From NCBI RefSeq assembly GCF_015330125.1, contig NZ_JADDXR010000002.1, forward strand, positions 2,232,001 through 2,296,000: DNA of 64,000 nt, written 5' to 3'. The stretch is from Zobellia nedashkovskayae (GTDB lineage: Bacteria > Bacteroidota > Bacteroidia > Flavobacteriales > Flavobacteriaceae). The position numbers were made by a program, and so were the translations under genes. Under the pieces are notes generated by a model. It saw only the letters and a list, made by a program, of their open reading frames with translations, made no database searches and was not told the DNA's origin. This document shows, piece after piece, positions 1 through 64,000 of this stretch; position 1 is the first letter of the stretch; each line of letters begins with the position of its first letter.

Positions 1-1006
1 CGTCTCGGTCATTATATTCTCTTATATAGGATTGCCTGTTTATGCAGTCCAGGCCATTGTCTAGGGCGGCCCAGATATTATCGTCGGCGTCTTCAAATAA
101 ATTTAGAACGGTATTGTTGCTTAAACCATTCGTTTGGTTAATTAAACTGGTTATTTGGCCATCTATTGACATTGAAACGATGCCTTTTGAGATGGTACCC
201 AACATAAAACTCTTATCCTTTAATTGAATACCTCTAAATACGCGTGTGTTTTTAAGTAACGTATCGGCAGGAATATTCCATTTTTTAAGTGTTTGATTTT
301 CTATTTTGTACAGTCCTTTTGTTCGTGTCAATACTACCAGCTCATCATTTACGGAGAAGATGTTAAGTAGAAATTTTATGTTCAGGTTTTTCGGTATGGT
401 GGCGATTAATTTTTCCGTTCCGTTTTCAAGATTAAATATTCTTCCATCGTATTTCTGAAGATAAATTTTCTGGCCAACCTTGAATAATCTATAGTTGTTT
501 TCTTTGTCCGTAGTAAAGTTCAACTCTTTTGAATCGGTATCATAAAAATAAAGGCGATTGTAAGATTGAAAAATTACATATTTATCTAGACCTTCAATAT
601 TCCATATGATTTCATCTTCGAATAACTCTTTTTTTATGGAGTTGGAGATAGATTGGTAGTCCATAACCCCTTTATCCGTTTTGGTCCAAAAACCAAATTC
701 CATATAACTACCTGTATAGATTTTGTCCTTATAGGAAGATAATGAACGAATTGCAGCATTGTGGACCGAGGGGTATAGAGCCCATCTCGAACCATCATAT
801 TCTAATAGCCCTTCATTATTGGCCACATATATGTTGCCTTGAGGATTTTGTGTTACATCCCAATTTTGATTCTCGGCGCCATATTCTGAAGCTGAAAACT
901 TAATGATCGGGGGTGTTTCTTGAGAGTGTAGGAATTGAAACACTAAAAAAAATATGACTGAAAGTTTATAATATCTTTCAAAACTTAAGGCTACGGAGTT
1001 AAGCAT
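1..1006 (-). CDS. Propeller/Y_Y_Y-type regulator, N-terminal part (runs off the left edge)
   Basis: I translated this from the minus strand: an ATG at 1004-1006 opens 335 codons that reach the window edge without a stop. A signal-anchor (KLSVIFFLVFQFLHSQ) is followed by repeated two-component-regulator propeller blades with motifs such as NIYVANNEGLLEYDG, YTGSYMEFGFW and LFEDADDNIWAALDNGL. It aligns along its whole visible length with the complete regulator at 11548-14358, so it is a paralogue and probably ends with Y_Y_Y, a membrane helix and a LuxR-like HTH. That C-terminus lies outside the window. Proteins of this kind sense glycan fragments and control neighbouring PULs; which PUL this copy serves is unknown. 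Confidence 0.85.
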   Translation of the reverse strand, partial: MLNSVALSFERYYKLSVIFFLVFQFLHSQETPPIIKFSASEYGAENQNWDVTQNPQGNIYVANNEGLLEYDGSRWALYPSVHNAAIRSLSSYKDKIYTGSYMEFGFWTKTDKGVMDYQSISNSIKKELFEDEIIWNIEGLDKYVIFQSYNRLYFYDTDSKELNFTTDKENNYRLFKVGQKIYLQKYDGRIFNLENGTEKLIATIPKNLNIKFLLNIFSVNDELVVLTRTKGLYKIENQTLKKWNIPADTLLKNTRVFRGIQLKDKSFMLGTISKGIVSMSIDGQITSLINQTNGLSNNTVLNLFEDADDNIWAALDNGLDCINRQSYIREYNDRD

Positions 1007-1184
1007 GTTTTATATGGTGTAATCTATAGTTCATCAAACAAATTTATAAATATGTAATTTGGTGACGGACCTTGTCATAGATAATATAGTTTATTTAATT
1101 TGGACTCAACCTATCAAAAATGTAAACCATGTAAGGGTGCTTGCAGTATTGGTTTTCCATTTTCAGAATTAAGTAAGGAAAATT

Positions 1185-1285
1185 AGACATAAAAAAAGCC
1201 TCTCAATTTCTTGAAAGGCTTGTCTTCTCGAGTAATGGGGGACTGGACTCGAACCAGAAACTTTAGGGTTATGAGCTATCTGTCC
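1185..1285 (-). pseudogene. Decayed tRNA-fMet 3' half with its terminator (left copy of direct repeat)
   Basis: About 100 bp match 14867-14971 in the same orientation: terminator hairpin, spacer, acceptor 3' strand, T arm (gactggactcgaaccag) and part of the anticodon arm (gggttatgagc). The D arm and 5' acceptor strand are not recognisable, there is a one-base insertion in the acceptor, and the anticodon stem is broken, so no tRNA can fold. This is what a displaced attachment-site fragment or a decayed tandem duplicate of the tRNA locus looks like. Confidence 0.8.
1191..1222 (-). terminator. Rho-independent terminator, copy of the tRNA-fMet terminator
   Basis: On the minus strand AAGCCTTTCA and TGAGAGGCTT form an imperfect stem around a short loop, followed by seven T. 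It is the left twin of the hairpin at 14873-14903. It now lies behind a dead tRNA fragment and upstream of the regulator that starts at 1006. Confidence 0.6.
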
Positions 1286-1411
1286 TGATTTTTATTGGAC
1301 TCATGGTTCATCTGTTATGAAATTGTAAAATCGTAACTAGGTTTAGTATTGAGCTAAATGTTTAAAAAAACAAAATTCTTTTACGAGGTTTTTAAAGCGG
1401 TCTTCCAACAA

Positions 1412-2734
1412 TTATTCAACTAAGAATGGTATGTTGGCGGTAGCGGCCTGATTGTTTCCATCGGAGGCATATACAAATAATCTATAGGCTCCTTTGGGTG
1501 GGGAATTAAATATAATCTTATTTTCTTTTTGCGATACTATCAATCCTTCTATGACTTTTGGGCGAATTTCATGGTCACCTCCGTCTTTTAAATCGGTACT
1601 CTCGCGCATTATTTCCCAAGAATAGGTAATGGAATCTTTTTCTTGGTCCATTACATTTAGAAGGGCACTGTACTGTTTTTTTACCTCTAATGTTACATTG
1701 TCGTATGCCGTTTTACCTTCAATTACGAATTTTTCTATGCTAGGTGTTCTGTTTTCAGGCCATTTCCTGTTCCATAGATAATGCATTACATCTACAGATT
1801 CCGTTTCCTTGCCATTCTCCAAGAAAATACCATACCAAGTAGGTGTACGTTCTTGCTTATTTCCCCAAAGAAAAACATACGAACCTATACATTGCAGGGA
1901 ATCGGCTGCAATTCCTCCTTGATATCGTTTTAAGTAATTGTTAGCTTTTAAAGAGCTATTCTCTTCAATAGGAGCTCCCCAATCGGTCGTTGGCACCTCC
2001 CAATGACCGGTGGCTCCCCATTCAGTAACCATATAAGGGCCGTTCCACCCAAACTTTTTAATTAAATAGGGAAGATTGGGCAAGTCGCCATACATTTGAA
2101 CCGATAAAATATCTAGGTCTGGACACCTTTCTTTAATATAGTCCACTTCTTTTTGAGACAAGCCTGCTAGACTAGTTGTGGTAGGATGGTTAGGGTCTAG
2201 GGCATGAATCATTTTAGATATATCATTTACGGCATCCCACACTTTTGGGTTTTTATAATGAAGGTTAAGTTCGTTACCAATACCCCATATCAATAGAGCT
2301 GGATGATCTTTTATGTCCAGTACTTTGTTTTTGATATCTTTAAGTTGGTTTTGGACTATGACTTCATTATCGTAATCAAACCCATGACGTTCCCTGCCAA
2401 CTTCAATACCCATTGTTACCATGATTCCATTTTTGTGGGCCTCATCAAGTACCTCCTTCGCCGATTTTTGACCATTCTCAGTACGCCAAGTTCTAAATGA
2501 ATTTGCATTATGTTCGGCCAATGCGGGCACATTACCATATTCAAGGCCGGCACCTTTTATGTAAAATTCCTCGCTATTGACCAACAATCTATATTTCTCG
2601 CCTTTTTTGCTTATTTCAACTCTTGCTGGCGTCTCTACATTCTTCTGTAACATGGATTGATTGCCTTTATTTTCGACAATTTGCTTGCAGGAAGCGACTA
2701 TGCAGACAAGAAGAAAAAATAATGATCGTTTCAT
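1412..2734 (-). CDS. Clan GH-A glycoside hydrolase lipoprotein (last gene of the PUL)
   Basis: 440 aa. Signal peptide with lipobox IVASC (Cys16), so probably a surface or periplasmic lipoprotein. The main domain reads as a (beta/alpha)8 barrel of clan GH-A: WGIGNELN supplies the acid/base Glu155 and MVTEWGATGHW the likely nucleophile Glu238. About 80 C-terminal residues look like an added beta-sandwich. The fold resembles the GH2 catalytic barrel without the GH2 N-terminal sandwich. Family is not certain; given its place in a GH16 PUL, a GH158-like endo-beta-1,3-glucanase or a transglycosylase is possible, but that is inference. It follows the GH16 gene by 143 bp on the same strand and is probably co-transcribed with it. 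Confidence 0.75.
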   Translation of the reverse strand: MKRSLFFLLVCIVASCKQIVENKGNQSMLQKNVETPARVEISKKGEKYRLLVNSEEFYIKGAGLEYGNVPALAEHNANSFRTWRTENGQKSAKEVLDEAHKNGIMVTMGIEVGRERHGFDYDNEVIVQNQLKDIKNKVLDIKDHPALLIWGIGNELNLHYKNPKVWDAVNDISKMIHALDPNHPTTTSLAGLSQKEVDYIKERCPDLDILSVQMYGDLPNLPYLIKKFGWNGPYMVTEWGATGHWEVPTTDWGAPIEENSSLKANNYLKRYQGGIAADSLQCIGSYVFLWGNKQERTPTWYGIFLENGKETESVDVMHYLWNRKWPENRTPSIEKFVIEGKTAYDNVTLEVKKQYSALLNVMDQEKDSITYSWEIMRESTDLKDGGDHEIRPKVIEGLIVSQKENKIIFNSPPKGAYRLFVYASDGNNQAATANIPFLVE

Positions 2735-2877
2735 TTTAACTTAATTTCCAATTATTACTTCTTTAACGGCCCTTACAAAATGTTGTTTTTGTGTTTGCCT
2801 ACAACAAGTTTTGCAATGAAACACCAGTTTGTACATAACTAGTCTTAAACACCGCAGGTAGAACTAACAGCAATTAA

Positions 2878-4548
2878 TTACTGATAAACCCTTATATAAT
2901 CAATTTCCATAGTGTCCTCTGCAAATTCAGAATCGATTGTTCCTCCAAGTGTACCGCCCATAGCTACATTTAGGATAAAAAAGAAATCATCATTAAATGG
3001 TGTACTCTCAGTGTTGTCAAAACTGTTATGCACAGGGTTGTCATCTACCAAAAATTGTATATTATCTGGGGTCCATTCTACAGTGTAATTATGGAATTCG
3101 GAAGTGGAGTTAGTAACTTCGGTCGAACCTGTTACTCCTTCACCTCCAAAGTTTTCGGTAAAATGAAGGGTGCTTAAAGTGGTACTCTTATCGTTCCCTG
3201 TTTGCTCCATAATATCAATTTCACCACATGCTGGCCAACCTACCGTATCAAAATTAGCGCCCAATGCCCAGATTGCTGGCCAGGTTCCTTCTGACGATGG
3301 CAACTTAGCCCTGATTTCAACTCTACCGTAGGTGAATTCTTGTAAGTTTTCAGATTTTAATCGTGCTGAAGTATATCCGCCCGTGCCGTCAGCTTTTGCG
3401 GTTATTTTTAGTATACCATCCTCAATTCGTGCATTTTCCAATTCATTGGTATAGGTTTGCGATTCTTGATTTCCCCAACCGCCGGCACCTAGGTCATAAC
3501 CCCAATTGTTTGGGTCAGGTGCTCCATCTACATCAAACTCATCGGCCCAAATTAAATTGTCATAGACCGATTCAAAACCATCCTCTCCTTCTACGGGTCT
3601 AGTTGAAGTGAATTTTTGATACCAAGCATTGACTCCACCAGCTTCAATAATTCTAACTTCAAGAAAATCTTCGGTAACCGAAATAATATCATAAGAGCTT
3701 GCTCCAACATACCATCCCATAAATCCACCGTCAGATATTTCAAAAGCGGTTCCTCTATAAGGTTGTTCATTGTAAGTACCTTCTAAAGCTGCTTTGGACG
3801 TTGAAGGTCCGAATGTAACACTTTTAAGACCGAACATTGTTGTGGCTACGCTTTCGTCATGACAGGTATCGCCATCAACGCCAATAACGCCGGCATATGT
3901 GCCAGGAATAAATGCCGGACCTTCTGTTTGTTCAAAAGTAAGACCCTCTTCTAACCGTGTAAATACAAATTCATTGGTATACATACAAGATTTCTCTTCA
4001 TCCCACGGCCCAATTGAGTTCCACCATGCTTCATAGGCAAATTCACCGTTTCCATAATCTTCTTCCACAGGACCTAAACCTACGTGTGTTGGAATATTAG
4101 AAGCCCAGTACCATGTTTTTGTTTCGCCTAAGACCGTTCCCGCTAACATATTTACTGCTTCAAGGTCTGAGAATGAGCTAAATACTTCTACATTCATGGA
4201 AGTGCTAGATATAACTCCACCAGTACCAACAGCATTAACTACAACCGTATACGTATTTAGTCCAGTAACACTAAATCTATGTTCTATCTCACCTGTAGGA
4301 GAAAGTCCTTCACTACCATCACCAAAATGGAATTGATAAGTTATTTCATCATCTGCCGTAGATGTAAAATTAACGGTACCACTACCATCACCATAAGGAT
4401 TATCCGCATCGGCCCCTACTATTTCTGCAGCGATGCTAACGTTAGTAGGTGCTATGATTTCGCCAACTCTTGCATCATCTTCTTGACAGCTTGTAGAAGC
4501 TAGCATTAGTGTCAAAACCAACCCGATATAGTATTTCATGTTTTTCAT
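2878..4548 (-). CDS. PKD-GH16 endo-beta-glucanase lipoprotein (laminarinase type)
   Basis: 556 aa. Lipobox Cys at residue 21. A PKD domain follows (about 33-123, FHFGDGS core). A middle region (about 131-318) resembles the repeat domains of the neighbouring binding protein. The GH16 domain covers about 325-556. The catalytic strand is GEIDIMEQTG: nucleophile Glu443, Asp445 and acid/base Glu448, in the beta-bulge ExDxxE form found in laminarinases, agarases and carrageenases rather than lichenases. Upstream PAIWALG and downstream YTVEWTPDNIQFLVD are typical of GH16. It probably cleaves beta-1,3-glucan (laminarin) at the cell surface. It lies 10 bp after the binding-protein gene in the susCD operon. 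Confidence 0.9.
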   Translation of the reverse strand: MKNMKYYIGLVLTLMLASTSCQEDDARVGEIIAPTNVSIAAEIVGADADNPYGDGSGTVNFTSTADDEITYQFHFGDGSEGLSPTGEIEHRFSVTGLNTYTVVVNAVGTGGVISSTSMNVEVFSSFSDLEAVNMLAGTVLGETKTWYWASNIPTHVGLGPVEEDYGNGEFAYEAWWNSIGPWDEEKSCMYTNEFVFTRLEEGLTFEQTEGPAFIPGTYAGVIGVDGDTCHDESVATTMFGLKSVTFGPSTSKAALEGTYNEQPYRGTAFEISDGGFMGWYVGASSYDIISVTEDFLEVRIIEAGGVNAWYQKFTSTRPVEGEDGFESVYDNLIWADEFDVDGAPDPNNWGYDLGAGGWGNQESQTYTNELENARIEDGILKITAKADGTGGYTSARLKSENLQEFTYGRVEIRAKLPSSEGTWPAIWALGANFDTVGWPACGEIDIMEQTGNDKSTTLSTLHFTENFGGEGVTGSTEVTNSTSEFHNYTVEWTPDNIQFLVDDNPVHNSFDNTESTPFNDDFFFILNVAMGGTLGGTIDSEFAEDTMEIDYIRVYQ

Positions 4549-4558
4549 AATTATTTTT

Positions 4559-6622
4559 TTAGATTTTTACAAGCTTGTATTGCCAAAAAGCTCCGCCAGC
4601 GTCAATGCTAACATTCATCGTATTATCGTTATCAAAAGTGACATTATAAATAATAGCATCAGGTGCATCATCAGGACTTGTCAGTTCTGCACCATTTACA
4701 GGTTTTGGTATTCCAATAAACGACCCCTTACCATTAAGGGTAAATGTGCCCGCACCACTGTCATAAGTATATGTTGCAGAAACAGAACCATCATGTGGCG
4801 CAACGGGGGCTCCACAAGAATCTGCACCACCTTGCCAAGCTTCGGTCCAAGTTTCAGTTCCTAAAACATTCTGAAAAGATCCATCTGCACCAAATACAAA
4901 CAAATCATCATAATAACATGCTCTTACGCCTACACAGGCTGCATCACAATTCCACCAACTTGTATCTCCATTTGCCGGCCCCACACCTAAAGCGCCTCCT
5001 TCTTGGGCCATTTGCCACGTTCCCGTTAAGGGTGTTGTAACCTCGCCGGCTCTTATTAGTTTATAATGCCAAAAAGCGCCGCCAGCATCGATGGTAAAAG
5101 ATATCGTGTCATTATCTAAGAACTCAATGTTATAAGTTATTGAAGCAGGAGCATCTGCAGGACTTGCTAGTTCTCCTCCATTATAAGGTTTAGGAATTCC
5201 TATGAACGCACCAACTCCGTTTAGGGTAATGGTACCGGCTCCTTCATCATATGTGTAGGTTGCCGGATTTGAGCCGTCATGTGGCGCTATGAGCGTTCCG
5301 CATGAGTCTGTACCACCTTGCCAAGCTTCAGTCCAGGTTTCTGTTCCCAAATCATTTTTGAAAGAGCCATCTTGTCCAAAAATGTATATATCATCATAAA
5401 AACACGCTCTTTCAGCAACACAGGCGTCATCACAGTTCCACCAGCTTGTGTCGCCAAAGGCTGGACCTACACCTAAAGCGCCTCCTTCCGGAGCCATTAT
5501 CCATTGACCGGGCAATCCCGTAGCCCCGCTTGATGGTATGTTTTGTGTAATATCATCTATATAGAAGGTCCAGTCTGTTCCACCATCTCCTACAGCACCA
5601 AAATCAAAAAAGAAAACTAGTTTTTGATATGACTGGGATTCATCAATATCTGAGAAATCAAAAGTAACTTCCTCCCACGTACTATTGCCAGATAAGGTAA
5701 TTTCCTTTTCAATATTAATAGTGCTATCATCAAGGTTTTCAATTTTCAATACTAGTTTTCCATCCGATCTTGGCGACCAAACTTTCACATTTATAACCTT
5801 CTTGATAGAAAAGTCTATAGGAGCTGATAAGGTAATTACATTACCTGCCCATACTTCAGGACCACCTTTGACAATTTGACCAACCATTGCCGAATCATTT
5901 CCGTTTGTGTCGGGGTTATCTATTACAGCTGCCGAAGCCCCACCAAAACCAATAAATACCGAATCATCAAAAAGTTCAAAATCAATAGGCAGTTCTACAG
6001 GAGCGGAAATAGTGATTAACTGTTCTAATTCAGTAGTTGTGGTACCACCGCTTAAGGCTACAACCTTAATGGTATATTCGCCTACACCTTGATATTCGTG
6101 GCTTATTGCTCCATCAATTTCTAGTGGAGTACCTTCTTCATCAGGGTTAGCAGTATCAAAGTATACCAAATAGCTAGATGCGAAATTGGCAGATGCGGTC
6201 ACATTTAGTAAAAATGGATTCGTGCCGTCTATTTCTGAATTAATAACTAGATTTTCAGGTGCTTTAAACGAAACGTTAATCGTTTGTGTATTTGTCGCAG
6301 ATTTACCATTTACACTAGTAGCTGTAATTTTAATCTCATAAGTTCCTTCGGCGTATATATGTTCTACATATTCTCCGGCTGTCAATGATTCAGAAGGTTC
6401 TGACCCATCGCCAAAATCTATACTGTAACTTGCCGCTCCATCACTTGTTGGCGTAATCTTCGTTAGCCCTGTATTATCTGGAGTTACGTTTACACCAGCG
6501 GAAATGTTGGCTGGTGCTGTAATGCCGTTCACAAAGTCTGTTTCTCCAAAGGTATCATTCTCACAACTCCAGACTAGAGTACTAAGTATAATGGCGGTTA
6601 TTATATATTTAAATGCTTTCAT
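4559..6622 (-). CDS. PKD-containing surface glycan-binding lipoprotein (SusE/F position)
   Basis: 687 aa. Lipobox Cys20. Two PKD-like domains (about 35-117, with IDFGDGSEP, and 120-207) lead to a beta-sandwich of CBM type (about 211-360, ending DWTFYIDDI) and two tandem copies of a 155-residue domain (370-524 and 532-687). Each copy has GGALGVGPAxGDTSWWNC, four Cys (397, 401, 407, 441; 559, 563, 569, 603), a TETWTEAWQGG stretch and a DAGGAFWxYKL end. No catalytic motif is visible. It sits directly between susD and the GH16 gene, where SusE/F-like surface glycan-binding proteins are encoded. Binding of the PUL glycan is inferred from position and architecture. Confidence 0.8.
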   Translation of the reverse strand: MKAFKYIITAIILSTLVWSCENDTFGETDFVNGITAPANISAGVNVTPDNTGLTKITPTSDGAASYSIDFGDGSEPSESLTAGEYVEHIYAEGTYEIKITATSVNGKSATNTQTINVSFKAPENLVINSEIDGTNPFLLNVTASANFASSYLVYFDTANPDEEGTPLEIDGAISHEYQGVGEYTIKVVALSGGTTTTELEQLITISAPVELPIDFELFDDSVFIGFGGASAAVIDNPDTNGNDSAMVGQIVKGGPEVWAGNVITLSAPIDFSIKKVINVKVWSPRSDGKLVLKIENLDDSTINIEKEITLSGNSTWEEVTFDFSDIDESQSYQKLVFFFDFGAVGDGGTDWTFYIDDITQNIPSSGATGLPGQWIMAPEGGALGVGPAFGDTSWWNCDDACVAERACFYDDIYIFGQDGSFKNDLGTETWTEAWQGGTDSCGTLIAPHDGSNPATYTYDEGAGTITLNGVGAFIGIPKPYNGGELASPADAPASITYNIEFLDNDTISFTIDAGGAFWHYKLIRAGEVTTPLTGTWQMAQEGGALGVGPANGDTSWWNCDAACVGVRACYYDDLFVFGADGSFQNVLGTETWTEAWQGGADSCGAPVAPHDGSVSATYTYDSGAGTFTLNGKGSFIGIPKPVNGAELTSPDDAPDAIIYNVTFDNDNTMNVSIDAGGAFWQYKLVKI
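4562..5029 (-). repeat. Second copy of tandem 155-residue domain (coding repeat)
   Basis: Codes for residues 532-687 of the glycan-binding lipoprotein. It is closely similar at protein and DNA level to 5051-5515; the GCCAAAAAGC-type end sequence occurs in both. It indicates internal domain duplication. Confidence 0.85.
5051..5515 (-). repeat. First copy of tandem 155-residue domain (coding repeat)
   Basis: Codes for residues 370-524 of the glycan-binding lipoprotein; partner of 4562-5029. The copies are joined by a short linker (AGEVTTP). Confidence 0.85.
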
Positions 6623-6640
6623 AAGATGTATTTTATTTTT

Positions 6641-8143
6641 TTAGTAGCCCTCGTTTTGTGATAACCCGGAAATATCTATCTCTCTTTGAGGAATTGGAAA
6701 TAACCCATTTGTAGCTGAACTATAGCCACTTCCTAAGATTGTAGCAGCTTGCCCTGTTCTAACCAAATCGAAAAAGCGATCTCCTTCCATGCCAAGCTCT
6801 AAACGTCTCTCGTTCCAAATAACTTGCGATGTTGCAGTAATACGATGGTCTTCATCACCAAAGGCTCTGTCGCGAACCATATCTAAATATGATTGTGCTT
6901 TTGCTTGATTAACTGCGGATGCTCTTAAATTTGCTTCCGAAGCCATTAACAAAACATCTGCATAGCGTATTATACGGTGATTGTTTTCGTAATTCAACTC
7001 TGGTTGCCCACTTGTCTGCCCTTTTCTAGGTAAATACTTTTTGTTGTACAGACCTGTATTTTTGAATGGGGCAACTTGGTATGTTACATTAAGGTTGGGA
7101 TTGTTTTCTGCATACGCTGCAACATCAAAAACGGTTGCATCTTTTCTTTGGTCACCATCTTCATAAGCAGCTGCCAAATCTTGTGTTGGCAGGTTCGTAC
7201 TCCAACCAGAATTGTATGGCATATCTTCAGTACCGTTAAATCCTCTTACCCCGCATTGTTGTACGGCATAATTTCCTTGACCTCTAGTTTGTCCACCCCA
7301 GTTGTAATAAGGGGAACCATTTGAATACTGTACTTCATAAACTGATTCTGGTCCGTTTTCTCCTTCTAAAAGAAATATATCATCAAAATTGGAAACCAAA
7401 CTAAATGGGCCGTTCACTACATTTTCTAACATAGTAGCGGCTAAATCAAATTTATCTTGATATAAGTATACTTTACCCAGTAAAGCTTGAGCGGCATATA
7501 TGGTAACTCTCCCTTGTTGAGATGCCGTTGATGGCAATATAGCTATAGCGTTAAGTAAATCTGATTCGATTTGTGCGTAAACATCTGCTTTTGGAGACCT
7601 TTGTAAGGTTCCAAAATCATTTAATCCTAGCTTATAATCCGTGAAGAGTACAACGTCTCCAAACATTTTGACTAAATTGAAATAATAATAAGCTCGTAAA
7701 AAATGTACTTCGCCATACATGGCTTCTTTACCATCAAATTCAACAGTCTCGCCTAATAAATTAACATCCTTATAATCAATAAGGTAATTAGTTCTGTTTA
7801 CCCCTTCGTAAGCTGATTTCCATAAATCTTCTAGCGTGCTATTATTTGCTAATAATTGATAGTCATAGTCGTCTATATTTTGTAACGTAAGTACATCCGA
7901 AGCATTTTCACCTCCTGCAACGGCGTTATCCGATGCAATATCGCCAAGAACTACGATGCCGTTTAGCCATTGTGTTGGTGTATAACAACTTACGGCCATA
8001 GTTTGGTAATCTGATTCTGTTCTCAAATAATCTACCTCTGTTACGGCATACTCATCATGCGGGTCAAATTCAACAACGTCTGAACAACCAACAAAGATTG
8101 AAAGTATGATGATTAACCCAATACTGTTTTTTATATTTTTCAT
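6641..8143 (-). CDS. susD-like: SusD/RagB-family outer-membrane lipoprotein
   Basis: 500 aa, normal for the family. Signal peptide with Cys20 (FVGCSD). An alpha-helical TPR scaffold is visible (EAMYGEVHFLRAYYYFNLVKMFGDV, then QALLGKVYLYQDKFDLAATML). The C-terminal part carries the usual RYADVLLMASEANLR, WNERRLELGMEGDRFFDLVRTG and NGLFPIPQREID motifs. SusD proteins form the lid over the SusC pore and bind incoming oligosaccharide at the cell surface. It lies 19 bp after susC, as is standard. Confidence 0.97.
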   Translation of the reverse strand: MKNIKNSIGLIIILSIFVGCSDVVEFDPHDEYAVTEVDYLRTESDYQTMAVSCYTPTQWLNGIVVLGDIASDNAVAGGENASDVLTLQNIDDYDYQLLANNSTLEDLWKSAYEGVNRTNYLIDYKDVNLLGETVEFDGKEAMYGEVHFLRAYYYFNLVKMFGDVVLFTDYKLGLNDFGTLQRSPKADVYAQIESDLLNAIAILPSTASQQGRVTIYAAQALLGKVYLYQDKFDLAATMLENVVNGPFSLVSNFDDIFLLEGENGPESVYEVQYSNGSPYYNWGGQTRGQGNYAVQQCGVRGFNGTEDMPYNSGWSTNLPTQDLAAAYEDGDQRKDATVFDVAAYAENNPNLNVTYQVAPFKNTGLYNKKYLPRKGQTSGQPELNYENNHRIIRYADVLLMASEANLRASAVNQAKAQSYLDMVRDRAFGDEDHRITATSQVIWNERRLELGMEGDRFFDLVRTGQAATILGSGYSSATNGLFPIPQREIDISGLSQNEGY

Positions 8144-8162
8144 ACTGTTATTTTTTCGGGTA

Positions 8163-11100
8163 TTAAAATTTAAGATCTAAACCAATTAATAATGTTCGTG
8201 CTTGCGGATATGCACCCCTGTCAATACCGGTATCTAAAATGCCCCCTGAAATCTCAGGATCATAGCCGGTATACTCTGTAAGCGATACAAGGTTTTTAGC
8301 CTGAGCATAAATACGGATTTTGCTAAAAAAGGTATTTGATGATTCAGGTAACGTATAACCTAACATTAAACTCTTAATTTTTACAAAACTGCCATCTTCC
8401 ACATATCTATCTGAAGGTCTTATATTACTGTTTGTATCAGCAAAAGTGTAACGTGGGTTTTTGGCATCGTTTGTTGATCCTTCTCCCGTCCACCTATTTA
8501 AAATACTTCTGTCTTTGTTCGTATACAATGCATTACGTTCATACGCTCTATAGATATCATTACCTACAGAAGCATAGGTAAACATGCTGAAGTCAAAGTT
8601 TTTAAAATCAAAACCTAAATTCCAACCTAATGTAAAATCTGCAAAGGGATCTCCTATTTTGGTTTTGTCATCATCGTTAATAATACCGTCATTGTTGGAG
8701 TCTACAAAGCGGATATCTCCCGGTTGCGCTCCAGTTTGGGTTGCATGTGCTGCAATTTCAGTTTGGTTTTGAAATAATCCATCCGTTTGATAACCGTAAA
8801 AATATCCTGGTGTAAAGCCTTTTTCAAATCGTGTAATATCGTGGGCTTGACCATTAAAAATAGAACCTCCAGGTACAAATGCCGTACCATCGCTATTTGT
8901 TTCCGTAACTAAGTTGGTAGAACTTGTAAAAGTTATAGAGGTATTGAATTTAAAATTTTTAGAATTGCCGTTACTGTACCCAATGGTTAAATCAACACCT
9001 TTACTTTCTGTGCTACCAATATTGGATTGAACAGGTTCTGATGTTCCGGCATAAAGAGGCGGTGCATCTGTAAACAACAATCCATCAACAGATTTATTAA
9101 AATAATCTGCAGTTATAGATAAGTCATTAAATAATGTAGCATCAAAGCCTATGTTATATTGCGTTTGTTCTTCCCAACTGAGTGTTGGGTTGCTAAATGA
9201 ATTTACAGTTGCTCCAGAAACAAATTCAGTTCCAAAAGTATATCCATTACTATTTGCCGTTGTATTATAACTTGGTCCTCCAACGGTAATGCTTACATAC
9301 TGTGGGTCTATATTTTCGTTACCAACTGTACCATAACTTCCTCTAATCTTCAATAAATTAATGTCCTTCACATTGAAAAAGCTTTCATTAGAAATAACCC
9401 AGCCTAATGAACCTGCATAAAAATTCGCAAATTTATTATCATCTCCAAAGGCTATGGAACCATCACGTCTTGCAGAAAATGAAGCTAAGTACTTACCGGC
9501 ATAATCATAATTTATTCTACTGAAGTATGACATGTTCCTACGCTCTAGATCTTGGCTGCTTGACCCCGTATAGGCGTTTATGTTCAACTCGGTATTTACT
9601 CCTGTCGCAGCAGAAATATCAGCCCAATCCCAAGAGTTATCTCTTACGTCTTGTCGTGTTACGCTTATTTCGTCACCTGTAGATTTACTTCTTGAAATTC
9701 CTAAAACAACATCAAAATTGTGTTTTTCATTTAAGATGAAGTTGTAGCTCGCAAAGGTTTCGAACGTATAACTAAAATTAGATTCTTCCTTCTCAGTCAC
9801 ACTATTATGAAATAAAGGAATAATACTACTAGTATCATCTCCATTATCAACTACCTGAGTTTTAATGGAACCGTCTGAATTGTAGTCACTAGATACATTA
9901 TTTGGACCATAATAGGTGAGTGGTGTAAATTCTTTACTTACTTGATTCCATTTGGTATAACCTAATCTTGAGGTTATTTTGAGGTTGTCCAAAATATCAT
10001 ATTGAAATTCGAACTTACCATATAACTTATCTCCATTGTTACTATTGTAAGTGTTTTCTAACCGTTGTACCGGATTAAAAATCTCAGATAACAACAAGTT
10101 GCTATATCCATATGTAGCAACGTCATTAGGGTCTGTGTTGTAGGGGGCTACAGTTGGGTCAAAATTTACGGCATTACCTAGAATAGAGTTAAAGGAATTC
10201 TCTGCTATAGATTTACTTTTTATGTTAGCATAACTAGTGTTAAGTAGAAATTTTAATCTTGGAGTTAATTGGAAATCTAAATTTGCCGTAACGTTTAGTC
10301 TATCAAAATTTGACTTATCACTGCCACCAACTACACCGCCTTGACTTAAATATCCGGCAGATAAAAAATAGCCAACGTTTTCGGACCCTCCTCTAGCCGA
10401 TATGGTATGTGAAGTTATACCGGCATCTTTAAAAATTTCATCTTGCCAATCTGTACCCTGCCCTAAATTGGAAATATTAGAGTAAATCAAATTTCCGCCT
10501 GCGGCGGTACTTCCTTCATTGGCCATTACAGCATATTCAGAGGCATTCAACAACCCTAGTCTTCTAATGACAGATTGGTTACCTGTATAAGTACTATAGT
10601 TAAATTCTGTTTTTGAATTTTTTCTACCTCCTTTAGTAGTTACTACAATAACACCATTTCCTCCCTTTACACCATAGATGGCCGTGGAAGCGGCATCCTT
10701 TAGAATATTAAGAGATTGAATATCTGCTGAGTTTATAGAATTTAAGTCGTCTAAACTTTGTGGTACACCATCAATAATAACTACAGGGTCAACACCGGAG
10801 AAAGAAGGAATACCACGTACTAATACGGTTGGCTTACTACCCGGTGATCCACTTTGAATAACAGATACCCCTGAGGCACTACCTTGTAGAGCTTCTTCTA
10901 CTCGTAATGGCTTTAGTTTTTCAATGGCTTCTGCTTTTACCGTAGAAATAGCACCGGAAACTTTAGTTACTTTTTGAGTTCCATAGCCAACAACCACTAC
11001 TTCTTCCAAAGCGCTTACATCATCTTGCATTATAATGGTAAGGTTGTCAGAATTCTGGATGGTAACCTCTTGGGTAATAAAACCCAAATAAGAGAAGATG

Positions 11101-11309
11101 AGAATATCTCCTTGCGAGATATCTTTAAGGGAAAAGACACCTTCAAAATCTGTTGCGGTTCCTGTTGTGGTGTTCTTAATAATTATGCTTACACCAGGCA
11201 ATGGCTCATTAAAACTAGCATCTTTTACAACTCCGTTAATCGTTAGATCTTGACTATATAATGTTGGCATGCAACATAGTAGAATAAGAAAAATAAAAGT
11301 GTTCTTCAT
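8163..11309 (-). CDS. susC-like: SusC/RagA-family TonB-dependent outer-membrane transporter
   Basis: 1048 aa. A Sec signal peptide is followed by a carboxypeptidase-regulatory-like domain (about 22-100, INGVVKDASFNEPLPGVSI), the SusC signature EEVVVVGYGTQ, a plug domain (RVEEALQGSASGVSV, PVVIIDGVPQ, NILKDAASTAIYGVKGGNGVI VVT) and a C-terminal beta-barrel ending in an aromatic-rich LLIGLDLKF strand. It imports oligosaccharides released at the surface, driven by TonB. It is the first gene of the PUL operon; the 238-bp gap to the regulator stop should hold the regulated promoter, but I could not fix one. Confidence 0.97.
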   Translation of the reverse strand: MKNTFIFLILLCCMPTLYSQDLTINGVVKDASFNEPLPGVSIIIKNTTTGTATDFEGVFSLKDISQGDILIFSYLGFITQEVTIQNSDNLTIIMQDDVSALEEVVVVGYGTQKVTKVSGAISTVKAEAIEKLKPLRVEEALQGSASGVSVIQSGSPGSKPTVLVRGIPSFSGVDPVVIIDGVPQSLDDLNSINSADIQSLNILKDAASTAIYGVKGGNGVIVVTTKGGRKNSKTEFNYSTYTGNQSVIRRLGLLNASEYAVMANEGSTAAGGNLIYSNISNLGQGTDWQDEIFKDAGITSHTISARGGSENVGYFLSAGYLSQGGVVGGSDKSNFDRLNVTANLDFQLTPRLKFLLNTSYANIKSKSIAENSFNSILGNAVNFDPTVAPYNTDPNDVATYGYSNLLLSEIFNPVQRLENTYNSNNGDKLYGKFEFQYDILDNLKITSRLGYTKWNQVSKEFTPLTYYGPNNVSSDYNSDGSIKTQVVDNGDDTSSIIPLFHNSVTEKEESNFSYTFETFASYNFILNEKHNFDVVLGISRSKSTGDEISVTRQDVRDNSWDWADISAATGVNTELNINAYTGSSSQDLERRNMSYFSRINYDYAGKYLASFSARRDGSIAFGDDNKFANFYAGSLGWVISNESFFNVKDINLLKIRGSYGTVGNENIDPQYVSITVGGPSYNTTANSNGYTFGTEFVSGATVNSFSNPTLSWEEQTQYNIGFDATLFNDLSITADYFNKSVDGLLFTDAPPLYAGTSEPVQSNIGSTESKGVDLTIGYSNGNSKNFKFNTSITFTSSTNLVTETNSDGTAFVPGGSIFNGQAHDITRFEKGFTPGYFYGYQTDGLFQNQTEIAAHATQTGAQPGDIRFVDSNNDGIINDDDKTKIGDPFADFTLGWNLGFDFKNFDFSMFTYASVGNDIYRAYERNALYTNKDRSILNRWTGEGSTNDAKNPRYTFADTNSNIRPSDRYVEDGSFVKIKSLMLGYTLPESSNTFFSKIRIYAQAKNLVSLTEYTGYDPEISGGILDTGIDRGAYPQARTLLIGLDLKF

Positions 11310-11547
11310 TTGTAGTATATTTTGAAATCACAATTTATTTCTTAGAGAGTGTGAATCCAAAAAGTACACCCCAACAAAAATTATACATACCTAAAAAAAG
11401 TATGTTATAAAATGAATATTTGGTGATAAAGACCTATAATATTGCGGGTTTCGTAATATCGAAGGAGTTATAAATGATTAACAAAAGATTAAGAAAACTC
11501 TATTTGTATGGGTAATGTTGTGGTAAAAAGAAGTGGTGTTGTGCTTT

Positions 11548-14358
11548 CTAAAGATTCAAGATGTAATCGGTAAGGTTGTTTCCATGCGGTAAGGCCATTT
11601 TTTTGCGTAGTCTATATCGTTTTACTTCTACACTACGGCTTGAAATATTGAGTAATGGAGCTATCTCTTTGGAAGATAGATTTAGTCTTAGGTAAGCACA
11701 TAAACGCAAGTCATTAGGAGTCAGTTCGGTGTGCAATATTTTTACTTTCTTTAAGAAGTCTTTGTCCGCGTTGTTAAAAGCTTCTTCAAAGAGTCTCCAA
11801 TCATCGGCGTTATTAATGTTACGGTCTATTGTCCGTATCACCGATTTTATTTTTGGGTTATCATTGTTCTCCTTTAATTGTTGTTTGATTGTATTTAAAA
11901 ATTCGTTCTTTTTAATAAGGCTCATGGTAGATACGGCAAGTTCCCTATTCTTACTGTCTATTTCACTTTGTAGTTTTTCATTTTTAATTTGGACAATCTC
12001 CTTTTGCGCTTTTAGTTTTTTACGCTTCAGCCTTTTTCTGCTTTCTTTCATCAACAAATCTTGTTGTTTTTTGTAATGCCTTTTATATAATTTATGAATC
12101 AGGGCGGTAATGAGAACAAGAGCAATAAAATAACCTAAAATGGCCAGGTTGGATAAATACCAAGGTCTTGCGATTACAAATTTAAATGAAGCTGTATTGT
12201 TTGTGAGGGTATTTCCTGCCTTTGCTCTTACTCTAAATGTATAATTACCATAGGGTAAATTTTTGAACGATACTTGAGGCAGGGTGGACCAATTGCTCCA
12301 TTCATCGTAAATCCCGTCTAGTTGATATTGATAAGACACCTCGGTAAATTTATCGAACTCGGGTACACTAAAGTCGAAGTTTAAATTGTTTTCTGAATAT
12401 TTAAACTCGTTATACCCATTAATTTTTACAGCTATTTTATCAGCATCATAAAATTCTTTTGAAACCGAATTTATAGAGATATGATATTCATGCTTCTTTA
12501 ATTTATTCAAATTCAGTGTAACATACCCATTAGAAATCCCTATTAAGTAAAGTTCATCCTTTAAATGGGTTATTGATTCAAACCCAAAAACACCCATACT
12601 GTTTCTGAAGGATTTGGGTATCGGAATTCTATTGGCTACAAGATCACTGTTGAATTGACCGGGTGTGGCGTATATTATGTTGTTATCTGTAAATCCCCAA
12701 AGTTTTCCAGTACTTTCATTGGGAGTAAGCACTCCTATGATATTATCATCGGTATTAAAAAAATTAGCTGTTAAAAGCGTATCAGAAATGAAATTTTGCC
12801 GTTTATTATCGAATTTAAAAACCCCATTGACGGTAGTATATATTATTTCGCCATTGAATTTAACCAAACTTGATCCGGTGCCTTTTGAGAGCTCTTTTTT
12901 AATGTTTAGCGCTTTCTTAAATTCATTGTCAATTTCGATATCAAAAATGCCTATGTATTCATGATTTACTAGAATGCGGTGATTATCTACAAACTCAAAA
13001 AATCTACTAGAACTATTAAATCCCTCTATTTTGTTACGAAATCGCCAACGGCCATCTGTTCGTTCAAGAACACTCAATCCTTTATAATTTCCTTGAAGCA
13101 ATAGATTTTTGTTCGATTGAATCTGTTTAACATCCCATGTTCCTGGTAACTCAGAAATTTGGTCTGCCACATCCTCATTAATTACAAACGTTCCCGAATT
13201 ATGCCCGCAGAAAAGTTCCTCCCCAATTTGCTTTAAGACCCATACTTGTCCTTCCGTATTTTTTACCAGTTTATAATTACTTTCTTCATTTTCTCTTTTA
13301 ACAAATAAGCCCTGATTCGTTCCTAAGTACCTAAAACCATTGAACAGTTTTGAAGTGTATACAACACCTATTCTTCCAACTTGATCAATATACTCCTTGA
13401 AGGGTGAATTTAGGTTTATAACACTAATACCATTGTCTAGGCCCAACCAAAGATTACGGTCTACATCCTCAAAAAGAGATAAGACTGTATTATTGTTCAG
13501 ACCTTTCTCTTGATTGATTCTGGCAATAATATTTCCATTTTCGTCAATATGATAAATCCCGTTTGAAATAGTTCCCAAAACAAATGAACCATCTTTTAAT
13601 TTTATACTACTATATACTTTTATCAATGCCAACTCATTGTCGGCCGAGATATTCCATCTCTGAAGACCATTTTTATCCAAAAAATAAAACTCCCCTTGCT
13701 CAGTCACTAATAAAGTGCTTTCCCGTATGGAAAAAGCGCCAACCACTATATCGCTTTTCAGGACGATATCATCAGATACCAGCACAGGTTTTCCGTTTTC
13801 AATTGTAAAAATACCTTCGTTGATTTTTTGAAAGTAGACCCTGTTTCCAACCTCTAGAATCTCGGCTCTAGTGGTTTTGGCTTCGAGCATTTTGAACGAT
13901 TCGTCAACAGTATTGTATATGTATATGCGGTCTAAGGATTGAAATAATACCCAATCTTTAAATTCCGATATGTTCCAAAAGTGTTCATCCTCTATCAGCG
14001 GGATTTGAAGTTTGGTAGATATGGAATAATATTTAAGATTACCGAATTCATCCTCCTTCCAAAACCCAAATTCCATATAACTACCCGTATAGATACGAGA
14101 GCCAATAACTTTAACAGATCTTAGATATGTTCCGTTGGGAGATGGGTACAATTTCCAATTAGTTCCATTAAATTCAAGTAAACCATTATTGTTTGCGACA
14201 TAAATGTGCTTGTCATCCGATTGGGAAACCGACCAGTTTTGATTTCCTGACCCATAATCAATTGGACCATAATTTTGAATAGGAGGTAGCTCTTGGGAAA
14301 AAGTACCAAAAGAAAATGATAAAAAAATTATTATAATAAAACCTCTCAAATGATTCAA
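11548..14358 (-). CDS. Propeller/Y_Y_Y transmembrane regulator with LuxR-like HTH (PUL regulator)
   Basis: 936 aa. A signal-anchor precedes two-component-regulator propeller blades (for example SLFEDVDRNLWLGLDNGIS), a Y_Y_Y domain (about 640-720, LPYGNYTFRVRAKAG), one membrane helix (about 733-754), a basic coiled coil (about 755-820) and a C-terminal LuxR-type HTH (about 878-930: LTPNDLRLCAYLRLNLSSKE, then SSRSVEVKRYRLRKKM). No histidine-kinase or receiver domain is present, so it probably couples periplasmic glycan sensing directly to DNA binding. The only plausible start is a TTG at 14358; no upstream in-frame ATG was found. It lies upstream of susC on the same strand and is the obvious PUL regulator. 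Confidence 0.9.
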   Translation of the reverse strand: MNHLRGFIIIIFLSFSFGTFSQELPPIQNYGPIDYGSGNQNWSVSQSDDKHIYVANNNGLLEFNGTNWKLYPSPNGTYLRSVKVIGSRIYTGSYMEFGFWKEDEFGNLKYYSISTKLQIPLIEDEHFWNISEFKDWVLFQSLDRIYIYNTVDESFKMLEAKTTRAEILEVGNRVYFQKINEGIFTIENGKPVLVSDDIVLKSDIVVGAFSIRESTLLVTEQGEFYFLDKNGLQRWNISADNELALIKVYSSIKLKDGSFVLGTISNGIYHIDENGNIIARINQEKGLNNNTVLSLFEDVDRNLWLGLDNGISVINLNSPFKEYIDQVGRIGVVYTSKLFNGFRYLGTNQGLFVKRENEESNYKLVKNTEGQVWVLKQIGEELFCGHNSGTFVINEDVADQISELPGTWDVKQIQSNKNLLLQGNYKGLSVLERTDGRWRFRNKIEGFNSSSRFFEFVDNHRILVNHEYIGIFDIEIDNEFKKALNIKKELSKGTGSSLVKFNGEIIYTTVNGVFKFDNKRQNFISDTLLTANFFNTDDNIIGVLTPNESTGKLWGFTDNNIIYATPGQFNSDLVANRIPIPKSFRNSMGVFGFESITHLKDELYLIGISNGYVTLNLNKLKKHEYHISINSVSKEFYDADKIAVKINGYNEFKYSENNLNFDFSVPEFDKFTEVSYQYQLDGIYDEWSNWSTLPQVSFKNLPYGNYTFRVRAKAGNTLTNNTASFKFVIARPWYLSNLAILGYFIALVLITALIHKLYKRHYKKQQDLLMKESRKRLKRKKLKAQKEIVQIKNEKLQSEIDSKNRELAVSTMSLIKKNEFLNTIKQQLKENNDNPKIKSVIRTIDRNINNADDWRLFEEAFNNADKDFLKKVKILHTELTPNDLRLCAYLRLNLSSKEIAPLLNISSRSVEVKRYRLRKKMALPHGNNLTDYILNL

Positions 14359-14866
14359 TATTAATATGTCTATACTAAATATAGGATTTATTATCTTATA
14401 TGTATGTCGGATATACCAATAGCTCCAAGGTAAGCCAGGAGTGCGAACTCTTTATTGGGCAGGAAATTGTCTTAATAAAGAGGTTTATAATAAAAATTAA
14501 AGCACTTTGTAGGTTTACACTATTTACCATCTCCACAGTATAGAGCTTGTAAACATTATATTACAGAGTTTATATGATGGTTGGAATAGGCATTATGTCA
14601 AAATCGGAAATTTAGTCTTTCTGTGTTTCAAACTCGGTTTGGTTGTCGCAGTTTTACTTGTATATTTTAATTTATCGGTCTTTGGTATGAAATGAAAAAT
14701 AAATGAACCAAGATTTTTCCAGAGTAGCTTCTCGTTCATTTTTTTATAGGCTTGGCCACTTGTAAACATTGACACCACTGTATGAATTGCAGGTTCGACA
14801 TAGTTAATTTTCATGAGGCAAAATGTTTACGCTTTTGCTTACGGAGTATAGTTATACGGAAGTGCA
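14359..14866. other. Intergenic region between PUL regulator and tRNA-fMet
   Basis: About 500 bp. I see no recognisable gene or RNA. A 73-codon minus-strand frame at 14593-14814 has no motif and no clear initiation context, and I do not call it. The stretch is AT-rich and, if the island reading is right, lies just inside the right end of the island. Confidence 0.5.
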
Positions 14867-14987
<121 letters not shown>

Positions 14988-15071
14988 ATATGGGTTTTTA
15001 TCTCACTTGTCTTGCGACTACAGGTCATTAAGCTGACGAGATAAAGGTGCGCTACTATTTGTAACGGGCTG

Positions 15072-15079
15072 CAAATATA
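15072..15079 (-). promoter_or_regulatory. Candidate -7 box (TATATTTG) for tRNA-fMet
   Basis: Matches the Bacteroidota -7 consensus TAnnTTTG on the minus strand about 85 bp upstream of the tRNA. A TTTG lies at 15103-15106, somewhat further than the usual 19-20 bp spacing. Pattern match only. Confidence 0.4.
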
Positions 15080-15179
15080 CAACTGTTTTTTACTTAAAAC
15101 CAAACTTAGGGCAGAAACTTTTTTAGCATACCTTAAAAAATATCCAAATTCCATACCTTAGGAGCTTGCAAGCCTATTT

Positions 15180-16544
15180 ATGGATACAATAAACGATTTT
15201 ATTTCTGCCGCACTGCCTTATACGGAGTGGCCAATGTTTCTCTTACTTATTGGTGGAGGACTTTTTTTAGTATTTTATTCTAAGTTTTTACCCTATCGTT
15301 TCTTTGGCCACGCCATTGCAATTACGGCGGGTAAGTATGATAATGATAAAGCGGAAGGTGATGTTAGTTCTTTTCAAGCGCTTTCCGCGGCAGTTGCTGC
15401 TACGGTAGGTCTTGGAAACATATCTGGTGTAGCTATTGCTATCCATGATGGCGGTCCCGGTGTTGTTTTTTGGATCTGGGTTACCGCAATCATCGGTATG
15501 TGTATCAAATTTTATTCGTGTAGTCTGGCGGTTATGTTCCGTAGTACGGATTCTGATGGTAAATTGCAGGGTGGCCCAATGTATTACATCACACAAGGCC
15601 TTGGCCCAAAGGCAAAACCATTGGCTATATTTTTTGCGGTCTGTGGGTTGTTTGGTTTTCTGGGAGTATTTACGGCTAATCAGTTTACGGAAACTTTCAT
15701 GAGTGTAGTAGAACCTTCCGAAACACTTTTTCAGATGAGTGAGATGAATTGGAAGTTGAGTATTGGGGTAATTCTTGCCTTGGTTACCTCATTCGTAATT
15801 TTTGGAGGATTAGAAAAAATAGCTAAAGTAGCATCTGCTATTGTACCTTTTATGGTAATGGTGTATTTAATAGCTGTTGTGATAGTGATGGTATTGAATG
15901 CTTCGCAAATTATTCCATCTTTAAAATTAATAATTACAGAAGCATGGAACTTTAATACTATAGTCACCGGAGGTTTCTGGGGGCTGGTTATAATAGGTGT
16001 CCGCCGGGCTATGTTTTCTAATGAAGCAGGTTTGGGTAGCGCTCCTATGTATCACGGGCAATCAAAGACAGATAATCCTATTAAGGAAGGTCTTGTCGCA
16101 ATGTTAGGTCCATTTATAGATACTATTTTGGTATGTACCTTTACAGCAGTTGTTATAATTTTAAGCGGCGCTTATTTAGAAGAAGGTAGCGGAATTGTAA
16201 TGACGCTTTCCGCGTTCGAAACTACACTTTTTGGTTATGGTGATGTTTTGCTAATGGTAATTGTAACTGCCTTTGCCATGTCTACCTTGTTTACCTACTC
16301 ATATTATGGTGTAAAATGCCTTTCTTTCTTGACTAATGCAAAAATTGGGAAGTTTTACAATTGGTATTTCGTAATCATGATTATTTTTGCAGCAGTAGCT
16401 TCGTTAGATTTGGTTAAAAACCTGATAGATCTATCGTATGCGCTTATGGTCATACCGAATATGATTGCCGTTTTATTACTGGCACCGAAAGTAAATGCAG
16501 CGGCGGCCGACTATTTTAAAAAAATTAAAGATGCAAAAGCATAA
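15180..16544 (+). CDS. Sodium:amino-acid (alanine/glycine) symporter, AGCS family
   Basis: 454 aa integral inner-membrane protein with many hydrophobic segments. AGCS hallmarks are visible: SAAVAATVGLGNISGVAIAI near residue 70, GGPMYYITQGLG, and GVRRAMFSNEAGLGSAPMYH near residue 280. It would import alanine or glycine with Na+. ATG start at 15180. Its 3' end overlaps the start of era by 14 bp, which suggests translational coupling, although the functions are unrelated. Confidence 0.93.
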   Translation: MDTINDFISAALPYTEWPMFLLLIGGGLFLVFYSKFLPYRFFGHAIAITAGKYDNDKAEGDVSSFQALSAAVAATVGLGNISGVAIAIHDGGPGVVFWIWVTAIIGMCIKFYSCSLAVMFRSTDSDGKLQGGPMYYITQGLGPKAKPLAIFFAVCGLFGFLGVFTANQFTETFMSVVEPSETLFQMSEMNWKLSIGVILALVTSFVIFGGLEKIAKVASAIVPFMVMVYLIAVVIVMVLNASQIIPSLKLIITEAWNFNTIVTGGFWGLVIIGVRRAMFSNEAGLGSAPMYHGQSKTDNPIKEGLVAMLGPFIDTILVCTFTAVVIILSGAYLEEGSGIVMTLSAFETTLFGYGDVLLMVIVTAFAMSTLFTYSYYGVKCLSFLTNAKIGKFYNWYFVIMIIFAAVASLDLVKNLIDLSYALMVIPNMIAVLLLAPKVNAAAADYFKKIKDAKA

Positions 16545-17415
16545 AGCAGGATTCGTAAATATTATTGGCAACCCCAACGTGGGCAAGTCTACTTTGATGA
16601 ACGCTTTTGTAGGCGAGAAGTTATCTATCATTACCTCAAAGGCTCAGACTACAAGACACCGTATTCTTGGTATTGTTAATGGGGATGATTTTCAGGTGAT
16701 TCTTTCCGATACTCCTGGTATCATTAAACCGGCTTACGAACTACAATCTTCCATGATGAATTTTGTAAAGTCGGCTTTTGAAGATGCAGATGTACTTTTG
16801 TACATGGTAGAAATAGGTGAAAAGGCTTTAAAAGATGAAGCATTCTTCGAAAAGATAAAGAACAGTAAGATTCCGGTTTTATTACTGCTGAATAAAGTGG
16901 ATATCACTACACAGGAATTGTTGGAGGAACAAGTTCAGTATTGGCAAGAAATGCTTCCAACGGTAGAATTACATCCTATTTCAGCTTTATCGAACTTCAA
17001 TATTAAGAATGTTTTTGAACGTATTATAGAATTGCTTCCAGAAGCACCTGCATATTATCCTAAAGACCAACTGACGGATAAGCCCGAACGATTTTTCGTT
17101 AACGAGACTATTCGCGAGAAAATCTTAATGCACTACAAAAAAGAGATTCCCTACTCTGTGGAGATCGATACCGAAGAATTTTTTGAAGATGAAGATATCA
17201 TTAGAATGAGAGCGGTTATTATGGTAGAACGCGATTCTCAAAAAGGTATCATTATTGGTCATAAAGGTAGTGCCCTTAAAAGGGTAGGAGTAGAGTCCCG
17301 TAAAGACCTAGAAAAGTTTTTTGGCAAACAAGTGCATTTAGAATTGTACGTGAAGGTCAATAAAAACTGGCGTAGTGATGCTCGTCAGCTAAAACGCTTT
17401 GGTTACAATAACTAA
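16531..17415 (+). CDS. era: GTPase Era
   Basis: 294 aa from the ATG at 16531, chosen because it gives the canonical MQKHKAGFVNIIGNPNVGKS start; an upstream alternative start at 16495 would add a non-conserved extension inside the preceding gene. G1 GNPNVGKST, G2 region TTRHR, G3 DTPGI and G4 NKVD are present, followed by the KH RNA-binding domain (GIIIGHKGSALKRVG). Era binds the 16S rRNA 3' end and helps mature the 30S subunit. Confidence 0.96.
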   Translation: MQKHKAGFVNIIGNPNVGKSTLMNAFVGEKLSIITSKAQTTRHRILGIVNGDDFQVILSDTPGIIKPAYELQSSMMNFVKSAFEDADVLLYMVEIGEKALKDEAFFEKIKNSKIPVLLLLNKVDITTQELLEEQVQYWQEMLPTVELHPISALSNFNIKNVFERIIELLPEAPAYYPKDQLTDKPERFFVNETIREKILMHYKKEIPYSVEIDTEEFFEDEDIIRMRAVIMVERDSQKGIIIGHKGSALKRVGVESRKDLEKFFGKQVHLELYVKVNKNWRSDARQLKRFGYNN

Positions 17416-17522
17416 AACTTCTTAACGATTTAGTAGCGTTCTTTTAAACATTGGTTGTTCTTAAGCTAACCTTTAAGTGACCGTGGAATTTCATCTTTGG
17501 GGATTAATAACCAACCTTGAAG

Positions 17523-19055
17523 ATGAAAAAAATTAAAAGCATTTCGCTTACCCTTATTGCGTTAACAACTTTTTCCTGTGAAAAAGTAGAAGAACTTGTT
17601 GGTCATCCAGACCAAGATTCAACAGTAAATACTTCAGAACTTACCTTTACTAAAATTGGTGGATTCGTAAATGGTACCGGTGATGAAGGCTTCGCGGAAA
17701 TTAGCGCATTTGATGCCGTTACTGGTAAACTATTTGTTGTTAATCCTACAGAAGGTGAAGTTTCCGTTTGGGATATCTCTCAACCTTCAGCTCCTTCCAA
17801 ACAAGTTTCTATTCCCTTAACGGGGACACCTAATAGTGTTGCGGTTCATGACGGTCTATTGGCAATAGCGGTAGAAAACGAAAATAAACAAGCAGATGGT
17901 ACTATAGAGGTATACGATACAGCTTCCATGACCTTATCTAATTCTTATTCTGCTGGTGCATTGCCGGATATGGTTGCTTTTAGCCCTGATGGGAAATACA
18001 TTATTTCAGCTAATGAAGGTGAGCCAAATGATGATTATACGGTAGATCCGGAAGGTTCTATAAGTATCATAGATGTGGAGAAGAATGAGATAAATACGTT
18101 GTTTTTTACCAATTATAACGGACAAACTATCGGTAACGAGTTTAGGGTTTTTGGTCCTGGAGCTACGGTTGCCCAAGATATTGAGCCAGAATATGTGGCT
18201 GTTTCGGAAGATAGTAAATATGCGTACATCAGCTTACAGGAAAACAATGGTATGGCCGTGGTTGATTTAACTGCAATGACCTTAACGGATGTTTTTGGAT
18301 TGGGTGTTAAAGATCACTCGCTTTCTGAAAATGCTATGGACGCTAGTAATAAAGATGATATTATAGGAAATTTTCAAACTTGGCCCGTTCTAGGTTTTTA
18401 TATGCCAGATGCCATTACCTATGCTGAAATAGGAGGAGCGGGGTATATCATTTCTGCTAATGAAGGCGATTCTCGCGATTATGATGGCTATTCTGAAGAA
18501 GAAAGGGTAGAGGATTTAGAGTTGGACGCAACAGCTTTTCCAAATGCCGAAGAATTGCAGGCAGAAGAGAATCTTGGTAGATTGAAAACAACTACTGCAA
18601 ATGGAGATACGGATGGCGATGGTGATTTTGATAAAATCTATTCTTACGGAGCTCGTTCATTTACAATCTGGAGTCCTCAAGGGCAAATAGTTTATGATAG
18701 CGGAGATGAGATCGGAAGAAAAACACTAGAAATTGCACCGGCTTTATTTAATAATGATGAAGGTGAGGTAGACGATAGAAGTGATGATAAAGGTGCGGAA
18801 CCAGAATCTGTAACTACATTAAAAATTGGTGAGTCTACTTTGTTATTCGTGGGACTTGAAAGAACAGGTGGTGCTATGGTATATGATATCACCAATCCAT
18901 CTGCTCCTGAATTTTTAAGATGGATTTTTAATACGGAGGATGTGGCCCCAGAAGGTCTTTTGGTTATACCTTCGGATGAGTCGCCTAATGGAGAGAATTT
19001 ATTGGTTATCACAAATGAGGTGTCCAATACCGTTTCAATTTATGAGATAAAATAG
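17523..19055 (+). CDS. Choice-of-anchor-I type beta-propeller lipoprotein
   Basis: 510 aa from the ATG at 17523 (a TTG two codons upstream is also possible). Lipobox TFSC (Cys19). The rest is a beta-propeller: AVHDGLLAIAVE, MVAFSPDGKYIISANEGEPN, EYVAVSEDSKYAYISLQENN, YIISANEGDSRDYDGY, KTLEIAPALFNND and GLLVIPSDESPNGENLLVITNE. These match the choice-of-anchor-I / mesenchyme-specific glycoprotein-like family often found near alkaline phosphatases. Acidic Ca-binding-like DxDGDGDFD occurs near residue 360. The role is unknown; probably a surface or periplasmic protein. Confidence 0.8.
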   Translation: MKKIKSISLTLIALTTFSCEKVEELVGHPDQDSTVNTSELTFTKIGGFVNGTGDEGFAEISAFDAVTGKLFVVNPTEGEVSVWDISQPSAPSKQVSIPLTGTPNSVAVHDGLLAIAVENENKQADGTIEVYDTASMTLSNSYSAGALPDMVAFSPDGKYIISANEGEPNDDYTVDPEGSISIIDVEKNEINTLFFTNYNGQTIGNEFRVFGPGATVAQDIEPEYVAVSEDSKYAYISLQENNGMAVVDLTAMTLTDVFGLGVKDHSLSENAMDASNKDDIIGNFQTWPVLGFYMPDAITYAEIGGAGYIISANEGDSRDYDGYSEEERVEDLELDATAFPNAEELQAEENLGRLKTTTANGDTDGDGDFDKIYSYGARSFTIWSPQGQIVYDSGDEIGRKTLEIAPALFNNDEGEVDDRSDDKGAEPESVTTLKIGESTLLFVGLERTGGAMVYDITNPSAPEFLRWIFNTEDVAPEGLLVIPSDESPNGENLLVITNEVSNTVSIYEIK

Positions 19056-19081
19056 TCGGTTTTAACCTTTCGAAAATAATA

Positions 19082-19124
19082 GAATCCCCGAATTTCATGT
19101 TGAGATTTGGGGATTCTCTTTTTA
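19082..19124 (+). terminator. Rho-independent terminator after the propeller lipoprotein
   Basis: GAATCCCC (19082-19089) pairs with GGGGATTC (19109-19116), followed by TCTTTTT. Confidence 0.8.
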
Positions 19125-19174
19125 ATTTCCTTACGATTAGTCGTTTAGAATTACGATTCCATCGGGATTAATAT

Positions 19175-19182
19175 TACTTTTG
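19175..19182 (+). promoter_or_regulatory. Candidate -7 box (TACTTTTG) for der
   Basis: Exact TAnnTTTG match 17 bp before the der ATG. It lies between the upstream terminator and the gene, so it is well placed. No strong -33 TTTG is seen. Confidence 0.5.
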
Positions 19183-19199
19183 CAGCAAAATTAGGAAGT

Positions 19200-20504
19200 A
19201 TGAGTGCTATTGTAGCCGTTGTAGGGAGACCGAACGTAGGGAAATCCACGTTTTTTAACCGTTTGATTCAACGAAGGGAAGCTATTACCGATGCCGTAAG
19301 TGGGGTTACCCGAGATCGCCATTATGGTAAAAGTGATTGGAATGGAAAAGAATTTTCGCTAATAGATACGGGGGGTTATGTGCAAGGCAGCGATGATATT
19401 TTTGAGCAGGAGATAGATAAACAAGTAGAACTTGCCATTGAGGAAGCGGATGCCATAATTTTTATGGTAGATGTAGAAAGTGGTATTACAGGTATGGACG
19501 AAGATGTGGCCAACTTGCTACGTAGAGTTAAGAAGCCTGTTTTCTTGGCTGTTAATAAAGTAGATAATGCCAAGCGTGCAGAAGATGCCGTTGAGTTTTA
19601 TTCTTTGGGATTAGGTGAATATTTTACCCTTTCCAGTATTAATGGTAGTGGAACGGGAGAATTGCTTGATGCTTTAGTGGAAGTACTTCCAGAGCATGAA
19701 GAAGAAGAGGATGAGCTACCTAGATTTGCGGTGGTAGGGAGACCTAACGCAGGTAAATCCTCATTCATAAACGCTTTAATTGGTGAAGACCGTTACATTG
19801 TTACGGATATTGCAGGTACTACTAGAGATAGTATAGATGTTAAGTATAACCGTTTTGGGTTTGACTTTAATATTGTAGATACTGCAGGGATCAGAAGAAA
19901 AGCCAAGGTAAAGGAAAACCTGGAATTTTATTCTGTTATGCGTTCTGTACGTGCCATTGAGCATTGTGATGTTTGTTTGTTGATGTTGGATGCCACTCGT
20001 GGTTTTGATGGTCAGGTAGAAAATATTTTCTGGTTGGCCCAACGTAATAACAAGGGTATTGTTATTCTGGTGAACAAATGGGATTTGATAGAGGATAAGG
20101 AAACGAATACCATGAAACAATACACCCAGCGCATTCAAAAAGCAATGGAGCCGTTTGTAGATGTGCCTATTCTCTTTATATCAGCATTAACCAAGCAACG
20201 TATATATAAAGCTATTGAAACAGCTGTTGAGGTATACCAACGTCGTTCTAAAAAAATAAAAACGCGTCAGCTTAATGATGTTATGCTGTCAGTTATAGAA
20301 CGGACACCACCGCCAGCTTATAAAGATAAATACGTAAAAATCAAATATATTACGCAGTTGCCTACAAACTATCCTCAGTTTGCTTTCTTCTGTAATCTAC
20401 CACAATATGTTCGGGATCCTTACAAGCGGTTCTTAGAGAATAAATTAAGAGAGAATTTTGATTTTAATGGTGTGCCCATTACAATATATATGAGAAAGAA
20501 ATAA
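19200..20504 (+). CDS. der: Ribosome biogenesis GTPase Der (EngA)
   Basis: 434 aa with two tandem GTPase domains. The first has [13 protein letters not shown] and NKVD; the second (from about residue 175) has GRPNAGKSS, the GTTRDS switch, DTAGI and NKWD. The C-terminal KH-like domain ends YMRKK. Der acts in 50S subunit assembly. It is a stand-alone gene with its own promoter-like box after a terminator. era lies 1.8 kb upstream, so two ribosome-assembly GTPases are close together. Confidence 0.97.
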
Positions 20505-20558
20505 AACTAGTTGTAAGTAGTTTTAGATAGTATACATAATCCCTGTAAGTGATTTAGA

Positions 20559-21023
20559 TTAGTCTAGGTTATTTATTGGGATTTTGAATAATGTGGAGTT
20601 GTCTTCTTGAATTTCGCCGTCAATTTCTAAAGATTCAATAAGTAGCGTATTAGAACAGCAACCTTCACCATCTGTACGGGCGAGTTTTAATGTTATATCA
20701 AAACTATTTGAATCTCCAACAGTTAAAACATAATTGTAAGTGCCTATTTCCCATTCGGAGTCAGAAAGAGTTAAAATTTTCTTTTCTGCTATATCTTAAA
20801 TCGAAAATTCTATGGTTTCATTTCCTGAAATTGAAATGTCAGAGGCGGTATAGGTCTCATTAGTTAGTAGATTTTCACTATTCTCACTATCTATGAGTTC
20901 GAGGTGTAGTTCTGAAAAATCAGCTACACATAATACTGCTGAACAGTCATAATCTTCTGTGTCATCAGATGAACACATAGAAAGAAGAAGAAACAAGGGT
21001 AGTAAGAAAGTTAGTCTGGACAT
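20559..21023 (-). pseudogene. Lipoprotein gene interrupted by one in-frame stop (TAA at 20796-20798)
   Basis: The start MSRLTFLLPLFLLLSMC (Cys17, lipobox) at 21023 is a good lipoprotein signal. The frame stops at 20796. After that stop the same frame stays open for 78 more codons (DIAEKKILTLSDSEWEIGTY, then LLIESLEIDGEIQED) and ends at a TAA at 20559. The continuation has normal protein composition, so a roughly 154-residue lipoprotein has probably been broken by a single nonsense change such as CAA to TAA. I do not recognise the family. A sequencing error or readthrough cannot be excluded. Confidence 0.65.
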
Positions 21024-21082
21024 GTTATTTTTTTTAAAAGATAGCATGCGTAGGGAAAGGTTGCGTTTTAAGCAGTATTAAA

Positions 21083-21883
21083 TTACCATCCTCCCGAAGC
21101 GCCACCGCCTCCGAAACCTCCACCTCCGAAGCCACCGCCAAATCCGCCACCACCGGAGCCTCCTCCAAAACCACCACCTCCAAAGCTTCCGGAACCACCA
21201 CTGCGGCCCATGTTGCTTAAGATGATAATGTCCCAAAGGTCTAAGCCGTTACCACGTTTTCCACCGTTTTTGCCACCGCCACCACGTTTGTTGCGGTTGG
21301 ATAAAATCATAAGAATAACGAAGAAAATAATAAACGGTAGAAACTTACCTAATGGAAAACTACCGCCATCGTCAAAAGAACGGTCTTCTTTAAATTCACC
21401 ATTAAGTGCTTGAAAAATAGCGTCAGAACCGGCGTTTAAGCCACCGTAGTAATCATTTTGTTTAAAATACGGAACTATTGCCTGGTCTATAATTCTACGG
21501 GATAGAGCGTCTGTAAGTCTAGATTCTACTCCGTACCCTGTGTTGATAGCTATTCTTCGGTCGTCTCTGGCTAATAGTATGAGGATTCCATTATCGTCAT
21601 CGGCTTGGCCAATTCCCCATTTATCTCCCCATTGCGCTCCTAGAAAGTTAATGTTTTCACCTTCTGTAGAACTGATAATAGCAACAACTATCTGTGTTGA
21701 GGTACTATCGGAATAGTGAATCAGTTTTTGCTCCAGAGTCTGTTTTTGACCTGCGCTCAGTAGATTAATATAATCGTAAACGCTAGTCTGTTCTTTCGGC
21801 TTATCAGGAATCTGATATTGAGCCGTTACCAGATTATAGCAACAGAGTAAGATTACGAGTAGACTACCCTTTAGATACTTCAT
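21083..21883 (-). CDS. TPM-domain exported protein with membrane helix and Gly-rich tail (YgcG-like)
   Basis: 266 aa from MKYLKGSLLV at 21883, chosen because it gives a normal signal peptide. The TPM domain (about 30-160) contains VYDYINLLSAGQKQTLEQKL and DDNGILILLARDDRRIAINTGYG. A membrane helix (LGKFLPFIIFFVILMIL) precedes a tail of about 50 residues that is almost all Gly/Phe/Ser. TPM proteins are linked to membrane-protein quality control; the biochemical function is not settled. The start overlaps the preceding TPM gene by 20 bp, so it is in an operon with that gene and lemA. Confidence 0.88.
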   Translation of the reverse strand: MKYLKGSLLVILLCCYNLVTAQYQIPDKPKEQTSVYDYINLLSAGQKQTLEQKLIHYSDSTSTQIVVAIISSTEGENINFLGAQWGDKWGIGQADDDNGILILLARDDRRIAINTGYGVESRLTDALSRRIIDQAIVPYFKQNDYYGGLNAGSDAIFQALNGEFKEDRSFDDGGSFPLGKFLPFIIFFVILMILSNRNKRGGGGKNGGKRGNGLDLWDIIILSNMGRSGGSGSFGGGGFGGGSGGGGFGGGFGGGGFGGGGASGGW

Positions 21884-22301
21884 CGCTAAGTTCATTTTTA
21901 TCACCGTGCTCCCAAGGAAAATGTGCTTGCAGCTCTATACCGGCTTTTAAGATACCATCTATGATACCTTGCTTAAAGTTTCCTTTTTGAAATTGGTTTT
22001 GAATGACATCTTTGGTAGTGTCCCAAAAATTATCGGGTACAACTTTGTTAATGCCGTGGTCTCCGTATATGGAAAATTTTCTATCGTTTACTGCAACGTA
22101 GACCAAAACTCCATTGGCTTCTTTGGTGTTTTCCATTTTCAAGAGTAGAAACACTTCTTTTGCCCTTTCAATAGGGTCTAGGCGTGTGTGCGGCTCAATA
22201 TGCACCCTAATTTCGCCAGAAGTGTCTTTCTCGGCCTTATGTATAGCCGCAACAATTTCTTGCTCCTCTTCTGCCGTTAAAAATGCTTCTACTCTTGACA
22301 T
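21864..22301 (-). CDS. Soluble TPM-domain protein
   Basis: 145 aa, no signal peptide. The TPM core is seen: AIHKAEKDTSGEIRVHIEP, then ERAKEVFLLLKMENTKEANG, VLVYVAVNDRKFSIYGDHGI and VVPDNFWDTTKDVIQNQF. It lies 3 bp after lemA and overlaps the next TPM gene. The LemA-TPM-TPM order is a common Bacteroidota arrangement. It is probably a cytoplasmic partner in a membrane-associated complex. Confidence 0.88.
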   Translation of the reverse strand: MSRVEAFLTAEEEQEIVAAIHKAEKDTSGEIRVHIEPHTRLDPIERAKEVFLLLKMENTKEANGVLVYVAVNDRKFSIYGDHGINKVVPDNFWDTTKDVIQNQFQKGNFKQGIIDGILKAGIELQAHFPWEHGDKNELSDEVSKG

Positions 22302-22304
22302 ATG

Positions 22305-22904
22305 CTATTTGAAATCAAATTCAACATCAGGTGCATTTTCAGAACCTGCGTCAGCTTTGTAGCGTGCCATGTCTTCAAATCCAAAAATACCTGCTAGGAA
22401 TGACCCTGGGAATTTTGAGATGTGTATGTCGTAAAGATTTACGGTTTCGTTAAACTTGTTTCGTTCAACGTTTATACGGTTCTCCGTACCTTCTAATTGT
22501 GCTTGTAGCTCTAAGAAGTTCTGATTTGCTTTAAGTTCTGGGTAACGTTCCACTACTACCATTAATTTACTCAAAGCACCTGTAAGTCCACTTTGTGCTT
22601 GTTGAAAAGCGGCCATTTTTTCTGGCGTAAGGTTATTGGCATCAATAGTGGTCGACGTAGCTTTTGCACGGGCTTCAATAACATCTGTAAGTGTTCCACG
22701 TTCAAAATCTGCTGCGCCTTGTACCGTTTTTACCAAGTTGCCAATAAGGTCGTTTCTACGTTGGTAGGCACTTTCTACATTAGACCAAGACGTTTTTGCG
22801 TTGGCTTCTAAGGTTACTGCGGTATTGTTAAAACCAACAGCCCATTGGTATAGGCCAACGGCAATGACTCCTAGTACGATAAGTACGATTAATCCTTTTT
22901 TCAT
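22305..22904 (-). CDS. lemA: LemA family protein
   Basis: 199 aa, normal length. An N-terminal membrane helix (GLIVLIVLGVIAVGLYQWAV) is followed by the all-helical LemA domain: WSNVESAYQRRNDLIGNLV, LMVVVERYPELKANQNFLEL and ENRINVERNKFNETVNLYD. It is the first gene of the lemA-TPM-TPM operon. The molecular role is not firmly known. Confidence 0.95.
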   Translation of the reverse strand: MKKGLIVLIVLGVIAVGLYQWAVGFNNTAVTLEANAKTSWSNVESAYQRRNDLIGNLVKTVQGAADFERGTLTDVIEARAKATSTTIDANNLTPEKMAAFQQAQSGLTGALSKLMVVVERYPELKANQNFLELQAQLEGTENRINVERNKFNETVNLYDIHISKFPGSFLAGIFGFEDMARYKADAGSENAPDVEFDFK

Positions 22905-22988
22905 TTTAAAAATATTAGGTTATAGTTAATGTGCTGTAATCAGCAAAACAGTGTGTTCAATACATTAGACCATAAATTGGTCAAAAAG

Positions 22989-23318
22989 TTACAGTTGATC
23001 TTTAATTTTAGTCAATTCAACTTTAATTCGCTCTAATTTGTCAATAATAGCGAAGTTGTTTAGTGTTTTTTGACGGTTCTCCTTAAGATGTGTTTTTGCA
23101 CCATCTAAGGTAAAACCACGCTCTTTTACCAAGTGGTAAATAAGTTTAAGGTTGTCAATATCCTGCGGTGTGAATTTACGGTTGCCTTTGGCATTTTTCT
23201 TTGGCTTGAGTACATCAAATTCTTTCTCCCAAAAACGTATTAGGGAAGTATTTACGTCAAAAGCCTTGGCGACTTCGCCAATGCCATAGTACCTTTTTTC
23301 TGGGAGATCTATTTGCAT
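22989..23318 (-). CDS. MerR-family transcriptional regulator
   Basis: 109 aa. The MerR HTH is at residues 9-75: YYGIGEVAKAFDVNTSLIRF, then WEKEFDVLKPKKNAKGNRKF and DIDNLKLIYHLVKERGFTLD. A short coiled coil ends the protein, and there is no effector domain or metal-binding Cys set. Start and M23 stop overlap by one base (TAATG), so it is translated with the peptidase gene. The target is unknown. Confidence 0.93.
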   Translation of the reverse strand: MQIDLPEKRYYGIGEVAKAFDVNTSLIRFWEKEFDVLKPKKNAKGNRKFTPQDIDNLKLIYHLVKERGFTLDGAKTHLKENRQKTLNNFAIIDKLERIKVELTKIKDQL

Positions 23319-24295
23319 TAATCCAAAGATTGATTTTCTTGTGCTGCGTGTTTAAGCATATTCTCAAATTCTTCTGCGGTTAAACTGCCGTAGTAGAAAT
23401 TTATAGGGTTGATGCGCTCTTCATCTTTCCAAACTTCGTAATGTAAATGCGGAGCTTCTGAACGGCCTGTATTACCTACAAAACCAATTAAATCTCCACG
23501 TTTCACTTTTTGACCTTTTTTTACATTGTATTCGCTAAGATGCCCATAAAGAGTTTTGTATCCGTAACCGTGATTTATGCGTATGTGTTTCCCATAACCG
23601 GACGAACCATTATCTGCACGGGTTACTTTACCATCACCAGGTGCGTAGACCGGTGTTCCTTTTGGAGCTGAAAAATCCATACCCCTATGCAGTTTACGTG
23701 CTTTGGTAAAAGGGTCTGAACGCCATCCAAAACCGGAAGCCATACGTTTAAGACTCTCATTGGTAACGGGTTGAATAGCCGGAATGGCCATTAAGAACTT
23801 TTCTTTTTCTTCTGCCAGCTTCGTGATTTCATCTAACGATTTGGACTGAATGGACATTTGCTTTTTAATAATATCCAGACGTTTGGTCGTTGCGGTAACC
23901 ATTTCGGAATTATTGAAGCCCTCTAATGATTTGTAACGGTTAATACCTCCAAAACCAGCTCTTCGCTGTTCTTCGGGTATGGGGTTTGCTTCAAAATATA
24001 AACGATAGATGTTATTATCTCGGTCTTCTATGTTAGCCAAAACCTCTTCGATTTGACCCATCTTTCGATTTAAAAGTTCAAACTGAAGCTCATAGTTTTT
24101 TACTTCGCGCGAAAGCGAAAGCTCTCTTGGCGTGTTAATGAGGTTGGTGTTCATTAAGAATACCAAGCACATCAAACCAAAAAGAAATGAACCTATAAAA
24201 AATAGTGCGATATTACGATAGCGGCGAGATTTTTTGGCCTCTATCTTGCGATACGATAGCGTATCTGGATCGTAATAATACTTTACCTTAGACAT
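23318..24295 (-). CDS. M23-family murein endopeptidase, membrane-anchored
   Basis: 325 aa. A cytoplasmic basic start, one membrane helix (about 28-48), a periplasmic coiled coil (about 55-175) and a LytM/M23 domain (about 190-305) can be seen. Metal ligands fit HRGMD (His203, Asp207) and HLHYE (His283, His285). All ligands are present, so it is probably an active DD-endopeptidase involved in wall growth or division. It is divergent from alaS. Confidence 0.94.
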   Translation of the reverse strand: MSKVKYYYDPDTLSYRKIEAKKSRRYRNIALFFIGSFLFGLMCLVFLMNTNLINTPRELSLSREVKNYELQFELLNRKMGQIEEVLANIEDRDNNIYRLYFEANPIPEEQRRAGFGGINRYKSLEGFNNSEMVTATTKRLDIIKKQMSIQSKSLDEITKLAEEKEKFLMAIPAIQPVTNESLKRMASGFGWRSDPFTKARKLHRGMDFSAPKGTPVYAPGDGKVTRADNGSSGYGKHIRINHGYGYKTLYGHLSEYNVKKGQKVKRGDLIGFVGNTGRSEAPHLHYEVWKDEERINPINFYYGSLTAEEFENMLKHAAQENQSLD

Positions 24296-24310
24296 GTATC
24301 TATTTTATCC

Positions 24311-24318
24311 TATTTTTG
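24311..24318 (+). promoter_or_regulatory. Candidate -7 box (TATTTTTG) for alaS
   Basis: Exact TAnnTTTG match in the 101-bp divergent region, about 79 bp upstream of the alaS ATG. Confidence 0.35.
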
Positions 24319-24396
24319 TGCTGTTTTAGCGGGATAAACAAATATAGAAATACTTTCCTTTAAAACGCTAATTTTTGTAAAACCTTATAATTCTCT

Positions 24397-27012
24397 ATGA
24401 CTTCCAAGGAAATCCGATCTCAATTCTTAAATTTTTATAAAGAAAAAGGACATAAAATAGTTCCATCTGCTCCAATGGTCATCAAAGATGACCCTACTCT
24501 TATGTTCACCAATGCGGGAATGAACCAGTTTAAGGAGTTCTTTTTAGGGAATACTGTTGCTAAAAACACTAGGGTTGTAGATTCTCAAAAATGTTTGCGT
24601 GTTAGTGGAAAACATAATGATTTAGAGGAAGTAGGGAAGGATACCTACCACCATACGATGTTTGAAATGTTGGGGAACTGGAGTTTTGGCGATTATTTTA
24701 AAGCCGAGGCTATTTCATGGGCATGGGAGTTGCTTACGGAAGTTTTAAAGGTTGATAAGGATTGCCTTTATGTTTCGGTTTTTGAAGGAAGTAAAGATGC
24801 AGATAACTTGTCGTTAGATACCGAAGCCTTTGATTTATGGAAGGCCATTGTACCTGAAGATCGAATTATTTTAGGGAATAAAAAAGATAATTTCTGGGAA
24901 ATGGGCGATCAAGGCCCATGCGGTCCTTGTTCTGAGATTCATGTGGATATTCGCTCTGCGGAAGAAAAAGCCAAAGTTTCCGGGGCTTCGTTAGTTAATG
25001 CAGATCACCCACTGGTGGTTGAGATATGGAACTTGGTTTTCATGCAGTACAATCGTAAGGCAGATGGTTCATTGGAGTCGTTACCAGCAAAACACGTAGA
25101 TACCGGAATGGGTTTTGAACGTTTGTGTATGGTGCTTCAAGATGTGAAATCTAACTACGATACAGATGTTTTTAAACCTATTATTCGTGAAATAGAGATT
25201 ATAACACATAGCAAGTACGGTAAAGATGAAGAGACCGATATTGCCATTCGTGTAATTGCAGATCATATCCGTGCCGTTTCTTTTTCTATTGCAGATGGGC
25301 AATTGCCAAGCAATACGGGAGCAGGTTATGTAATCAGACGTATTTTAAGGCGTGCCGTACGTTATGGCTTTACTTTTTTAAATACCAAAGAACCTTTTAT
25401 GTACCGTTTGGTAAGCGAACTTACCGAAAGTATGGGTGAAGCTTTCCCTGAGTTGAAGGAGCAACGGCAGTTGATTGAAAACGTAATCAAAGAAGAAGAG
25501 TATTCTTTCTTGAAAACGTTGGAGCAAGGTCTTGTTCTTTTAGATCAGGTAATAGCCAATGTAAAAGGAAAAGAGGTTGATGGTAGAAAGGCTTTTGAAT
25601 TATACGACACCTATGGTTTTCCGATAGATTTAACAGCTCTTATTCTTTCTGAAAAAGGATTAAGCCTAGATGAGAAAGGGTTTGATGTAGCCATGCAGGA
25701 ACAGAAGAACCGCTCAAAATCGGCTTCAGAGATTTCTAAAGATGATTGGGAAGTACTTTCAGAAGATTTAGAACAGGAGTTTGTTGGTTATGACGTGCTT
25801 CAGTCTAATGTAAAACTTGTAAAATATAGAAGGGTAACTTCAAAAAAGGCGGGAGAACAATATCAACTAGTCTTTAATCTAACCCCTTTTTATCCAGAGG
25901 GTGGTGGCCAAGTTGGCGATAAAGGGTATTTAGAAATGCCCAATGGCGATGTAGTTTATATTTTAGATACTAAAAAGGAGAACAGTGAAATCATTCACTT
26001 TACCAAAAACCTCCCTAAAGATATAAGCGGAACGTTCAAAGCGGTAGTGGACAAGAAACAACGAGAGCGTACTCAGGCTAATCATACGGCTACGCATTTG
26101 CTACACCAAGCTTTACGAGAAGTACTTGGTACGCACGTAGAGCAGAAGGGTTCTGCAGTGCATTCTAAATATTTACGATTCGATTTTTCTCACTTTTCTA
26201 AAGTGTCTCCGGAAGAACTTCGTGAGGTAGAAAGTTTTGTAAACGCACGTATTGAAGGACAATTGCCATTTGAGGAACATAGAAATATACCAATGGAAGA
26301 AGCTGTAAAAGCAGGTGCTATGGCTCTTTTTGGCGAAAAATATGGAGATACGGTACGAACAGTCCGTTTTGGGCAGTCTATTGAACTATGTGGTGGAACC
26401 CATGTTAAGAATACAGGAGATATCTGGCATTTTAAGATTAAATCAGAAGGTGCGGTAGCTTCAGGGATACGAAGAATTGAAGCGATAACTTCTGATGCCG
26501 TTAAGGATTTCTATAATGAGAATGATAGAATCATTTCCGACATGAAAGGGTTATTGAATAACGCCCAAGACACGGTTAAGGCAGTTTCAAATTTGCAGGA
26601 AGAAAATGCAAAGTTGAAAAAAGAGGTAGAAGGACTTTTGAAAGACAAGGCTAAAAACCTAAAAGGGGATTTAGTAAATGAACTGGAAGAAGTAAACGGT
26701 GTTCAATTTCTGGCTAAGAAGATAGATTTAGATGCTTCTGGAATTAAGGACTTGAGTTTTGAAATGGGTCAGAACAAAAATAACCTTTTCCTTCTTTTTG
26801 CTATGGACCAGAACGGAAAAGCGTTGTTGTCTTGTTATATCTCAAAAGAACTGGTAGCATCAAAAGGGTTAAATGCTGGAACTATCGTTAAGGAATTAGG
26901 TAAATTCATCCAAGGTGGCGGCGGTGGCCAACCTTTCTTTGCAACCGCTGGTGGTAAGAAGCCAGAAGGTATAGAAGAGGCCCTGTCCAAAGCTAAAGAC
27001 TATTTAAAGTAA
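24397..27012 (+). CDS. alaS: Alanyl-tRNA synthetase
   Basis: 871 aa, full length. The class II catalytic core at the N-terminus has [33 protein letters not shown] and DTGMGFERL. The editing domain carries HTATHLLH and CGGTHV, the four Zn/editing residues, and a C-terminal coiled coil and C-Ala domain end in [14 protein letters not shown]. It charges tRNA-Ala. It is divergent from the M23/merR pair and ends at a strong terminator. Confidence 0.98.
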
Positions 27013-27017
27013 AAGAG

Positions 27018-27057
27018 AAACGCCTCGCTATAAATTAGCGAGGCGTTTTGTTTTTAA
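27018..27057 (+). terminator. Strong rho-independent terminator after alaS
   Basis: A 13-bp perfect stem, AAACGCCTCGCTA with TAGCGAGGCGTTT, followed by TTGTTTTT. Confidence 0.92.
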
Positions 27058-27509
27058 GAATGTATTGTAATATAATAGTAGCAAATGAATAAATTTGCCT
27101 GGACCTTTAGCGTTTAAGTAAAGTATAGCAGGTAGAGAACAGTGTTCGGAAAATGTTATATCGTATTAAAAAAATGATTGTAGGTGATATATGGAATGGC
27201 CATTCAACTGATATTTATAATTCCTTTACTTTCTTTTTAGCTACAGGATTATATGTATAATTTAGAAAAAATGTTTTAAACTGATTAAAGTTAAAATCAA
27301 ACCAAAAAAGGTAGGTGACTTTTTTCATAATACTTAGCAAAGGGAAATCACTCAAATATACCTGGTACATAGATTGACTTTTAGTAATTTAACTAAAATG
27401 GCTTTCAAAAATTTTCAATTAGCATGTTTGTGTAATTTTATAAAGTCGAAATTTTATGTATTGATTAGATTTGAATAAAACTTATAGTCTGGATTTGATT
27501 TTCAAATTT
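27058..27509. other. Intergenic, no feature recognised
   Basis: 450 bp of AT-rich DNA between the alaS terminator and the stop of the collagen-like lipoprotein gene. I saw no ORF with recognisable content, no RNA structure and no repeat. Confidence 0.5.
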
Positions 27510-28070
27510 CTAATGTTTTAAATCAAAATATTCCATCACCGCATTGTAATCACTAAGATTTACGCCATCTCTTTTTAACTGGGCTCTTAGAGTTGCAGCC
27601 CCAGACTTCTCGGTGGTACTATTAGATTTTACTATAACAACCTTAAGTTTTGTTATATAACCAGCCCCAAAGGTTGCAGAAGCATTGCTTCCCACTTCGT
27701 GAAAATATAACCAGAATCTACCCAAATCGATTTCTACACCTATATCCATGAAATTGCGACCATATCCGGCATCAAGATATCGTACAGCGGGAACAGGAAT
27801 GTCAGAACCATTCAGAGTTTTTAAATAACCAATAATTAAATCATTATCAATCACATCTTGGGTTAATTCCGGTACATCTACTGCAATATTTCCTCCTGTC
27901 TCAGTTGAAATGTCATATAAATATGTCTGGACGTTGGCATTGCCATCTGAACCATTTGCTCCTGGAGGCCCAGCAGGCCCAGTAACTCCATCTTCTAAGG
28001 AGCAGGAGAATATTAAACTAGCTAAAAAGGATATTAAAATAAATTTGGTGCTAAATATTAATTTTTTCAT
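27510..28070 (-). CDS. Lipoprotein with short collagen-like segment
   Basis: 186 aa. Signal peptide with Cys23 (IFSC). A short collagen-like GXY run (GVTGPAGPPGANGSDGN, about 29-44) follows, then a roughly 130-residue beta-rich domain with no recognised motif (VQTYLYDISTETGG, DIGVEIDLGRFWLYFHEVG). Flavobacteria have many such collagen-then-beta-domain surface lipoproteins. Function unknown; shares the collagen element with the lipoprotein at 54584-55240 but not its C-terminal domain. Confidence 0.8.
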   Translation of the reverse strand: MKKLIFSTKFILISFLASLIFSCSLEDGVTGPAGPPGANGSDGNANVQTYLYDISTETGGNIAVDVPELTQDVIDNDLIIGYLKTLNGSDIPVPAVRYLDAGYGRNFMDIGVEIDLGRFWLYFHEVGSNASATFGAGYITKLKVVIVKSNSTTEKSGAATLRAQLKRDGVNLSDYNAVMEYFDLKH

Positions 28071-28247
28071 AATCAGAATAATTTAGGTTAATTAATTTAA
28101 AACTGATAGTTCGTCTAAACCTAACTGTTATTTCAATCTAAACTAACAAGAAATCTCCTCGAAGTAATTCCATTTTGTACAGTTGGTTTCTTTTCTGGTA
28201 TGAATGGTTAAAAGTTAGTCACAAATGCAATGTATATCGGTGAATAA

Positions 28248-28655
28248 AACCATAATGTTGAAGAGCAGGAAGCAGAATCGGTAACTGATTTGTTAACCAC
28301 GCGGTATGGTGCTTCTAGTGAAAATGTATCAACCTATGCTAAAATGAACCCTTTTTCAATGAATACGGAATATGGAGAGAATGAAATGCACTTAAAAAAT
28401 ATTGCAGTACGAACGTATCATGATGTTGATATAGCATGGCGTTTGCAAAACAGATTTCAAAGTGCAAAAAATCAAAATTTTATTGCAACCTCAGAGCTAA
28501 TCAAGAGATTGCTCATTTTGGGCAATGAACAAGCCGAGTTTATACAAACATTAGGAACGGGTTACCGGAGTGATGGGCAAAGGCATCCTCATTCATGGTC
28601 TATTATTGATGAAGCAGAGTGTATAGAGTGGGTTAAAAGCATACTTGGCAAATAA
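28248..28655 (+). pseudogene. C-terminal remnant of an alpha/beta-hydrolase-like gene
   Basis: The frame is open from 28248 (after a TAA at 28245) with no credible start; the first possible start is a TTG at 28290. It encodes VEEQEAESVTDLLTTRYGAS and later IAVRTYHDVDIAWRLQNRF, ending GQRHPHSWSIIDEAECIEWV. The HPHSW element near the end resembles the catalytic-His region of alpha/beta hydrolases. No G-x-S-x-G nucleophile elbow or N-terminal half is present upstream in any frame I read, so I call a 5'-truncated remnant. Family assignment is tentative. Confidence 0.55.
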
Positions 28656-28730
28656 AAGATTGAGATGAAACCAAAGGCCAAATCAAAACTCAAATTTTTA
28701 ATTCCAATAGGGAGTATGTTTATAAATGAC

Positions 28731-28844
28731 TTACTCTTTCTTTTTCTTATTCAATTTGTAAATAAGCCAGATAAAGCCAACAACAAAATGAAGAAGAATA
28801 ATGCCGGCAATAACATAAATCAAAGTATTTGAACTACCTCTCAT
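28731..28844 (-). CDS. 37-aa single-pass membrane protein
   Basis: ATG at 28842-28844, stop at 28731-28733. It has a polar N-terminus MRGSSNT, one hydrophobic helix (LIYVIAGIILLHFVVGFIWL) and a basic tail KLNKKKKE. The arrangement (short outside, basic inside) fits a real small membrane protein. Function unknown. Confidence 0.6.
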   Translation of the reverse strand: MRGSSNTLIYVIAGIILLHFVVGFIWLIYKLNKKKKE

Positions 28845-29015
28845 TTTACATTTATCTTAAAACATCCTCAAAACTAAGTATCATATTGAAACAGAAATAT
28901 GATATTAATCAATATCATTCAGTTATTCTGTATTTAATTGTACTTCTGTTATTGAAAAACCTTAGTCCAATTTTCAACAGTTAAAAAAAGAATTGCCAGT
29001 TTAAACTATTGGTGT

Positions 29016-32000
29016 TTAATACTTAACCGAAAGCTTATTGTTGTTTAAAGCTTTTTGCTTTGCTATTTCGGCTTTTGGTAGAATAAGTTTAAAAGTAGTT
29101 CCTTTTCCGTTGCCTCCTGATTCTGCCATTATGGTTCCGCCATGTGAAACCGCAATTTTTTTAATCATATATAGCCCTAACCCTGTTCCTGTTGTATTTT
29201 TGTGAAAACGTTCAAAAGGTGTAAATAGTTTTTTTAAGGCCCGCTCATCCATACCTGATCCGTTATCACGTATTAGAAAGCTATTTGTGTCTCCATTATC
29301 AATATATTCCACAGCTATTTTAGGGTTTCGTTGGTCTCCCATGTATTTGATGGCATTATCTAAGAAGTTGCCAAAAACTTGGGTTATTCTTTTGCGATCT
29401 CCAAATATTTCGGGTAGGTCGTGAGCAATTGTAAGCTCAATATTTTCTTTGTTAAGTTTCCCTTTGATAAGATCTCTAGACAAATTTAATATTTCATTGG
29501 TGTTTAATAGCTCATTGTTATTTTCAATTTTACCCAGTTTTGCAATTTTGGTGATGTCCGAAATCAATTCGTTCATGTTGTCACAGGAAATATCTATTAA
29601 ACTTAAGTACTCTTCTACAGTAGTAAAATCTTCTGTCTCAATTGCCATTGGTACAAGACCGGCAATCCCTTTAATATTGTTTAGTGGGCTTTTTAAATCA
29701 TGGGAAATTGCAAAGGTAAAGCGCTGAATTTCTTCGTTTTTGGATTCTAGATCATTTGCCGCTTCTATAAGCTTGTCTTTTTGAAGCCTTAATTCTTTAG
29801 TACGTTCCGCTACTTTTAGTACTAGTTTTCTTTGATTTTTTTTAATACTTCTTAATTTAAGATAATAGGCGAGATAAAGGACCAATAAAACTAGGGCTAC
29901 CATTAAAGACCGGAACCACCACGTTTCCCAATATGGAGGGGTAATGGTCATATGAAGATCTAATTCGTTATCTACCCAAACCCCGTCAGAATTAGTAGAT
30001 TTGATTCTTAACGTATATTTTCCAGGATTTAGATTGGTATATGTAGCACTTGGATTGTTGCCTACATAGTTCCAATCTTTTTCAAAACCGTCTAGGTAAA
30101 AAGCATAATTTACACTTTCCGGACGGCGAAAGGTAAGGGCCTTAAAATCAATGTTAATAACAGATTGATCATAGTTAAGAGTAAGAGAATCTACTTGGCT
30201 AATATCCTTTTTTAAAACCCCAAAATCATCATTGGGTAATACAGATTTGTTGAAAATTTTTAGATCGGAAATAAATAAATTAAGCTTGTCTTTTTGTTTT
30301 GCAACGGCACTGGCGGTAAATATGTTAAACCCGTTTACACCTCCAAATATATACTCACCTTTACTAGTGATTAAAGATGAATTTGGGTTAAATTGGTTGG
30401 CCTGCAGACCATCACCTACATCATAATCTATTGTTTTTCCAGTACTGGTATTGTACCTAATAATACCTTCTTCTGTACTTAACCATAAGCGTTTGTTCTT
30501 ATCGTCTATAATTTCCTTAATGGCATCATTTTTAAGTCCGTCTGACTTTTTAACGGATTGGAAGGAATCACTTTCAGGCATATATTTGTTAAGTCCGCCT
30601 TGAGTACCTGCCCAAATAACATTCTCACTATCCTGTATAATGGAGTTGACAAAATTATTGCTTAATGAATTTTTACTATGATAATGTGTACTTTTCCAAG
30701 TACCATCACTTTCTGTCAATTTAAGTAATCCAGAGTTTAGACTGCCAATCCAAATATTACCTTTGTTATCTTCAAATATTCTATTTAACGAATTAATTTC
30801 CGTACCGTCTAATTGGGAGGTAAGATCAATATTCTCATGACTATTTGTTTGTGGATTAAAAATTTGCACGCCTGCAAAATAATTTATGATCCAGATACGG
30901 CCTTTCCTATCTTTTAAGAGATCAACTACGGTATTTGATTTCAAAAATGAATTTTGAGTGTTTAGCTCTTCAAATTTCTTGCTATCCGTATTGAAAACGA
31001 CAATACCATTTGTCCATGTGCCAGCCCACAATTCATTCTTTTTTGTTTGCAGTAATGAAAGTACCACGTTGCTACCAAAATTTTTATCCTTTAATGAATA
31101 ATGCTCAAATGTGTCTAAAGTTCTGTTCCAGCAATTTAATCCGCCGCCATCGGTTCCTATCCATATCTTTCCCTTCGTATCCTCATTAAAACAATTCACT
31201 AATTTATTACTCAAAGATTTAGAATTGAATGGGTCAGAAGTAATGTGTTTGAATTTAAAAAATTCCGGGTCATAAAAATTGAGACCGCTTTTATAGGGAG
31301 CTACCCACATAACGCCATTACGGGTGCATAAAAGAGACCAAATGGAATTACCTGAAATGGAATTTGGCTTAGACACATTATATTCTATGTGTTGTATGGG
31401 TTCTAGAGTTTTGGTATAGATAAACAAGCCATTATTTTCAGTACCTATCCATAATTCTCCATTATTATTCTTTGTTAAGGAACGTATGCTAAAGCCTGGG
31501 CTTATATCTTTTTTCTTGGTAAGAAACCCTAAGGAGCTATCTATTTTCAATTCTACTAGGACCCCGCTAATCGTGCCCAATAAAAAGTTGTTTTTCTCTA
31601 GTGGTGTGGCAGTAACAATCTCATCTGTTTCCTGAAGCTTACTCAGGATTTCCATTTCCCTGTTTATCACTAAAATATTGTATGTGGAAATAACAAGCAT
31701 ACGCTCATCATCCAAAGGCATTACTTTAATAATTTTGTCAACTCTTCTATTCTTAAGTTTTACGTAATCATCAGGAAGCTTAAATTGTTTTAATTTTCCG
31801 GTTTCTGGCTGGTACCTAAATAACCCATCTTTTTCAGTGCCTAACCATAAATAGTCATTTAGTCTAATTACCCATTCAAACCTTTTAGATTCAATCTTCT
31901 TTGCTTCTTTCTTGAACGGATAAGGGATGACCAGATTTAAACTGCGGTCATATAAACTTAAGCCATGGTTTGTACTAATTAATAAGTTTTCATCATCCTC

Positions 32001-32279
32001 GTATAAAGAAACTATATACTCGTGAGTAAGGCCGGTTACACTATCTGTAGTTTTATTGAATATTTCAAAGTCTTTTCCATCATATCTGTTCAGGCCATTT
32101 CTAGTTCCAATCCAAATAAAACCGTAACTATCTTCCAAAAGAATGGTTGCCGTACTATGGGATATTCCCTTTTCAATATGTTGAAAAATAAGGGATTCTT
32201 TATGCTGAGATTGAACCGTATATAAGGAAAGGAGAAGAATATAAAAGGTAAGAATCTTAAAAAAATATTTTAATACCAT
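29016..32279 (-). CDS. Propeller/Y_Y_Y sensor histidine kinase
   Basis: 1087 aa from MVLKYFFKIL at 32279 (an upstream start at 32315 would add 12 basic residues before the signal-anchor). Two seven-bladed propellers (blade motifs such as LLEDSYGFIWIGTRNGLNRY, IWIGTDGGGLNCW), a Y_Y_Y domain (about 700-770, NPGKYTLRIKSTN), a membrane helix (WWFRSLMVALVLLVLYLAYY), a coiled coil, HisKA with His860 (FAISHDLKSPLNN) and HATPase_c with FGNFLDNAIKYM, RDNGSGMD and GTGLGLYMIKKI. No receiver or AraC domain follows, so it is a classical kinase, not a hybrid HTCS. No response regulator lies adjacent; its partner must be elsewhere. Confidence 0.93.
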   Translation of the reverse strand: MVLKYFFKILTFYILLLSLYTVQSQHKESLIFQHIEKGISHSTATILLEDSYGFIWIGTRNGLNRYDGKDFEIFNKTTDSVTGLTHEYIVSLYEDDENLLISTNHGLSLYDRSLNLVIPYPFKKEAKKIESKRFEWVIRLNDYLWLGTEKDGLFRYQPETGKLKQFKLPDDYVKLKNRRVDKIIKVMPLDDERMLVISTYNILVINREMEILSKLQETDEIVTATPLEKNNFLLGTISGVLVELKIDSSLGFLTKKKDISPGFSIRSLTKNNNGELWIGTENNGLFIYTKTLEPIQHIEYNVSKPNSISGNSIWSLLCTRNGVMWVAPYKSGLNFYDPEFFKFKHITSDPFNSKSLSNKLVNCFNEDTKGKIWIGTDGGGLNCWNRTLDTFEHYSLKDKNFGSNVVLSLLQTKKNELWAGTWTNGIVVFNTDSKKFEELNTQNSFLKSNTVVDLLKDRKGRIWIINYFAGVQIFNPQTNSHENIDLTSQLDGTEINSLNRIFEDNKGNIWIGSLNSGLLKLTESDGTWKSTHYHSKNSLSNNFVNSIIQDSENVIWAGTQGGLNKYMPESDSFQSVKKSDGLKNDAIKEIIDDKNKRLWLSTEEGIIRYNTSTGKTIDYDVGDGLQANQFNPNSSLITSKGEYIFGGVNGFNIFTASAVAKQKDKLNLFISDLKIFNKSVLPNDDFGVLKKDISQVDSLTLNYDQSVINIDFKALTFRRPESVNYAFYLDGFEKDWNYVGNNPSATYTNLNPGKYTLRIKSTNSDGVWVDNELDLHMTITPPYWETWWFRSLMVALVLLVLYLAYYLKLRSIKKNQRKLVLKVAERTKELRLQKDKLIEAANDLESKNEEIQRFTFAISHDLKSPLNNIKGIAGLVPMAIETEDFTTVEEYLSLIDISCDNMNELISDITKIAKLGKIENNNELLNTNEILNLSRDLIKGKLNKENIELTIAHDLPEIFGDRKRITQVFGNFLDNAIKYMGDQRNPKIAVEYIDNGDTNSFLIRDNGSGMDERALKKLFTPFERFHKNTTGTGLGLYMIKKIAVSHGGTIMAESGGNGKGTTFKLILPKAEIAKQKALNNNKLSVKY

Positions 32280-32855
32280 TTTTATCCTTTTGTAATATAC
32301 TTGTTTAGGGCGCATTTAAAGGTAAGAAATTACTTCCAAATAAAACTTAATATTAAGTTGTCCATTAAATTCACTAAAGGTCTTAGATTTTTTTATGATA
32401 TAAAAATTAATAGATTATTTGATACTTAAAATACGTACGTTGCTGGGCGTAATTACTTGTTACCAGGTATTTTAAAGCGGGGAAATGTTAATTTTTTTAA
32501 TTCAATTTAAAATGAGAAGATGTTTTAGGATAAATTCAGCTCCTGGTTCTTTGCGAAATGCAACCTGCGGTTAAAAATCTGTCAGAAACGGGAGAGGAGC
32601 TAGTTTATACTAGTGCCATGAATTTGTTAAAATAAAAGTACGCGAATTATACAGTTTATAATTAATATAGACTTGTGGTTTATTCAACTGGGTCTGTTTA
32701 TATTTATAATATTATTAAATCTTATAGATTTAACTTTGAATAAAAAAACCTTAGTATTCTCTCAGATGACTTTGAATAAGTATACTCAAAGTCTGTCAAA
32801 ACCATTCCAAAGGAGCTATAAATAAACGAACTTAGCAGAAGAATTATAATAGAGC
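32280..32855. other. Intergenic region with one candidate promoter box
   Basis: About 575 bp of AT-rich DNA between divergent genes. The only pattern I can point to is TAACTTTG at 32731-32738, a TAnnTTTG match on the plus strand 118 bp before the NAD(P)-binding gene. No ORF or RNA recognised. Confidence 0.4.
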
Positions 32856-33527
32856 ATGAATTCAGAATCTAACATGTTATACGTGGTAATGCTGGGCGCA
32901 AGCGGGGCTGTAGGTACAGAAACTTTGGGCACTCTTCTGCAAGGTAAGAACATTCAAAAAATTACTTTGCTTGGCAGAAGTCACATTTCTGATCTAGACA
33001 ATGCTATTGTAGAACAGCACAATATAGACATCACAGATGCTAGTTCTTACGAGAACTTTTTACAAGGACACACAACGGCTATTTGTACACTGGGGGTAGG
33101 CCAACCTTCAAAAATAAGCAAAGAAGAATTTATTAAAATTGATAAAACTGCAGTTCTAGATTTTGCAACGGCCTGTAAAAAAGCAGGAGTGAAACATTTT
33201 CAATTGTTAGCCTCTGTAGGTATTAGTCCAACTTCATCATCTTTTTACCTTCGTACAAAAGGAGAATTGGTAGAAGCGTTAAAAGCATTGCATTTTGACC
33301 GCCTCAGTATTTTTGAACCTTCCATGATTTTAACACCAACCAATCGTTACGGCATTGGGCAGGCGATTACCTTAAAAGTCTGGCCTTTACTAAAACCCAT
33401 ACTTTTGGGAGGGTTACGAAAATATAGAGGTGTACCCGTACATATTCTAGGGCAGGCAATGGCCAATAATATCTACAATAAAGGTGATGTATACGAAGTG
33501 CTTCAGTGGGATGATTTTTATAATTAA
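32856..33527 (+). CDS. NAD(P)-binding atypical SDR protein
   Basis: 223 aa. A Rossmann start VVMLGASGAVGTETLGTLLQ with a GxSGxxG-type glycine motif, LLGRS at the end of beta2, ICTLGVGQPSK, and KHFQLLASVGISPTSSSFYL, similar to HTATIP2-like/NmrA-like atypical short-chain dehydrogenases. The usual YxxxK is seen only as FYLRTKGELVEAL. Substrate unknown. It lies 24 bp upstream of a Crp-like regulator. Confidence 0.82.
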   Translation: MNSESNMLYVVMLGASGAVGTETLGTLLQGKNIQKITLLGRSHISDLDNAIVEQHNIDITDASSYENFLQGHTTAICTLGVGQPSKISKEEFIKIDKTAVLDFATACKKAGVKHFQLLASVGISPTSSSFYLRTKGELVEALKALHFDRLSIFEPSMILTPTNRYGIGQAITLKVWPLLKPILLGGLRKYRGVPVHILGQAMANNIYNKGDVYEVLQWDDFYN

Positions 33528-33551
33528 ACTATCGAAACACTAAAACACATA

Positions 33552-34106
33552 TTGAACCATATTCTTCCCATTGCTGAGGAAGATTGGAAAGTGATAAAAC
33601 CTCATTTGTCAATCGTAAAATTTGAAAAAGGAGAGCAGTTGCTATGTCCTCCGCAAATATGTAGTTTCATTGCATTTATTAAATCGGGTTCTGTACGGTC
33701 TTATCATATGGATGATCAACTAGTGGAAACCAATTTGCTATTAAGGTCTGCAAACGAATTTATCACGGATTACGAGAGTTTTATAAGCCAAGATCCTTCT
33801 ACATTGTGGATTCAGTCCATAGAGAGGGGAGAGGCCATTCTTTTGAACAGAACCGGACTCTACTACCTTTATGAAACCTCTTTTTATTGGAATAAATTTG
33901 GAAGAATCATAAGCGAGCAGATATTTATAAACAGTAAACGTAGAACAGAACAGTTATTATTTTTAAGCCCAACGGAACGATATATGCTCTTATTAAAGCA
34001 TAATCCTGATTATTTTCAAAAATATGCTTTAAAACATATTGCCAGTTATTTGGGTATAACGCCACAGTCACTAAGTAGGATTAGAAATCAATTGTCAAAA
34101 CATTAA
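33552..34106 (+). CDS. Crp/Fnr-family transcriptional regulator
   Basis: 184 aa. Begins at a TTG (33552); the frame upstream contains no ATG back to the stop of the previous gene, so TTG initiation is likely. An N-terminal cyclic-nucleotide-binding-like fold (KFEKGEQLLCPPQICSFIAF, IKSGSVRSY) is followed by a short winged-helix DNA-binding region (QKYALKHIASYLGITPQSLS, RIRNQL). No clear phosphate-binding cassette for cAMP. It probably controls the adjacent NAD(P)-binding and DUF3995 genes. Confidence 0.88.
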   Translation: MNHILPIAEEDWKVIKPHLSIVKFEKGEQLLCPPQICSFIAFIKSGSVRSYHMDDQLVETNLLLRSANEFITDYESFISQDPSTLWIQSIERGEAILLNRTGLYYLYETSFYWNKFGRIISEQIFINSKRRTEQLLFLSPTERYMLLLKHNPDYFQKYALKHIASYLGITPQSLSRIRNQLSKH

Positions 34107-34188
34107 TTACCTTGTGTTAAGTTGTGATTCCATCATATTGCTAGAAATTTGTTCGAATCGAATACCGAATATCTAAAACAGCAAATTT

Positions 34189-34617
34189 ATGATGGTCATG
34201 ATTTTATCTTTACTTCTATTCTTAGTTTTTATTGTACTTGGCGGTTTCCATTTCTATTGGCTTTTTGGCGGTACTTGGGCATTGGAGAATGCTATTCCAA
34301 CACGAGAAAATGAGAAAGCCATGATTTCAATTCCTAAAATTGCAACCTTATTAGTAGCGCTGATTTTAACTGTATTCGGGTTATTCTATTTTATGAAATC
34401 TGGCCTTATAAATGTTGAAGCTCCTTTTAGGGGTATAAATTTCGCGTACTGGTTTATTCCTACTATTTTTATTCTAAGGTCTGTAGGAGAATTTAAGTAT
34501 GTCGGCTTTTTTAAGAAAGTTAAAAATACCAAGTTTTCAAAGGCGGATTCGAAGCTGTTTTCTCCGTTATGCTTAGGGATAGGTGTAGTAGGAATATTGA
34601 TACAGTTTATGAATTGA
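34189..34617 (+). CDS. DUF3995 membrane protein
   Basis: 142 aa with four predicted membrane helices. The N-terminus FIVLGGFHFYWLFGGTWALE and the later TIFILRSVGEFKYVGFFKK are typical DUF3995 elements. No biochemical role is known. It follows the Crp-like gene by 82 bp and probably belongs to its regulon. Confidence 0.85.
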   Translation: MMVMILSLLLFLVFIVLGGFHFYWLFGGTWALENAIPTRENEKAMISIPKIATLLVALILTVFGLFYFMKSGLINVEAPFRGINFAYWFIPTIFILRSVGEFKYVGFFKKVKNTKFSKADSKLFSPLCLGIGVVGILIQFMN

Positions 34618-34679
34618 TATAATAAATAAAAAAATATAGTAGAATTATTATTTAGGATTTAAACAGTAAAAAAGACACA

Positions 34680-35651
34680 ATGATACTCCAAACCCAAATA
34701 CCTTTAGAAAAGGCTGAAAACCAAATCGATTATGGAAGTCGATCGGTTTTGATGGGTTCTTGTTTCTCGGAAAATATAGGGGAGAAGTTCAAGTATTATA
34801 AGTTTAGGTCTTTTCAGAACCCGTTTGGTATTTTGTTCCATCCGTTGGCTATTGAGAATTTAGTAACTCGTGCAATTTCAAAAAAGGCCTATACAGAGGA
34901 CGATGTGTTTTTTAACAATGAAAGATGGCAATGCTATGACGCTCATTCAGATTTAAGTTCCGTTTCTAAAGAAGAGTTACTGGTATCGCTTAATAATGGA
35001 ATTGAGAGTACTGGAGAACAGCTTGAAAAAGCAACTCATATATTCATAACGCTAGGTACGGCTTGGGTGTATCGCCATCTTGAAACCGATAATATGGTGG
35101 CCAATTGCCATAAGGTACCTCAAAAAGAGTTCGCTAAAGGGCTGTTAGGGGTAGATGAAATTGTAAGCAGCCTAAAAAATATAATGGTTGGTGTTGCCGC
35201 CATAAACCCTGGAGCACAATTAATTTTTACGGTTTCACCGGTACGGCATATCAAGGATGGTTTTGTCGAAAACCAACGTAGCAAAGCACATTTGATAACT
35301 GCAATACATGAGTTGATGGATAATTCTGAGTTCAATATGAACTATTTTCCGTCTTATGAGTTACAAATGGACGAGTTGCGGGATTATCGCTTTTATAAAG
35401 AAGATATGGTACATCCCAGTCAATTGGCTATAGATTATATATGGGAGAAGTTTATGTCCGTTTGGATTAATAAAGAAGCCCAGGAATCTATGATATTGGT
35501 TGATGCCATTCAAAAAGGGCTAAATCATAGACCATTTCATCCAGAATCAAAACAGCATTTAAAATTCTTAAAATCATTAGAGCTCAAAATAACGAACGTT
35601 CAAAAGCGTTTTCCTTTTATGGATTTCGACCACCAAAACCTAGAGTCTTAG
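34680..35651 (+). CDS. GSCFA-domain protein (SGNH-like)
   Basis: 323 aa. The family signature is present as LMGSCFSENIGEKF with NPFGILFHP after it, then TLGTAWVY, FTVSPVRHIKDGF and a late MVHPSQLAIDYIW that carries the D/H-type catalytic-like block. GSCFA proteins are SGNH-hydrolase relatives common in Bacteroidota; substrates unknown. No signal peptide. Confidence 0.92.
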   Translation: MILQTQIPLEKAENQIDYGSRSVLMGSCFSENIGEKFKYYKFRSFQNPFGILFHPLAIENLVTRAISKKAYTEDDVFFNNERWQCYDAHSDLSSVSKEELLVSLNNGIESTGEQLEKATHIFITLGTAWVYRHLETDNMVANCHKVPQKEFAKGLLGVDEIVSSLKNIMVGVAAINPGAQLIFTVSPVRHIKDGFVENQRSKAHLITAIHELMDNSEFNMNYFPSYELQMDELRDYRFYKEDMVHPSQLAIDYIWEKFMSVWINKEAQESMILVDAIQKGLNHRPFHPESKQHLKFLKSLELKITNVQKRFPFMDFDHQNLES

Positions 35652-35701
35652 ATTCCCTTTTTCTTTTTCGTCAATTTCAATATGTATTGTAACTTCATCT
35701 T

Positions 35702-36316
35702 ATGAAAAAAGTATTTGTAGGGGTTCTTATTACCTTGGCAGTAGTTTTAGTGTTCCGTTCGTGTGCTGATGACAAGGAGGAGAAATCTATCTTGGAAGAA
35801 AACAGCATGCTTATTCAAACGCAAATAGACAATGTAAGCAAGTTAATTGTTACAGAAGGTCATTTTGCAGAAGTGTACAACTACAAAGATTCTAAAATGC
35901 TTTTCGGGCCTTTTATATCTGCAGAAAAAAAAGCGCTAGTTGTTGTAAATGCAGATGTTACCATAGCTTATGATTTGAGTAAGATAGATTTTGAGGTAGA
36001 TGAGTCTAGTAAAACCTTACACATCAAAAGCATACCGGAACCGGAAGTGAAAATTAGTCCTGATTTTGAATATTATGATGTTAGCTCAGATTACCTGAAC
36101 ATGTTTGAGGCGAGCGATTATAATAAAATCAAGAAAAATGTAAATGCTTCACTGATGAAAAAGGTAGAAGCGTCTGCATTAAAAACCAATGCCGAAAATC
36201 GCTTGATAAGTGAGCTGCAGAAGTTTTACATTCTTACGAACTCATTGGGATGGACACTGGTCTACAATGATAAAACCGTAAATAAGGATTTACCCGAAGT
36301 GTTTTTTAAAGAATAG
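35702..36316 (+). CDS. DUF4230 protein, membrane-anchored
   Basis: 204 aa. N-terminal hydrophobic anchor (VFVGVLITLAVVLVFRSC). The DUF4230 core shows VSKLIVTEGHFAEVYNYKDS, KALVVVNADVTIAYDLSKID and LHIKSIPEPEVKISPDFEYY. Function unknown. It ends 17 bp from the stop of the convergent esterase gene. Confidence 0.9.
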   Translation: MKKVFVGVLITLAVVLVFRSCADDKEEKSILEENSMLIQTQIDNVSKLIVTEGHFAEVYNYKDSKMLFGPFISAEKKALVVVNADVTIAYDLSKIDFEVDESSKTLHIKSIPEPEVKISPDFEYYDVSSDYLNMFEASDYNKIKKNVNASLMKKVEASALKTNAENRLISELQKFYILTNSLGWTLVYNDKTVNKDLPEVFFKE

Positions 36317-36333
36317 AGCTGCTTCATGAAATC

Positions 36334-37590
36334 TTACTTTGCAAAAGTTTCGGCCCAAGCAATGTATTGATCCCAATCATAATCGGTAACATCGTGTTTT
36401 CCACTTCTCATATGATATGCTAGGGTCTGTTTAATAGGATGATTAACTTCTTGCACATCAGTTGAAGAAATTCCCTTTTTATCATATAACTCGTATACTT
36501 TTGTGGCATATTGTGCAGATAGGAATTCCCCTTTTGGATCCGCCCATTCATCCTCAACGGCACTTGCAACGTATAAAGGTCTTGGAGCAATAAGGGCTAA
36601 TAGTTCATGTTGGTCCACTGGTAACATTTCTTCCTTATTACTGTATTTTTTAAAACTCTCAGAAAACCAATGCGGAAACGAAGTGTTGATTTGACCAATG
36701 GTTTCTCCAAACTTACGTTTTGATAATGCAGCGCCACCACAACCTGAATCGTTACCAATAACACCCGCAAAACGAAGGTCTGTTGCGCCTGCCCAAAGTG
36801 CTGCTTTCCCCAATCTAGAATGTCCAAAAACGATAACATTAGATATATTTGTGTCATTCTCAAGATAATCCATGGCGCGGCTAAGACCATAGGCCCATGC
36901 GGCTATACTGCCCCATTCGTTGGTCTTTGGTTTGGTCTGGCCTTCTTCATAAAACAAACTGTGTAACCCATCCGAAAAATCATTTTTGTCCGGGTCTATT
37001 TCACCATAATAAACTGTTGCTATGCCATAACCTTTATCTAACATTTTATCTATAGCCCAACGGTTCATTCTAACGCCTCGCGAAGCTTCTGTTGCTTTGT
37101 TGTTTCTGATTTTTAAATCTTCATTATTCTCGTTCCATGCTTCTGTAATAATAACATTTGGGTCATCTGTCACGGTATGGTTTCCGTGAAAATTGTAGCC
37201 AAGAAATACAGGTGCATTCTCATTGCCTATAGGAAGATAAAGTAGGATGTTGAAATTTAAGGAGCGGTTGTTTTTCTTTATACCTACGGCAATTTGCTTG
37301 CGTTGTGCTTTTCCGCCTAGTGCGTTATTATCTTGTTCAATGACCTTAAACGAATACTCGTCCAATAGGGCAGGTACTTTGCCATAAATTTGCTTTTCAA
37401 AAAATTGATAGATTTCTAGCTTTCTTTTTTCTTCCCATTGTTGGCTGTCGGTAATAGCCTCTCCTCCAAAAGTAACAAGAGGGTCAGGTACTGAAAATTT
37501 AGGAACTTTGGTTTCATCATAATTGGCTTCCGGCTGCGCCGTAAGTGCTGATGTAATCAGTGTAAAAAGTAGTAGGAATAGTGGTTTCAC
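36334..37590 (-). CDS. CE15-like glucuronoyl esterase (exported)
   Basis: 418 aa from a GTG at 37590, chosen because it gives MKPLFLLLFTLITSALTAQ, a clean signal peptide; a TTG at 37611 is an alternative. The alpha/beta hydrolase motif GHSRLGKAALWAGA contains Ser258, the G-x-S-R-x-G-K type of CE15, and MRSGKHDVTDYDW supplies His399. Other landmarks are LGYNFHGNH, GYGIATVYYGEIDPD and LIAPRPLYVASA. CE15 enzymes cut ester links between lignin and glucuronoxylan, but marine bacterial homologues may act on algal uronates. No PUL partners are adjacent. It lies 37 bp downstream of the hydroxylase gene. Confidence 0.85.
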   Translation of the reverse strand: MKPLFLLLFTLITSALTAQPEANYDETKVPKFSVPDPLVTFGGEAITDSQQWEEKRKLEIYQFFEKQIYGKVPALLDEYSFKVIEQDNNALGGKAQRKQIAVGIKKNNRSLNFNILLYLPIGNENAPVFLGYNFHGNHTVTDDPNVIITEAWNENNEDLKIRNNKATEASRGVRMNRWAIDKMLDKGYGIATVYYGEIDPDKNDFSDGLHSLFYEEGQTKPKTNEWGSIAAWAYGLSRAMDYLENDTNISNVIVFGHSRLGKAALWAGATDLRFAGVIGNDSGCGGAALSKRKFGETIGQINTSFPHWFSESFKKYSNKEEMLPVDQHELLALIAPRPLYVASAVEDEWADPKGEFLSAQYATKVYELYDKKGISSTDVQEVNHPIKQTLAYHMRSGKHDVTDYDWDQYIAWAETFAK

Positions 37591-37627
37591 GGTTGTTTGG
37601 TTTGGTGTCAATAAAGAAAATGTTGGT

Positions 37628-39391
37628 TTATTTCAATTTCTCAGTTTTACATTTATGGTTTACCAAGTCCAGTCCATCATCTATCAAATGGCCTACCTTA
37701 GGGTTATTTAATTTTACGGTCTGTAAATGCATTGAAATTTCATGGGCAAATTCATGGTCTCCGTTTTCTTTGGCAAGTTCGTATAGCTCAACTGGCAATA
37801 ACCAGTCATTAGGATAATTATCTCTTATTGCTTCAAACACCTTATGTCTAGAAATCGTACTATTTTTGCCTTCCCTGAAATGACGTATTTGCTCGTAGTA
37901 TTGCTCTAATTTGGTGTGAGAGGCATTGCTTTTAGATTTTATTGTAGTTGATGAAACCTCATGGGTAACCAAATCAAAACTATTCAAATCAGCAGGACCA
38001 TTATAGGCAGAAGCTATTTCTTGACCTACGGCCATACTATAAAGCTCGTCGTTACTTTCAAAAAGGACTTTGTCATTATGGGTGACACAGCAATTTTTAA
38101 AAGTGACTAAAATAATGTCTCCCTGTAAGTTGCGCGTTCCAGTAATAATTTCTCCGGCTATTTTTATATGACCGTCAAATTCTAGGGAAATCTGTTGTCC
38201 TTCGAAAATATTATAGGCTTTGAGATCAAGCGGACTCATGTCTTCAATGGCCAAGTTCATTCCTTTTAGTTTTCCTAATGGAGAACCAAAACCAGTGGCG
38301 TGCTGTTTAATACTATGTCCTACAAGCTCTTTATCACGAAAGGAGAGTGCTGTGGGGCCTTTAGATTGAAAAAACACAGGTTTGCCTTCGTGTTCAATTA
38401 CACTATCAAAATTACCGGAAATCTGAAGTCCTGTGCTAAGTTCAATAGTGCCCAATTCTTTAGATGCAATAAGCTTTTTTATACCACTTAACCCACCACG
38501 GCGTAAAGCCATAGTGTTTGCAAATTCCTCTAAAACTTGACTTAGGTAAGCAAAATCTGGCGTAACAAAAAGCTGAGGTTGTGGTTGCGTAATATCAAAA
38601 GAGGTATAGGCCGCATCTATGGAATACGGTTTTTTCTTTACTTCATTTGTCATGCACCATGCGCTTTCTCCAATAGAGGAAAGAAGTCCGGCGCCATATA
38701 TTTTAGGGTTCTCGGGTGTGCCTATAAGTCCGTATTCAACGGTCCACCAGTGCAAGTTCCTAATAAGTGCAATTTCACTGGGTTCTCCCATGTTATTTTG
38801 CAGGTCATCAATATGCTTTTCGGCCTTATCAATATCTTCTTGTGGGGTACCTTGGGCTTCTTTTATGATGGAAAGGTGGCGTACCGCTTCATAGAGTTCA
38901 TAATCTTTCGCATTTGAAATTGCCTTAGAACCAATCTCACCAAATCTACGCAGGTATTCTGCATATTCAGGATTGGCAATAATAGGTGCATGCCCTGCGC
39001 CCTCATGAATAATGTCTGGTGCAGGGGTGTATTCTATATGATCTAACTGTCGTATATCGGAAGCAATAACTAGTACATTGTACGCTTGGAATTCCATAAA
39101 TGCAGATGGAGGAATAAAACCATCAACCGCAACTGCGGCCCAACCTATTTCCTTTAAGATACGGTTCATGCCGTACATATTTGGGATATGGTCTATAGAA
39201 ATACCGGTTTTTTGTAACCCAACTAAGTATGAAGCGTGGGCAAATTTACTAAGGTAATCTACATTTTTACGCATCACATAACGCCAAACGGCTTGGTCAA
39301 TAGACGAATATTCACCATAATCTTGCGGTTTAATATACTGCTGCAAATGTGCAGGAAGTTTGTCAAGAACAGGATTACTAGTGTACGTCAT
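37628..39391 (-). CDS. Phenylalanine 4-hydroxylase-like protein with C-terminal extension
   Basis: 587 aa from MTYTSNPVLD at 39391; the longer reading to 39517 adds 42 residues of poor composition. The catalytic domain (about 10-330) has the iron ligands HEGAGH (His129, His134) and WWTVEYGL (Glu219), as in aromatic amino acid hydroxylases. After about residue 340 there is a beta-rich extension of about 245 residues not present in the 260-290 aa bacterial PhhA enzymes. It probably makes tyrosine from phenylalanine with a pterin cofactor; the extension is unexplained. No regulatory ACT domain is seen. Confidence 0.87.
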   Translation of the reverse strand: MTYTSNPVLDKLPAHLQQYIKPQDYGEYSSIDQAVWRYVMRKNVDYLSKFAHASYLVGLQKTGISIDHIPNMYGMNRILKEIGWAAVAVDGFIPPSAFMEFQAYNVLVIASDIRQLDHIEYTPAPDIIHEGAGHAPIIANPEYAEYLRRFGEIGSKAISNAKDYELYEAVRHLSIIKEAQGTPQEDIDKAEKHIDDLQNNMGEPSEIALIRNLHWWTVEYGLIGTPENPKIYGAGLLSSIGESAWCMTNEVKKKPYSIDAAYTSFDITQPQPQLFVTPDFAYLSQVLEEFANTMALRRGGLSGIKKLIASKELGTIELSTGLQISGNFDSVIEHEGKPVFFQSKGPTALSFRDKELVGHSIKQHATGFGSPLGKLKGMNLAIEDMSPLDLKAYNIFEGQQISLEFDGHIKIAGEIITGTRNLQGDIILVTFKNCCVTHNDKVLFESNDELYSMAVGQEIASAYNGPADLNSFDLVTHEVSSTTIKSKSNASHTKLEQYYEQIRHFREGKNSTISRHKVFEAIRDNYPNDWLLPVELYELAKENGDHEFAHEISMHLQTVKLNNPKVGHLIDDGLDLVNHKCKTEKLK

Positions 39392-39472
39392 GCTAAAAGG
39401 TTTTCTATATAAAGATACAAAAAAGGGTAGAGGAATATTAGCATTCAATTTGGACGGGTGGGACTGCTGCGT

Positions 39473-39506
39473 AAAAAAAGCCCTTTTAAAATAAAAGAGC
39501 TTTTTA
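39473..39506 (-). terminator. Rho-independent terminator after the DUF4136 gene
   Basis: AAAAGCcCTTTT and AAAAGaGCTTTT form a stem with one mismatch; a run of T follows on the minus strand. The hairpin could work in both directions. Confidence 0.65.
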
Positions 39507-39532
39507 ATATATTTCAACGAATTGAGATCGTT

Positions 39533-40090
39533 TTACTTAGCGGCAACCGGATTAGGTGGGTATTGCATCAAAATTTCAGAAACAAACTCGCGTATGCGTT
39601 GTTCTTTCTTTTCTATATTGCTAATATTATTCAAATTACCAACTCCTTTACCTTGCCACACCAATTCTTTAGTTTTAGAATCTACTAGGTCAATGTACAA
39701 AGAACCTTCGGTACGGGTGCTAACATTATTGCCGCCTCCGCCCCAACCAGGACCCCAATAATAAGGGTTCCAGCCCCAGCCGCCGCCCCAGTAGTTATTG
39801 TAAATATCTACTTGTTCTTTTTCTTTAGTGAATATACTCACTAAAATATCTGGATTTTCAGATTTTGAAAAACCGCGATTGGTCATTTCAGCTTCAATAG
39901 CACGTAGAATTCGCTTTTTGTCCAAATCCGAAATCTGAGCTTTGTCAATTCCTGTTTTATAAAAAGCATACGTTTTGTAACTATCAAAATTGGCTTCTTT
40001 ATCGTAATCAGAAAGCACGCGTACAGAAGTACAGGAGCTTAAGAATAGCAACACAAGCATGGGTACCACTAGGATTTTAATCTTTTTCAT
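39533..40090 (-). CDS. DUF4136 lipoprotein
   Basis: 185 aa. Lipobox LSSC (Cys20). DUF4136 core: DYDKEANFDSYKTYAFYKTG, KKRILRAIEAEMTNRGF and SLYIDLVDSKTKELVWQGKG. A Gly/Trp-rich central insert (WGGGWGWNPYYWGPGWGGGG) is usual in these proteins. Probably an outer-membrane or periplasmic lipoprotein of unknown role. Confidence 0.92.
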   Translation of the reverse strand: MKKIKILVVPMLVLLFLSSCTSVRVLSDYDKEANFDSYKTYAFYKTGIDKAQISDLDKKRILRAIEAEMTNRGFSKSENPDILVSIFTKEKEQVDIYNNYWGGGWGWNPYYWGPGWGGGGNNVSTRTEGSLYIDLVDSKTKELVWQGKGVGNLNNISNIEKKEQRIREFVSEILMQYPPNPVAAK

Positions 40091-40165
40091 AACAAAGTAT
40101 AGTATTTGGTGTTAATACATCATTTTCGTAAAAGGTAGTCTCAAAAATCATGCCGAACAACGGTT

Positions 40166-40360
<195 letters not shown>

Positions 40361-40530
40361 TTACTCCATTTAGTTGGCAAACAACCAAAAACGATTTTAA
40401 AACCGTACATTTTAAGTACGTTTAAGAGTATTTTAACGAATCATTATAATTATTGGCAGCAATGTTGTGTTATCGAAAATGACGGCTTAATAACAATTAA
40501 CTCTATTAAGTGCCGTTTAAACCTTTGATT

Positions 40531-40860
40531 ATGATCTTAGTTTTCAGACATTTTTTTTATAAGAACTATGTTGGTCTATCACTTTGGCCCTTCATCATTT
40601 TAAAACATGACGAACTCAAAGAGGATATTGTATTGATCAATCATGAGAAAATTCACTTAAAGCAACAACAAGAATTGCTGATTGTTTTTTTCTACTTCCT
40701 CTATATCTCAGAATGGCTCATACGAACGGCTGTTTATTTTGATAGTTATAAGGCATACCAGAATATTAGTTTTGAAAGGGAAGCCTATTCGAACGAGAAA
40801 AATCTGAATTATACCAGTGAACGTACAGCGTTTAGTTTTATCAAATATCTTACAAAATAG
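40531..40860 (+). CDS. Small zincin-like protein (HExxH-type motif)
   Basis: 109 aa from the ATG at 40531 (a GTG at 40510 would add seven residues). The stretch INHEKIHLKQQQELL has the HEKIH motif of M56/BlaR1-type zinc peptidases, with a possible third ligand in FEREAYSNEKN downstream, and a hydrophobic helix IVFFYFLYISEWL between them. It is much shorter than BlaR1 and lacks a sensor domain. Possibly an inner-membrane protease-like protein; activity unproven. Confidence 0.75.
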   Translation: MILVFRHFFYKNYVGLSLWPFIILKHDELKEDIVLINHEKIHLKQQQELLIVFFYFLYISEWLIRTAVYFDSYKAYQNISFEREAYSNEKNLNYTSERTAFSFIKYLTK

Positions 40861-40918
40861 ATGTTGTAATTCAGCTTACGTAATTAACACTTCACTTTAA
40901 TAGCACTGTTTTTCGCCC

Positions 40919-40926
40919 TACTTTTG
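40919..40926 (+). promoter_or_regulatory. Candidate -7 box (TACTTTTG) for the ACC-deaminase operon
   Basis: Exact TAnnTTTG match ending six bases before the ATG at 40933, with TTTAA about 20 bp upstream as a weak -33. A start at the usual distance would give a nearly leaderless mRNA. Confidence 0.5.
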
Positions 40927-40932
40927 TAAAGT

Positions 40933-41844
40933 ATGCGCGTAACGACCGAAAATCAAGAAGTACATTTACCCATTCTTGACCAGAAAGGAGTATCCCTTGT
41001 TCTTAAAAGGGAAGACCGCATACACCCCTTAATTTCTGGGAATAAATACAGAAAACTTAAATACAATTTAAAAGTAGCAAAGACCCAAGGTTTTGATACG
41101 CTTCTTACGTTTGGCGGGGCTTTTTCCAACCATATTGCGGCTACGGCCTACGCCGGTAAAATTCATGGTTTAAAAACTATTGGAATTATACGGGGCGAGG
41201 AACTTGCCCAAAAATGGCAAGAGAATAGTACTTTAAAACTAGCGGAATCCCATGGTATGCAATTCAAATTTGTTTCTAGGGAAGCATACCGAGAAAAAGA
41301 TACTCCAGAATTTATTGATGAATTAAAAGAAGAATTTGGTGCTTTTTATCTTTTGCCAGAAGGCGGAACCAATCCTTTGGCTATAAAGGGCTGTGAAGAA
41401 ATTCTAACTACAAGTGATACCGATTTTAATGTTGTATGTTGTGCCGTTGGTACGGGTGGTACCATAGCAGGGATTAGTAATGGTGCATTTGCGCCACAAA
41501 AAGTTTTAGGGTTTCCCGCACTTAAAGGAGATTTTTTACAAGAAGATATTTGTAAATTTGCATTGAGAGAAAATTGGAAGTTGGTAACAGACTATCATTT
41601 TGGAGGTTACGCAAAGGTGACGGAAGAGTTGGTAAGTTTTATAAACAATTTCAAATTAAACACTCAAATACCTTTAGATCCCATTTATACCGGGAAAATG
41701 CTATATGGTATTTTAGATTTAATTCAGAAAGGATATTTTCCTCCTAATACAAAAATACTGGCAATCCATAGTGGAGGACTCCAAGGTATTGACGGGATGA
41801 ACCGTAATTTACTAAAGAAAAATCTACCATTAATAGATATATGA
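40933..41844 (+). CDS. 1-Aminocyclopropane-1-carboxylate deaminase / D-cysteine desulfhydrase-like PLP enzyme
   Basis: 303 aa, fold-type II PLP enzyme. PLP Lys is Lys38 in ISGNKYRKLKYNL; then FGGAFSNHIAATAYAG and a phosphate loop VGTGGTIAGIS, and HSGGLQGIDG near the end. Whether the substrate is ACC or D-cysteine cannot be decided from sequence. It overlaps the next gene by 4 bp (ATGA), so the three genes to hemL form an operon. Confidence 0.92.
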   Translation: MRVTTENQEVHLPILDQKGVSLVLKREDRIHPLISGNKYRKLKYNLKVAKTQGFDTLLTFGGAFSNHIAATAYAGKIHGLKTIGIIRGEELAQKWQENSTLKLAESHGMQFKFVSREAYREKDTPEFIDELKEEFGAFYLLPEGGTNPLAIKGCEEILTTSDTDFNVVCCAVGTGGTIAGISNGAFAPQKVLGFPALKGDFLQEDICKFALRENWKLVTDYHFGGYAKVTEELVSFINNFKLNTQIPLDPIYTGKMLYGILDLIQKGYFPPNTKILAIHSGGLQGIDGMNRNLLKKNLPLIDI

Positions 41845-42695
41845 TACGTAGACTTATAGTATTATCACTTTTCAGCATAGTTTTTATTGGATGTAAAGCG
41901 AAGCGTACGGTTGCGACCAGAAGTGAGGCTCCAAAAAAGAAAACAGAAGTAGTTGTTGTAAAAAAGGAGACTAAAAAACCAGACGATGGCCTTTATCCGA
42001 TGCCTGAAGATACAGGAGAATTCTTGCGTTTTAGTATTGGGTCTCCAGAAGAATATGTAGAGACTTTTTATGAGGTTGCCCAAATGGAAATGAAAGCTTT
42101 TGGTATACCGGCAAGTATTACGTTGGCCCAGGGTTTGTTGGAAAGTGGACTAGGAAAAGGAGCTTTAGCTTTAAAAACAAATAACCATTTTGGTATTAAA
42201 TGCCATACTGGTTGGGAAGGTGATTATGATTTTCATGATGATGATGAAAAAGGAGAATGCTTTAGAAAATATAATCATCCTATGTATTCCTACCGGGATC
42301 ACAGTATCTTTTTAAAAGGCCGTTCTCGTTATGGTTTTTTATTCGATTATAGGAACGATGATTACAAAAGATGGGCCAAAGGCCTAAGACAGGCTGGTTA
42401 TGCTACGGATAAGCATTATCCACAAAAGCTTATTTCATTAATTGAACGGTATGAGCTGTACAAGTATGATACAGAAATAGCGAAGCAAGGTTATAGTCAA
42501 CAAAAAGGAGAACCGGTAATAGTAGCCAGTACTCAGAACAAAGTGCATGTGGTTCAAAAGGGAGATACATTGTATTCTATTTCTAGGTCATATTCAGTTT
42601 CCGTAGAGGATTTAAAACGATGGAACTATATGTATGATAGTAATTTAGATGTAGGTCAAGAACTTACCGTTAAGACAGAAAATTTTAATAAATAG
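41841..42695 (+). CDS. Glucosaminidase (GH73-like) lipoprotein with LysM
   Basis: 284 aa. Lipobox FIGC (Cys18). A glucosaminidase domain (about 70-205) contains ITLAQGLLESGLGKGALALK, with the catalytic Glu in LLESG, and NNHFGIKCHTGWEG. A C-terminal LysM (about 232-280: HVVQKGDTLYSISRSYSVSV) binds peptidoglycan. Likely a wall hydrolase at the outer membrane. It overlaps the upstream gene and touches hemL with no gap. Confidence 0.94.
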   Translation: MIRRLIVLSLFSIVFIGCKAKRTVATRSEAPKKKTEVVVVKKETKKPDDGLYPMPEDTGEFLRFSIGSPEEYVETFYEVAQMEMKAFGIPASITLAQGLLESGLGKGALALKTNNHFGIKCHTGWEGDYDFHDDDEKGECFRKYNHPMYSYRDHSIFLKGRSRYGFLFDYRNDDYKRWAKGLRQAGYATDKHYPQKLISLIERYELYKYDTEIAKQGYSQQKGEPVIVASTQNKVHVVQKGDTLYSISRSYSVSVEDLKRWNYMYDSNLDVGQELTVKTENFNK

Positions 42696-43976
42696 ATGTT
42701 ATATCAAAGAAGTAGCGCCCTATTTGCTGAGGCGCAAAAATATATTCCAGGGGGAGTCAACTCACCAGTTCGCGCTTTTAAGGCCGTAGGAGGAGACCCT
42801 ATTTTCGTAAAAAAAGCAAAAGGGGCTTATTTGTATGATGAAGATGATAATCGATTAATCGATTATATCGCTTCATGGGGTCCGTTAATTTTAGGTCATG
42901 CTCACGAACCCGTAATTAATGCGGTAATTGAGAAGGCAAAACTAGGTACTTCTTTTGGGATGCCTACAGAAATTGAAACGCAGTTAGCACAATTGGCGGT
43001 ATCTATGGTGCCTAATATTGATAAAATAAGATTTGTAAACAGCGGGACGGAAGCTTGTATGAGTGCCGTGCGTTTGGCTCGTGGGTATACAGGTAAAGAT
43101 AAGATTATAAAATTCGCTGGTTGTTACCATGGTCATTCAGATTCGTTTTTAATACAAGCGGGTAGTGGTGCCGTAACTTTTGGTAGCCCTAATAGTCCTG
43201 GTGTAACAGAAGGTACTGCCAAGGACACTCTTTTGGCTACTTACAATGATATAGAAAGTGTTCGTGCACTAGTTGCTGCTAACAAAGGTGAAATAGCAAC
43301 GGTAATTATTGAACCGGTTGCAGGTAATATGGGATGTATAGTTCCTACGGAAGAATTTATAAAAGGACTTCGTGAACTCTGTACCCAAGAAGGGATTTTG
43401 TTGTTGTTTGATGAGGTTATGACCGGTTTCCGTTTAGGAAAAGGTGGTGCTCAAGAAGCGCTAGGCATTGATGCGGATATTGTTTGTTTTGGAAAAGTGA
43501 TCGGTGGAGGTTTACCTGTAGGTGCTTTTGCAGCTAAAACAGAAATTATGTCACATTTGGCGCCAGAAGGACCAGTTTATCAAGCAGGAACTTTAAGTGG
43601 TAACCCACTAGCCATGGCTGCTGGTTTGGCAATGCTTACGGAATTGAATAAGAAGCCCGAAGTTTTTGAAAGTCTGGCTAAAAAGACTGCTTACCTTCAT
43701 GAAGGTTTAGATGCGGTTTTAAAAACTAAAGGAGTTCCTTATCAAATTAACCGATTTGGAAGTATGATATCCGTACATTTTACTGAAGATGCTGTAGTTG
43801 ATTTTGACAGCTCCGCAAAAGGCAACAATGAGACCTTTAAAAAGTACTTTCATGGGATGCTACAAAACGGAATTTACTTGCCGCCAAGTGCATTTGAAAG
43901 TTATTTCTTAAATGACGCGCTAACCTATGGGGATATAGATGAGACTGTAGCAGCATTGAAAAAGGTAGAATTATAA
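42696..43976 (+). CDS. hemL: Glutamate-1-semialdehyde 2,1-aminomutase
   Basis: 426 aa, full length. PLP Lys267 in [15 protein letters not shown]; other family landmarks are [37 protein letters not shown] and DEVMTGFR. It forms 5-aminolevulinate for haem in the C5 pathway. The ATG follows the preceding stop directly. Confidence 0.97.
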
Positions 43977-43993
43977 ATCTATTTTACGGAATG

Positions 43994-44233
43994 TTAGTCT
44001 CTATCTGGCATTGAAGCAAATTCTTTTCTTTTGTTTTCAAACCAGTCCTGCATTCCATTTGGAGACTTCATAAGATTTTGCATCTCGCCCATTGCTTTTA
44101 GATGGGCGGAATCTTTTTTTTGGAACATCTCCATACCGTGGGTTTTACTTAAGTCGGCAATTTCTTCAAATGTATTTGCAGAAAATTCCATGTCACAAGC
44201 ACCGCCTAGTTGTTTGCATGTCATTGTTTTCAT
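43994..44233 (-). CDS. DUF1059 small protein
   Basis: 79 aa. Begins MKTMTCKQLGGACDMEFSAN with the two Cys and GG typical of DUF1059, then TFEEIADLSKTHGMEMF. A C-terminal helical extension follows. Cytoplasmic; function unknown. Confidence 0.9.
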   Translation of the reverse strand: MKTMTCKQLGGACDMEFSANTFEEIADLSKTHGMEMFQKKDSAHLKAMGEMQNLMKSPNGMQDWFENKRKEFASMPDRD

Positions 44234-44256
44234 AAGAAAAGGGTTTTTAGTAAATA

Positions 44257-44784
44257 TTAGAGTTCGTTGTATAAGGTAAGTACTTTATTTACATCTATTT
44301 TTTTGTCTATTTGATAAAAATAATTCAGCTGCCACTTTTGGGTGGTTAGCGCTTGTTTGCTTGTTGCTTTATCCCACAAAGGGTACACGCGAAAACCACG
44401 TTTACCTTCCTTTTTTAATGTTGAAACTATTCCCTTTTCAAGTAGTACGTTTCTAGGGAATACGAACTGCCCTATTAAATCTCCCTTACCTACATTAATT
44501 ACGAAGTAATCAAATAAATCACTTTCTTCAAATGGGCAAATAGGGCCATTTTCAATTCGCTTCCAAAAAGTAACGAATTGACCAACCTTCTTAGGTGTGA
44601 TTTTGGCATTTCTAAAAATAATGCTTTTACTATTCAATTGAAATCTACAAGCCTCATACTCCTTACTCTCTTTTTCTAATTCCAATTCAGAAATAGATAA
44701 ATAAGATGGTTTATATACTCTAGAAACAATACGTTCAAACTCTTTGGTCATTACTCTTTGGTCGTTATTTTTTTGATGTAGCAT
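44257..44784 (-). CDS. MepB family protein
   Basis: 175 aa (start at 44784; MTKEF at 44751 is an alternative). MepB landmarks: EYEACRFQLNSKSIIFRNAK, ITPKKVGQFVTFWKR, DLFDYFVINVGKGDLIGQFV and GFRVYPLWDKATSKQALTTQ. The family is named from a gene next to a staphylococcal efflux pump; function unknown. It lies 23 bp before the DUF1059 gene on the same strand. Confidence 0.92.
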   Translation of the reverse strand: MLHQKNNDQRVMTKEFERIVSRVYKPSYLSISELELEKESKEYEACRFQLNSKSIIFRNAKITPKKVGQFVTFWKRIENGPICPFEESDLFDYFVINVGKGDLIGQFVFPRNVLLEKGIVSTLKKEGKRGFRVYPLWDKATSKQALTTQKWQLNYFYQIDKKIDVNKVLTLYNEL

Positions 44785-44814
44785 AAAAATAGCTAAATAA
44801 GCATTAGGCTGGAA

Positions 44815-44852
44815 AACAAAAAAAGGGCTGCACGTACATGCAGCCCTTTTCT
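44815..44852 (-). terminator. Rho-independent terminator after the Spy-like gene
   Basis: A 12-bp stem, AAAAGGGCTGCA with TGCAGCCCTTTT, with a T run on the minus strand. Confidence 0.9.
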
Positions 44853-44868
44853 ATATAAAAATAATCCC

Positions 44869-45312
44869 CTACTTTCTTGATTTTCGTTCTCCTTTTCCTT
44901 TCTTGGAATGTTTATTACCTCTTTGCTTATCCATTTTTTGCCATTTCTCGTATTGCTCAGCAGAAAGAATATTTTTCATTTCAGCCTTTTGTGCAATCAT
45001 CTTGTCCAATTTGGCATTTTCCATAGCGTAACGCTCTTCTGAAGTTGGCTTTTTACGTTCGCCTTCTTCTTTCTGTGCTTTGCGTTCTGCATATTTTGCT
45101 TTGCGTTCTTTTGCCTGTTCTAAAGTAATAGCTTTTACTTTCTCTTGTTGGGCCAATGTTAAGTCTAATGCCAAGGTCATTTTCTTCGTATGAAGAGTTG
45201 CTATCTGTTCCGCAGTTAAGTCTTTCATACCATCTCTACCGTGACCTTTTTCTTTTTGGGCCATTGCGGTAAGCCCTACCATGCATACTAATGCTACAAT
45301 TATCTTTTTCAT
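44869..45312 (-). CDS. Spy/CpxP-like periplasmic helical protein (DUF4890-like)
   Basis: 147 aa. Signal peptide to about residue 18 (VGLTAMAQ). Long amphipathic helices follow, with DLTAEQIATLHTKKMTLALD, LTLAQQEKVKAITLEQ and ILSAEQYEKWQKM, repeating the LT-x-Q pattern of Spy/CpxP. The tail is strongly basic. It probably acts as a periplasmic chaperone or metal/envelope-stress protein; by family resemblance only. Confidence 0.82.
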   Translation of the reverse strand: MKKIIVALVCMVGLTAMAQKEKGHGRDGMKDLTAEQIATLHTKKMTLALDLTLAQQEKVKAITLEQAKERKAKYAERKAQKEEGERKKPTSEERYAMENAKLDKMIAQKAEMKNILSAEQYEKWQKMDKQRGNKHSKKGKGERKSRK

Positions 45313-45421
45313 GTTTTTTTGTTTAAGATTATACTACTTAGAGTGAGAAGAATCAATAAGGTTTAACCAGGTTATCTTATTTATGGAATAATTAACAGGA
45401 TGGAGAGGTTGACTTTATAGC

Positions 45422-45456
45422 AAAAAAAAGGGCGAAGAAATTATTTCTTCGCCCTC
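45422..45456 (-). terminator. Strong rho-independent terminator after a 51-aa ORF
   Basis: AGGGCGAAGAAAT and ATTTCTTCGCCCT pair perfectly; eight T follow on the minus strand. It supports the small ORF at 45487-45642 as a real transcribed gene. Confidence 0.88.
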
Positions 45457-45486
45457 ACAAAGTAGGTCGTTCAGTGTTTAAATATT

Positions 45487-45642
45487 TTAGTCCAATGCCT
45501 CTGCAGAGCTAACTTGTTCCATATCTGCCGATGCCATTTCTACCGTCTGGGGAGATTGGTCAGAATTGGTTTGATTGTAATAAACTAATGATGCAATTAC
45601 GAATCCGGCTAGGTATAAAGAACTTTTTAGTTTTTGAGACAT
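45487..45642 (-). CDS. 51-aa single-pass membrane protein
   Basis: ATG at 45640-45642, stop at 45487-45489. One hydrophobic helix (SLYLAGFVIASLVYY) is followed by an acidic, Ser/Gln-rich tail (SDQSPQTVEMASADMEQVSS). It has its own strong downstream terminator. No family recognised. Confidence 0.6.
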   Translation of the reverse strand: MSQKLKSSLYLAGFVIASLVYYNQTNSDQSPQTVEMASADMEQVSSAEALD

Positions 45643-45733
45643 GGGGTATGTTTTTCTGATTCTTATACTAATCTAGGGAAAAGAAGAAGGCGGAAAAAAA
45701 GGTTGTTGTAAAGCGACCATGGTTTGTGGTCAA

Positions 45734-45895
45734 CTATCCCAAAGTTGTTGTCTGCAATTTCCCTTCATCGATACGTGATGTAGTTCGTCGATGTTTTGAG
45801 GAATTAAGTTCATTTTTTCTAACAGTAAATGGCATTATCCTAATAATATACAGTACGGCGGTAATAATGCTTGCGTAAAACATCATTGGCGCCAT
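45734..45895 (-). CDS. Possible 53-aa membrane peptide
   Basis: ATG at 45893-45895, TAG at 45734-45736. An N-terminal hydrophobic segment (MMFYASIITAVLYIIRIM) is followed by a basic polar tail. It lies 14 bp downstream of the metalloprotease stop on the same strand. No homology recognised; could be chance. Confidence 0.35.
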   Translation of the reverse strand: MAPMMFYASIITAVLYIIRIMPFTVRKNELNSSKHRRTTSRIDEGKLQTTTLG

Positions 45896-45909
45896 ACTGA
45901 AATATGTGG

Positions 45910-48405
45910 TTACTTAGGATCTAAAATCTGCTCAATACGGTCACTAACGTCTTGTAAGTGATACTTACTCATGCTATCTGAAGTTCTTGTAATGGCATTT
46001 TCAATGGTTCGCTGTAAAATTTGTAACTCTGCACGGGCCACTGAACGTATATCCGATTGACTAGTATGTACAACTGTCGATTTTTGATAGCCTCCAAAGT
46101 CAGGTAGTTTTTTTTGGTCTTTTGCGGTCATCAAATAGTTCAACCTTTCAACATGTGCTTTTTGAAGGTTTCTTCTATAGGTATCTATATTTTCACCGTT
46201 TTTTAATTCTGACCAGATACCACCGCGAAGCTCGCTCATCATATTTGTTAATTGGTAAGCTTCCGCTCCGTTGGCAGTTTCATTTTCAACCAAACGTTGT
46301 AGCTTTCCTAGGCTGAGAATATTATCCAAAGTTTTAGTTTGCATGGCTCTAATCTCCTCCACAAAACCTGAATATTGAATCTTGTTGAAAATATTATGGT
46401 CAAGAAGCCACTCTGGCGTGGCAAATAGTTGGTCTTGTAAAAAAATCATGCAGTCTTGCTGATGTTCTTTAGTTACCGGTATATAAACCGCACCTTCTTG
46501 GTCGTAGGTTTTTTGATATTCGTAAACACCACCAATATTATTAGATACATGACCCATATAACGCTGAAATTGTGCGACAACCTGACCGTAGATTTTTTCA
46601 AGATCTTCATACGTCTTTCCATCCTCTTTCGTCCAGGTAATAAGGTTGGGTACAATACGCTTTAAATTTTCTATGCCATATAAACTAGCTTTAATGGCAT
46701 CATCGCCTAAATCCTCCGTTTGCGAACTTGGATCTACAACATCACCTACCTGTTGATGTCCAAAACGATATAATGGGTCTCCCGCATGCTCTAAAATCCA
46801 ACTATCAAGAATTTTGTTTTCCTCTTCTGCAGAGACATCTAAAATAGGCTTGTATCCCCATTTAATGGCATACTTGTCATAAATACCAATGTTAGGCATC
46901 AGAGCAACATCTCCATCCTCCGGTTGGGCTATATAATTAAAACGGGCATAATCCATTATGGATGGGGCCGTGCCATATTTTTTAGTAAAAGAAGCTGATC
47001 GGAGCGAATCTACAGGGTAGGCAACACTACTACCCATATTATGAGGTAACCCTAAAGTATGACCAACCTCATGAGCAGAAACAAAACGAATTAACCGTCC
47101 CATAGTTTCATCTTTAAACTCTGTAGTCCTAGCATCAGGGTTAATAGCTGCTGTTTGTACAAAAAACCAGTTATGTAATAAGGTCATTACATTATGATAC
47201 CAGTTAATGTCAGATTCTAATATTTCGCCACTTCGTGGATCGCTTACATGTGGTCCGTTGGCATTTGGAATTGGTGAGGCCAGATAACGGACTACAGAAT
47301 AACGCACATCTTCAGGAGACCATTCTGGGTCTTCCAGTACAGAAGGTGGTTCTTTGGCAATGATGGCATTTTTAAAACCTGCTTCTTCAAAAGCAACCTG
47401 CCAATCTTCAATACCCTGCTTTATATAAGGAAGCCATTTTTTTGGCGTAGCTCTATCTACATAATATATAATCTGGTTTTTAGGTTCTACCAGCTCGCCA
47501 CTTTTGTATTTTTCCAAGTCCTCATCTTTGACTTCTAAGCGCCAGCGATCCAGGAACTTTACTGTTTTACTTTTTTGAGCGTCCAAACCATAATCCGTTT
47601 GGGCACTTTCAAACCACCCCACACGCTCATCAAAGTCACGACGTCTCATAGGCTCGGCTGGTAAGAGTATCATAGAGTTGTTGATTTCTATAGAAATAGA
47701 ACCAAGACTACCATTGCTGGGTGGCTTTTTCGCCAAGTAGGTCTTTACGTGGCGTGCTTCAACATTTAAAGGATAACTCTTAATAGATTCAATATAGCTT
47801 CTTGTTTCATCTAATCGGGAGACTTTATATTTTTCTCTGTATGAATCCGGCATGCCCAAAGCCTGTGCATCTTTTTCAAAAAGTTCATTTACCTGAATGA
47901 CCGTAGTTGGGTTTGCAGTGTCCTTTTTTATAGCCATGATATCAAAAGCGAAAAGAACCGGTTCAAAATTAGAATTTACCACAGCCTCATGCACTGGTAA
48001 GGAATCTGCGGCAACAACCTCATGGCTAACAACACGAAGCAAAACTTTTTTAGGCTTCCTTTCCCAACGAAGTACCTGAGTGTTAATCTTGCCTCCACCA
48101 AAACCAATGCCTGTGGCCGTCTTTGAAATCCGACTTACCATCAACATTTCTTTATTGAAAAGCGAATCTGGTATTTCATAAAAGTGATCTTCCTCTACAA
48201 TATGTATGTCAAAAAGGCCTTTATCCGTTTTTGCGTCTTTGGTTATGACCTTGCCGTATGGCTTTATTTTAGATTTTTTGTCATCTTCTTTTTTATCTGA
48301 CTTCTCCGTATTGTCATTCTTCTTTTTAAAAATTTGAGCTTCGGCTGACAGGGAAGTGATAAGAAGTAATGAGAAAACTACTTTGGTAAATACGTTTTTG
48401 AACAT
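45910..48405 (-). CDS. Zinc-dependent metalloprotease (DUF5117/DUF5118/DUF4953 type)
   Basis: 831 aa from MFKNVFTKVVFSLLLITSLS at 48405, which gives a proper signal peptide; the frame extends 17 codons further upstream. DUF5118-like and DUF5117-like segments come first (for example FYEIPDSLFNKEMLMVSRIS), then the metzincin-type site HEVGHTLGLPHN with His445, Glu446, His449 and a third His at 455. APSIMDYARFNY follows as the Met-turn. Probably a secreted or periplasmic protease; substrate unknown. Confidence 0.92.
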   Translation of the reverse strand: MFKNVFTKVVFSLLLITSLSAEAQIFKKKNDNTEKSDKKEDDKKSKIKPYGKVITKDAKTDKGLFDIHIVEEDHFYEIPDSLFNKEMLMVSRISKTATGIGFGGGKINTQVLRWERKPKKVLLRVVSHEVVAADSLPVHEAVVNSNFEPVLFAFDIMAIKKDTANPTTVIQVNELFEKDAQALGMPDSYREKYKVSRLDETRSYIESIKSYPLNVEARHVKTYLAKKPPSNGSLGSISIEINNSMILLPAEPMRRRDFDERVGWFESAQTDYGLDAQKSKTVKFLDRWRLEVKDEDLEKYKSGELVEPKNQIIYYVDRATPKKWLPYIKQGIEDWQVAFEEAGFKNAIIAKEPPSVLEDPEWSPEDVRYSVVRYLASPIPNANGPHVSDPRSGEILESDINWYHNVMTLLHNWFFVQTAAINPDARTTEFKDETMGRLIRFVSAHEVGHTLGLPHNMGSSVAYPVDSLRSASFTKKYGTAPSIMDYARFNYIAQPEDGDVALMPNIGIYDKYAIKWGYKPILDVSAEEENKILDSWILEHAGDPLYRFGHQQVGDVVDPSSQTEDLGDDAIKASLYGIENLKRIVPNLITWTKEDGKTYEDLEKIYGQVVAQFQRYMGHVSNNIGGVYEYQKTYDQEGAVYIPVTKEHQQDCMIFLQDQLFATPEWLLDHNIFNKIQYSGFVEEIRAMQTKTLDNILSLGKLQRLVENETANGAEAYQLTNMMSELRGGIWSELKNGENIDTYRRNLQKAHVERLNYLMTAKDQKKLPDFGGYQKSTVVHTSQSDIRSVARAELQILQRTIENAITRTSDSMSKYHLQDVSDRIEQILDPK

Positions 48406-48867
48406 GTAAGCTTTTATTATAATGTTTTGATGTGTGATGAAACAGCGTAAGGTCATGATTACATGACAATCCTATTAACAATCGTAAATATAACATTTTT
48501 GTGCCTTTACCTTTTAAGGTTGGTTAAGGGATTATTGGGTGTGAATTAGACAGCTCATTACCATTTTTGAAAAATTGTAATTTTTAGAGTGCCGATGAAA
48601 AGCACAAAATACCGATGACCCGTATCTGCTACTTGTAACGTGCTGCTAGTCAGAAAAAAAATATACTTTTTTCTATAATAAAAATTCCCTTCAAACCGTG
48701 AGTGTCTAGCAAATTATTAGATGTTAAAATGCGAACTTCTTATAGTTTTGATTCACATTTTACGAATTTGATTATTTAGGCTTTTTTAGGAAAGCTCCCA
48801 CAAAATATAAAGAACAATAAAGAGATGTTTCGGCGTTATATAGACTCGTAAATAAATTTACCAAGTT
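48406..48867. other. Divergent intergenic region, no feature recognised
   Basis: About 460 bp between the divergent metalloprotease and the repeat protein. It is very AT-rich. I saw no ORF, RNA or clear promoter match. Confidence 0.45.
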
Positions 48868-49275
48868 ATGATTAACAAGAGTTTAAAAATAAGTATGATA
48901 TTGGGTCTTATATTCGCAAACGGAGTTTTTGCAGCTGATCCATTAACCGAAAAAGATGATACGGTTATTCATTCTATTAATTATATTGATGAAGATACCG
49001 ATTTTGATTTAGGCTTCGATACTGCAGATTATCTGCCGGAAAACTTCGATGCTAATGATATTTATGTCGATTTAGGTGCAATTCCTTTTATTGAGTCGGA
49101 TAATAATGTCATTCTGAATACTAAGAAATACCTTCCACAGGATTTTAACGCGTACGCATATCCTAATAATGTAGAAGGTTTCAACTACATTGATGCAAAC
49201 GACGAAATTTCTTTCGATTTTGATACAAAAAAACATCTACCCAACGGCTTTGATCCGTATATAAGGAACAATTAA
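48868..49275 (+). CDS. Small secreted protein with a three-fold LP-x2-F repeat
   Basis: 135 aa. Signal peptide to about residue 23 (ANGVFAAD). The mature part is acidic and built of three units of 33-35 residues, each ending FDT-x2-YLP-x2-FD-like: FDTADYLPENFDAN (50-63), LNTKKYLPQDFNAY (83-96) and FDTKKHLPNGFDPY (118-131), preceded by I-x-YIDxxxxF-like strands. No family recognised. It has its own terminator and a long upstream region. Confidence 0.7.
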   Translation: MINKSLKISMILGLIFANGVFAADPLTEKDDTVIHSINYIDEDTDFDLGFDTADYLPENFDANDIYVDLGAIPFIESDNNVILNTKKYLPQDFNAYAYPNNVEGFNYIDANDEISFDFDTKKHLPNGFDPYIRNN

Positions 49276-49304
49276 CCATTGTAAATTATTTGAATTAGCT
49301 AGCT

Positions 49305-49333
49305 AAACCCCTGTTATAAACAGGGGTTTTGTG
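49305..49333 (+). terminator. Rho-independent terminator after the repeat protein
   Basis: AAACCCCTG (49305-49313) pairs with CAGGGGTTT (49321-49329), then TTG and T-rich DNA. It may also serve the convergent permease gene. Confidence 0.8.
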
Positions 49334-49374
49334 TTTTATATACTGTCTGATGCTCTTTTGAGGAATTATCTCGT

Positions 49375-50805
49375 TTAAAACACCAAGGGGACTACAAATT
49401 GAAACATCAAGACTAATAAGCCCACGGCTATGAGATTCAAAATAACCCCTACTCTTGCCATTTCGTTTACTTTTACATAGCCACTGGCAAAGACAATAGC
49501 ATTTGGCGGTGTGGCCATAGGAAGCATAAAGGCGCAACTACTGGCTATAGTAACCGGAATTAATAAATAGAGTACGGGAATATCCAACCCAATAGCAATA
49601 CCGGCTACCACGGGGGCAAGTACGGCAATTAAAGCTACGTTACTCATAAGCTCTGTCATAAAGAGCATGAGCGTTATTAAAAGAATGGCGGTGAATAAAA
49701 TACTCACATGACTATTGCCAATTGCTGCAGAAACCATATCTACAATACCGCTTACGGACATGCCTTTTGCGAGTGCCAAGCCTCCTCCAAAAAGAACTAG
49801 TATACCCCAAGCTAATTTTTGGGTGTCTTTCCATTGGATAATAAAATCGCCCTTTTTCAAATTATAAGGTATGGAGAACATAGCTATTGCGGCCATGATG
49901 CTAATCATGGTGTCGTTTAATTTTAATGTGGGGAAAATACCATTTATGACCGTTCTAAAAATCCATAGAAAAACAGTTACTCCAAAAATACAGAGCACCA
50001 TTTTCTCTTTTCCGCTCATAGGCCCCAACTTTTTCAATTCGTTGTTGATGACGTCTTTAGAAGCAGAAAATACAAGGTCGCGGTTGGGATACATCCATTT
50101 GACCAAAACCAAATAACTGATCCAAATCATTAAGGCTGAAAAGGGAACTCCGATCACCATCCATTTTAGAAAGGATATTTCAATATTGTATTCGTTTTCT
50201 AGTAGACCTATCATAACAGAATTAGGCGGCGTACCAATAACAGTGGCAACGCCCCCGGCATTGGCCGAAAAAGCAATACCTAACATTACCGACAGGGCAA
50301 AATTCTTATCACTCTTTGTAAAACCGTCTGCATCGTTTACCAAAAGATTGATAACGGACATTGCAATAGGCAACATTACCACCGTGGTGGCCGTATTACT
50401 GATCCACATGCTTAAGGATGCGGTAGCAATCATAAATCCTAGTACCACCTTATTGGGAGTTGTACCGGTAATTTTTATAATGTTCAGGGCAATCCGTTTA
50501 TGGAGATTTACTTTTTCGAGGGCTAAGGCCAATACGAAACCACCAAAGAACAAGAAAATTATAGGGCTACCGTAATTTGCACCCACATCACCAATATCCA
50601 TTATTTTAAGAAAAGGAAAGAGGAGTAGGGGTAGTAGCGCGGTTACTGAAATTGAAATAGCTTCTGTTATCCACCAGATTACCATCCATACGGCAACTGC
50701 AATTACAGCATCTCCTTTTTCGGAGACCAGATTAAAGGGCAAAAAACGAATAACGAAAAAAAGAATAGGGCCTAAAAATAGTCCTGCTTTTCTGCTGAAT
50801 TCCAT
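49375..50805 (-). CDS. DASS/SLC13-family sodium:dicarboxylate or sulfate permease
   Basis: 476 aa, polytopic inner-membrane protein. SLC13 motifs: VWMVIWWITEAISISVTALL near the start, SMWISNTATTVVMLPIA (an SNT motif) near residue 140, FMTELMSNVALIAVLAPVV as the second, pseudo-symmetric half, and LPMATPPNAIVFASGYVKV. It probably imports C4-dicarboxylates with Na+; sulfate is an alternative. Confidence 0.93.
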   Translation of the reverse strand: MEFSRKAGLFLGPILFFVIRFLPFNLVSEKGDAVIAVAVWMVIWWITEAISISVTALLPLLLFPFLKIMDIGDVGANYGSPIIFLFFGGFVLALALEKVNLHKRIALNIIKITGTTPNKVVLGFMIATASLSMWISNTATTVVMLPIAMSVINLLVNDADGFTKSDKNFALSVMLGIAFSANAGGVATVIGTPPNSVMIGLLENEYNIEISFLKWMVIGVPFSALMIWISYLVLVKWMYPNRDLVFSASKDVINNELKKLGPMSGKEKMVLCIFGVTVFLWIFRTVINGIFPTLKLNDTMISIMAAIAMFSIPYNLKKGDFIIQWKDTQKLAWGILVLFGGGLALAKGMSVSGIVDMVSAAIGNSHVSILFTAILLITLMLFMTELMSNVALIAVLAPVVAGIAIGLDIPVLYLLIPVTIASSCAFMLPMATPPNAIVFASGYVKVNEMARVGVILNLIAVGLLVLMFQFVVPLVF

Positions 50806-50935
50806 AGTTTTTAATTGGTGCTCCTAAGCTATGTTTTTTCTTTTGTTTTTGGAAATTAATATGAGTTGTTCATGGCACTCCGTGTAAAATAGCATTTAAC
50901 CAAAGAGAAGGAAGTAAAAAGTGTGAGTAGATATC

Positions 50936-50980
50936 AAAAAAAAAAGGGTGGATCCATTAGTGATGGATCCACCCTTTTAT
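50936..50980 (-). terminator. Very strong rho-independent terminator after lysS
   Basis: A 15-bp perfect stem, AAAAGGGTGGATCCA with TGGATCCACCCTTTT, followed by more than ten T on the minus strand. Confidence 0.93.
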
Positions 50981-50996
50981 ATAAAAAACAGCTATT

Positions 50997-52688
50997 TTAT
51001 TGCTTTAGCTTTACCGTCTTATTGTCTCCCTCAACAGCTACGGAAACTAGTCCGTGTTTAGATAAAGCCTTCATAGACTTATCCCATTTTTTACCGCTAA
51101 GTCCAGCTTTTGTTTTTAAGTCTGCTAATTCCATAGCACCGGAGGGTTTAAGTAGCTCCACAATTGCTTTTTCTTCATCAGTTAATTCTATTGCTTTCTT
51201 TTCAGGTCTCATTTGCGGGAAGAACAACACTTCTTGTATAGATGAATTGTTAGTCATTAACATCACCAAACGGTCAATACCAATACCAATACCTGATGTA
51301 GGAGGCATACCATACTCAAGAGCACGCAGGAAATCCTGGTCAATGAACATTGCTTCATCATCGCCTTTTTCAGAAAGTTTTAGTTGCTCTTCAAAACGTT
51401 CGCGTTGTTCTATTGGGTCGTTCAACTCAGAATAGGCGTTTGCCAGTTCTTTACCGTTAACCATTAATTCAAAACGTTCCGTAAGTGCAGGATTATCTCT
51501 GTGTTCTTTGGTAAGCGGACTCATCTCTTTCGGATAGTCTGTAATGAATGTAGGCTGTATATAATGATGCTCACATTTTTCACCAAAGATTTCATCTATC
51601 AACTTACCAATACCCATGGTAGCATCAACTTCAATACCAAGACCTTTTGCCGTTTCTCTAAGTTCGTCTTCTGGCATACCAGCAACATCTTTACCCGTAT
51701 GAATTTTTATCGCTTCTAAAATTGGCACTCTAGCGTAAGGCGCCTTAAATTCAATCTCATTTTTACCTACTGTAACTTTAGAAGTTCCGTTAGCATCAAG
51801 AGCTACTTTTTCCAATAGCTTCTCGGTGGTATCCATCATCCAATTGTAATCCTTGTAAGCAACATAAAGTTCCATTACGGTAAACTCTGGGTTGTGGGTA
51901 CGATCCATTCCCTCATTACGGAAATCCTTGGAAAACTCATAAACACCATCAAATCCGCCAACAATTAATCTTTTTAGATAGAGCTCGTTTGCAATACGCA
52001 AATACAAAGGCATGTTCAATGCATTGTGATGCGTTAAAAACGGTCTTGCAGCGGCACCACCTGGAATAGGCTGAAGGATAGGAGTTTCTACTTCTAAGTA
52101 TCCAGCTTCATTATAAAACTCACGGATACTGTTCGTAATTTTGGTACGTTTAATAAAGGTTTCTTTTACTTTTGGGTTGACCACCAAATCTACATACCGT
52201 TGGCGGTATCTCATTTCTGGGTCATTAAATTCATCAAAAACCTTGCCTTCAGAATCTTTTTTGGGTAAAGGTAATGGGCGTAACGATTTGCTCAAAAGCG
52301 AAAAGTTTTTGACCATAACCGTTTTCTCACCAACTTGAGTAGTGAAAAGTTCACCTTCAATACCAATGATATCACCTATATCTAATAATTTCTTATAAAC
52401 GTCATTGTAAAGACCTTTATCTTCTCCGGTACAGATTTCGTCCCGGTTAAAATAAACTTGAATGCGGCCTTCACTGTCCTGCAACTCGGCAAAAGAAGCC
52501 TTGCCTTGAATTCTTCGGGACATCAATCTACCTGAAATGACCACCTTCTTACCTTCCTTATAATCGGATTTAATTCCCTTGGAATTTGCATCCACAGGGT
52601 ATAAAGCAGCGGGATAGGGGTTAATGCCCAATTCGCGCAATTTGGTCAATTTTTCTCTTCTAATAATTTCTTGTTCCGACAGTTGCAT
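50997..52688 (-). CDS. lysS: Lysyl-tRNA synthetase, class II
   Basis: 563 aa. OB-fold anticodon domain (about 45-150: [20 protein letters not shown]), then class II motifs: [38 protein letters not shown] (motif 2) and [17 protein letters not shown] (motif 3). About 60 extra C-terminal residues ([20 protein letters not shown] onward) look like a winged-helix-type tail. This Bacteroidota-type extension makes it longer than E. coli LysS (about 505 aa). Confidence 0.97.
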
Positions 52689-52707
52689 TTTTTACTATTT
52701 AAGGCTG

Positions 52708-52715
52708 CAAATATA
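52708..52715 (-). promoter_or_regulatory. Candidate -7 box (TATATTTG) for lysS
   Basis: Exact TAnnTTTG match on the minus strand, 19 bp before the lysS ATG. Confidence 0.45.
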
Positions 52716-52906
52716 AGCTATCGGAAGTTTACTATATGCATCTAGTAATATGAAATTATAAGCTTGGCATTCTGTTTGTATGAATGTGATAAATGATTAG
52801 GATGAAATGGCGAGTAGTTGCCTATCAATTTTTAGTTGAAATTTGTAACAAGTTGATTGTTATTGCGTCATATAAGTACATCATCAATCAATAAAATCAA
52901 ATCAGA

Positions 52907-53062
52907 ATGAGTTTTTTACGTGTATTATTAGCTATTGTCTTTCCTCCGCTTGCGGTTATCGGTAAAGGTTGTGGGTCTTTTCTAATTGTTCTACTTTTGA
53001 CTTTCTGCGGCTGGGTACCTGGTGTCATTGCTGCATTGGTCATATTGAACAACCCCAATTAA
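52907..53062 (+). CDS. YqaE/Pmp3-family small membrane protein
   Basis: 51 aa, ATG at 52907 and TAA at 53060. Two hydrophobic helices: RVLLAIVFPPLAVIGKGCG and FLIVLLLTFCGWVPGVIAAL. The PP-x-AV and W-x-PG-x-IHA-like pattern is characteristic of the Pmp3/UPF0057 family, tied to membrane potential and salt/cold tolerance. It lies 11 bp before the next lipoprotein gene. Confidence 0.88.
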   Translation: MSFLRVLLAIVFPPLAVIGKGCGSFLIVLLLTFCGWVPGVIAALVILNNPN

Positions 53063-53073
53063 AATAATATTCT

Positions 53074-53811
53074 ATGAAGTTATTTAGAATCTTGGCAACG
53101 GTGTTTATCACTGTGCTTTTTGTAGCCTGCAATTTTACCGAAGAAATCCATTTTAAAGCAGATGGAACAGGAAAGATGAACATTGGCTTTGATGGGGGAG
53201 AGATGTTACAAATGTTGCCTTCATCAGATTCAACCCAATTAGAGGAGGTTATTGATTCTACTATTGTTTTTAAAGATTTGCTGCGGGAGAAAAAGGATAG
53301 TATTGCCCAATTATCCCCAGAACAACAAGCAGAACTTAAAAAGTTAGAACCTTTTAGTCTTCACATGATGATGGATGCCGAAAAGGGTATTATGAATTTT
53401 GAAATGTTTACGGATTTTAAGGATGTATCCGAAGTGAACGATGCTTTTAACGCTTTCCAGAGTGCTAGTTCCATAGGTCCTGCAGCAGGTAGTAAGCCTA
53501 TGCCAAAAAATTCCGCTAATGAAGCAACTCAGGTTGATTATACTTTTAAAAAGGGCAAGTTTGAGCGTAAGGCGACGATAACGGATACTGAATTGTTTCA
53601 GAAAAGTATAGATAGTCTTGAAACTGCGGAAATGTTCTTGTCCAGCTCTACATACACCTTTAAATACCACTTTCCAAGACGAGTAAAGTCTACCAATGTG
53701 GAAGAAGCCACTTTTTCTATGGATGGGAAAACCATGATTTATGAGGTTAACTTTTTAGATATGATAAAGGACCCGGAGTCAATTTTGATAGAGGTAGAGT
53801 TAGAAAAATAG
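53074..53811 (+). CDS. Flavobacterial lipoprotein of unknown function
   Basis: 245 aa. Lipobox FVAC (Cys19). The start of the mature protein, NFTEEIHFKADGTGKMNIGF, recalls a beta-strand domain; a helical acidic middle (SPEQQAELKKLEPF) and a C-terminal SSSTYTFKYHFPRRVKSTN follow. No named family recognised. Confidence 0.75.
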   Translation: MKLFRILATVFITVLFVACNFTEEIHFKADGTGKMNIGFDGGEMLQMLPSSDSTQLEEVIDSTIVFKDLLREKKDSIAQLSPEQQAELKKLEPFSLHMMMDAEKGIMNFEMFTDFKDVSEVNDAFNAFQSASSIGPAAGSKPMPKNSANEATQVDYTFKKGKFERKATITDTELFQKSIDSLETAEMFLSSSTYTFKYHFPRRVKSTNVEEATFSMDGKTMIYEVNFLDMIKDPESILIEVELEK

Positions 53812-53826
53812 GCCATTACCTTTTCT

Positions 53827-53834
53827 TATCTTTG
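53827..53834 (+). promoter_or_regulatory. Candidate -7 box (TATCTTTG) for lipB
   Basis: Exact TAnnTTTG match ending four bases before the lipB ATG (53839). A transcript starting at the usual distance would be leaderless. No clear -33 was found. Confidence 0.5.
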
Positions 53835-53838
53835 TACC

Positions 53839-54555
53839 ATGAACAAGAAGGTGTATTTACAGGATTTAGGGTTGAAAGACTATAAGGACACTTGGGATTA
53901 CCAAGAAGAGCTTTTTAAACAAACGGTAGATGTAAAAATCAGTAATCGTCGTGGGCCGGCTAATGAACCCACTCCCAATCACTTTTTGTTTGTAGAACAC
54001 CCTCATGTGTATACTTTAGGGAAGAGTGGCGATTTTGCCAACCTCTTGATAAGCAAAGAGGAACTTGCTGCAAAAAACGCCAAATTTTATAAGATAAATA
54101 GAGGAGGTGATATTACGTATCACGGACCTGGGCAGATAGTTGGTTACCCTATTTTAGATCTTGATAATTTCTTTACCGATATCCATAAATACCTTAGATT
54201 TTTAGAAGAAATGGTCATTCTTGCTTTAGCCGAATACGGATTTAAAGCGGAACGCTCCGAAGGTGAAACCGGAGTTTGGTTAGATGTGGGCACGCCGTTT
54301 GCCAGAAAAATTTGTGCCATGGGCGTACGGGCCAGCCGTTGGGTAACCATGCACGGTTTTGCCTTAAACGTAAATGCCGATTTAGGTTATTTTGATTTAA
54401 TGATTCCCTGTGGGATAAAAGGTAAGGCGGTTACTTCTTTAAATGTAGAACTAGGAATACAGGAGGTTGACTTGGAAGAGGTAAAGCAAAAACTTCAGAA
54501 ACATTTTGAAAATCTTTTTGAGGCTGAATTGATAAAACAAAAAACCGAGGTTTGA
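53839..54555 (+). CDS. lipB: Octanoyl-[acyl carrier protein]:protein octanoyltransferase LipB
   Basis: 238 aa. The RGGDITYHGPGQ signature is at 88-99; catalytic Lys157 lies in ARKICAMGVR and Cys191 in MIPCGIKGKAVTS. It transfers octanoate from ACP to lipoyl domains in lipoate synthesis. The stop codon lies inside the loop of the terminator. Confidence 0.97.
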   Translation: MNKKVYLQDLGLKDYKDTWDYQEELFKQTVDVKISNRRGPANEPTPNHFLFVEHPHVYTLGKSGDFANLLISKEELAAKNAKFYKINRGGDITYHGPGQIVGYPILDLDNFFTDIHKYLRFLEEMVILALAEYGFKAERSEGETGVWLDVGTPFARKICAMGVRASRWVTMHGFALNVNADLGYFDLMIPCGIKGKAVTSLNVELGIQEVDLEEVKQKLQKHFENLFEAELIKQKTEV

Positions 54556-54571
54556 GCCTCGGTTTTTTGTT
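54541..54571 (+). terminator. Rho-independent terminator at the end of lipB (probably bidirectional)
   Basis: AAACCGAGG and CCTCGGTTT pair around a loop containing the lipB TGA, with T6 on the plus strand. A T run on the minus strand lets it also end the convergent C1q-like gene. Near-identical to the hairpin at 55308-55334. Confidence 0.88.
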
Positions 54572-54583
54572 TAAATATTGTTT

Positions 54584-55240
54584 TTAGTTGATTTTGTATC
54601 CTTCAAACCAACTTCCATTGCCATCTATGCGAACATCAGAGCCAACGGAAAAATTGCGTAAAACTATAAATACTTCTTGACCTTCAGTTAAACGATAAAT
54701 ACCACTTACATTTATCTTTATATCATCCCCATCAACATTCTGTGTATACCTTGCATTCCTGTCTATATTAAATTGTATCCTAAAAAAGGCATCAGTTACG
54801 GCATTTGAGTGTCGAATATAAGCCTGCAGGAAATAATAGCCAGTTTCTTGCACAACATAACGTTTTGTAGAAGTGTTAAAGCCATTTGCAGAGTCAAAAT
54901 CTACAAGATCCCATATATCGGTTTCTATGGTAGTGCCACCATCCAAGTCTTTTACGGCAAAACCGTTACCTCTAACTTTGAAAAATGTGGGGCTAAATTC
55001 TGCATCTTGACCATCAACACCATTCCGACCATCAATACCATCTTGTCCGTCAGTGCCATCTTGCCCATCAACACCATTTTGTCCAGCAATGCCTGGCTCT
55101 CCTTGTTCGCCCTGTATTCCTGCAGGTCCAATAGACCCTGTTGCTCCCATGGGGCCTTCTGGTCCTTCTTTTGTGCATGATGCTAAAACCAACACTAATA
55201 AAAAAATCATGCTTCCGAAATATTTGAACGTAGTTTTCAT
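54584..55240 (-). CDS. Lipoprotein with collagen-like stalk and C1q/TNF-like head
   Basis: 218 aa. Lipobox LASC (Cys22). A collagen-like GXY stalk (about 26-78) runs from GPEGPMGATGSIGPAG through QNGVDGQDGTDGQDG. The C-terminal domain (about 85-218) has TGYYFLQAYIRH, FFRIQFNIDR, GIYRLTEGQEVFIVLRNF and GSWFEGYKI, a strand pattern close to C1q/TNF jelly rolls. It may form a surface-attached trimeric binding protein; ligand unknown. Confidence 0.82.
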   Translation of the reverse strand: MKTTFKYFGSMIFLLVLVLASCTKEGPEGPMGATGSIGPAGIQGEQGEPGIAGQNGVDGQDGTDGQDGIDGRNGVDGQDAEFSPTFFKVRGNGFAVKDLDGGTTIETDIWDLVDFDSANGFNTSTKRYVVQETGYYFLQAYIRHSNAVTDAFFRIQFNIDRNARYTQNVDGDDIKINVSGIYRLTEGQEVFIVLRNFSVGSDVRIDGNGSWFEGYKIN

Positions 55241-55307
55241 AATGCTTGTAATTTATGTATTTAGTATTTTATGTTGTAGACTATACCAAGGTTAACATAC
55301 ACCATAA

Positions 55308-55334
55308 AAAAACCGAGGTGTAAGCCTCGGTTTT
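55308..55334 (-). terminator. Rho-independent terminator after the repeat lipoprotein
   Basis: AACCGAGG and CCTCGGTT pair around a 6-nt loop, with eight T on the minus strand. The stem is the same as at 54541-54571. Confidence 0.85.
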
Positions 55335-55356
55335 CTACTTTTGTTCTGTTTTCTCA

Positions 55357-57078
55357 TTATTCTGTAAACACGTAGTCTACGTTTACAAAATACTCGTACA
55401 GTAGATTATTTTGATCTGCGTCCCACATTTGAAACCTTATTTGGTCAACAACATGTGGGGTTATAGTCTCGGCAATACTGACGGTGAAATACCCACTACC
55501 GTTTCCTTCTCCCACAGGATGGATGCCCGATGGATGTGCTTTGTAGCCAGGGGTAGGACTTCCGTTAGTAAACGGTCTGCCGAAGATTCTAACTCCACCA
55601 GGCTCATTTGTCTTATAATGGAAATCAAAATTTACCCTTTCTCCTTCCACTAATGTTGAATTCGTACCTGGTTCTAAATTATCTAGTACAACTCTATGGG
55701 CAAGGTATTGATAGTCAACATCTATAAAGAACTCATACAAAAGATTGCTCTGATCGGCATCCCACATTTGAAATCGTATTTGGTCTACATGTTGGGAATT
55801 CTCCTGTATGGTGAAATACCCATTAGAAGAGCCTTCGCCAGTGGCGTGTAAGGGTGACCCATGTGCCGCGTAGCCTGGTGTTGGACTGCCATCGGTCATT
55901 GGTCTACCGAATATTCTAACACCAGCGGCCTCGCTTGTTATATAGTTAAAGGTAAACTCGACCTTCTCTCCCAAAAATAGAGTGGAGGGTGAGTCAGGAC
56001 TGAGAGAGACAAGTTCAACATTCTCTTCTGACTCGCAATATAAATTGAACTCGGCTTTATTAGAGAAAATTTCCTCTGGGCTAATGATTTTTACTTGTTG
56101 CCAGTACCCCTCATAAGATTCTCCGCTTCCACCAAGAGTCCATGATGTAGTTACTTTTTTGGTCCCTGCTTCTTCAAATGTAATAGAGTTTTCCGGAGCA
56201 GTTGCCCCATCGCTTCTTAACCATGTATACGTTATAGTTGTTGGGCCGTCTGCTTCTATCTCGGTTTCAAAATCAAATTTTTTGGAACAAGGTCCGGTAA
56301 AATTATTTTCTCCCACAATAGCGGTAGTTGCAGTGATGGTTACTGTATCTTCTTCACAATGTAAATCAAACTCGGATTTATTGGAGAGAATTTCTTCTGG
56401 GCTAATGATTTTTAGTTGTTGCCAGTAGCCCTCATAAGATTCTCCGCTTCCACCAAGAGTCCATGATGTAGTAAACTTTTTAGTTCCTGCTTCTTCAAAC
56501 GTAATAGTGTTTTCCGGAGCAGTTGCTCCATCGCTTCTTAACCATGTATATGTTATAGTTGTTGGACCATCAACATCTATTTCTGCTTCAAAATCAAATT
56601 TTTTGGAGCAGGGCCCAGTAAAACTATTTTCTCCTACAACAGCGGTAGTAGTGGTGATTGTTACAGCTTCTTCTTCTTCTTCTTCACAGTGTAAATTAAA
56701 CTCGGCTTTATTAGAAAGAATTTCCTCTGGGCTAATGACTTTTAGTTGTTGCCAGTAGCCCTCATAAGATTCTCCGTTTGCACCAAGAGTCCATGATGTA
56801 GTAACCTTTTTAGTTCCTGCTTCTTCAAACGTAATAGAGTTTTCCGGAGCAGTGGCCCCATCGCTTCTTAACCATGTATAGCTTACAGTCATAGGTCCAT
56901 CGGCATCTATTTCTGCTTCAAAATCAATTTTTTTGGAGCAGGGTCCGGTAAAGTCAGAGACCGCTCCAAGCCTCACTGCAGTAACTTTTGAAGGTTCTTC
57001 CGCAGTGTCGTCGTCTGTACATCCTGTCATTGAAAATACAACTGCTAATAAATAGATAATAGATTTTACATTTTTCAT
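55357..57078 (-). CDS. Repetitive surface lipoprotein (three N-terminal plus two C-terminal repeats)
   Basis: 573 aa. Lipobox MTGC (Cys20). Three near-identical repeats of about 100 residues (33-131, 142-241, 248-348) share FTGPCSKKFDFEAEI, TYTWLRSDGATAPEN, FEEAGTKK and GESYEGYWQQ; each has two Cys (for example 47 and 131), probably one disulfide per Ig-like unit. Two different repeats follow (356-458 and 464-573) with GVRIFGRP-x-T-GSPTPGY and VDQIRFQMWDADQ-NLLYE. Short Glu/Thr linkers vary in length. No enzyme motif. A likely multi-domain surface adhesin or binding protein. Confidence 0.8.
   Translation of the reverse strand: MKNVKSIIYLLAVVFSMTGCTDDDTAEEPSKVTAVRLGAVSDFTGPCSKKIDFEAEIDADGPMTVSYTWLRSDGATAPENSITFEEAGTKKVTTSWTLGANGESYEGYWQQLKVISPEEILSNKAEFNLHCEEEEEEAVTITTTTAVVGENSFTGPCSKKFDFEAEIDVDGPTTITYTWLRSDGATAPENTITFEEAGTKKFTTSWTLGGSGESYEGYWQQLKIISPEEILSNKSEFDLHCEEDTVTITATTAIVGENNFTGPCSKKFDFETEIEADGPTTITYTWLRSDGATAPENSITFEEAGTKKVTTSWTLGGSGESYEGYWQQVKIISPEEIFSNKAEFNLYCESEENVELVSLSPDSPSTLFLGEKVEFTFNYITSEAAGVRIFGRPMTDGSPTPGYAAHGSPLHATGEGSSNGYFTIQENSQHVDQIRFQMWDADQSNLLYEFFIDVDYQYLAHRVVLDNLEPGTNSTLVEGERVNFDFHYKTNEPGGVRIFGRPFTNGSPTPGYKAHPSGIHPVGEGNGSGYFTVSIAETITPHVVDQIRFQMWDADQNNLLYEYFVNVDYVFTE
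55360..56013 (-). repeat. Two C-terminal coding repeats of the repetitive lipoprotein
   Basis: 55705-56013 and 55360-55689 code for the two related GVRIFGRP/DQIRFQMWDADQ units. They are more diverged from each other than the N-terminal three. Confidence 0.8.
56035..56982 (-). repeat. Three tandem near-identical coding repeats of about 300 bp
   Basis: 56686-56982, 56356-56655 and 56035-56337. Long blocks such as the one containing CCTCATAAGATTCTCCG recur three times with almost no change, including synonymous sites. This points to recent duplication or gene conversion. Confidence 0.85.
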
Positions 57079-57254
57079 AATTGTGGTTTTAAAAGAATAT
57101 GCTTTAGTGTTAAAACTTTAGAGAGATATGCAGTTCAGTTATTAAGGACTACAAAATCTTGTGGATACATTTATATATAGGTGTAATGGCATTCAATTAG
57201 AGTTCTGTATCTGAGATGAGTTTTGGGGGTTACTCGTATATCTAAGCATATACT

Positions 57255-57356
57255 TTAAGTGAGCAGCTTAAAAAGAACAAACAGAGATGCCGTAAAGGCT
57301 AGGATCAATACTCTTTTTATGAGTTCTAATTTTTCGTAGGTGTTCATATTTTTCAT
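57255..57356 (-). CDS. 33-aa single-helix membrane peptide
   Basis: ATG at 57354-57356, TAA at 57255-57257. Reads MKNMNTYEKLELIKRVLILA then FTASLFVLFKLLT: a charged start and a C-terminal hydrophobic helix. It lies between the repetitive lipoprotein and the sigma factor. The rest of the 480-bp gap shows nothing else I can name. Confidence 0.45.
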   Translation of the reverse strand: MKNMNTYEKLELIKRVLILAFTASLFVLFKLLT

Positions 57357-57562
57357 TTTTATGGTTCCCCTATTTATGTTCAAAAAATGATAAAGGTTAA
57401 CATGGATGGGGTATTTTACTTATTCACCACATAGGAAGTAGATTACTTCTCTGGTGGCGGATGTTCTGTTTTCTAAATAATCTTTAGTTTTTGAGACGAG
57501 GCAAACAAAAAATGTTAAATTAGATGCCATCACTGTTAACCTTCTCATTACATATACATTAA

Positions 57563-58132
57563 ATGGAAAATATACAGGCAGAAATAACGCTTGAAGATTT
57601 ACGAAAGGGCTCAGATTACTTGCTTAAGCAGGTATATGAATCTAATCGCCTAAAGTTTTTAAACTTTGCTAGGCGCTATAACCTTTCGGAAGAAGAAAAC
57701 ATAGATATATATCAGGATGCTTACGTTATTTTTTATAATAATGTCATGAGCGGAAAGTTAGAGAGCTTATCTAGTAGTATTTCTACATATCTGTTTTCCA
57801 TTGGTAAATATTTAATCTTTGATAAGATGCGGAAGAATAAAAAAGTGGTTTCTGGTGATTATGATTTGTCTAGGGTGGCAGAGGTTGATGACGAAGTGAA
57901 TACTTTTGAAATGGAAAAACAGAGCCTAACTACAGAACAAGAATTATTAAAAAAACACTTTGGCTCTTTGGGTGATAAATGCCAAGAATTACTGACGTTA
58001 TTTTATTACCGAGGTTTTACCATTCAAGAAATAATGGAAGCAAAAAACTACAATAGTGAGAATGTGGTAAAGTCCGCAAAATCGCGCTGTATGAAAACTT
58101 TAAAAGAAAAAATCCAAGCAAATACCTACTAA
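57563..58132 (+). CDS. ECF-type sigma-70 family sigma factor
   Basis: 189 aa. Region 2 (about 30-100): RLKFLNFARRYNLSEEENID, IYQDAYVIFYNNV, and STYLFSIGKYLIFDKMRKNK. Region 4 HTH (about 130-185): LGDKCQELLTLFYYRGFTIQ then EIMEAKNYNSENVVKSAKSR. No region 1 or 3. Its stop overlaps the next gene's ATG by one base (TAATG), so the two are translated together. Confidence 0.94.
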   Translation: MENIQAEITLEDLRKGSDYLLKQVYESNRLKFLNFARRYNLSEEENIDIYQDAYVIFYNNVMSGKLESLSSSISTYLFSIGKYLIFDKMRKNKKVVSGDYDLSRVAEVDDEVNTFEMEKQSLTTEQELLKKHFGSLGDKCQELLTLFYYRGFTIQEIMEAKNYNSENVVKSAKSRCMKTLKEKIQANTY

Positions 58133-58872
58133 TGATGGATAAAGAACATTTATTATATAATTATTTTTCTAACCAATTAACGGTTCAGGAAGAACAGCAG
58201 TTCAATGAATTGATGAAAACCGATATGGACTTTAAGAAGCAATTCGATTTTGAGAATGACCTTAAACAGGTCATCCGTAATAAGGAATCTGATAATTTAA
58301 AAGCCAAACTAATTGGTTACGAAAAAGAGATAAATGATGTTCCTGTTAAAACATTACCACGAACAAATTACCGAAAATGGGCTATGGCAGCATCCGTAGC
58401 TTTATTAATAGGTTTAGGATGGTTAGGTTACAACAATTTCTCGGGCACTGATTACAATGCTCTTTACAATGATAATTTTCAAGAATACCCTAACACGGTC
58501 TATGCTATTACTAGAGGGGCGGATACAGATAGTTCTTTGGAGCGTGAAGCCTATGCGGCCTACGAAACTAATGACAATACAAAAGCAATTCAGCTTTTTA
58601 CGGAGTTAAAAGAAACTTCTGATTCTGAAAATATCAGTTTCTATTTGGCACAGTCGTATTTAAAAAACAATCAATTAGAAGAAGCAATCACTCTTTTTAA
58701 TAAGGTGATAGAAGGTAAAGGAGAGTTTGCACCGCAAGCATTATGGTATGTTTCACTTTCATATTTAAAAGAAAAACAGAAAGATAAAGCTACAAAGTCT
58801 TTAAACCTTTTAATTGCAGATGGCAGGTATAAGAAAACGGATGCTGAAAATCTTTTAGATGAGCTAAAATAA
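58132..58872 (+). CDS. Membrane TPR protein, putative anti-sigma partner
   Basis: 246 aa. A cytoplasmic helical start (LLYNYFSNQLTVQEEQQFNE, resembling the zf-less anti-sigma N-termini of Bacteroidota), one membrane helix (about 83-100, KWAMAASVALLIGLGWLGY) and an exported C-terminal part with TPRs (about 140-240: AYAAYETNDNTKAIQLFTEL, SFYLAQSYLKNNQLEEAITL). Coupling to the sigma gene and topology suggest it holds the sigma factor at the membrane; this is inference. Its stop is 3 bp from the stop of the convergent CHAT gene. Confidence 0.82.
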   Translation: MMDKEHLLYNYFSNQLTVQEEQQFNELMKTDMDFKKQFDFENDLKQVIRNKESDNLKAKLIGYEKEINDVPVKTLPRTNYRKWAMAASVALLIGLGWLGYNNFSGTDYNALYNDNFQEYPNTVYAITRGADTDSSLEREAYAAYETNDNTKAIQLFTELKETSDSENISFYLAQSYLKNNQLEEAITLFNKVIEGKGEFAPQALWYVSLSYLKEKQKDKATKSLNLLIADGRYKKTDAENLLDELK

Positions 58873-58875
58873 GGA

Positions 58876-61644
58876 CTAGCCTTTTAACCTCTTCTTTTTT
58901 GCCAAAAAGTAAAGAGTAGCCAAAATTAGAATACCAGAAATTGCCCAAAGCCAATACGGCATGAATTCTGTATTGTTCCTTAAAGGAGTATTGTCACCAA
59001 TTACAATAAGAGCAGCCCAATAGGCAGGGGCTATAGCACTTTCGCGATATTTTTGGATGTAATCTACCTTAGCTTTTCGCATAGCGGCAGATTTTGTAGC
59101 CCCTTCACTAAGCGCTGAATAAAATGAGGTCATTAGTTCTTTGCTGCTTTTGTCATAGGTAGGCCATAGCGAAGACACTACGCTTTTAGCTCCGGAATGG
59201 AAAAAGCCTCTTGCCAAGCTCATAGCACCTTCACCCTTTTTTAATTCTCCAATAGAGGTATTACAGGCACTTAAAACAACCATTTCTGCTTGGTTTTTAG
59301 TGGCATAAATTTCATTTAGAAATAGTTTATCATCACTAAAAGCAATCCAAGGATCTTCATTTTCTCCTATATCTGCATGGGTAGATAGGTGTACAATGCT
59401 ATAATCTTTAAAATTAGCTGTAAAAGCAGCTTTTGTTGCTTCACCTTTTAATGCAATGTTTCCTGGGAAAATCTTTTGAATCTCTTCTATTTCGGCACCG
59501 CTAAAGATTAGACTGGGTAGCCCCAAGCTTGCAAATTGAATAGGAGCTACTGCGTAAAGTTCTTTTTTGGGAGTTCCTAGCATATGTGATTTGGCATCCA
59601 AATAGGACATAGAGTACGCATATCTAATTTCTGTATCTTCAATAAAGTACTTGGGTGGTTTGTTCTCAATAACAAAAGCCTCAAAAGGAATCTGTTGTAA
59701 AATGTAATCAGGTATGATGGTGAGTTTTTTACCTTTTAGGCCACTGTAAACCTGGTTCGGTACCAGTTGTTCAAAAACATTTAAGGAAAGTTGGTTATAC
59801 GCAGAAATCTCATCACGATTCAACCTAAGGTTTGTAAGACTCTCGTATAATTTTATGATGTCTTGGTTTAGATCGGGGGCATTTTGAAATTTAAAAAACT
59901 GGGTATGCTTTTCCGTAGTCAAAAGTCCATAGCCTTGTTGGTCGTTTAGAATGTATTGTAATACTACTTCATCATCTGAGATATAATTTTTTCTAAAATC
60001 CTTATAGGTCAGAAGCTCTGCTTTACTTTTTAGTTTTGCATATTCCGGTGATATGACACTTAACGAATCTGTAAAATCATTATAAGCTTTCTTGGCGTTA
60101 TAAATCTTATTTTTAAATATCTTAAGTTCTGTTTTTTCTAAATCTGGATTGGTCTGTAATTCGTTTTCAGATAGAAATATGGCCTGTTTAAGATTAAATT
60201 CGCGTTGTGCAATAGAGTCTGGAAGTTTAGTGATAATTTTTGCTTGCTCATTTGATATGTCTTCAAGAAGAAGTAAGGCTTTGTTACGCTCCATAAAGTA
60301 AAAAGCCTCTTCTGGTTTGGTAAGTAAAAAACAAGCCTCTACTGCTTTTGTATATAACGAAGCTCCTTTTTCTCTCCAAAAAAGTTTTGATTGGTATTCA
60401 GTACTTTCTGAGCGAATAACATCAACTAGCTGATCCGCCAGTCTAAATGTACTTAATGCCTGATTTAAATAGTCTTTGTTGTTTTCGAATTCATAAAACT
60501 TCAACCAACCGTTTGCTTTGGCTATAATATGACTTAGAAGGAATAATTTTTGAGTTGAAAGTTCCAGAGTTTTAATACTGGGAAGTGCATCAATTTCTAA
60601 ATCTTCTCTAGTATCGATTTTTAAAAAAATTGCTTTTTGATAATTTTTTAACGCTTTATTGAAATTATTTTGGTGTAGATAGAGATCTCCCAAGTTTTCA
60701 TATGGTAAGGAATAGTCTTCGGCAATAGCTATCGACTTGTTTAAATGCCTTAAAGCTTTTTCAGTGTTTTTTAATTTAAAGTAAGAATAACCAATACTGT
60801 TGTTAATATTTGCTATATCCTTTAGTTGTAAACTTGCAGAGTCTTTAAGTACTTCTTGGTGTTTGGTGATTGCTAGTTCATAATTGCCAGTTTCCAGAAG
60901 TCTATTTCCTTCTAAATGGTCTATGCGTCTTTTAAACTGCTCGTGGGGTTCATTGTGAAGTTTAATAAGAGAGTCTGCTTTATTTGAATTATACTGTATC
61001 TCATCTGAAAATTCGCTCAGTCCCATTTCGGCATACGTCTCCGCCATCATTATTCTGGCATCTATTATTCTCCTGGCATCTATTGTTTCAAAGGAAACAC
61101 CATCGTAAAGAGAAATCATCTCGGCCAAACGATCCAAAGCTTTATAGAAATCACCTGTTGTTAAATAAAGATAACCAAGCTCAAGCCTTGCATTTTGTAT
61201 CCATTCAACATCAGTACCGTTATCATTTATATAATTGTAGGTTTCTATGGCGTTGTATATTTCGCCTTTCAAATAGTAAAAAACACCTAGGTTGTAGTAG
61301 GTATTGTCTAAAGAACCTTTTTCCAAATCTTTTAAACCTGTCTTTATTTCTAGAGCCTTCTTTGTGTAATTGATTGCATTTATAATATCACCCTTTTTAC
61401 CATCATTCCACCATTGTTCATGGTACCATTTATTGCCTACATCGTGATAACAATTTGCTAGTTCTAAAGGAGACATTGTTTCTGAGTTAACAGAAAAAAA
61501 TGAATCGATTTTTTTTTGAATGACTTCCTTACTTTCATCGGCGTTAATGATTTTAACCAACGTGTTCTGTTGAGCCATACAGATATAACTGAAAAAGAAA
61601 ACTATAACACAGTTAAATTTAAGGTTTAGCATATAAGAAATCAT
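58876..61644 (-). CDS. Exported TPR-CHAT protease with C-terminal membrane anchor
   Basis: 922 aa. N-terminal signal peptide (CVIVFFFSYICMAQ; MLNLKFNC at 61632 is an alternative start). TPRs fill about 40-420 (ARLELGYLYLTTGDFYKALD, SIGYSYFKLKNTEKALRHLN, LGDLYLHQNNFNKALKNYQK). The CHAT domain (about 600-885) has the caspase-like dyad His756 in VHLSTHAD and Cys794 in VLSACNTS, plus GEGAMSLARGFFHSGAKSVV and SLWPTYD. A membrane helix (about 895-915) and basic tail (AKKKRLKG) end the protein. The dyad is intact, so it is probably an active cysteine protease facing the periplasm. Substrate unknown. Confidence 0.9.
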   Translation of the reverse strand: MISYMLNLKFNCVIVFFFSYICMAQQNTLVKIINADESKEVIQKKIDSFFSVNSETMSPLELANCYHDVGNKWYHEQWWNDGKKGDIINAINYTKKALEIKTGLKDLEKGSLDNTYYNLGVFYYLKGEIYNAIETYNYINDNGTDVEWIQNARLELGYLYLTTGDFYKALDRLAEMISLYDGVSFETIDARRIIDARIMMAETYAEMGLSEFSDEIQYNSNKADSLIKLHNEPHEQFKRRIDHLEGNRLLETGNYELAITKHQEVLKDSASLQLKDIANINNSIGYSYFKLKNTEKALRHLNKSIAIAEDYSLPYENLGDLYLHQNNFNKALKNYQKAIFLKIDTREDLEIDALPSIKTLELSTQKLFLLSHIIAKANGWLKFYEFENNKDYLNQALSTFRLADQLVDVIRSESTEYQSKLFWREKGASLYTKAVEACFLLTKPEEAFYFMERNKALLLLEDISNEQAKIITKLPDSIAQREFNLKQAIFLSENELQTNPDLEKTELKIFKNKIYNAKKAYNDFTDSLSVISPEYAKLKSKAELLTYKDFRKNYISDDEVVLQYILNDQQGYGLLTTEKHTQFFKFQNAPDLNQDIIKLYESLTNLRLNRDEISAYNQLSLNVFEQLVPNQVYSGLKGKKLTIIPDYILQQIPFEAFVIENKPPKYFIEDTEIRYAYSMSYLDAKSHMLGTPKKELYAVAPIQFASLGLPSLIFSGAEIEEIQKIFPGNIALKGEATKAAFTANFKDYSIVHLSTHADIGENEDPWIAFSDDKLFLNEIYATKNQAEMVVLSACNTSIGELKKGEGAMSLARGFFHSGAKSVVSSLWPTYDKSSKELMTSFYSALSEGATKSAAMRKAKVDYIQKYRESAIAPAYWAALIVIGDNTPLRNNTEFMPYWLWAISGILILATLYFLAKKKRLKG

Positions 61645-61763
61645 TCGAGTTAAAACTATGCAGGTTTTGAAAAATAGATTATTAGGACGTCAATAATAAT
61701 CTAAATATATAAAGAATTTTATGGTGAAATACTTATTTGTAAAAGTGGGAGTAAGCAGAAATG

Positions 61764-61797
61764 TAAAAGAGCCCATGTTACACATGGGCTCTTTTTT
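61764..61797 (-). terminator. Strong rho-independent terminator after the S8 protease gene
   Basis: A 14-bp stem, AAAAGAGCCCATGT with ACATGGGCTCTTTT, with a 3-nt loop. It separates the S8 gene from the CHAT gene on the same strand, so they are probably distinct transcripts. Confidence 0.9.
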
Positions 61798-61816
61798 GTT
61801 TTATGTTTATGATTCG

Positions 61817-63208
61817 TTAGTTCGTAGCTCTAGGAATCACCCTTCTCTCATCAATCTTACCATCAAGCTCAGGTGCTTCTATGGCTAAGTTGAAAATTAG
61901 ATTCTTTAATTCTTCAGCAGGTACTCTACCTACCTGATTAATTACTGATCCCGCAATTCCCGACATGGCTGCTGTAGCATATGAGGTACCCTGAAGGGTA
62001 ACTCTATTTTTTAAAGAGGGATCGGAATTATCCAAAATAATTCTGTAATCATTAAACGCTAAAGCGATATCTATACTCCCTTTACTGCCGTAGTTAGAAA
62101 GCGGATGCAATTTAATAGGTAACGAACCTGGATTTATTGTGTCGTATTCATAACCGCCTACGGTAAGTATGTTGGTCTCCCTAAATGATGAAATAAAGTC
62201 TCCATTTGGTCCTTGATCAACATCTTTATTGTCATTACCTCCGGAAGTAATAACTAATGCGCCAGCCCTGTTAAGGTCCTCTATAGTCTGTGCAAAGATA
62301 TTTTTTTGGTCACCTGGTGCAGGTTCTTCAAATATTTCACGGGGCATTTCCCCTCCGAAACTTGCATTGACAATACTGATGTTAGCACCGTTTTGGTTCA
62401 GTTGTTTAATATAAGATAGTGCACATAGAACATTCCAATAGGAACCTTTTCCGGCATCATCAAATACTTTTAATGGTAAAATTGAATAATTGAGGTTTTT
62501 GCTATCAAGTTCATCGGTAATAATTTTGGTTATGTATGTACCATGTCCATTGCCGTCTGCAAAATATCGGTTGTTAGGTTCTTGAGTAAAGTTCCAACCA
62601 GATGTAGTTGGGTAACAACTTCCAAATCTGCCACTTGGGAAAAGGAATTCTTTAGGTTCATTTGTAAATAGATACCTGTAAAAATCAAGCCCAGTATCTA
62701 TAACAGCAATATTTATTTTAGAATTACCTGCATTTGCTATGAGCGCTTCCTCTTCCCCATCAACACCTTGCCCTTGAACGGTATAAGGACCAACTGGTGA
62801 AAGCTCTATGTCAAAAGACCTTTCTCCGCGTGTTGTGCCTCTTGGGCTTGTTCTTGAAAGGCGCTCTACCACACCCTCAATTTCTACTTCACTAATGTTC
62901 GGGTCAAAAATCCATAACTCAATATTAGTGTCTCCACAGTCACATTGTTTAAATTCAATAATGGGATATTTATCTCTAATAGCCTCGCGTTCTTCAGGTG
63001 TAACTTGTGGTTGATATTTTACGATTACATTATTCGGCGAGATAAAAATTTTTTTTTCTTCACTGCTAATACCTTCATCTACGTTTATGTCTTGATATGT
63101 GATATTGGAGTTAGGCTCGTCATCATCGGGAACTTGTCCATAGGGTATTTTTGTACAAGAAGACAGTATAATGGTCATTAATAGCAGAAATGTAATTTTC
63201 GTTTTCAT
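61817..63208 (-). CDS. S8-family subtilisin-like protease lipoprotein
   Basis: 463 aa. Lipobox LSSC (Cys18). An inhibitor-like propeptide (about 58-125: NNVIVKYQPQVTPEEREAIR, then CDCGDTNIELWIFD) precedes the catalytic domain: Asp171 in IAVIDTGLD, His222 in DGNGHGTYI, oxyanion Asn325 in ITSGGNDN and Ser409 in LQGTSYATAAMSG. The triad is complete. It is probably anchored to a membrane and acts outside the cytoplasm. It shares the neighbourhood with the CHAT protease and sigma pair. Confidence 0.95.
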   Translation of the reverse strand: MKTKITFLLLMTIILSSCTKIPYGQVPDDDEPNSNITYQDINVDEGISSEEKKIFISPNNVIVKYQPQVTPEEREAIRDKYPIIEFKQCDCGDTNIELWIFDPNISEVEIEGVVERLSRTSPRGTTRGERSFDIELSPVGPYTVQGQGVDGEEEALIANAGNSKINIAVIDTGLDFYRYLFTNEPKEFLFPSGRFGSCYPTTSGWNFTQEPNNRYFADGNGHGTYITKIITDELDSKNLNYSILPLKVFDDAGKGSYWNVLCALSYIKQLNQNGANISIVNASFGGEMPREIFEEPAPGDQKNIFAQTIEDLNRAGALVITSGGNDNKDVDQGPNGDFISSFRETNILTVGGYEYDTINPGSLPIKLHPLSNYGSKGSIDIALAFNDYRIILDNSDPSLKNRVTLQGTSYATAAMSGIAGSVINQVGRVPAEELKNLIFNLAIEAPELDGKIDERRVIPRATN

Positions 63209-63279
63209 AGTTGAGGGTATTAAGGTTGATTATTGTTTTAATTTAATGTTCTAGCTTGGGTAAAGGTTAACAGATAATA

Positions 63280-63978
63280 TTACTCATTATAAGCGCTTAG
63301 CTCAGACCTACTGATGAGGTTGCCATTGCCTTTGTAAGATTCTTGTTTTATCATGCCTACACCTTCCGCAAGCCAGAGTTTAGATTTCATTTCAATAGTA
63401 GCACCCATAGTTTTAGTGATGCTGTTTTCGGTAATCAAATAACACTCAAAAGTGCCTGCAGCCGTAGTAACGTTTTCTTTTTTCTCTACCTTTCTGTTCG
63501 TTTGATCAACTGTTACATTCATTTTAATACCAGACATATTCATAGCAACCGTAACATTGGCATCGTTCAATTCTTGACCTTCACTAAGATTGTTGGGCAG
63601 TTCTATATCAGTTCCTGAAATATCCATCTCCAAACCCATTTCTGAGTATTGTTGCATCATTTGTGATGGAAAAAGCGATTGGTAGTCAATCTTGACTACG
63701 CCGTCTTCACAGCTAAAGGAATAGTTAGTTTCAAATATTTCTTTTCCTTTCTTGTCTGTAAGCTTCATGTCAAAAGTAGCCACAGAAGCAGAGCCTTCGG
63801 AACGAACATCAGATACAGTATAGTTTACGGTACCATCAGATTTGCCCTTCTTGTCGTAATTGGTATATTGAAAAGTACTTCCTTCCTTTAGAGGATAGAA
63901 TTTACTGCAACTGTCTTGCCCAAAAGCAAATCCGATAAAGAGAAGAAATAAAAATGTAAAGAGTAGAGGGTTTTTCAT
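63280..63978 (-). CDS. Secreted TapB/DUF3108-like protein
   Basis: 232 aa. Signal peptide to about residue 21 (IGFAFGQ). The mature part begins CSKFYPLKEGSTFQYTNYDK, with later GTFECYLITENSITKTMG and KLWLAEGVGMIKQESYKG, the strand pattern of TapB/DUF3108-like periplasmic proteins. Function unknown. It lies 71 bp upstream of the S8 gene on the same strand and may be co-transcribed. Confidence 0.75.
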   Translation of the reverse strand: MKNPLLFTFLFLLFIGFAFGQDSCSKFYPLKEGSTFQYTNYDKKGKSDGTVNYTVSDVRSEGSASVATFDMKLTDKKGKEIFETNYSFSCEDGVVKIDYQSLFPSQMMQQYSEMGLEMDISGTDIELPNNLSEGQELNDANVTVAMNMSGIKMNVTVDQTNRKVEKKENVTTAAGTFECYLITENSITKTMGATIEMKSKLWLAEGVGMIKQESYKGNGNLISRSELSAYNE

Positions 63979-64000
63979 AGTTTTCTTTTTAATTTTTTAT

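Follow-up and report, generated by a model that had tools for sequence, protein, structure and literature searches.

A sigma factor, a membrane TPR protein and a TPR-CHAT protease in Zobellia nedashkovskayae: a candidate envelope signalling pathway

Gene content and linkage

What is a TPR-CHAT protease doing beside a sigma factor gene in the genome of the marine bacterium Zobellia nedashkovskayae, which has no RAMP-type (PF03787) match at E ≤ 0.001 and, over kb 44–64 of the window (the whole 64,000-nt stretch of DNA analysed), no CRISPR-like array? The absence of CRISPR elements had already been remarked in a sequence-only reading, which proposed a proteolytic system of four genes, and all four ORFs are where it placed them. 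The part of that proposal that stands is a sigma factor, a putative membrane anti-sigma factor and a predicted outer-face TPR-CHAT protein that are kept together; its inclusion of an S8 protease in the core is not supported.

The core is three genes. The first encodes an ECF sigma factor of 189 aa (57563..58132, + strand; TIGR02937 E 2.7e-15, above cut-off), for which Pfam gave Sigma70_r2 above and Sigma70_r4 below cut-off and a PDB profile search returned ECF sigma factors. Its stop codon has one base in common with the ATG of the second gene (58132..58872, + strand), in agreement with the coupling to a membrane TPR gene that had been claimed; the product (246 aa, hydrophobic segment centred at residue 91) is a putative membrane anti-sigma factor with exported TPRs. 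Tail-to-tail with it, after a gap of 3 bp and on the opposite strand, lies the gene for a membrane-anchored TPR-CHAT cysteine protease of 922 aa (58876..61644, − strand), consisting of an N-terminal signal-like segment, a TPR superhelix, a CHAT domain (residues 630–884, 58993..59757, − strand; PF12770 E 2.3e-51) and a C-terminal TM. This arrangement and the His756/Cys794 dyad (codons 59377–59379 and 59263–59265) had been read correctly. The S8 gene is 172 bp from the CHAT gene, with a 14-pair terminator-like stem (61765..61795) in the gap, and has a promoter-type box of its own, which makes a single four-gene block unlikely; terminator-like sites are about as frequent as in shuffled sequence (5 found against 4.2). 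Rfam gave no match over 52–64 kb at gathering thresholds, and PADLOC had none for the sigma factor, TPR protein or CHAT protein, its sole match being the S8 protein to a generic subtilase model (E 3.4e-8).

The CHAT protein, which was the sole hit when the 4.94 Mb genome was searched for CHAT, is predicted from PF12770, the dyad and the fold to be a cysteine peptidase. Structural comparison placed Csx29 at the top of the list; a single-sequence PDB search returned TPR and other repeat proteins and no CHAT-domain chain, a CHAT-domain profile being required to reach such chains. Hydrophobic segments lie near residues 16 and 907, and among 116 CHAT homologues a C-terminal segment is found in 113 (the window protein among them) and an N-terminal stretch in 96. 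We predict that the protein sits in the membrane that also holds the anti-sigma factor and is exposed on the outer side of that membrane.

Among the family loci fetched by CHAT similarity, 108/116 CHAT genes have a sigma/TPR pair in the same locus, which is well above chance, and the sigma, TPR and CHAT genes are co-inherited. Their order differs between loci; the sigma and TPR genes overlap in 53/109 pairs and are separated by 0–20 nt in a further 48/109. CHAT ORFs shorter than 700 aa were excluded from the linkage and dyad counts, nearby matches were merged and six weak CHAT matches are not among the fetched loci; of the best 80 named loci, 42 were not scored with the pair; six of the 42 have a sigma match, and some of the 42 are on short contigs. 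One candidate (L087_13) was rejected as a CHAT protease and left out of the linkage count, having neither the dyad nor a C-terminal TM. A mirror test with full-length CHAT and no filter gave 1888/3037; with filters the figures ran from 1396/2061 to 476/508, agreement rising as the sample became smaller. That the three genes are so often together in relatives is suggestive of cleavage of the membrane protein by the protease as the means of switching on surface proteins, and we put at somewhat better than even the chance that the locus is an envelope pathway in which the CHAT protein cuts the anti-sigma factor to free the sigma factor.

The membrane TPR protein and its linker

The TPR protein has an N-terminal four-helix domain (about residues 4–68, predicted to be cytoplasmic), a TM (about 83–101), a linker (EYPNTVYAITRGADT) and a TPR domain (about 135–246); its TPR matches fall inside residues 133–194, and the VIA-align fold comparison of its model spans residues 131–246. 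At the threshold applied, 102/109 of the TPR proteins in such sigma/TPR pairs have a hydrophobic segment. Searched against its own genome, the N-terminal half matched three sigma-adjacent proteins, one RskA-like and one FecR, and we infer that the protein is a membrane anti-sigma factor, predicted to bind and inhibit the sigma factor. One of the three sigma neighbours (L262) was called as an ORF of 101 aa that contains region 4 alone. The domain is unnamed in Pfam (DUF3379 in 4/26 members), neither a region-limited protein search nor a PDB search named it, and a single-sequence PDB search with the anti-sigma protein gave nothing useful. In the fetched loci a profile of the anti-sigma domain picked up 150 TPR proteins and 0 CHAT proteins. 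Sigma distances tracked the N-terminal half, which is the shorter, no better than the TPR half (0.322 vs 0.413).

Within the protein, EYPNTVYAITRG (codons 118–129, 58483..58518, + strand; Arg128 codon 58513–58515) is a candidate periplasmic cleavage or recognition motif. It is the best-conserved 12-mer of the TPR protein among 65 close sequences; when all 109 TPR proteins of a wider set are compared, conservation is highest at about residues 202–213, in the TPRs and not the linker. With the long-CHAT class excluded, position 128 is R in 79/92 rows and K in 7/92. In the long-CHAT class the Arg motif is lost from the linker and the CHAT dyad is retained, a co-variation that amounts to few events if this class is one clade. 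Block 121–130 of the model has a mean pLDDT of 53, and the motif probably sits partly in a low-confidence, exposed stretch. Arg specificity of the window CHAT protein is only a guess, made because Arg is conserved in the linker. The CHAT residue Asp831 is acidic in 94/95 and 21/21 cases and might correspond to the separase residue that binds the P1 Arg.

The linker motif could also serve as a docking site, in which case the CHAT protein would be a sensor or co-inhibitor that binds the anti-sigma TPRs and releases the sigma factor through a change of conformation or dissociation of the complex, as a split DdvA-like receptor, with any cleavage falling on other substrates. Co-inheritance of the sigma, TPR and CHAT genes fits such a role, as does DdvA, whose title names it as a transmembrane anti-sigma factor and whose chain is a 991-aa CHAT-domain protein, so that CHAT can belong to the anti-sigma factor itself. 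However, retention of the His/Cys dyad in 116/117 distinct CHAT proteins points to catalysis, and the position of the motif, partly in a low-confidence and probably exposed stretch, also speaks against this alternative, which we judge unlikely though deserving of attention.

Candidate promoter boxes and probable targets

Sites of the form TGTTAACC-N15/16-CATWAA are found ahead of genes for sigma, S8 and surface lipoproteins (34 sites in eight loci, which were picked for the motif at sigma, so that 8/34 are present by selection). In the window a TGTTAACCTT box (57534..57543, + strand) starts 29 nt before the sigma ATG, with CATTAA 15 nt past TGTTAACC, and sigma would be autoregulated if it recognizes this shared bipartite motif. 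For a −35 element it stands rather near the ATG, and the sigma mRNA would then be nearly leaderless, a class reported as 5.5% of mapped mRNAs in a flavobacterium (PMC9723704). Of the sigma genes, 49/109 have TGTTAA?CC within 200 nt and 8/109 the bipartite form.

The remaining boxes are on the − strand. One (57393..57402) is upstream of an unannotated 30-aa ORF with one hydrophobic stretch (57255..57347, − strand; 33 aa if the start is 57356) and, 324 nt away, of the gene for a PKD-like repeat lipoprotein (55357..57078, − strand; PKD_4 match just under cut-off); another (55288..55297) precedes the gene for a collagen-like lipoprotein (54584..55240, − strand; PF01391 E 5.3e-10, C1q match below cut-off); and a third (63263..63272) starts 64 nt upstream of the S8 ATG. 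All these products are probable targets. Look-alikes of the small ORF, all preceded by a box at a distance of 52–55 nt, occur in loci L032, L033, L034, L035 and L080 (tblastn E 3e-7 to 0.08), and the bipartite motif is found on 14/25 collagen-like family ORFs in the fetched loci and on 4/25 S8-profile ORFs among relatives. The TGTTAACCTT box alone is not enriched genome-wide (18 matches vs 26 for the reversed control), nor is the 10-mer with one mismatch in the window (6 matches vs 8.9 expected).

The S8 (subtilase) lipoprotein (61817..63208, − strand, 463 aa; PF00082 E 1.9e-16) had been described as a lipoprotein with a full triad; the lipobox is visible, and D171/H222/S409 are present in 24/24 aligned rows including the window protein. 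Its place in the core was not upheld. S8 is found in 19/199 genomes (E ≤ 1e-10) vs 83/199 for CHAT (E ≤ 1e-20; the thresholds differ); joint conservation, expected of all four genes, is supported for the other three; because of this rarity and the sigma-type box in the window, S8 is better taken as a probable sigma target. At three loci short lipoproteins like its N-terminal domain occupy the same place (E 3.3e-5, 0.0021 and 0.0063).

In a slightly looser form the bipartite motif is directly upstream of 0/136 CHAT-profile ORFs, which suggests that S8 belongs to the output of the system and CHAT to its input. This weighs against the CHAT protein being an effector, a periplasmic protease made or activated in response and acting on exported proteins or on its own cell, since the motif is present at neighbouring secreted genes; in addition, accessory genes differ by layout whereas sigma, TPR and CHAT are constant. 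Such a role would have a parallel in the TPR-CHAT protease reported to activate gasdermin (PMC9729208), CHAT has S8 as a neighbour and, in one of the layouts, a gene resembling retropepsin, and in 14/107 systems TGTTAA?CC lies upstream of CHAT or of the gene just before it. CHAT may thus be partly inside the regulon, and in the window S8 read-through past the terminator-like stem into CHAT is possible; as an account of the locus the effector role nevertheless seems to us quite improbable. Least probable is a two-protease cascade in which S8 cuts CHAT or the anti-sigma factor as activator, for although 23/25 S8 rows lie ≤ 5 kb from a CHAT row, the triad is intact and the short lipoproteins hold the same place, S8 is much the rarer gene at those differing thresholds and its box fits a target or feedback role.

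A proposed cleavage pathway and its relatives

In the pathway we favour, the cytoplasmic domain of the TPR anti-sigma factor would keep the sigma factor at the inner membrane, and the exported TPR-CHAT protein, anchored via its C-terminal TM, would face the anti-sigma TPRs in the periplasm. A signal would be sensed, probably by the TPR superhelix of the CHAT protein, and the separase-like CHAT domain would then cleave the linker of the anti-sigma factor at or close to Arg128/Gly129. The remaining stub would be removed by an M50 site-2 protease (PF02163 has one match over cut-off in the genome, weak evidence as the family is also in 14/14 control genomes), and the freed sigma factor would transcribe its own operon, the S8 lipoprotein, the small membrane protein and the surface lipoproteins from the bipartite promoters.

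We take the locus to be an envelope form, widespread and free of CRISPR, of a logic already known; no description of a sigma/anti-sigma/CHAT envelope system was found in the literature searched. Csx29 is not known to have a membrane anchor, whereas the window anti-sigma factor and CHAT protein have membrane segments and predicted exported domains. The likeness to type III-E Csx29/Csx30/CASP-sigma drawn in the sequence-only reading is apt, Csx29 heading the structural list and cleavage of a sigma inhibitor being reported in PMC10028731. Type III-E is RNA-activated and tied to Cas7-11 and crRNA, however, and given the missing RAMP match and the lack of an array over kb 44–64 we do not place the locus there. 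Csx30 is absent from the best 60 of 225 PDB sequences for the TPR profile. In Myxococcus xanthus DdvS/DdvA one chain is apparently both anti-sigma factor and TPR-CHAT protein, whereas in the window these are separate proteins, and the CHAT protein has a signal-like segment and a C-terminal TM of its own. The earlier reading had not picked up this precedent, either of the two motifs (the candidate one for cleavage and that of the promoters) or the surface lipoproteins as targets. DegS is a serine protease, unlike the separase/caspase-fold cysteine protease proposed here for the first cut. The regulated proteolysis of anti-sigma factors in RseA/DegS/RseP and RsiW resembles the window system in having an anti-sigma factor in the membrane, and the genome here also encodes an M50 protease; PMC10028731 itself draws the comparison with DegS, RseA and RsiW. 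The window CHAT protein differs in substrates and biology from eukaryotic separase and from gingipain R.

More tentatively, and with rather more doubt than confidence, separase-fold CHAT proteins could add another class to the site-1 proteases of the envelope, cutting membrane anti-sigma factors after a conserved basic residue in Bacteroidota at large, with the type III-E module and the DdvA receptor as two offshoots of an older CRISPR-free unit. If the cleavage pathway favoured above is right, a caspase/separase-type enzyme would join the few proteases known to make the first cut in freeing a sigma factor, and the type III-E CRISPR logic would gain an envelope setting, with a hint at the origin of the Craspase output module. 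There would also be testable cleavage and promoter motifs for a system kept in many Bacteroidota, and a function for proteins now named only ‘CHAT domain-containing protein’ and ‘tetratricopeptide repeat protein’.

The sigma, TPR and CHAT genes and their neighbours

The positions and families that the sequence-only reading had given to four genes were confirmed: the coordinates agree, and family searches recovered an ECF sigma factor (57563..58132, +; TIGR02937, E 2.7e-15), TPR repeats in the 246-aa predicted membrane protein downstream (58132..58872, +), a CHAT domain in the 922-aa TPR-CHAT protease (58876..61644, −; E 2.3e-51) and an S8 family match in the subtilase lipoprotein (61817..63208, −; E 1.9e-16). 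The last base of the sigma gene is also the first of the TPR gene, whose end lies 3 bp from that of CHAT in tail-to-tail orientation. The genome has a single CHAT match, whose nearest named relative is a Zobellia uliginosa protein (88%). Residues C140 and C176 of the sigma factor are invariant across 26 aligned sigma factors of the same kind (alignment A3).

Of 199 genomes from the family, 83 carry CHAT relatives (E ≤ 1e-20) and 90 carry TPR relatives (E ≤ 1e-5, many weak). When ORFs were called in 120 CHAT neighbourhoods, mostly of about 19 kb, a sigma–TPR gene pair was found in the same locus for 108 of 116 CHAT genes (at least 700 aa; window counted), four of the eight exceptions being on short contigs or at contig ends. 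A survey of whether the four genes stay together in relatives, the check named in the sequence-only reading, supports a unit of sigma, TPR and CHAT and does not support S8 as part of it, relatives of S8 occurring in 19 of the 199 genomes (E ≤ 1e-10). Gene order differs among the fetched loci: sigma and TPR are followed on the opposite strand by CHAT and S8 (the window type) or by CHAT with a lipoprotein of about 217 aa replacing S8, they diverge from a lipoprotein–CHAT pair or from a gene row ending 330–650–CHAT, or all three genes lie on one strand with a CHAT of about 1080 aa. The constant core across these layouts is sigma, TPR and CHAT.

For clear paralogue choices the nearest TPR protein goes with the nearest CHAT in 476 of 508 cases (mean 245, maximum 354 in 100 permutations; 1888 of 3037 unfiltered). 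Across 345 genomes of the phylum, a listed CHAT match lay no more than 11 kb away for 62 of the 106 TPR rows that scored strongest; the count is a lower bound, since only two CHAT candidates were scored per genome. In 38 of the best-matching 80 named CHAT loci a membrane protein gene follows sigma; two of the 38, L163 and L184, have no TPR-profile match. Saprospiraceae, Runella, Fulvivirga and Bacteroidales are represented among them, as is one Aliifodinibius locus. Genomes G195 and G179 carry four sigma/TPR/CHAT systems apiece in the fetched set and would be useful for tests of paralogue insulation.

Other neighbours recur. Short lipoproteins stand directly upstream of CHAT, in the place of S8, in loci L048, L050, L052, L053 and L060; three of them have weak matches to the N-terminal part of S8 (L052, 3.3e-5; L060, 0.0021; L048, 0.0063) and look as if they were S8 with the protease part lost. 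A gene for a retropepsin-like aspartic protease (L103:7944-8387, −; called by Pfam in the L103 member alone) has relatives in 21 other loci and adjoins CHAT directly in 21 cases, a placement near sucAB-like genes that may be due to chance. A protein of about 650 aa (L103:10974-12926, −; PKD, DUF7619 and DUF7849 in the L103 member), with relatives in 23 other loci, is encoded directly beside CHAT in 24/24 loci and is a possible sensor or surface partner.

A candidate promoter motif and its probable targets

The motif TGTTAACCTT occurs four times in the 64-kb window against 0.27 expected (0/100 shuffles reach four), all within 55.2–63.3 kb: upstream of sigma, of S8, of a collagen-like lipoprotein gene, and of a small ORF together with a PKD-like lipoprotein gene. 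No enrichment was seen in the window when one mismatch was allowed. A fifth copy just beyond the window precedes an OmpA-family gene and lacks the second motif half. A genome-wide scan for the bipartite form TGTTAACC-N15/16-CATWAA gave seven sites, and a reversed control gave one; four of the seven are in the window, and the other three precede genes for exported proteins. One of these proteins is a collagen-like lipoprotein; another, a lipoprotein of 115 aa, has relatives no more than two genes away from sigma in L063, L064, L067 and L068; the third, of 186 aa, resembles an outer-membrane barrel.

In the fetched loci TGTTAA?CC lies upstream of 49/109 sigma genes, 35/269 lipoproteins and 33/447 other signal-peptide proteins, and of 5/109 TPR genes, 9/706 cytosolic proteins and 2/136 CHAT-profile ORFs. 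In the eight loci with a bipartite sigma site, 34 such sites were counted, where shuffles predict 0.1. Genes lie downstream of 31, and the 34 include the eight sigma sites by which the loci were selected. From these distributions the sigma factor probably activates its own gene and surface proteins, among them S8 in the window, and CHAT probably lies mostly outside the regulon, as expected of an input. Against CHAT as input only, the box precedes CHAT or the gene just before it in 14/107 systems; against S8 as a general target, the bipartite form precedes just 4/25 S8-profile ORFs.

The interval from sigma to the PKD-like lipoprotein gene holds an unannotated ORF of 30–33 aa (57255-57347, −) with one hydrophobic stretch (MNTYEKLELIKRVLILAF...). 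ORFs resembling it (E 3e-7 to 0.08) occur in L032, L033, L034, L035 and L080, all with a TGTTAACC box 52–55 nt upstream. The collagen-like lipoprotein gene contains 18-bp tandem units (55003-55093), and L033, L032 and L069 have several such genes near sigma with one TGTTAACC box per gene, possibly a surface-protein array under a single sigma factor.

The TPR protein and its linker

In the predicted structure of the TPR protein the N-terminus is formed of four helices, the TM helix has low confidence and the TPR domain is modelled confidently; a Pfam search gave no family name for its N-terminus. A profile of the protein gave nine matches in its own genome. Three are confined to the N-terminal half, and all three immediately follow genes with sigma regions: one carries RskA_C (with an NCBI anti-sigma model matched below cut-off), one is FecR and one has no family assigned. 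In L262 the upstream neighbour is a short ORF in which region 4 is the sole sigma region. By these sequence criteria we take the TPR protein to be an anti-sigma factor.

Between its TM and TPRs lie residues 118–129, EYPNTVYAITRG, the best-conserved 12 residues of the entire protein in 65 close sequences; in a wider set of 109 the peak falls within the TPRs instead. Model confidence is 88 for block 111–120 and 53 for block 121–130. This stretch is a candidate cleavage site. Outside the long-CHAT class, in which the Arg linker motif is lost and the CHAT dyad kept, position 128 is Arg in 79/92 rows and Lys in 7/92; within it there is a gap in 14/17, Arg in 2/17 and Asp in 1/17, and most linkers read DPGLPT, one residue, then M. 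CHAT residue 718 is acidic in 89/95 sequences outside the class against 3/21 inside. Such co-variation fits a change of specificity, or may instead be a single clade difference.

Comparison with known systems and a proposed mechanism

In type III-E CRISPR systems the TPR-CHAT protease Csx29 cleaves Csx30, an ECF sigma inhibitor (PMC10028731; PMC9729208), and the proposed parallel holds as a likeness of logic. In Myxococcus xanthus, DdvA is described as the anti-sigma of DdvS (PMC4374960) and an antiphage island is under DdvS control (PMC12288465); 'CHAT domain-containing protein' is the name given to the DdvA chain whose structure is solved. A literature search that covered a minority of subscription papers joined the CHAT domain with an anti-sigma factor, or with a sigma factor plus protease, in papers that by their abstracts concern type III-E, and returned no DdvA structure paper. 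The sigma/TPR/CHAT system resembles both in working and is assigned to neither class. CRISPR elements had been reported absent, and we likewise found no RAMP match in the genome and no CRISPR-like array in the 44–64 kb part of the window. In contrast to type III-E, CHAT here is also predicted to be membrane-anchored, and in contrast to DdvS/DdvA, anti-sigma and CHAT are two separate proteins.

Counting against proteolysis of the TPR protein, the sigma/membrane-protein pair was not scored in 42 of the best-matching 80 named CHAT loci, the sigma box lies near the ATG, and sigma distances compared with those of the two TPR-protein halves did not favour the N-terminal half. The best reading of the sigma/TPR/CHAT locus is nevertheless regulated proteolysis of a membrane anti-sigma factor, in which CHAT would bind that protein and make the first cut, and the M50 protease encoded in the genome would make the second.
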